A stretch of DNA of 25,000 nt from Anaeromyces robustus. Its lineage: Eukaryota > Neocallimastigomycota > Neocallimastigomycetes > Neocallimastigales > Neocallimastigaceae. Location: assembly GCA_002104895.1 (NCBI GenBank), contig MCFG01000030.1, positions 132,501 through 157,500 on the forward strand, written 5' to 3'. A program made the translations under genes and the position numbers. Below are positions 1-25,000 of the stretch, piece by piece. Position 1 is the stretch's first letter, and the number at the start of each line of letters is the position of its first letter. The notes under the pieces are model-generated. The model did not search any database. It saw nothing but the letters and a program-made list of their open reading frames with translations, and had not been told where the DNA came from.

Positions 1-2
1 AG

Positions 3-149
3 AAAGAAATTGGACTTGATTTAGCAAGAATTTTTAATAAAGAAGAATATAGAATGAAAAGAGACATAGTATTTGCACACATTGATGATCAAGCAATTAA
101 AAATGCTGTTAATTTAAATTTATTTTTAAGTAATATTATTCCATTATAG
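3..149 (+). CDS. 3' end of an unrecognised protein-coding gene (partial)
   Basis: An open frame enters from the left edge and ends at TAG 147-149, giving 48 residues. The residues are varied (L-D-L-A-R, E-E-Y-R-M-K-R, F-A-H-I-D-D-Q) and unlike the low-complexity translations of the spacer around it, so this is probably the last exon of a real gene. I do not recognise the family; the upstream part is outside the window. A possible polyadenylation hexamer AATAAA lies at 188-193, about 40 nt past the stop, but such hexamers are common by chance here. The frame is open to the edge, so neither a start nor a splice acceptor can be placed. Confidence 0.55.
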   Translation, partial: KEIGLDLARIFNKEEYRMKRDIVFAHIDDQAIKNAVNLNLFLSNIIPL

Positions 150-410
150 AAAAGATTTTTTCTTAAAAAAATTTTATTTTCTTTGTGAATAAAAGTAATA
201 AAAAATGAAGAAGAAAAAAAAAAGAAGTATTATAATAAATATTATAATATAATATTTATTATTTTAATATTATGTAAATAAATTAAATAAATTAAGATAA
301 AAAATTTAAATAAATTAAGATAAAAAAAATTAAAATCAAATCAAAAAAAAAAAATATATATATATATATATAATATAGAAATAATGCCGTAGTATAATTT
401 AAAATATAGT

Positions 411-416
411 TATTAT

Positions 417-460
<44 letters not shown>
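411..460. repeat. (AAT)n microsatellite
   Basis: About 14-16 tandem AAT units, starting in TATTATTATA so that the left end forms a small TTA/TAA inverted repeat. Confidence 0.85.
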
Positions 461-463
<3 letters not shown>

Positions 464-658
464 CAAAGTAATAATATAAATGATATATTATAAAAAATTA
501 AAAAAAGAATTATTCATATATATTAATAATAATATAAAACTTAAATATAATTTATTAATATATATGTAATATATAATAATTAATCTAATTGAAGATAATA
601 ATATAGAATTAAATAAACTATATGTTATAAATAATTATTTAATTATATTATTTATCAT

Positions 659-660
659 TA

Positions 661-723
<63 letters not shown>
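659..723. repeat. (AAT)n microsatellite
   Basis: About 21 uninterrupted AAT units. On the minus strand this reads as a poly-tyrosine frame, which is not a gene. Confidence 0.9.
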
Positions 724-724
<1 letters not shown>

Positions 725-1486
725 TGAATAAATAATAGAAAAAAGCAAAAACAATAAAATATATAAACAATAAAATATATAAATAAAAAACAAACAGAAA
801 AAAAAAATAAAATATGAAATAATAATAATAAATATTAATAAAAAATTATAATATAATAAAGAATAACAATAATTTAAACCTAAAAAAAACATATTATATC
901 TTTTTTTAAATTAAAGTGTATTATATGGATTAAAAATACATAATATATATTTAATTATTTAAAGAAATTAATTATAAAACTTCTAATTAAAAAAAATGAA
1001 GAAAATATAACAATAATAATAAAAAAAAAAACAAAAACAAAAACAAAATATCATTGATATAGTATTACAAAAAATTTTTGATGGATATTACAAAAGAAAT
1101 TTCTTCATCATAAATAAATAGATAAATAAATAAAACTTTAATTATTATGATATATCAACTTTAATTGTTAAAAAAAAAAATAAATTTCAATAAAACCTTA
1201 ATCTAAATTTTGTATATTTATAATAATTAAGATACATAAAAAAGATAACAAAACCAGGCAAATAAAAAAAATTCAAATTTTAATTTTTAAAGAGGATAAA
1301 AATTTTTAATAAATAAATTTATAAATAATATAATAAAAATAGTACAAAATAAAGCATACAAAATAAAGCATACAAATGCATATTATTACACGTTACATTA
1401 ATTTTCACTATTTTTTTAGTTTTTCGTTTTATTTTTTATTTTTTTATTCTTTGTTTTTGTTCTTTTTATTTGTTTTTTGTTCTTTT

Positions 1487-1546
1487 TATTTTATTTTATT
1501 TTATTTTATTTTATTTTATTTTATTTTATTTTATTTTATTTTATTT
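1487..1546. repeat. (ATTTT)n microsatellite
   Basis: About 11 to 12 tandem ATTTT units inside a T-rich stretch that runs from about 1400 to 1700. Confidence 0.85.
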
Positions 1547-1587
1547 TTTTTTTTTAAATTATTGTTTTTATCTTATTTTTGTTTTGA

Positions 1588-1703
1588 TTTTGCTTGCTTT
1601 TTTTTTTAATTTTTTTTTTTTTGTTTTTGCTTTTGCTTGCTTTTTTTTTTAATTTCTGTTTTTATTTTTGCTTTGGTTTTTGTTTTTGCTTGCTTTTTTT
1701 TTT
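1588..1703. repeat. T-rich minisatellite with TGCTTGC motif
   Basis: The word TGCTTGC followed by a run of about 10-12 T occurs three times (1591, 1634, 1687), separated by related TTTTTGCTTT words. It looks like an irregular pyrimidine-rich tandem repeat, with nearly all G and C confined to the TGC words. Confidence 0.5.
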
Positions 1704-1800
1704 TGTTATCAGTAAATTATTTTATGTGAAATAGAATAAATAATAATATTATTTCATGTATTTAATTTTTTTCATATTGTTGATTTAATTTTTAAATTAA

Positions 1801-1809
<9 letters not shown>

Positions 1810-1835
<26 letters not shown>
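1810..1835. repeat. (TA)n microsatellite
   Basis: About 13 TA units flanked by A and T homopolymer tracts. Confidence 0.8.
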
Positions 1836-1843
<8 letters not shown>

Positions 1844-2847
1844 TTATTTTTTTTTTTTTTAATTATTTGTTAAATATTTTCCTTTGTTTTGGTATATTTT
1901 ATATTTATATAAATATATTTTATTTAATCATATAATAAATTATTTAAATTGTTTAATTTCTCAACAAGTAAAATATATTATTATGACAAATAAAATATTA
2001 TATAAATCTTGGGTATAAACAAATAGATATTTATAGTTTTAAATATTGTCTTTCGAATCATTTAAACCACAATAATAATTGATATATAATAAAATGATTA
2101 ATTATTAAATGTTTATTAATACTTTATATTATATTATTATATTTATATTTTACTTACTGTATTATATATAAGTAAATATATATAAATATTTTTTGAATTT
2201 AATTATTTGTTCCAGTTTAGAAATTGTATTTAGAAAATGATCATTTTTGATTTTAGGAGCTATTACTGAATGTGAATTATATTATGGAGCTTTTCAAAGG
2301 GCTTTTTTTATATTTCTATATTTCTAAACAATAGACCTAATTTCTTCACTTTCACTTATAATTTATTTTCAAAAAAATCTAAAATATACTACTACAATTT
2401 TTATCTATTGTTATCATTTTTATCAAATAGTCTTTTTTTTTTTTTTTTTTTTTATTCCAAAAATTTCCAAAATAAATTAAAGATTGCAAAAAATAAAAAA
2501 AAAAAACAATCCAACATACTCTGGAAATTTTTGAAAACAAAAAAAGAAAATTATATATATTGAATATATCATAACTATTTATAATGAAACATCAAATAGT
2601 TTTTATATAAAAGTTTTCAAAGTAAAAAATTGTTAAAAATAAAAGAAAAAACAATCTATATTTCATAATAAATGATTGTAATATATTCGTTAGAATATTA
2701 TATCAAATATTTAATATTATTAATTGATCCAAAAATTTTTATTTAAAATTTTTGAACCAGAGAAAAAAAAAAAAAGGTCTTTTTTTCTTCTTTTTTAATA
2801 CAAAATTCAAAAATAAGAAATAAAAACAAAAATTAAAATTAAATTAA

Positions 2848-2914
2848 AGTATTTAAATGATTGGTGAAATCATTAAAAATACTTCTATTTTCTTATTAAA
2901 AAATTAGAAAATAG
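2848..2914. repeat. Two adjacent hairpin-forming inverted repeats
   Basis: 2848-2883 folds AGTATTT..AATGATT against its near-complement around GGTG, with a small internal loop. 2885-2914 folds CTATTTTCT against AGAAAATAG, extended by four further bases with one mismatch. The two hairpins are separated by a single base. Their role is unknown; short AT hairpins also arise by chance in such DNA. Confidence 0.35.
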
Positions 2915-4392
2915 AAAAAAAAAAGAAAACAAAATAGAACCAAATATGGAGAATTTATAAAAAAAGTAAAAACTTTAATTCTCATAAACACTTAATAAGA
3001 ATAAAATTTCATTGCCTTTTGTTTATATTAAAGCTTTAAAAAGTTTCTCATATTTATATGGGTTAGCTTTCTATTTATTATTAATGTATATATTTATTAT
3101 TTATAATTAGTCTTAAATAGAAAAAAAAAGGAAAAAGAAATTGCTCAAAAACAAATTAAAAAAGATAACGAAAGTTTTATCAATAATTGAATAAAAAGTA
3201 AATAAATATGACAAGAACAAGATATATAATGTAATGAAAAATCCTAATAAAAAAATTTTTTCCCAAATGAAATATTAAAAAAAAATTGAGTTTGGCAAAT
3301 ATATATTAAAAATTTTTTTTATAGAATTATATATTTAAACAACAAGATATAATTTTTTTTCTTAAATTAGATGAATACAGTGGTATATTGTATATAGAAA
3401 AAATTATTTTTTCTTTATATAGTGGATTATATGATTAAAAATATATATATATAAAAATAAACAGTGATTGTTTTATGTTTCATGTTACTGGTAATTATAA
3501 TGTTTATTTATGATAAAAGACATTAATATAGATGGAAAAATGAAATTGAAATGTGGTAAACATGTACAAATGAAATGTAATAATGATGATAAATATAATA
3601 CAGGAAAATATGGGTAAATTTTTTGTGAAAATCTTTTGGGTGATGTTTCAGAAGATTAGGATCATATAGATTTTATATTTATAAAAGTATATATTATTAT
3701 TATTTATATTTTCATTAAATGATATTGCTTTATATTTTTAGAATGTGCTTTTGAAAAAAGAAATAATAAGAAATATTAAAAATAAAATTATAAATAAATA
3801 AAAATATAATATTAAATATTTTTTTAAAAATAATAATTATCACTTTATACTATTTTTTATTAAAATATTCTTTAGTGTTATAATAAATTATTATTATTTT
3901 TTAAATTAAAAATTTTTATGAATTTATTTTTTTATCAGGGTATAAATAGACATAAATAATAAATATTATAATTATATAAATTGTAATTTATATAATTATT
4001 TCTTTAATAATGATTATATTTAAATATATATATTTAAATATCTTTTCTCCCATATAAAACTAAAAGCTATCATATGTATAGAATATAGAATTCTTTCTGA
4101 AAAAAAAATTTTTTTATTTATTTTGACATTTTTTTATGTATAAAACATTGTAAAATAATTTTATATTTATATATGTATTAATATATTAGTATTATATTAA
4201 ATACATTTTATAAATATATTTTTTTTTATAATAAATAATTACATATTACAAAATAAAAATTTCATTATTTTTAGTTAAATTTTAAATTTATCCTAAAAAA
4301 AAAAAATGTATTATTTAATATAAAGATGACATAACATAACATAATATAAAACCTAAATTAGTAACCCTTAATAATTTTTTAAATTTTATCAA

Positions 4393-4431
4393 CCAAGAAT
4401 TATAATATATTATTAATATATTAATTCTTGG
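4393..4431. repeat. Near-perfect 39-nt foldback
   Basis: CCAAGAATTA at the left pairs with TAATTCTTGG at the right, and the inner AATATATTA arms pair across one bulged T. The GC-containing ends make it more than a pure AT palindrome. No target duplication was identified. Confidence 0.45.
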
Positions 4432-5199
4432 AGATAAAAAATTTATAATATGTAATGTAATTTTTTAAATTATAATTTATTCATTTATTTATTGTATATT
4501 AAGCATAAATCAATATCAGAAATTTTAAATAAATAAATAATAAATAAATAGATAAATAAATAAATAAATAAATTAATAAATATTAAATAACAAAAAAAAA
4601 ATTTTTTTTTTTTCATTTTTAAATGAAAGAAATTATTAATTATTAATTATTAATTATACCTTTTATTAATGATAATTTGATACGATGATCATTTAATTAC
4701 ATTGATTTTTGTTAGGAACTTTACATAAATGGAAATCAATTTATATTAAATAAATCAAAAAAAAAAAAAAAAAAAAAAAAAAAAGATGATATTTATTATA
4801 TTAGAATTAATTTTAACCAAATATTACAAATAAAAGTTTTTATTTATTAATATATAATGATATATAATGATATATGATGATATATGATGTATATCTCCCA
4901 AATCCAAAAAAAAAAAAAAAAAAAAAAAGAAAAAAAAATATTATTGACATATAAATGTTGAGACAGAGAATGATTCTAAAGATGTTTGAAAAATGAAACA
5001 AATATGTCTACACTGAAAAAAAAAAAAAAGAATTAAAAGATAAAAAATTGACAGTATATAAATAATGATATTAATGGATAACTTATTTGAAATAGTTAAA
5101 AAAAATAGAAAGTGGAGAAAATATAAATAATTCATAAAAAGAAATAAAAGATAAAAGATGTACCAGAAGATGAATATGAAAATGAAAAACAGTTTTTTT

Positions 5200-6240
<1,041 letters not shown>

Positions 6241-6250
6241 TTCAAAATTA

Positions 6251-6428
6251 TATATATAAACGGATATTTTTACTTTTTTTTTTTTTTTTTTTTTTATTAT
6301 TTTTTTATTTTTACCAATAAATTTTTTTTAATTGATATATCAATTAAAAATAAAAGGAAATATATAATTAACTAATAATATCTAAATAATATATAATTAA
6401 TAATAATAAATAATAAAAATAAGAAAAG
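6251..6428 (+). promoter_or_regulatory. Possible core promoter and leader of the DUF4353 gene
   Basis: TATATATAAA at 6251-6260 is followed by ACGG and then a long T tract (about 6272-6295), some 170 bp before the ATG. In DNA this AT-rich a TATA-like word carries little weight; position and the adjacent T tract are the only support. Confidence 0.25.
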
Positions 6429-8129
6429 ATGAAATTTCAAAAGCAAATTTTATATATATTTGTAATCTTATTTTTATTAAATTTGGTTCACGCCGATACT
6501 AAAGATGATACTAATCAAGAACCAGAAGTTGAACAAGTAACAGAGAAAGTAACAGAACAAGTAGTAGAACAAGTTACTGAATCAGTAACTGAACCTGAAG
6601 TTGAACTGGTAAGAGAAAAACAATATCCAAAATTAATACCAGGTCCAATCACTGGTAACTACAATAAAAAGGATTTAAATGAAATTTATGATGAATCAAG
6701 TATTGAAATTGAATGTTCTGGTACTATATGTAATAGTACATCAAGTGATAATGTTTTACTTGATGAAGGAAAAGTTACAATCTCTGAATCTGGTACCTAT
6801 ATTCTTGAAGGTGAATTAAATGGTCAAGTTAATATTATTGCTTCTACGGAAGATAATGTTCATCTTATTTTAAAAAATGCCACTATTTCAAGTGAATTTG
6901 GTCCAGCCATTTATGCTGAAAATTATCATAAATTAGTTATTACACTTGAAGGTCAAAATAATCTTTCTGATACATCAAATTATCCAGAAGGTGCCGTTAA
7001 TTTTGAAAATGAAGATGAAGATGAAGATTTTGAAGAAATTGAAACTAAAACCAATAGTTTAAGACCAAATGCTTGTATTTTTTCTGCTGGTGACCTTACT
7101 TTTAATGGAAAAGGTTCTCTTGATATTAATGGTAATTTTAATATTGGTATTAGATCAAAAAGTAATTTAAAACTTGTTTCTGGTAAAATGAATATTGTTT
7201 CCAAAGGAAGTAGTATTAGAGCTATGCGTTCTATTTCTATTAAAGATGCTGAAATTAATATAGATACTGGTAAATCTGGTATTGTTGTTACTAAAGATAA
7301 TAACCCCTATGAAGGTTATGTTGTTATTGATGGTGGTAAAATTACTGTAAAAGCTGTAAAAGATGGTATTCATGCTGAAACTCATTTAACTGTTAATGAT
7401 GGTATGATTAAAATTCTTGAAAGTGAAGAAGGTCTTGAAGGTCAAATGATTGATATTACTGGAGGTGATATTACTATTGATTCTAGTGATGATGGTATTA
7501 ATGGTTCAAGAGTACAATTACTTAAAGATGCTGTAGCAGAAGGAAAAGTTAGTAAGGAAGAAATTGATGAACAAGTATATATTAGATTTACAGGTGGTAG
7601 GGTTGATGTTAGAGCTGAAGGACCAGATCTTGATGCTATTGATTCCAATGGTTCCTTATATATTGGTGATAATGCTGAAGTTTATTCCAGTGTTGTATAT
7701 GGTGGTGCTTTTGGTCATATGTCTGCTTTAGATTCTGATGGTTATAAATCTATTGAAGCTAATGCTACTGCCCTTATTACAGGTTCTGGAAATATGCCTT
7801 CCTCATCCACAGATGCCACTCCATCTCCAGATGGAATTAAAGGAACCGTTATTAAAAATTATTGGTATGATGAACCAAATTCTTGTACTGTCTTACAACC
7901 TTATGTTAAAGTTAATATTCAAATTCAATTAGAAGGTACATCAGTTATTGTTAAAGATAGTAAAGGTAAAGTTTTACTTGATCATAAACCAAGAGCTCAA
8001 TTTGGTGTTATTTTCTTTACATCACCTGAAATAATTGAAGGTGAAAAATATACTATCACTGCTGGTGAAATAACTAAAGAAGTTAAAGCTAAGGTTGATA
8101 AGAAGAAAAATAATAAAAATGGTAAAAAT

Positions 8130-8132
<3 letters not shown>
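6429..8132 (+). CDS. Secreted DUF4353 carbohydrate-binding-type beta-helix protein
   Basis: Intronless, 567 aa. Residues 1-22 form a signal peptide: basic start, hydrophobic core around 7-20, likely cleavage after H-A at 21-22. Residues 33-60 are a degenerate VTE/VEQ repeat that looks like a linker. From about 115 to 450 short parallel beta-helix-like strands repeat (VTISESGTYILEGEL; GGKITVKAVKDGIHAE; GGDITIDSSDDGINGS), the hallmark of DUF4353. The D/G-rich turns (D-S-S-D-D-G-I-N-G, D-L-D-A-I-D-S-N-G) could bind calcium. An acidic insert lies at 192-206, four N-glycosylation sequons near 102, 150, 178 and 445, and a Lys/Asn-rich tail after 550. A bacterial DUF4353 protein (Cthe_2159 of Clostridium thermocellum, from memory) binds cellulose and pectic acid on a pectate-lyase-like fold, so plant-polysaccharide binding outside the cell is likely; lyase activity is not established. 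No dockerin or membrane anchor is seen. Confidence 0.88.
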
Positions 8133-8164
<32 letters not shown>

Positions 8165-8860
8165 AAATAAAATTGAATAAATAAATGCTCAAATTGATTA
8201 TTATTACATTTTCAGCATTTATTTAGAAAAAAATAATAATAATAAATTTATAAATTTAAGTAGAAAAAAAATAAAAAAAAATAAAAAAAAAAAGAAAAAG
8301 AAATAAATAATTAATAAAAAAAGAAAAAAGAAATAAATAATTAATAAATACAGAAAGAAAAAGAAATAATTAATAAAAAAAATTAAAATTAAAGAAAAAA
8401 AAAATTTAAATAAAAAATAAAGAATATAAGAAAAAAAGAAATGAATAATTAAAATTCAACAGTATTCGAAAAATTGCATGAAATTATAAATATAACTGGT
8501 TTATAATTTATAAAAAGAAAAAAAAATATGATAAAAATTTATTTATTTGTTTTTTTTTTTTAAACTAAAAAAAAAAAAAAAACAACGAATACTTTAATTT
8601 AGTATTTTATTTACAATTCAAATTTTAAATATTTAATACTACATACTTTTAGATAAAGTATATAATGTAAATATGTAAAATATATGTAAAAAAATAATGT
8701 AAAATATGTAAAATTAAAGAAAATTAGTACTAAAAATAAATAAAAAAATTATCTAAAAAAAGAAAAAGAAAAAGAAAGAAAAAGAAAAAAAACAAACAAA
8801 TTTAAACTTATATATTTTAAAGTACATGTAAATTTTAAATAATATAAAAAAAAATAATAA

Positions 8861-8892
8861 AAATAAAGAAATAAAGAAATAAAGAAATAAAG
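8861..8892. repeat. (AAATAAAG) x4 tandem repeat
   Basis: Four perfect 8-bp units, followed by degenerate AAATAAAG/TAATAAAAT units up to about 8922. Confidence 0.8.
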
Positions 8893-8978
8893 TAATAAAA
8901 TAAAATAAAGTAATAAAATAAATTTATTTACAAAAAAAAAAAAAAAATATTATTTAATTTTTTTTTAATTATAAATAT

Positions 8979-9073
8979 ATTAAATGAGTTTATATTTAAT
9001 ACTATTACTATTAATATTTTAATAGTAATAGTTATTATTAAATATTTATATTAATTAAATGAGTTTATATTTA
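8979..9073. repeat. 20-bp direct repeat flanking a perfect 13-bp palindrome
   Basis: The 20-bp word starting ATTAAATGAG occurs exactly at 8979-8998 and again at 9054-9073. Between them CTATTACTATTAA (9002-9014) and its exact reverse complement (9019-9031) surround a TATT loop. The arrangement resembles a small foldback insertion with a duplicated border, but 20 bp is long for a target duplication. Confidence 0.5.
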
Positions 9074-9126
9074 CTATTAATTACTATTTCTATTAATATT
9101 CATTTTAATATGTATTTTTTCATTCT

Positions 9127-9370
9127 AATATTATATTGTATAAAGAAAAAAATTTATTTAAAAAAATAATAATAAATAATAAATTTTCAAACATAAAATT
9201 TATTATATATTTCAATAAGTAAGAATTATATAAAATATTACATTATAATTACTAATAACAATAAATTTTTTTGCTTTATACAATATAATATAATATTTTG
9301 TTTAATTCTACTTATTGAAATATATTATAAATTTTATGTTTGAAAATTTATTATTATTATTTTTTTTTAT
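9127..9370. repeat. Two interlocked long inverted repeats (A-B-A'-B')
   Basis: Arm A (9127-9157, containing ATATTGTATAAAG) is complementary to A' (9261-9292, containing CTTTATACAATAT) over about 30 bp with one inserted G. Arm B (about 9161-9240, containing TTTTCAAACATAAAATTTAT) is complementary to B' (about 9291-9370) over about 75 bp with a few indels and substitutions. The order is A, B, A', B', so the two pairings cross and are not nested. No ORF lies inside. It may be two overlapping foldback or MITE-like insertions. Confidence 0.7.
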
Positions 9371-10563
9371 AATAAAAATAAATTTTTCAGTATATCCAAA
9401 TTATTTTAAAAAAATTAAAAATTAGAAATTAAAAATTAAAAATTTAAAATATAAAAAATTAATTTTAATTTTTTTTTTTTTTTTTTTTTTTATATTTTTA
9501 CCAGATTTGAAGGTAGTACAAAAGAAACGATCAATTTTTTTTTATATATGACGTAAGAAATTAATGATGATTAAATTAAAATAATTATAATAAATAAATA
9601 TATAAATAAACAAACATTATTATAATTTAAATAATAATAATAATTAATAAATAATAATAAATAATAAATAATAATAATAATAATAAATAATAATAATTAA
9701 TAATTAAAAATTAATAAATAATAATAATAATTAATAATTCATTAAATTTTCTTTTTTTCTTTTTTTCTTTCTATCTTCTTTCTTCATTAATATACAATAT
9801 TATTTAATTCATTTTTTCTTGATTATTAAATAAATTATAATCTATTAAAAAAAAAAAAAATTTTTTTTTTTCATCTTCTATTTTTATCTCTATTCTTTTT
9901 TTCAATTAATACCATGATTTCATAATTATTTCATTTCCTATATATAAATACGCCAAATGTATAATTACATAATAATAATAATAATAAAAAAAGATATAAA
10001 TAAATTCCAAAACATTTAATACATTATATCATTTTTTACACACAACTAATAGTATATATTAATATTAATAAAAAAAATTAAAAATATTCTTTCCTTTTTT
10101 TCCTTATTAATGCTTTTTTTTTTTTTTTTTTTTAAATATTTTTTTATTTTTTTTTTTAAATTTTTTTTTATAAATATTTTTATAAATATTTTTATAAATA
10201 TTATTTTTTAAATTTTATATATATATATTTACTAATTGATATTTTTTTTTTTTTTAATTTGTTATTTTTTTTTCCCATTAAAATGCATATATTTTTATAT
10301 AAATTATTTTATTACTGAATTTTTTTTTTTATAACTATTTTTTTTTCTTATAATTATTTTTTTTTTATTTTATTTTTAAAAAAGGTTTTTTTTTTTTTTC
10401 TTTTTTCCTTGGTATTATATAAATTTTAATTAATTATAAAAAGAAAAGGAAAAAAAAAAAAAGAAAATATATAATGATGCCATGAAAAATAATGATGATT
10501 TTTAATTATTCTTGATTAATATTATTTCAGTTTTTTTTTTTTTTTTTGTGTATGTGTGTGTGC

Positions 10564-11145
10564 TTATAATTCAATATTTTTTCTTGTACTAATTTTTAAT
10601 TTTAAAAGATCACCAATTTCAGATATTCTTTTTAATAATTCTTCCATATCTTCTCTTGAATGAGAAGCACTACAACAAAAACGTACTCTTGATGAAAGAA
10701 TTGGAGTAGCTGGATAACCTACAACAACCACACCAATTTTTCTTGCAAGAGCTTCTCTTGAAAATGCAGAAATTTTTGCTGGATTATAAAGTAATAATGG
10801 AACAACTGGACTATCCTTATCACCATAAACAATGAATCCCATTTTCTTTAATTCAGTTGAGAAGTATCTTGAATTATCCATTAATTGCTTTATTCTTTTC
10901 TTACCATCATTTGTACCATCTTCTCCCATAATAATTTTGAAACTTGTAATAATTTGTTGACATACTAATGGACTCATACCTTCTGCATAAACATTAGAAT
11001 GTGAATTAAGTCTAATCCAATCAATAACTTTCTATAAAATATTAATAATCATAATTATATAATATATATGACATAAAATATTGAAAATGATAATCAAAGA
11101 AATGATAATAATATTAATTATAGATATATAGATATATAGATATAA

Positions 11146-11176
<31 letters not shown>

Positions 11177-11497
11177 AAATATACATTTAAATATATAAAT
11201 ATATAAATATATTAAATTAAATATTAAATTAAATATTAAATTTTTTTTTATGTATTATACATTAATTGTAGTATTAAAAAAAAATTATATTTAATAAATT
11301 ATATATATTATGTTTATTTTTACTAATTTTATACCTTTTTACCAGCAATATAACCACCAGCAGCACCAAAACTCTTTGTAAAAGTACCCATATGAATATC
11401 AACCAAGTTTGGATCAACATTCCAATAATCACAAACACCACGACCATTTTTACCTAAAGCACCAATAGAGTGAGCTTCATCAACATATAAATAGAAC

Positions 11498-11563
<66 letters not shown>

Positions 11564-12658
11564 TAAAATGGTATGAAAATATATATATATATATAAATAG
11601 ATATAAAGAAATATAATAATAATATTAAATATAATAACATTATTATTAATATTAATAATTGTATAAAAATAAATTAATATAAAAAATTAATCAAATATTG
11701 ATTGTACAAAAATAAATTAATATAAAAAATGATTTTAATATTTTAATATATATATATTAAAATATTAAAATATTAAAATCATATATATTTTTAAAATATA
11801 TATTTAATTTTTTTTTTATAATAAATATATATATTATAATTATAATATTTATAATATATTTTTAATATTATATATATATATATTTAAAAAAAATTTTTTT
11901 TTACCTTATATTTTTTCTTTAATTCAATTAATTTATCCAATTTTAGAATATTTCCTTCCATAGAATAAAGACCTTCAACCATAACTAAAATTTTTTTCCA
12001 TGGACGATGAGTACGTGGTTGACCTTGAGAAATAGCTTCACGAAGAACACCTTCCAAATCTTTCATATCATTATGTTTAAATACTCTAATTTTACTTCCA
12101 GAAATTCTTGCACCAAAAATAAGTGAAGAATGATTTAATTGATCACTAATAATTAAAGAACCCTATTATTATTATTATATTATTTTATTATTATTTTAAA
12201 ATAAATAAATAAATAAATAAATAAAAATAAAAAAAATAAAAAATTAAAAAAAATAAAATAATAATAATTATAATTAATAATAATAATAATAAAAGGTAAA
12301 AATTATAATAATTATATAATTATAATTTTTTTTTATTTATTTTTTTAATTTTTTTATTTATTTATTTATATATTTTTTTAAAAATTACCTTTTGAACTAA
12401 TGCTGGAATAGTAGTTGAATTAGTAGCAAAACCCATATTAACAACCATAGCATCTTCTTGTTTAACAAAACGTGCAACTAATTTTTCTAATTCTCTATGA
12501 ATTTCATGTGTACCACCAACCATTCTTGGACTATCTGCAGTAATACCACTTTCTTTAATAGAAGATTTGACACTTTCGGCACATGGACCTTTATTTTGTG
12601 CAAAACCTAAATAGTTGTAGGATGAAAGATTTAAAACTTCAGTAGTAGTACCTGTTAA

Positions 12659-12694
<36 letters not shown>

Positions 12695-13935
12695 AATAAA
12701 AAAATTAATTTTTAATAAAAAAAAAAAAAAGATAAAAATATAATAATATAAAATTTATAAATAAAGAAAAGATATAAAAGTTAATATATTTATCATAGTA
12801 TTAATAATAAATCACAAAAAAAAATTTATTATATTAAAATAAAAAAAAATTATTATTAAAATATTAATAATAATAATTAATTAAAAAAAAAAAAATAAAT
12901 AAATATATAAATTAAATAAACTAAAAATTTAATATATCATTTAATAATAATAATCAAAAAAAAAAAATTTTTTTTTCAATATATATTATATATTAAATTT
13001 TTTTGATAATTTACTCAAAAGTTTTATTCTTATTATGACTAACTCTATCTAAAAGAGTTAAAGTTCTTCCTGGAACATTAGTAATTGGACGATTAAAAGC
13101 ATCACGAATACGTAAATACATTCTTCTTTGGTAGAAATTCTATTTTTATTATTATTATTATTATTATTTAAATTTTTTAAATTATTTTAACAAAATATAA
13201 TATAAAAAGATTTAATGATAAATATGATTTTTTTTTTTTTTTTTTTATTTTAAAAAAAATTTTAATATGGAAATTAATTCAAATTATCATATGATAAAAT
13301 AATTACTTCAAAATCAGAATTTAATGGAGCATATCCCTATATATAGATATATAAATTAAAATAATAAATAAATAAATATATAAATATATAAATAAATAAA
13401 AATTAATATTAGATTTTTTTAATTTATTTATTCATTTATTTATTTATTTATTCTATTTTTTTTTTTTTTTGTAATATTATTATATTATATTATATTATTT
13501 AAAGGCTTTATATATATATTTTTTAATAATTACATTTTGATGACGTAAGTAAGCATATTCACCAGATTTAAATATTTTTCCAAAGAAATCACGTATATGA
13601 CCTTTATTATTTTTAATAAAAAGATTTATATATTATATATATTAAGAAATGTTTTAAAATTATAATAATAAATTTAAACTTTTTTTTCCCTTTATTTCTT
13701 ATATATTATTTCCTTAATATATATAATTTGAAAATGTTTTTTTCAATAAACTTTTTTTTTTTTGTATTTTATAGAAAAAAAACTAATAAATAAAAAAAAA
13801 ATAATTTTTACCGAAGATAATTAAAATAAAATATGATAAATAAGTTGTGATAAGAACATGGAATGGTGCTTCTTCTGCTTTTAATTCATTTGTATTTTCT
13901 CTTGAATTACTTCTTTGTAATTTACCTTTTCCCAT
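10564..13935 (-). CDS. LCB2: Serine palmitoyltransferase catalytic subunit (LCB2/SPTLC2), 8 exons
   Basis: It condenses L-serine with palmitoyl-CoA to 3-ketodihydrosphingosine, the first step of sphingolipid synthesis, as a PLP enzyme in the ER membrane with an LCB1 partner. Exons in reading order: 13935-13812, 13601-13534, 13336-13307, 13139-13015, 12659-12389, 12162-11905, 11496-11335, 11031-10564. All seven introns are GT-AG and the sum is 1506 nt, 501 aa plus stop. Residues 26-42 form a membrane segment ([14 protein letters not shown]). Hallmarks are SYNYLGFA (exon 5), VEGLYSMEG (exon 6), DEAH at 298-301, the PLP lysine K333 in [13 protein letters not shown] (exon 7) and GYPATPI with [12 protein letters not shown] near the C-terminus (exon 8). 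K333 argues for LCB2 over the lysine-less LCB1. It is about 60 aa shorter than the yeast and human proteins, mostly at the N-terminus. The start is the ATG opening exon 1, [10 protein letters not shown]. Exon borders are inferred by homology and splice words, not from cDNA. Confidence 0.95.
11032..11334 (-). other. LCB2 intron 7
   Basis: A 303-bp phase-0 GT-AG intron. The donor is GTATAA and the acceptor TTTATAG. It contains a short AAAT array and ATATAG repeats, nothing coding. Confidence 0.8.
11497..11904 (-). other. LCB2 intron 6 with microsatellite and internal repeats
   Basis: This is the longest LCB2 intron (408 bp). On the coding strand its 3' end is a (TTA)n run of about 20 units (11499-11560) that forms the splice acceptor itself. 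It also carries a 29-bp direct repeat with one mismatch (11658 and 11701) and a 19-bp perfect inverted repeat (11731-11749 with 11762-11780). Nothing coding was seen. Confidence 0.75.
12660..13014 (-). other. LCB2 intron 4
   Basis: A 355-bp GT-AG intron with a split GAA codon: GA at the end of exon 4 and A at the start of exon 5. The acceptor side is a T run of about 27 on the coding strand. No internal feature is supported beyond A/T tracts. Confidence 0.8.
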
Positions 13936-16754
13936 TTTATTTATTATTATTATTATTTTTTTTTTTTGAGTTTGTTGAAATAAAAATTATTTTTTATTAC
14001 TGTAAACTATTTTATATTAAAAAAATTTATAATATTTTAAACTTGAATAAATTAAAATTCTATATTTTTATGATTATTTATATAATACGCGATAATTTTA
14101 TTTCTCTTTTTTTTTTATAAACTTTTTAATTATTATTATTATTATTATTATTAATTAATTAATTTTTTTTTGAATGATGTCCAATCAATTGACTTTTACA
14201 TAATATTGAATATTTCAATTTGTTTATTTATTTATTTAGAAAATAAGAATTATTAATTGATTCTTTATATATATAGTTTCTTCCTGTATTATTGGTCCAA
14301 TGAAAAGGAAAGTTTTTATTGATTAGTAACTTGAAAAAAAAAAAATGCTTATTTTTCTAATTCAATTCAATTTTTTTTTTTTAAATAAATAAATTAATAT
14401 CTATAAAAATATTATATAAAAATGAAGAAAAAAAAGACTTTTAACAATAATAATAATTTAAAAATAAAAAAAAGATTTAAGAATAATTTGGTATAATTTT
14501 AAAATATGTAAAAAAAAAAGATTTTATAATTAAAGAAAAAAAAATATTTTAATATATATAAAAAGATAAAAAAAAATTAGTATATATATACATATTTAAA
14601 ATAATAATATTAATATAACAATATTAAATAATATAATATTTAAATATATATTAAAAAAAATTAATATAAAATATCATAATAAAAAAAATATTTAAAAATA
14701 AATAATATAATATATTGAAATATTTTATAATATATGTAAATAATAATATTATTAATATATCATTATTATATTTGTATAATATTTAAAAATATTAAATATT
14801 ATTTTTTATGTATTTTTTAATAAATATTAATATTCATATTAATATTAAAATATATATATTATTATTAATTATTAGATTATTTATTATTCATATTAAATAT
14901 TATGGATTATGGATTGATATTATTGTAATTTTTTCTTCTATTTCTTAATGATATCATCTTTTTTCTTTTTTTTTAAATTGAATTTATGTAATATATATTT
15001 AAAAGTGAAATATTGAAATATATAATTATTGAATAGTAATAAATAAATAAAAAATAAAACTTGATAAATATATATTTATGAAGATTGATATTTTTTTTAT
15101 ATGCTTGTTCTTTTAATATATAAATCTTTATCATTTAATTTCATTAATTATAAATATATGAAATAATATTTTTTTTTATTTTTCTTTCAATTACAAGGTT
15201 TGAATTTAAATTCCTTTCTTTTTTAAATTTTGAATATGAAAGTATATTATTATTGTATAAATAATTTATATTGTTTTACACTTTTATTCTTTTTTCTTAA
15301 TAATATTAAAAGCTTGATATTATTGTTACAGCATTTGAAATAAATATTTTTTTGATTGCATAAAAAAAATAACACGTTTCATATATATATAAATATACCT
15401 TTTTTTATACATTAAATATAATATATAAAAATTAAAAAAAATGTCTTCCTTCTTCAATTTAATTTTTATCTATTTCTTTTTCTAGATTTTTATTATTATT
15501 ATTATTATATTATAATAATCTTTTTAGATTTATTTTATTTTTTATAGAATAAAATAAAATAAATACAAAATCTTTTTTTATTTTTCTTTAATTATTTTTT
15601 AGTGAAGAAAAAAAAAAAAAAAAGAAGAAAATATGATAGTAAAAATAATTTTTTATTTTTTTAATTATTATTTTTTATTATTATTTTTATTTATGTAAAA
15701 TTTACACATATTCTTTATATTATTTATTCATTTATTTTTATTATTTATTTATTTATTATTTATTAAATTATTCATTTATTTATTTATTTTTTAATCAATA
15801 TAATTAATAATTAAATTAATGATTTTTTCTTAATAATAATAAAATAATAAAAAATTTATTATTATTTATAATTTTATTTATTTTATATTATTTATTTATT
15901 CATTTCTATTATATTATTTATCTATTTATTTATTTAATTATTCATTTATTTAAAATCTGTTTAATGATTCATTCATACTTAATAAAAATCAATTGTAATA
16001 TATTGAAATATAATATTTATATATTAGTATTTATATCAGAATAATTATACATAAATATTAAAAATTATATATTATAATATATTTTTAATTATTAATTTCT
16101 GTATTTAAAAAATGTTTAATAATAAGATTGCCCAAAAACAAAGATTTCCAATATATTACATTATATTATAATATATATAATATATAATTAATTGCTAATA
16201 ATAATAAAAAAAAAAAAAAGATTGGAATAATTAATTATTAATAAATAATAATAAATAATAATATTAATATAATAAATAAATAATAATAATATTAAAAATA
16301 TTAATAAAAAAAAACAAAAAAAGATTGGAATAATTTTCCAAAGATTTCATTTAAAATTGTTTAAAAAAAAAAAAAAATAAAATAAAAAAAAAATAAATTA
16401 ATAAATAAATAAATTAATAAATAAATAAATAAATATTAAGATATATTAAATAATGTATTGTAATATATGATAATAATGTATTAGAATGTATTGTTTTTTA
16501 ATATTAAAAAATATATATATATATTATTATATACTTTAAAAAAAAAAAAATCATCCCATTTTTTATTACTTATTAAATAATTATAAATAATAAATTTTAT
16601 TTTTTATTATTGATAAATTCTTTAGAAAGAATAAAAAAGTAATATTTAGGAATTAAGCTTTTTTTTTATTATTTTTATTTTTTATTTTTTATTCTTAGAA
16701 TATAATTAATGTATTAAAATACATTTTTGTACATTTTTTGTACTTTTTATTCTG
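13936..16754. other. AT-rich spacer upstream of LCB2
   Basis: Apart from the CCAAT-type words, no gene or RNA is supported. The stretch holds AATATT-rich DNA, TTTA arrays around 15700-15960 and an AGATTGGAATAATT word repeated at about 16219 and 16322. A + strand open frame at 13863-14120 is antisense to LCB2 exon 1 and continues into T-rich DNA. Confidence 0.65.
14181..14301 (-). promoter_or_regulatory. CCAAT-type elements upstream of LCB2
   Basis: CCAATCA lies at 14181-14187, and an exact dyad ATTGG-T-CCAAT lies at 14291-14301, about 250 and 360 bp upstream of the LCB2 ATG. These words are GC-containing islands in an almost pure AT spacer. CCAAT boxes are bound by the conserved NF-Y/HAP complex in fungi. 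That they act on LCB2 is an inference from position. Confidence 0.35.
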
Positions 16755-17310
16755 AGTGTTGCATTTCGGCAATGTACATGAAATTTTTTGCATTGAATGG
16801 TCCTTTACGCCACATTTTATATTGTAAATTTATATAAATATTTTTAACGCCACATTTATATAAAAATTTTTTAAGAGAGTTTATATACTACTAGTACTTG
16901 TATATTAAAGCATTTCTTATTTATTTCATAATTTAAAGAATTATAAATATAAATTTTAAATTTCACTTAATATTTTATTTATTTCATAATTTAAAGAATT
17001 TATAAATTTTAAATTTCACTTAATATTTTATTTATTTCATAATTTAAATAATTATAGATAAATTTTAAATTTCACTTAATATTTTATTTATTTCATAAGT
17101 TAAATAAAAAAAAAAAAAAAAGAAATATTAATAAAAAGAAGATGTCACTAATAAATTGGTTTCATAAATCAATAATAAATAAAATATTGATTTTAATAAT
17201 ATAATAAATTTTTTATTAATTTAATTTATAAGCCACAATATAATACATTTAAATAATACGTTATTTTAATGCGCGATACATTTACAAAATACATTGCCGA
17301 AATGCACACT
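16755..17310. mobile_element. MITE-like non-autonomous DNA transposon (556 bp)
   Basis: Terminal inverted repeats of 21-22 bp bound the element: the left (16755-16776) contains GCATTTCGGCAATGTA and the right (17290-17310) is its exact reverse complement over that core, with a single extra T in the left copy. The GC-containing ends stand out sharply from the flanks. The interior has no ORF but holds a minisatellite and several CGCCACA/GCCACA words near the ends. I could not find a clear target-site duplication, so the superfamily is open and the outer borders are uncertain by a few bases. Confidence 0.65.
16919..17105. repeat. 53-58 bp minisatellite, about 3.3 copies, inside the MITE
   Basis: Units begin with ATTTATTTCATAATTTAAA at 16919, 16977, 17030 and (partial) 17086. 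Each continues through a TTTTAAATTTCACTTAATA word. Units differ by small indels around a central ATAAAT. Confidence 0.85.
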
Positions 17311-17621
17311 TCCCTAAAAATTGTAATGATTAATATTAATATTATTATGTCATAATTAAATAACATTAAAATTATAATTATACTTAATTAGCTTATTACA
17401 ATATCAATTACGACTTATTTATAATGTAATCGTATAAAACTGTTTATTATTATTACTTATTACATAAATTACATAAATAATTTCACTTATTTTATTATTT
17501 TATTATTATTTCACTATTTATTATTTTAATTAATTTTTTTTTCATTATTATTTTAACTTTGATACAAAAAATGGGTTAAACAATGAAACAAAGTAAAAAA
17601 AAATTTTTTTTTTTGCTATTA

Positions 17622-17696
<75 letters not shown>

Positions 17697-18025
17697 CTAA
17701 ATAAATAAATAAATACTAATTAAATAAATAAATACTAATTAAATAAATAAATAAATAAATAAATAATAAATAATAAATAAATAATAAATAAATAAATAAT
17801 AAATAAATAAATAAATAATAAATAAATAAATAATAAATAAATAAATAATAAATGGATAAATAAATTTATCTCTTTTCTATTTTTGTATTTATATTTATAT
17901 AATATTATATAATATCAAATAATACCAATAAATATTAGAATTATTTATTGTGCTTATAAAAAGAGTTAATTATTATAAATAATAATGAATTAATAACAAA
18001 AAGCTTATTTAATAACAATAATAAT

Positions 18026-18057
<32 letters not shown>

Positions 18058-18058
18058 A
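17311..18058. other. Spacer between the MITE and the LTR retrotransposon
   Basis: No gene is seen. It is dominated by a compound AAAT/AATAAATA array and ends in AAT repeats into which the retrotransposon inserted. Confidence 0.7.
17621..17867. repeat. Compound (AAAT)n / (AATAAAT)n microsatellite
   Basis: It starts as a perfect AAAT array, then is interrupted by CTAAATA and ATACTAATTAAAT words, and becomes mixed 3- and 4-bp units towards the right end. Confidence 0.85.
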
Positions 18059-18062
18059 TCTT
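18059..18062. repeat. Target-site duplication, left copy (TCTT)
   Basis: TCTT sits immediately before the TG that begins the 5' LTR and matches 24520-24523 exactly. Confidence 0.8.
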
Positions 18063-18564
18063 TGAAGTAAAATAAACATAAATTTAAAATTATTAGTAAA
18101 TAATGCGCCACAATAAATTATTATATAATGTAAATTATATAATAATTTAATACGTATTAAATTTTATTACAATACATAAATTTATTAAGAAATTAATTAA
18201 TAATATAAGAACATAAAATCTATAAAATTATTTTATTATATACATAAATTAATGTATTATTTACATTAATTATAGTTTTATAACATTAGGTAAAATATAG
18301 AAAATAGTGATTAATTATTTATATTAGTTATAATTATAAACTCCTTATTTTTCTCCTTAAAAATAAGGTAAAGAAATAATTATACAAATATTAAATAATT
18401 ATAATTTTAAAAGTATAAAAAGAATTAAAAATATCTAATATAAAATGTAGACAAAAATTAAGTTCAAAAATATAATAAATAATTAATAAATATAATAAAT
18501 TTTATTAAAACAAAATTCTTTCCTTATTTAAAAATTTTCTGAACCTTGAAAGTGTCATACCTCA
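18063..18564 (+). repeat. 5' LTR (502 bp)
   Basis: Starts TGAAGTAAAA and ends CATACCTCA. It should supply promoter, transcription start and polyadenylation for the element. It holds three perfect inverted repeats: 15-bp arms at 18114-18128/18135-18149, 10-bp arms at 18247-18256/18262-18271, and CCTTATTTTT at 18343-18352 against AAAAATAAGG at 18359-18368. TATA-like words are everywhere, so I do not choose one. Confidence 0.95.
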
Positions 18565-18566
18565 TT

Positions 18567-18581
18567 TGGTGGAGATATCGG
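18567..18581 (+). other. Primer binding site (PBS)
   Basis: TGGTGGAGATATCGG begins 2 nt after the LTR. TGG complements the CCA end of a tRNA; the next bases would pair with a discriminator A and an acceptor strand TATCTCC. I cannot name the tRNA. The complement was not seen at the LTR start, so Tf1-type self-priming is not suggested. Confidence 0.6.
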
Positions 18582-18803
18582 TTTAAGGGAGGAAAGCATA
18601 TAATTTTGTTATTTATATATTTCATACATAATTAAATTTTATTATTGATTATTATTAAATCATTGTTTTATTGAAACAATAATTAAAGGAAGAAGTGTGG
18701 TAGAAGAAGAAGTTAACCTTTAATTAATATAATAATAAAATAAGTTATTTAATAATATCATTTTTCAATTTAATTAATTTTAATTAAATAGTTCGATTTA
18801 TAA

Positions 18804-18806
<3 letters not shown>

Positions 18807-18838
<32 letters not shown>
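18807..18838 (+). repeat. A32 tract in the gag leader
   Basis: Thirty-two consecutive A end 13 nt before the gag ATG, followed by TATAATAATAATT. It lies in the transcribed leader, so the genomic RNA carries an internal poly(A) stretch just before the start codon. Confidence 0.85.
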
Positions 18839-18845
<7 letters not shown>

Positions 18846-18851
18846 ATAATT

Positions 18852-19841
18852 ATGCAATCTGAAAACATTAATACAGAAAACTCATCTAACAGTGATGGAA
18901 TTCTCCCAACTCCATCCACCCCATTTACTCCAATTTCCCCAAGCCTAGAAAATTCTTTCTCTCTTTTTGCCTCGTCCTTAGAACATTCCATTGCCTCTTT
19001 GGTAAATACTATTAACAGAAATAATAATAGTATTGATTTGGACTCCTTACCAAAAATTGATCCAAGGAGACCAAATGTATGTGGCTGGTACTCAAAATTT
19101 GTTTCTTGGTTAGAGTACCACAACATTACTGATAAGGAACTCATTTTTAAGCTATGTAAGATGGCCACTCCTGATGACCATGCTGAAGATTTAGATGAGT
19201 TACTACTATATGACGATAATAATAGAATCATATACCCTCAATTATTTACTATAAAGAAGAAATTACTAAGTGTAGTTGAGGGTGAAAAGGACCCATACCG
19301 CATATTGGAGAAAATTAAAACACTCTCTATCAGTAGCAAACAAAGTATTGTTGATTTTAATAGAGAGTATAAGAAACTTTACAGAAAGTTAGATAAGAAA
19401 TTCAAGCCAGCTATTACAGTTTTCGATTACGTTAATTCTATTAAATCAAGATCTGAGGCTTGTAAGGGTATTCACGTGAACAAATGTACAGATTTAAATG
19501 AGGCGTATGAATTGGCTGAGCGATATGAAGAAGCTCATCTTAAGTATTCATACCACAAACCAACCACCTCCACTTCCCACTACTTCCATCAAAACAAAAT
19601 TCAACTTAATAGAAGTAACACACCGAACGATAACATGAACAGAAAAGTCATCAAGGAAAGTCACGTGAAAGAAATGGAAGACTTAACCCAGGGCGTAAAA
19701 GAAATGAGGATTAAAACTTGCTACTTCTGCAATGAAGAAGGACATGTTAAGTATGCATGTCCTGCCTATAATAAAATGAAGTATAATGAGTTTAAAAGGA
19801 ACGAATTAGAAGAAGAAGAAACTCCTTTAAACTCAGAATAG
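18852..19841 (+). CDS. gag: Gag of the Ty3/gypsy element
   Basis: 329 aa. It forms the particle and packages element RNA. The first 50 residues are rich in S, T, P and N. A globular, mostly helical stretch from about 60 to 235 (W-Y-S-K-F-V-S-W-L near 80, then K-T-L-S-I-S-S-K-Q, then A-Y-E-L-A-E-R-Y-E-E-A) resembles the capsid-type region of retrotransposon Gag proteins. A CCHC zinc knuckle CX2CX4HX4C uses C290, C293, H298 and C303 for nucleic-acid binding. The C-terminal tail is acidic (EEEE) and ends at TAG 19839-19841. The ATG has A at -3. Pol is in the -1 frame and overlaps the gag end: the frame without stops begins at 19796, so frameshifting in the overlap is needed to make Gag-Pol. Confidence 0.92.
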   Translation: MQSENINTENSSNSDGILPTPSTPFTPISPSLENSFSLFASSLEHSIASLVNTINRNNNSIDLDSLPKIDPRRPNVCGWYSKFVSWLEYHNITDKELIFKLCKMATPDDHAEDLDELLLYDDNNRIIYPQLFTIKKKLLSVVEGEKDPYRILEKIKTLSISSKQSIVDFNREYKKLYRKLDKKFKPAITVFDYVNSIKSRSEACKGIHVNKCTDLNEAYELAERYEEAHLKYSYHKPTTSTSHYFHQNKIQLNRSNTPNDNMNRKVIKESHVKEMEDLTQGVKEMRIKTCYFCNEEGHVKYACPAYNKMKYNEFKRNELEEEETPLNSE

Positions 19842-19873
19842 GGAGTAAACACTCTCCCGTAAATCAAAGTGTT
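19826..19873 (+). promoter_or_regulatory. Candidate -1 programmed ribosomal frameshift signal (slippery site and H-type pseudoknot)
   Basis: The heptamer TTTAAAC (19826-19832) is in the required phase T-TTA-AAC relative to gag, so slipping back one base enters the pol frame. After an 8-nt spacer (19833-19840) GGGAG (19841-19845) pairs with CTCCC (19854-19858), stem 1. Loop 1 is TA. The hairpin loop AACACT (19848-19853) pairs with AGTGTT (19868-19873), stem 2 of 6 bp. The two stems abut with no intervening base. The last loop GTAAATCAA (19859-19867) is A-rich. The gag UAG overlaps the first base of stem 1. Phase, spacing and loop sizes all match known H-type -1 signals. The fold was worked out by hand. 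Confidence 0.85.
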
Positions 19874-22800
19874 AATAAAAATGCCCTTGTCTACGCTTTG
19901 AAAAGGAAGAATAATAATTTTAGAAACAACCGACCAAACAAATATAAAAACAATGAGAAGACAAAACAACCCATTACTATCCCGGATTCTGATGATGAAT
20001 CAGATACCATGGATTTGGAGACAAGGAGGAAAATTTTGATACCAAAGCGTAGATTAACAAAGAATAATAATAATACAAAACTTAATGACAATAATCCTAG
20101 TAATCATGAAACAAACGAAAATGAAACTAATCCAATTGATAGTAAAGAAAATAATCAATTAGATAACAATAAAAAAATAAATTCGGACGAAGAATTTAAG
20201 GAAGATCACATGACCAATCAAGAAATTCTTGATAATAAAAATTCTGGTCACATGACTACCGACATTAATAAAGATGATAATAAAAATTTAAATAATAATA
20301 ACTTTAGTAGTAATATTATTGATAGTAAGAACAATAGTAGTAATGAACTAAATAAAAACATTAACAATAAGAAGGAGGATAAATTAAAAATTAAACCTCC
20401 TAGACATATTAAATTGATTAAGGACAAAGAAGATTATAATATTACTAAGGATCTTTTAAACACTCCTAGTAATATTACCTTTGCCCAATTATTAGACTGT
20501 AGTCCAAGGATTAGGGCTGAATTAATTAAAAATTTAAAATTAGAAAAGTCCGATAAGAAAGACATTATAGGAGCCATAAGAGAATTAGAAATTAACTCTC
20601 TTATAGTTAATGATCCTGACCATTCCTATATTAGTAAAAGAAGGGAGGTCAGTGAGGATGAATTAGCCATTGTTACGGCTAAAATTGAAAACAATTCTGC
20701 CAGACTTTTGGTTGACTCTGGCAGTAATGTAAACATTATCTCAAGGGAATTTTTGGAATCTCTCCCAACAAAATTTCCATTATTAGGAGTAAGTCACATA
20801 CGTCTACTCCAAGCGGTTAGTAACTGCGATCCAATGGAAATTGAGATTGTTAAAATTCCAATTGAAATAGGCTCCTTAAAATTTGAAGCTCCATTCAGGG
20901 TTGTGGATAATCAAGATTCTTATTATGATTTAATTTTAGGTTATTATACACAATTTTTACAAAAGATTTGTATAATAGCTCCTTTAAATTCAATTTATTG
21001 GTTAAATCATAATATGGAACTTGAATTTTTATGTGACATTTTGAATGGATATGAAATGGAAAACGAGGAGAAAGTCTCCTGTTTCATTAAGAAAATAGAA
21101 GACAATAATAGTAATAATAATAATAATGAAATAAAAATTAATGAAAAGTTTCCATTAAATTATGAAAAAGAACCATACATTAATGCCAAAGAATATATTA
21201 ATAGTGATAAATTTTTGGATCACGTGAATCCACAATATATAGACGAAATCGTAATTTTATTAAATAATCACATAGAAGTTGTGGCTACTTCATCGGATGA
21301 TCTCGTACCTTCTACATTAACTCCGCACAAAATTAAATTAAAGAAAGGGGTAAAACCTATAAAATTACATTGTTATAGGTTAAATAAATTAAAATCGGAT
21401 ATTTTAAAAGAAGAGTTAATCAAATTAATCAACAAGGGATTAATAGAACCTTCCACTTCTGAATGGTCTTTTCCTGTGGTTCTAGTCTTAAAATCCAATG
21501 GAAAGTGGCGTTTATGTATCGACTATCGAAAATTAAATGATGCCACAATTCCTGATGTTTACTCTCTTCCTTATATCGATGAAATATTTGCTTCTTTACA
21601 TGGCGCCACTATATTCTCTACGTTAGACCTGTTTTCTGGGTACCATCAAATTTTGATGGACGAAGATAGTGTAGAGCTTACTAGTTTCACAACGAAATTT
21701 GGTAATTTCGTATACAAGGTCATGCCTTTTGGCCTTACGAATGCACCAGCCACATTTCAACGTGAAATGAATAAAATATTATTCGATCTTATTGGAGTCT
21801 GTGTTTTTGTGTTCTTAGATGACATTTTAGTATATTCAAGAAATAAAGAAGAACACCTAGAACATCTCAATATGGTCTTAAAAATTTTCGGAAAGTTTAA
21901 TTTAAAAATTAATATTGAAAAATGTCACTTTATGATGAATGAAGTGCAAATTTTAGGCCATGTTATTAGTAAAAATGGCCTCTCAACTATTCAAAAGAAA
22001 GTGGAAGCTATCAATAATTGGGATAGGCCCACTACAAAAACAGAACTTCGTTCCTTCCTTGGCGCTGTCGGTTACTATAGGAATTTTATTAAAGAATTTT
22101 CTCGGTTAGCTGCGCCACTCAACAAACTATTAAAGAAAGATGCTAAATTTAACTGGTTCGACGAACAACAAAATGCCTTTGACCAGTTAAAAAGTTGTTT
22201 AATTAATGCACCAATTCTCCGTTTCCCTGATTTTACCAAACCCTTCATCATTCGTACTGATGCATCCGGTGAAGGTATAGGTGGCGTTCTACTACAAATT
22301 GATCCGGCTGACAATAAAGAACACCCGGTTCATTATGTGAGTAGAACTCTTTCAGCGGCCGAAAGAAGATACTGTATAACTGACCTTGAAGGAGTAGCTG
22401 TACACTATTGTGTAAAGCAATTTAAACCATATATTGAGGGAAACCAAGAGAAAACAGTGGTTTATACGGATCATAAACCACTAGTCGGATTATTTGGAAA
22501 TAAAGAACCCAATAACGGTAGGCACGCTCGCTGGTGTATTGATTTAAGTATGCTAGGTGTACGTGTGGCCTATGAAAAGGGAAAGAAGAATCACCTTGCA
22601 GATTCACTTTCCAGAATTAAAAGTAAAAATGTAGAAGACTCAACAAATAATGACAATTACGTAGATAAAAATGTGGCTAAAGAAACTTTATGTAATGCCT
22701 TGATAGCAGAAAATGTAGAAGATAATGTAAATGAAATTAATGTAGCTGAAAATAATGTAAAAGAAACTAATGTAGAAGAGAATAACGTAGAAGATATTAA

Positions 22801-23995
22801 TGAAGAAGAAGAAGAAAATGAAGAAGAACAACTGGTAAGTTTGATGAAGAAATTCTTGAGTGAAAGAATTATAGAAATCAACGACCAGAAATATCTCCTC
22901 GACAATGGCCTTAAAAGAAGAATAGTTACTCATGAAGAAGAGAAGATAAAATTAATATGGGAATCTCACAAAATTGGGCACGAGGGCATTGAGAAGACCT
23001 ATTACCGGTTGAGAAGACATTTTTATTGGAAGAACATGATGGATGATATCAAGAAAACAATCAAATGCTGTACCAAATGTCAATTAAATAGACCAGAAAG
23101 ACTACCTGAACCAACGGAAAGATTTGCTTCAACAGTTGAAGGTCCCTTCGTCCATTTAGGTCTTGATATAATCGGACCCCTACCAATAACAGAAAGAAAT
23201 AACAGGTACATCCTTGTAGCCGTTGACTATTTCACGAAGTGGGTTGAAGCTGAACCTACACCCACTATCACTGCCAAAGACATCATATACTTTTTAAGTA
23301 AAATCTTTGCTCGACATGGCACGCCTCAATACATTACAGTGGATAATGGCGTTCAATTTGTGGCTGACCTTACAAAAATCTTCTTGGATATGTATGATGT
23401 ATACATAAAATTTACTACCACTTACCACCCTGAGTCCAATGGTTTAACCGAAAATAGAAATAAAGAAATCTCCAAAGAAATTAGACTATTAGGAGAAACG
23501 AATCAAGACTGGGATTTAGTTTTGCCATCGGCTTTGTGGGCAATAAGAACATCCAGGAACAACGCCACAAAATATTCGAGTTTTGAGCTATTATACGGAC
23601 GTATTGACCAACAACCGTTCGAATTAGCCACAATATCCCAAACGTATAATAACAAAAATGACAAATCGTCCGACGAAATTTTACTAGAAAAATTTTGCGA
23701 TCATTACCAATGGACTTTAGATGCTTATCATAATCTTAAGAGTAAAGCCAAAAGATGGGAAAAAGAAAGGAATGAACTATATAAAAATAATAAACAAAAC
23801 CAAATCAAAAAGGGAGATTTAGTTAAAGTAAGAAATTTTACACGTCTGAAATTAGAACCCTACTTCACAGGTCCTTACAAGGTAGTTGGAATAAATTTTA
23901 ATACGGTTAAATTAATGGACCCCGATTCTGAGGAAGAATTAGAAAGACCTGTCCACCTAAAGAATGTTATAAAAATCTCTACAACTTCAGAGTAA
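19832..23995 (+). CDS. pol: Pol of the Ty3/gypsy element (protease, RT, RNase H, integrase), -1 frame
   Basis: Reached by -1 frameshift at 19832, giving 1387 Pol residues and a Gag-Pol of about 1714 aa. Residues below count from the TTG at 19898, which I do not think is a start. An N/D/K-rich linker fills about 1-190. Aspartic protease: L-V-D-S-G-S-N, D273. Reverse transcriptase, about 490-700: catalytic D577 (STLDLFSGYHQ) and FLDD at 639-642. RNase H: D788 (RTDAS), E831, D858 (YTDHKPL), D902. A degenerate N-V-E-E-N repeat and E-rich run at about 930-975 links to integrase. Integrase: HHCC with H1024, H1028, C1058, C1061; catalytic D1090, D1149, E1185 with 35 residues between the last two; GPY/F module at G1325-P-Y. 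The protein ends about 40 residues after GPY, with no chromodomain. All catalytic residues are present, so the enzyme set looks functional. Confidence 0.93.
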   Translation, partial: LRIGSKHSPVNQSVNKNALVYALKRKNNNFRNNRPNKYKNNEKTKQPITIPDSDDESDTMDLETRRKILIPKRRLTKNNNNTKLNDNNPSNHETNENETNPIDSKENNQLDNNKKINSDEEFKEDHMTNQEILDNKNSGHMTTDINKDDNKNLNNNNFSSNIIDSKNNSSNELNKNINNKKEDKLKIKPPRHIKLIKDKEDYNITKDLLNTPSNITFAQLLDCSPRIRAELIKNLKLEKSDKKDIIGAIRELEINSLIVNDPDHSYISKRREVSEDELAIVTAKIENNSARLLVDSGSNVNIISREFLESLPTKFPLLGVSHIRLLQAVSNCDPMEIEIVKIPIEIGSLKFEAPFRVVDNQDSYYDLILGYYTQFLQKICIIAPLNSIYWLNHNMELEFLCDILNGYEMENEEKVSCFIKKIEDNNSNNNNNEIKINEKFPLNYEKEPYINAKEYINSDKFLDHVNPQYIDEIVILLNNHIEVVATSSDDLVPSTLTPHKIKLKKGVKPIKLHCYRLNKLKSDILKEELIKLINKGLIEPSTSEWSFPVVLVLKSNGKWRLCIDYRKLNDATIPDVYSLPYIDEIFASLHGATIFSTLDLFSGYHQILMDEDSVELTSFTTKFGNFVYKVMPFGLTNAPATFQREMNKILFDLIGVCVFVFLDDILVYSRNKEEHLEHLNMVLKIFGKFNLKINIEKCHFMMNEVQILGHVISKNGLSTIQKKVEAINNWDRPTTKTELRSFLGAVGYYRNFIKEFSRLAAPLNKLLKKDAKFNWFDEQQNAFDQLKSCLINAPILRFPDFTKPFIIRTDASGEGIGGVLLQIDPADNKEHPVHYVSRTLSAAERRYCITDLEGVAVHYCVKQFKPYIEGNQEKTVVYTDHKPLVGLFGNKEPNNGRHARWCIDLSMLGVRVAYEKGKKNHLADSLSRIKSKNVEDSTNNDNYVDKNVAKETLCNALIAENVEDNVNEINVAENNVKETNVEENNVEDINEEEEENEEEQLVSLMKKFLSERIIEINDQKYLLDNGLKRRIVTHEEEKIKLIWESHKIGHEGIEKTYYRLRRHFYWKNMMDDIKKTIKCCTKCQLNRPERLPEPTERFASTVEGPFVHLGLDIIGPLPITERNNRYILVAVDYFTKWVEAEPTPTITAKDIIYFLSKIFARHGTPQYITVDNGVQFVADLTKIFLDMYDVYIKFTTTYHPESNGLTENRNKEISKEIRLLGETNQDWDLVLPSALWAIRTSRNNATKYSSFELLYGRIDQQPFELATISQTYNNKNDKSSDEILLEKFCDHYQWTLDAYHNLKSKAKRWEKERNELYKNNKQNQIKKGDLVKVRNFTRLKLEPYFTGPYKVVGINFNTVKLMDPDSEEELERPVHLKNVIKISTTSE

Positions 23996-24005
23996 GTTAT
24001 ATCTT

Positions 24006-24017
24006 GGAACGGGCAAA
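24006..24017 (+). other. Possible polypurine tract
   Basis: GGAACGGGCAAA directly abuts the 3' LTR and is 10/12 purine. It is in the position where plus-strand synthesis is primed, but it is short and broken by two C, so the call rests mainly on position. Confidence 0.45.
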
Positions 24018-24519
24018 TGAAGTAAAATAAACATAAATTTAAAATTATTAGTAAATAATGCGCCACAATAAATTATTATATAATGTAAATTATATAATAA
24101 TTTAATACGTATTAAATTTTATTACAATACATAAATTTATTAAGAAATTAATTAATAATATAAGAACATAAAATCTATAAAATTATTTTATTATATACAT
24201 AAATTAATGTATTATTTACATTAATTATAGTTTTATAACATTAGGTAAAATATAGAAAATAGTGATTAATTATTTATATTAGTTATAATTATAAACTCCT
24301 TATTTTTCTCCTTAAAAATAAGGTAAAGAAATAATTATACAAATATTAAATAATTATAATTTTAAAAGTATAAAAAGAATTAAAAATATCTAATATAAAA
24401 TGTAGACAAAAATTAAGTTCAAAAATATAATAAATAATTAATAAATATAATAAATTTTATTAAAACAAAATTCTTTCCTTATTTAAAAATTTTCTGAACC
24501 TTGAAAGTGTCATACCTCA
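24018..24519 (+). repeat. 3' LTR (502 bp)
   Basis: Reads as identical to 18063-18564 along its full length at an offset of 5955. It begins 22 bp after the pol stop at 23993-23995. Confidence 0.95.
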
Positions 24520-24523
24520 TCTT
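24520..24523. repeat. Target-site duplication, right copy (TCTT)
   Basis: TCTT directly follows the terminal CA of the 3' LTR. Confidence 0.8.
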
Positions 24524-25000
24524 ATTTAATAATAACAAAAAAAATTGTAACAAAATTTTTAATGTTGTTTATTAGTTACAAAAACTTTTAACATAACACA
24601 TATCATGGTTATATATAATAAAATACAGTAGTAAAACCTACATTCTCTTAATATCTATCTATTAAAAAAAACCAACTTTATTATAATTTCTATTTACTAT
24701 TAATTATTATATTGTTATTTATTTCTTCATTGAATTATTGGCATCTTTTTCAATTACAATTTAGCAATAACCATTTCTTTAAAACAATAACCATTTCTTT
24801 AAAAACAGAAAAAAAAATTAAAAATAAAAATTTAAAAAAATACTTTATTAATATATTTATTATATATTATTAATATACTTGTTTAGTATTATTTATATAT
24901 TATTAATAAATTGATAAATATATTAATTAATTTGTATTTAATTTTTTTAAACTTTTAAAATTTTATGGATGAATAATATTTAATATATTATTTAATTAAT
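24524..25000. other. AT-rich flank right of the retrotransposon
   Basis: No coding sequence is supported. It holds an exact 20-bp tandem duplication and ends in AT-only DNA. Confidence 0.65.
24765..24804. repeat. Exact tandem duplication of 20 bp
   Basis: CAATAACCATTTCTTTAAAA occurs twice head to tail (24765-24784, 24785-24804) with no spacer and no mismatch. Confidence 0.85.

Follow-up and report, generated by a model that had tools for sequence, protein, structure and literature searches.

A candidate programmed -1 frameshift signal between gag and pol in Ty3-type retrotransposons of the anaerobic fungus Anaeromyces robustus

How is Pol made by a fungal LTR element whose pol frame is not the frame of gag? 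Among fungal LTR elements, those studied most either shift by +1 (Ty1, Ty3) or have an in-frame stop codon (Tca2). The element considered here lies in a 25-kb stretch of DNA (the window), which is part of the 70-Mb genome of Anaeromyces robustus, a member of the anaerobic gut fungi (Neocallimastigomycota). An earlier, sequence-only reading had proposed that its gag and pol are joined by a complete -1 cassette, namely, a slippery heptamer, a spacer and a pseudoknot. From comparison with its relatives, the cassette is very probably a programmed -1 ribosomal frameshift signal, and the element most likely yields a little Gag-Pol beside Gag through -1 slippage.

The element and its gag-pol junction

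The element is of the Ty3 type and extends from 18063 to about 24520. Its 5' LTR (18063..18565, + strand) is a 503-bp block that is identical, with 0 differences, to the 503-bp block of the 3' LTR (24018..24520, +). The LTR proper is probably the TG...CA segment at 18063-18564, and the last T of the 3' block may belong to the target site; the flanks agree with a 4-bp target duplication, TCTT. The gag ORF (18852..19841, +) encodes 329 amino acids ending in ...TPLNSE-stop, with a CCHC zinc knuckle that scores 20.2 bits against PF00098, slightly below the cut-off of 20.8. A public Gag record from A. robustus (P0001) differs from it in 1 residue. The pol frame is open over 19796..23995 (+) and has a protease-like motif, LVDSGS (spotted by eye), together with reverse transcriptase (RVT_1, 3e-37), RNase H (RT_RNaseH, 8e-32) and integrase (Integrase_H2C2, 1e-15; rve, 1e-9) domains. 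The LTRs, the target duplication and the placing of RT-RNase H ahead of integrase identify a Ty3/gypsy LTR retrotransposon. A candidate tRNA primer site, TGGTGGAGATATCGG, is present at 18567-18581, immediately inside the 5' LTR; no tRNA gene was found in the window.

A 201-base query from the junction found the window sequence with no differences in contigs C458 and C428, a match identical across 178 bases in C267, and one of 93% identity across 81 bases in C336. In C267 (1986-5385; loci L009 and L012), ~2.4 kb of other sequence separates Gag residues 282 and 283 in a copy of the window's element, as judged from the match coordinates. Directly upstream of the element in the window is a long (TAAA)n-type microsatellite (17620-17860). 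Further away are a 567-aa ORF (6429-8132, +) with a Cthe_2159 carbohydrate-binding domain (PF14262, 2.7e-57), likely a host gene, and a 137-aa ORF (10564-10977, -) that resembles the C-terminal region of class I/II aminotransferases (PF00155, 3e-11), perhaps a single exon.

The pol frame is -1 relative to gag. The gag stop codon, TAG, is at 19839-19841. As the last pol-frame stop is at 19793-19795, pol is open only from 19796, a coordinate that the sequence-only reading had given correctly to the base. The overlap, 19796..19841 (+), is the sole stretch where a -1 shift can join the frames. It contains the heptamer TTTAAAC (19826..19832, +), read T TTA AAC in the gag frame, which proved to be the only in-phase X XXY YYZ site within 19780-19860, its phase being as claimed. 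TTTAAAA at 19791 was rejected as a slip site, being out of phase. The heptamer is followed by a spacer of 8 nt (19833..19840, +), which takes in the TA of the gag stop codon. Stem 1 (S1) can form between GGGAG (19841..19845, +) and CTCCC (19854..19858, +), and stem 2 (S2) between AACACT (19848..19853, +) and AGTGTT (19868..19873, +). Loop 1 (L1) is 2 nt (19846..19847, +), the 3' strand of S1 adjoins the 5' strand of S2 directly, and the long loop, GTAAATCAA, is A-rich and 9 nt in length (19859..19867, +). The pairing is that of an H-type pseudoknot, with S1 of 5 bp, L1 of 2 nt, S2 of 6 bp, a long loop of 9 nt and 0 inter-stem bases, every part agreeing with the earlier description. The frames, the in-phase heptamer, the spacing and the possible pairing are directly established.

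A full cassette was defined as a heptamer, a spacer of 5-9 nt, S1 of 5 bp with 3 G-C pairs, and a flush S2 of 5-7 bp. A search of the window on both strands gave a single occurrence. When the gag-pol stretch was simulated by a first-order Markov model, 1 cassette arose in 400 x 5144 nt, a count requiring neither phase nor position. Both results uphold the earlier view that the cassette is unlikely to have arisen by chance. When folded without pseudoknots, S1 is the MFE structure; the z score is -3.12 for 33 nt (2/200 shuffles equally good) and -2.30 for 53 nt (7/200). Rfam at gathering thresholds gave no match in the window. The junction has the canonical layout of a eukaryotic -1 signal, an X XXY YYZ site in phase within the 0/-1 overlap and a structure 8 nt downstream, within the much-studied spacer range of 5-9 nt (PMC5009743). 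U_UUA_AAC, along with A_AAA_AAC, is among the most shift-prone sites with mammalian ribosomes (PMC5009743).

In the mechanism that we propose, most ribosomes would translate gag and terminate at the UAG at 19839-19841. A minority would pause as the pseudoknot, 8 nt past the heptamer, reaches the mRNA entrance channel, and would undergo a tandem -1 slip, the P-site tRNA moving from UUA (Leu) to UUU and the A-site tRNA from AAC (Asn) to AAA. The shifted ribosomes would continue into pol, giving a minor Gag-Pol product (...TPLN-LRIGSKHSP...), and the shift would set the Gag:Gag-Pol ratio. Folding of the RNA on the ribosome, the shifting, its rate, the Gag:Gag-Pol ratio and the effect on particle assembly are what we infer.

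Conservation of the junction in related elements

Relatives were collected from the same genome in three ways. A Gag search gave at least 36 matches, and loci were taken for 30 of 36. An RT search gave at least 105 matches, and the stretch upstream of RT was taken for 40 of 105. In addition, 18 short gag ends were chosen without regard to the heptamer. The three sets share families. Identity to the window Gag is 18-27% for the five Gags aligned from other families, and the Gag alignment offers no stretch conserved enough to scan with. Gag and RT scans of viral contigs gave no relatives.

In the Gag-hit set, 12 of the 30 loci have a gag frame that runs into a -1 frame of 150 codons or more. An in-phase heptamer is present no more than 30 nt before the gag stop in 11 of the 12. 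Although the stem was not used as a filter, a 5-bp stem with every pair formed begins 8 nt past the heptamer in each of the 11. The twelfth, L016, has an early stop in gag, and its cassette is located further on. Heptamer and stem are likewise present in L015 (4 pairs) and L034, where the -1 frames are shorter. The 16 remaining loci comprise 15 without such a heptamer and one, L013, whose heptamer is lost at the contig end; in several of the 15, the cassette is found elsewhere and the gag frame is therefore broken there. In seven of the 40 RT-proximal loci, a -1 pol frame is overlapped by an ORF of 290 aa or more in the gag frame. An in-phase heptamer is present in 6 of these 7 readable loci, with a stem 8 nt on in 6/6. 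The seventh, L038, has no heptamer, and since its Gag tail is unlike that of its close relative L037 (public model P0009), loss of the heptamer by deletion is suggested. Of the 18 gag ends, 3 stop at a contig end before the junction and 15 reach it; by eye, 14 of the 15 have an in-phase heptamer adjoining the Gag end and, 8 nt further, a stem, in which L078 and L081 each have one mismatched pair. The remaining one, L077, is without heptamer. In C607 (L023/L052), pol is in +1 to a truncated gag and there is no heptamer. L077 and C607 are tentatively read as damaged copies. The sequence-only reading looked to related copies to keep the heptamer and the stem, as all but one of the copies with readable frames do in each of the Gag-hit and RT-proximal sets.

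The position of the stem is also fixed. When the sampled DNA was scanned for a heptamer, an 8-nt spacer and a stem, the loop being allowed to be 7, 8 or 9, all 41 hits had a loop of 8; the 41 count overlapping loci and identical copies, and represent 22 distinct 70-mers in 11 clusters at 75%. Among 2099 distinct TTTAAA[ACT]/AAAAAA[CT] contexts in sampled genome DNA, 26 have a GC-rich 5-bp stem at spacer 8 and loop 8; the contexts include related copies, and the 26 hits are not independent events. Other spacer/loop cells have 0-2 each, except (7,10) with 9 and (6,12) with 6, both of which have the same helix register as spacer 8/loop 8.

The conservation bears on whether gag and pol are joined by splicing, the frameshift-like sequences being left over or coincidental. 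One gene model, P0021 (BCR32DRAFT_247656, contig C151 of L037), joins mid-gag to the pol frame just before S1 in an intron-like manner. The model, however, loses the Gag C-terminus and the zinc knuckle and resembles what a gene caller makes in bridging two frames; the apparent intron seems to have been produced in annotation by the change of frame. Moreover, splicing would not lead different families to retain an in-phase heptamer near the stop, followed 8 nt later by a stem. A spliced mRNA is thus very improbable, and -1 frameshifting is the preferred reading.

Gag C-termini in public proteins were also considered. U_UUA_AAY-stop and A_AAA_AAY-stop would predict Gags ending in -LN and -KN, respectively, a prediction followed here in protein ends rather than codons. 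A Gag profile found 23 relatives (P0002-P0024) in a protein collection: 13 (P0005, an A. robustus protein, among them) end in -LN, 2 in -LNSE and 1 in -LK. Of the other 7, five end ahead of the zinc knuckle or inside it, and two, P0009 and P0021, are altered A. robustus gene models. In the hairpin families described below, 50 of the 62 Gag relatives (P0025-P0086, scored among the 8000 candidates with most shared words) end precisely in -KN. The background rates of the pairs LN and KN are 0.011 and 0.038 per site. None of the five Gag models labelled Orpsp1, which we take to be Orpinomyces, ends in -LN or -KN.

In some more distant Ty3 elements of this genome, with RT about 40% identical, a single open frame of about 1400-1640 aa covers both RT and the Gag match (L064, L066, L067; C56, C459 and C249, the last three with 1601-aa frames). 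Split-frame and fused-frame elements thus coexist in one host.

Stem 1, stem 2 and their replacements

A total of 23 representative junctions were compared, with TTTAAAC in 8, TTTAAAT in 8, AAAAAAC in 6 and AAAAAAT in 1. The gag stop is 0-2 codons past the slip site in 22 of the 23; in L076, a damaged copy, it has been lost. The sequence-only reading had drawn attention to the overlap of UAG with stem 1. The overlap exists in the window, by one base, and is shared only by L005; in the 20 others the stop is within the spacer. A functional role for the overlap was dropped, since it is confined to the window's family; what the compared sequences conserve is a stop close to the slip site rather than a stop-stem overlap. 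An alternative is that Pol is made by stop-codon readthrough or by termination-reinitiation. A pseudoknot 3' of the gag stop is the layout of MuLV readthrough and was proposed for Tca2 also (PMC2194720). Against this, the heptamer is constant while the identity and the distance of the stop vary, and readthrough alone would end at the next gag-frame stop because pol is -1 and not in the gag frame. This alternative has hardly any probability left compared with a -1 shift.

S1 is fully paired, wobbles allowed, in 19 of the 23 junctions. Its outer pair is missing in L015, L026 and L078, and L091 has a different hairpin, described below. In L015 and L026, S1 is 4 bp, and a plain fold of L015 favours a different structure (z 0.00). 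S1 occurs as GGGAG/CTCCC, GGAAG/CTTCC, AGGAG/CTCCT and GGACT/AGTCC in rows that were selected by pairing, the table being biased for that reason and not our main proof of covariation; GGGAG and GGAAG recur in the stem-free count.

S2 is present in 13 of the 23 junctions, flush with S1 in 12, and is made of different sequences in four groups. The first is the window and L005 (AACACT/AGTGTT), and the second is L015 (GCGTC/GGCGC). The third has six junctions of the L037 kind (GCAAT/ATTGC and wobble variants; 6 bp in L049), and the fourth has three of the L057 kind (GAAGCA/TGCTTC). In L026, S2 is only 4 bp and non-flush. The long loop is 9 nt in the window group, 9 in L015, 12 in the L037 group, 14 in the L057 group and 10 in L026. 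Six junctions, L044, L048, L014, L031, L025 and L028, have S1 without a convincing S2, which is missing or limited to 2-3 bp in the L044, L048/L014 and L031/L025/L028 families. The remaining four, L072, L082, L088 and L091, have a longer hairpin at the same position, of 7 bp by folding in L072 and L082 and, by eye, alike in L088 and bulged in L091. In L082 (66-86) and its kin L083-L089, a second hairpin comes directly after the 7-bp hairpin; in L082, the only case folded, the two together have -20.5 kcal/mol and z -3.85, with 0/200 shuffles equally good. A tandem-hairpin stimulator is possible in these kin. The two-stem pseudoknot of the sequence-only reading is thus general in part: S1 and the 8-nt spacer are kept in relatives, while S2 is absent or replaced by a hairpin in some.

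Where S2 is present, its sequences pair with their own partners. Stacking of the four group representatives sums to -35.7 kcal/mol with own partners vs. -23.3 when partners are swapped in the most favorable way. In the window and L015 groups, the loops do not pair with the downstream stretch of any other group. Loops of the L037 and L057 groups pair with each other's partners, some better than with their own, so that these two groups are not independent; their S2s have a word in common. Taken over the individual members, the mean is -7.7 for own and -2.1 for cross pairings. The weakest own value is that of L026, which is 0 because its S2 is 4 bp and non-flush, and none of the 116 cross values is poorer. 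The S2 of L026 is decayed. In 3000 random pol 26-mers, the numbers pairing equally well were 0 for the window, 54 for L015, 8 for L037 and 17 for L057; for other members they were 0 (L049), 22 (L035), 8 (L078), 59 (L076) and 134 (L079), the support being weaker in L076 and L079. Conservation and re-pairing across families are direct observations, and compensatory change, a canonical mark of -1 signals, is seen for S2 in four groups, one word being common to two of them. Covariation had been proposed as a check on both stems: it was obtained in S2, re-paired in the four groups, whereas the rows for S1 had been chosen by pairing.

Could the stems be conserved on account of the proteins? The pol-frame residues G-[SR] and [ST]-P over S1 and L-N at the Gag end (the tail being P/H-L-N) are common to several families, as would be expected if the conservation were at the protein level. 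Since the stems lie at or after the gag stop, coding constraint on them can come from the pol frame alone. In random synonymous recoding that followed the codon usage of the window's pol, with 5000 trials per junction, S1 stayed intact in 8-660 trials at 12 junctions (lost in 4340-4992). The hairpin junctions are the weak cases, with a 5-bp S1 surviving in 635 and 660 of 5000 (about 13%). S1 and S2 together survived in 0-4 trials, being lost in at least 4996, at 7 junctions, of which L035 and L076 are from damaged copies. In the GGAAG/CTTCC families, P is changed to S while the pair is kept. Also, the heptamer is complete in 14 of the 15 gag ends taken regardless of it, including the wobble base before XXY. 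In the diverged copy L005, the pseudoknot has 0/33 changes vs. 134/526 aligned bases downstream (Fisher p 9e-5); the nearest downstream stretch has 16/93. Protein-level conservation is accordingly a most improbable account, and constraint on the RNA is preferred.

A more serious alternative is that the heptamer and S1 alone act, as in a hairpin-stimulated -1 shift, the S2 pairing of the window being incidental. S2 is absent in L044 and L048/L014, is only GGC/GYC in L031/L025/L028, and gives way to the longer hairpin in L072/L082/L091. Dinucleotide shuffling of the 24 nt after S1 supports S2 by itself weakly, with p 0.032 for the window and a Fisher p of 0.0098 for 11 clusters; the likely reason is that a sequence of this length keeps its few GC-holding words when shuffled. 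Against an incidental S2 stand the rarity with which both stems outlast recoding and the pairing of differing S2 sequences with their own partners. We consider it unlikely that S2 is incidental in the window, and favor a pseudoknot there. In the lineage as a whole, a hairpin may suffice, as S2 is not universal. The bare 5-bp S1 with an A-rich 3' flank is perhaps a mini-knot of 2-3 bp.

These results give a slight edge to the view that, in one radiating group of Ty3 elements of anaerobic fungi, the heptamer, the near stop and the 8-nt spacer are fixed, and the stimulator behind them is exchanged: a flush H-type pseudoknot with several S2s, a bare 5-bp S1, or a 7-bp or bulged hairpin, with other Ty3 lineages of the same genome having one-frame Gag-Pol. 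An RT tree (100 aa) had support too weak for ordering of the stimulator changes. For the proposal of a frameshift signal as first made, the kept heptamer, spacer and S1 give support; universality of S2 and conservation of the stop-stem overlap did not hold. The comparisons support the signal more strongly than the window sequence alone could.

Relation to known signals and significance

The closest dimensions are found in retroviruses. In the order spacer/S1/S2/L1/long loop/inter-stem, the values are 8/5/6/2/9/0 in the window, 8/5/6/2/11/0 in puma lentivirus and, again near, 7/6/6/1/12/0 in SRV-1; the gag-pro/pol pseudoknots of these two viruses, HERV-K10 and MMTV have nearly the dimensions of the window, going by the entries in PMC3835772. 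Their heptamers are AAAAAAC or GGGAAAC, unlike UUUAAAC of the window, and the comparison is of retroviruses with a fungal Ty3 element. Among the coronavirus and arterivirus signals of PMC3835772, the heptamer is the same, UUUAAAC, and coronavirus pseudoknots have L1 of 1-2 nt. However, S1 is mostly 10-14 bp in those entries (PEDV and SHFV are listed with 5), and the window, with S1 of 5 bp and a 9-nt loop, lacks the long S1 of the coronavirus type. In the classification given there, H-pseudoknots of CPK-1 type have S2 of 6-7 bp, L1 of 1-2 nt and no inter-stem base (PMC3835772). The window (6/2/0) belongs with them; the S1-only and hairpin families do not, and several relatives have S2 of 5 bp, under the CPK-1 range.

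In organization, the window resembles animal Ty3/gypsy elements with pol in -1, which have Ty3-type gag/pol and a -1 heptamer, and also their derivatives PEG10 and PNMA, which have a -1 heptamer and a pseudoknot stimulator (PMC5009743). These are from other hosts, whereas here a multi-family series is found in one fungal genome. A 2003 survey had pol in -1 in 28 of 51 animal LTR elements, many with classical heptamers; in its fungal elements +1 and -1 were less skewed, -1 being already known, according to the account of it in PMC5009743. Candida Tca2 has an in-frame UGA followed, after a spacer of 8 nt, by a potential pseudoknot; there is no frame change, and its junction gave no readthrough in yeast (PMC2194720). 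Among the open-licence papers listed in a literature search, we found no report of such a -1 signal in anaerobic fungi. Yeast Ty3 is also a fungal LTR element with a translational step for Gag-Pol; its shift is +1, by another mechanism, vs. -1 in the window.

The signal is ordinary in kind; the clarity of its natural variants is uncommon. What gives it significance is that a -1 signal resembling those of retroviruses, and strongly supported by comparison, is present in a fungal phylum that diverged early. For annotators, it accounts for gene sets in which gag and pol are separate or are connected through a doubtful intron. With pseudoknot, S1 only and hairpin as natural variants at a fixed distance, two standing questions become testable: how a pseudoknot and a hairpin compare in effect at the same position, and how easily stimulators interconvert in evolution. 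If stimulators are indeed exchanged behind a fixed heptamer and spacer, these elements would be a natural mutagenesis series revealing the real requirements of a fungal ribosome.
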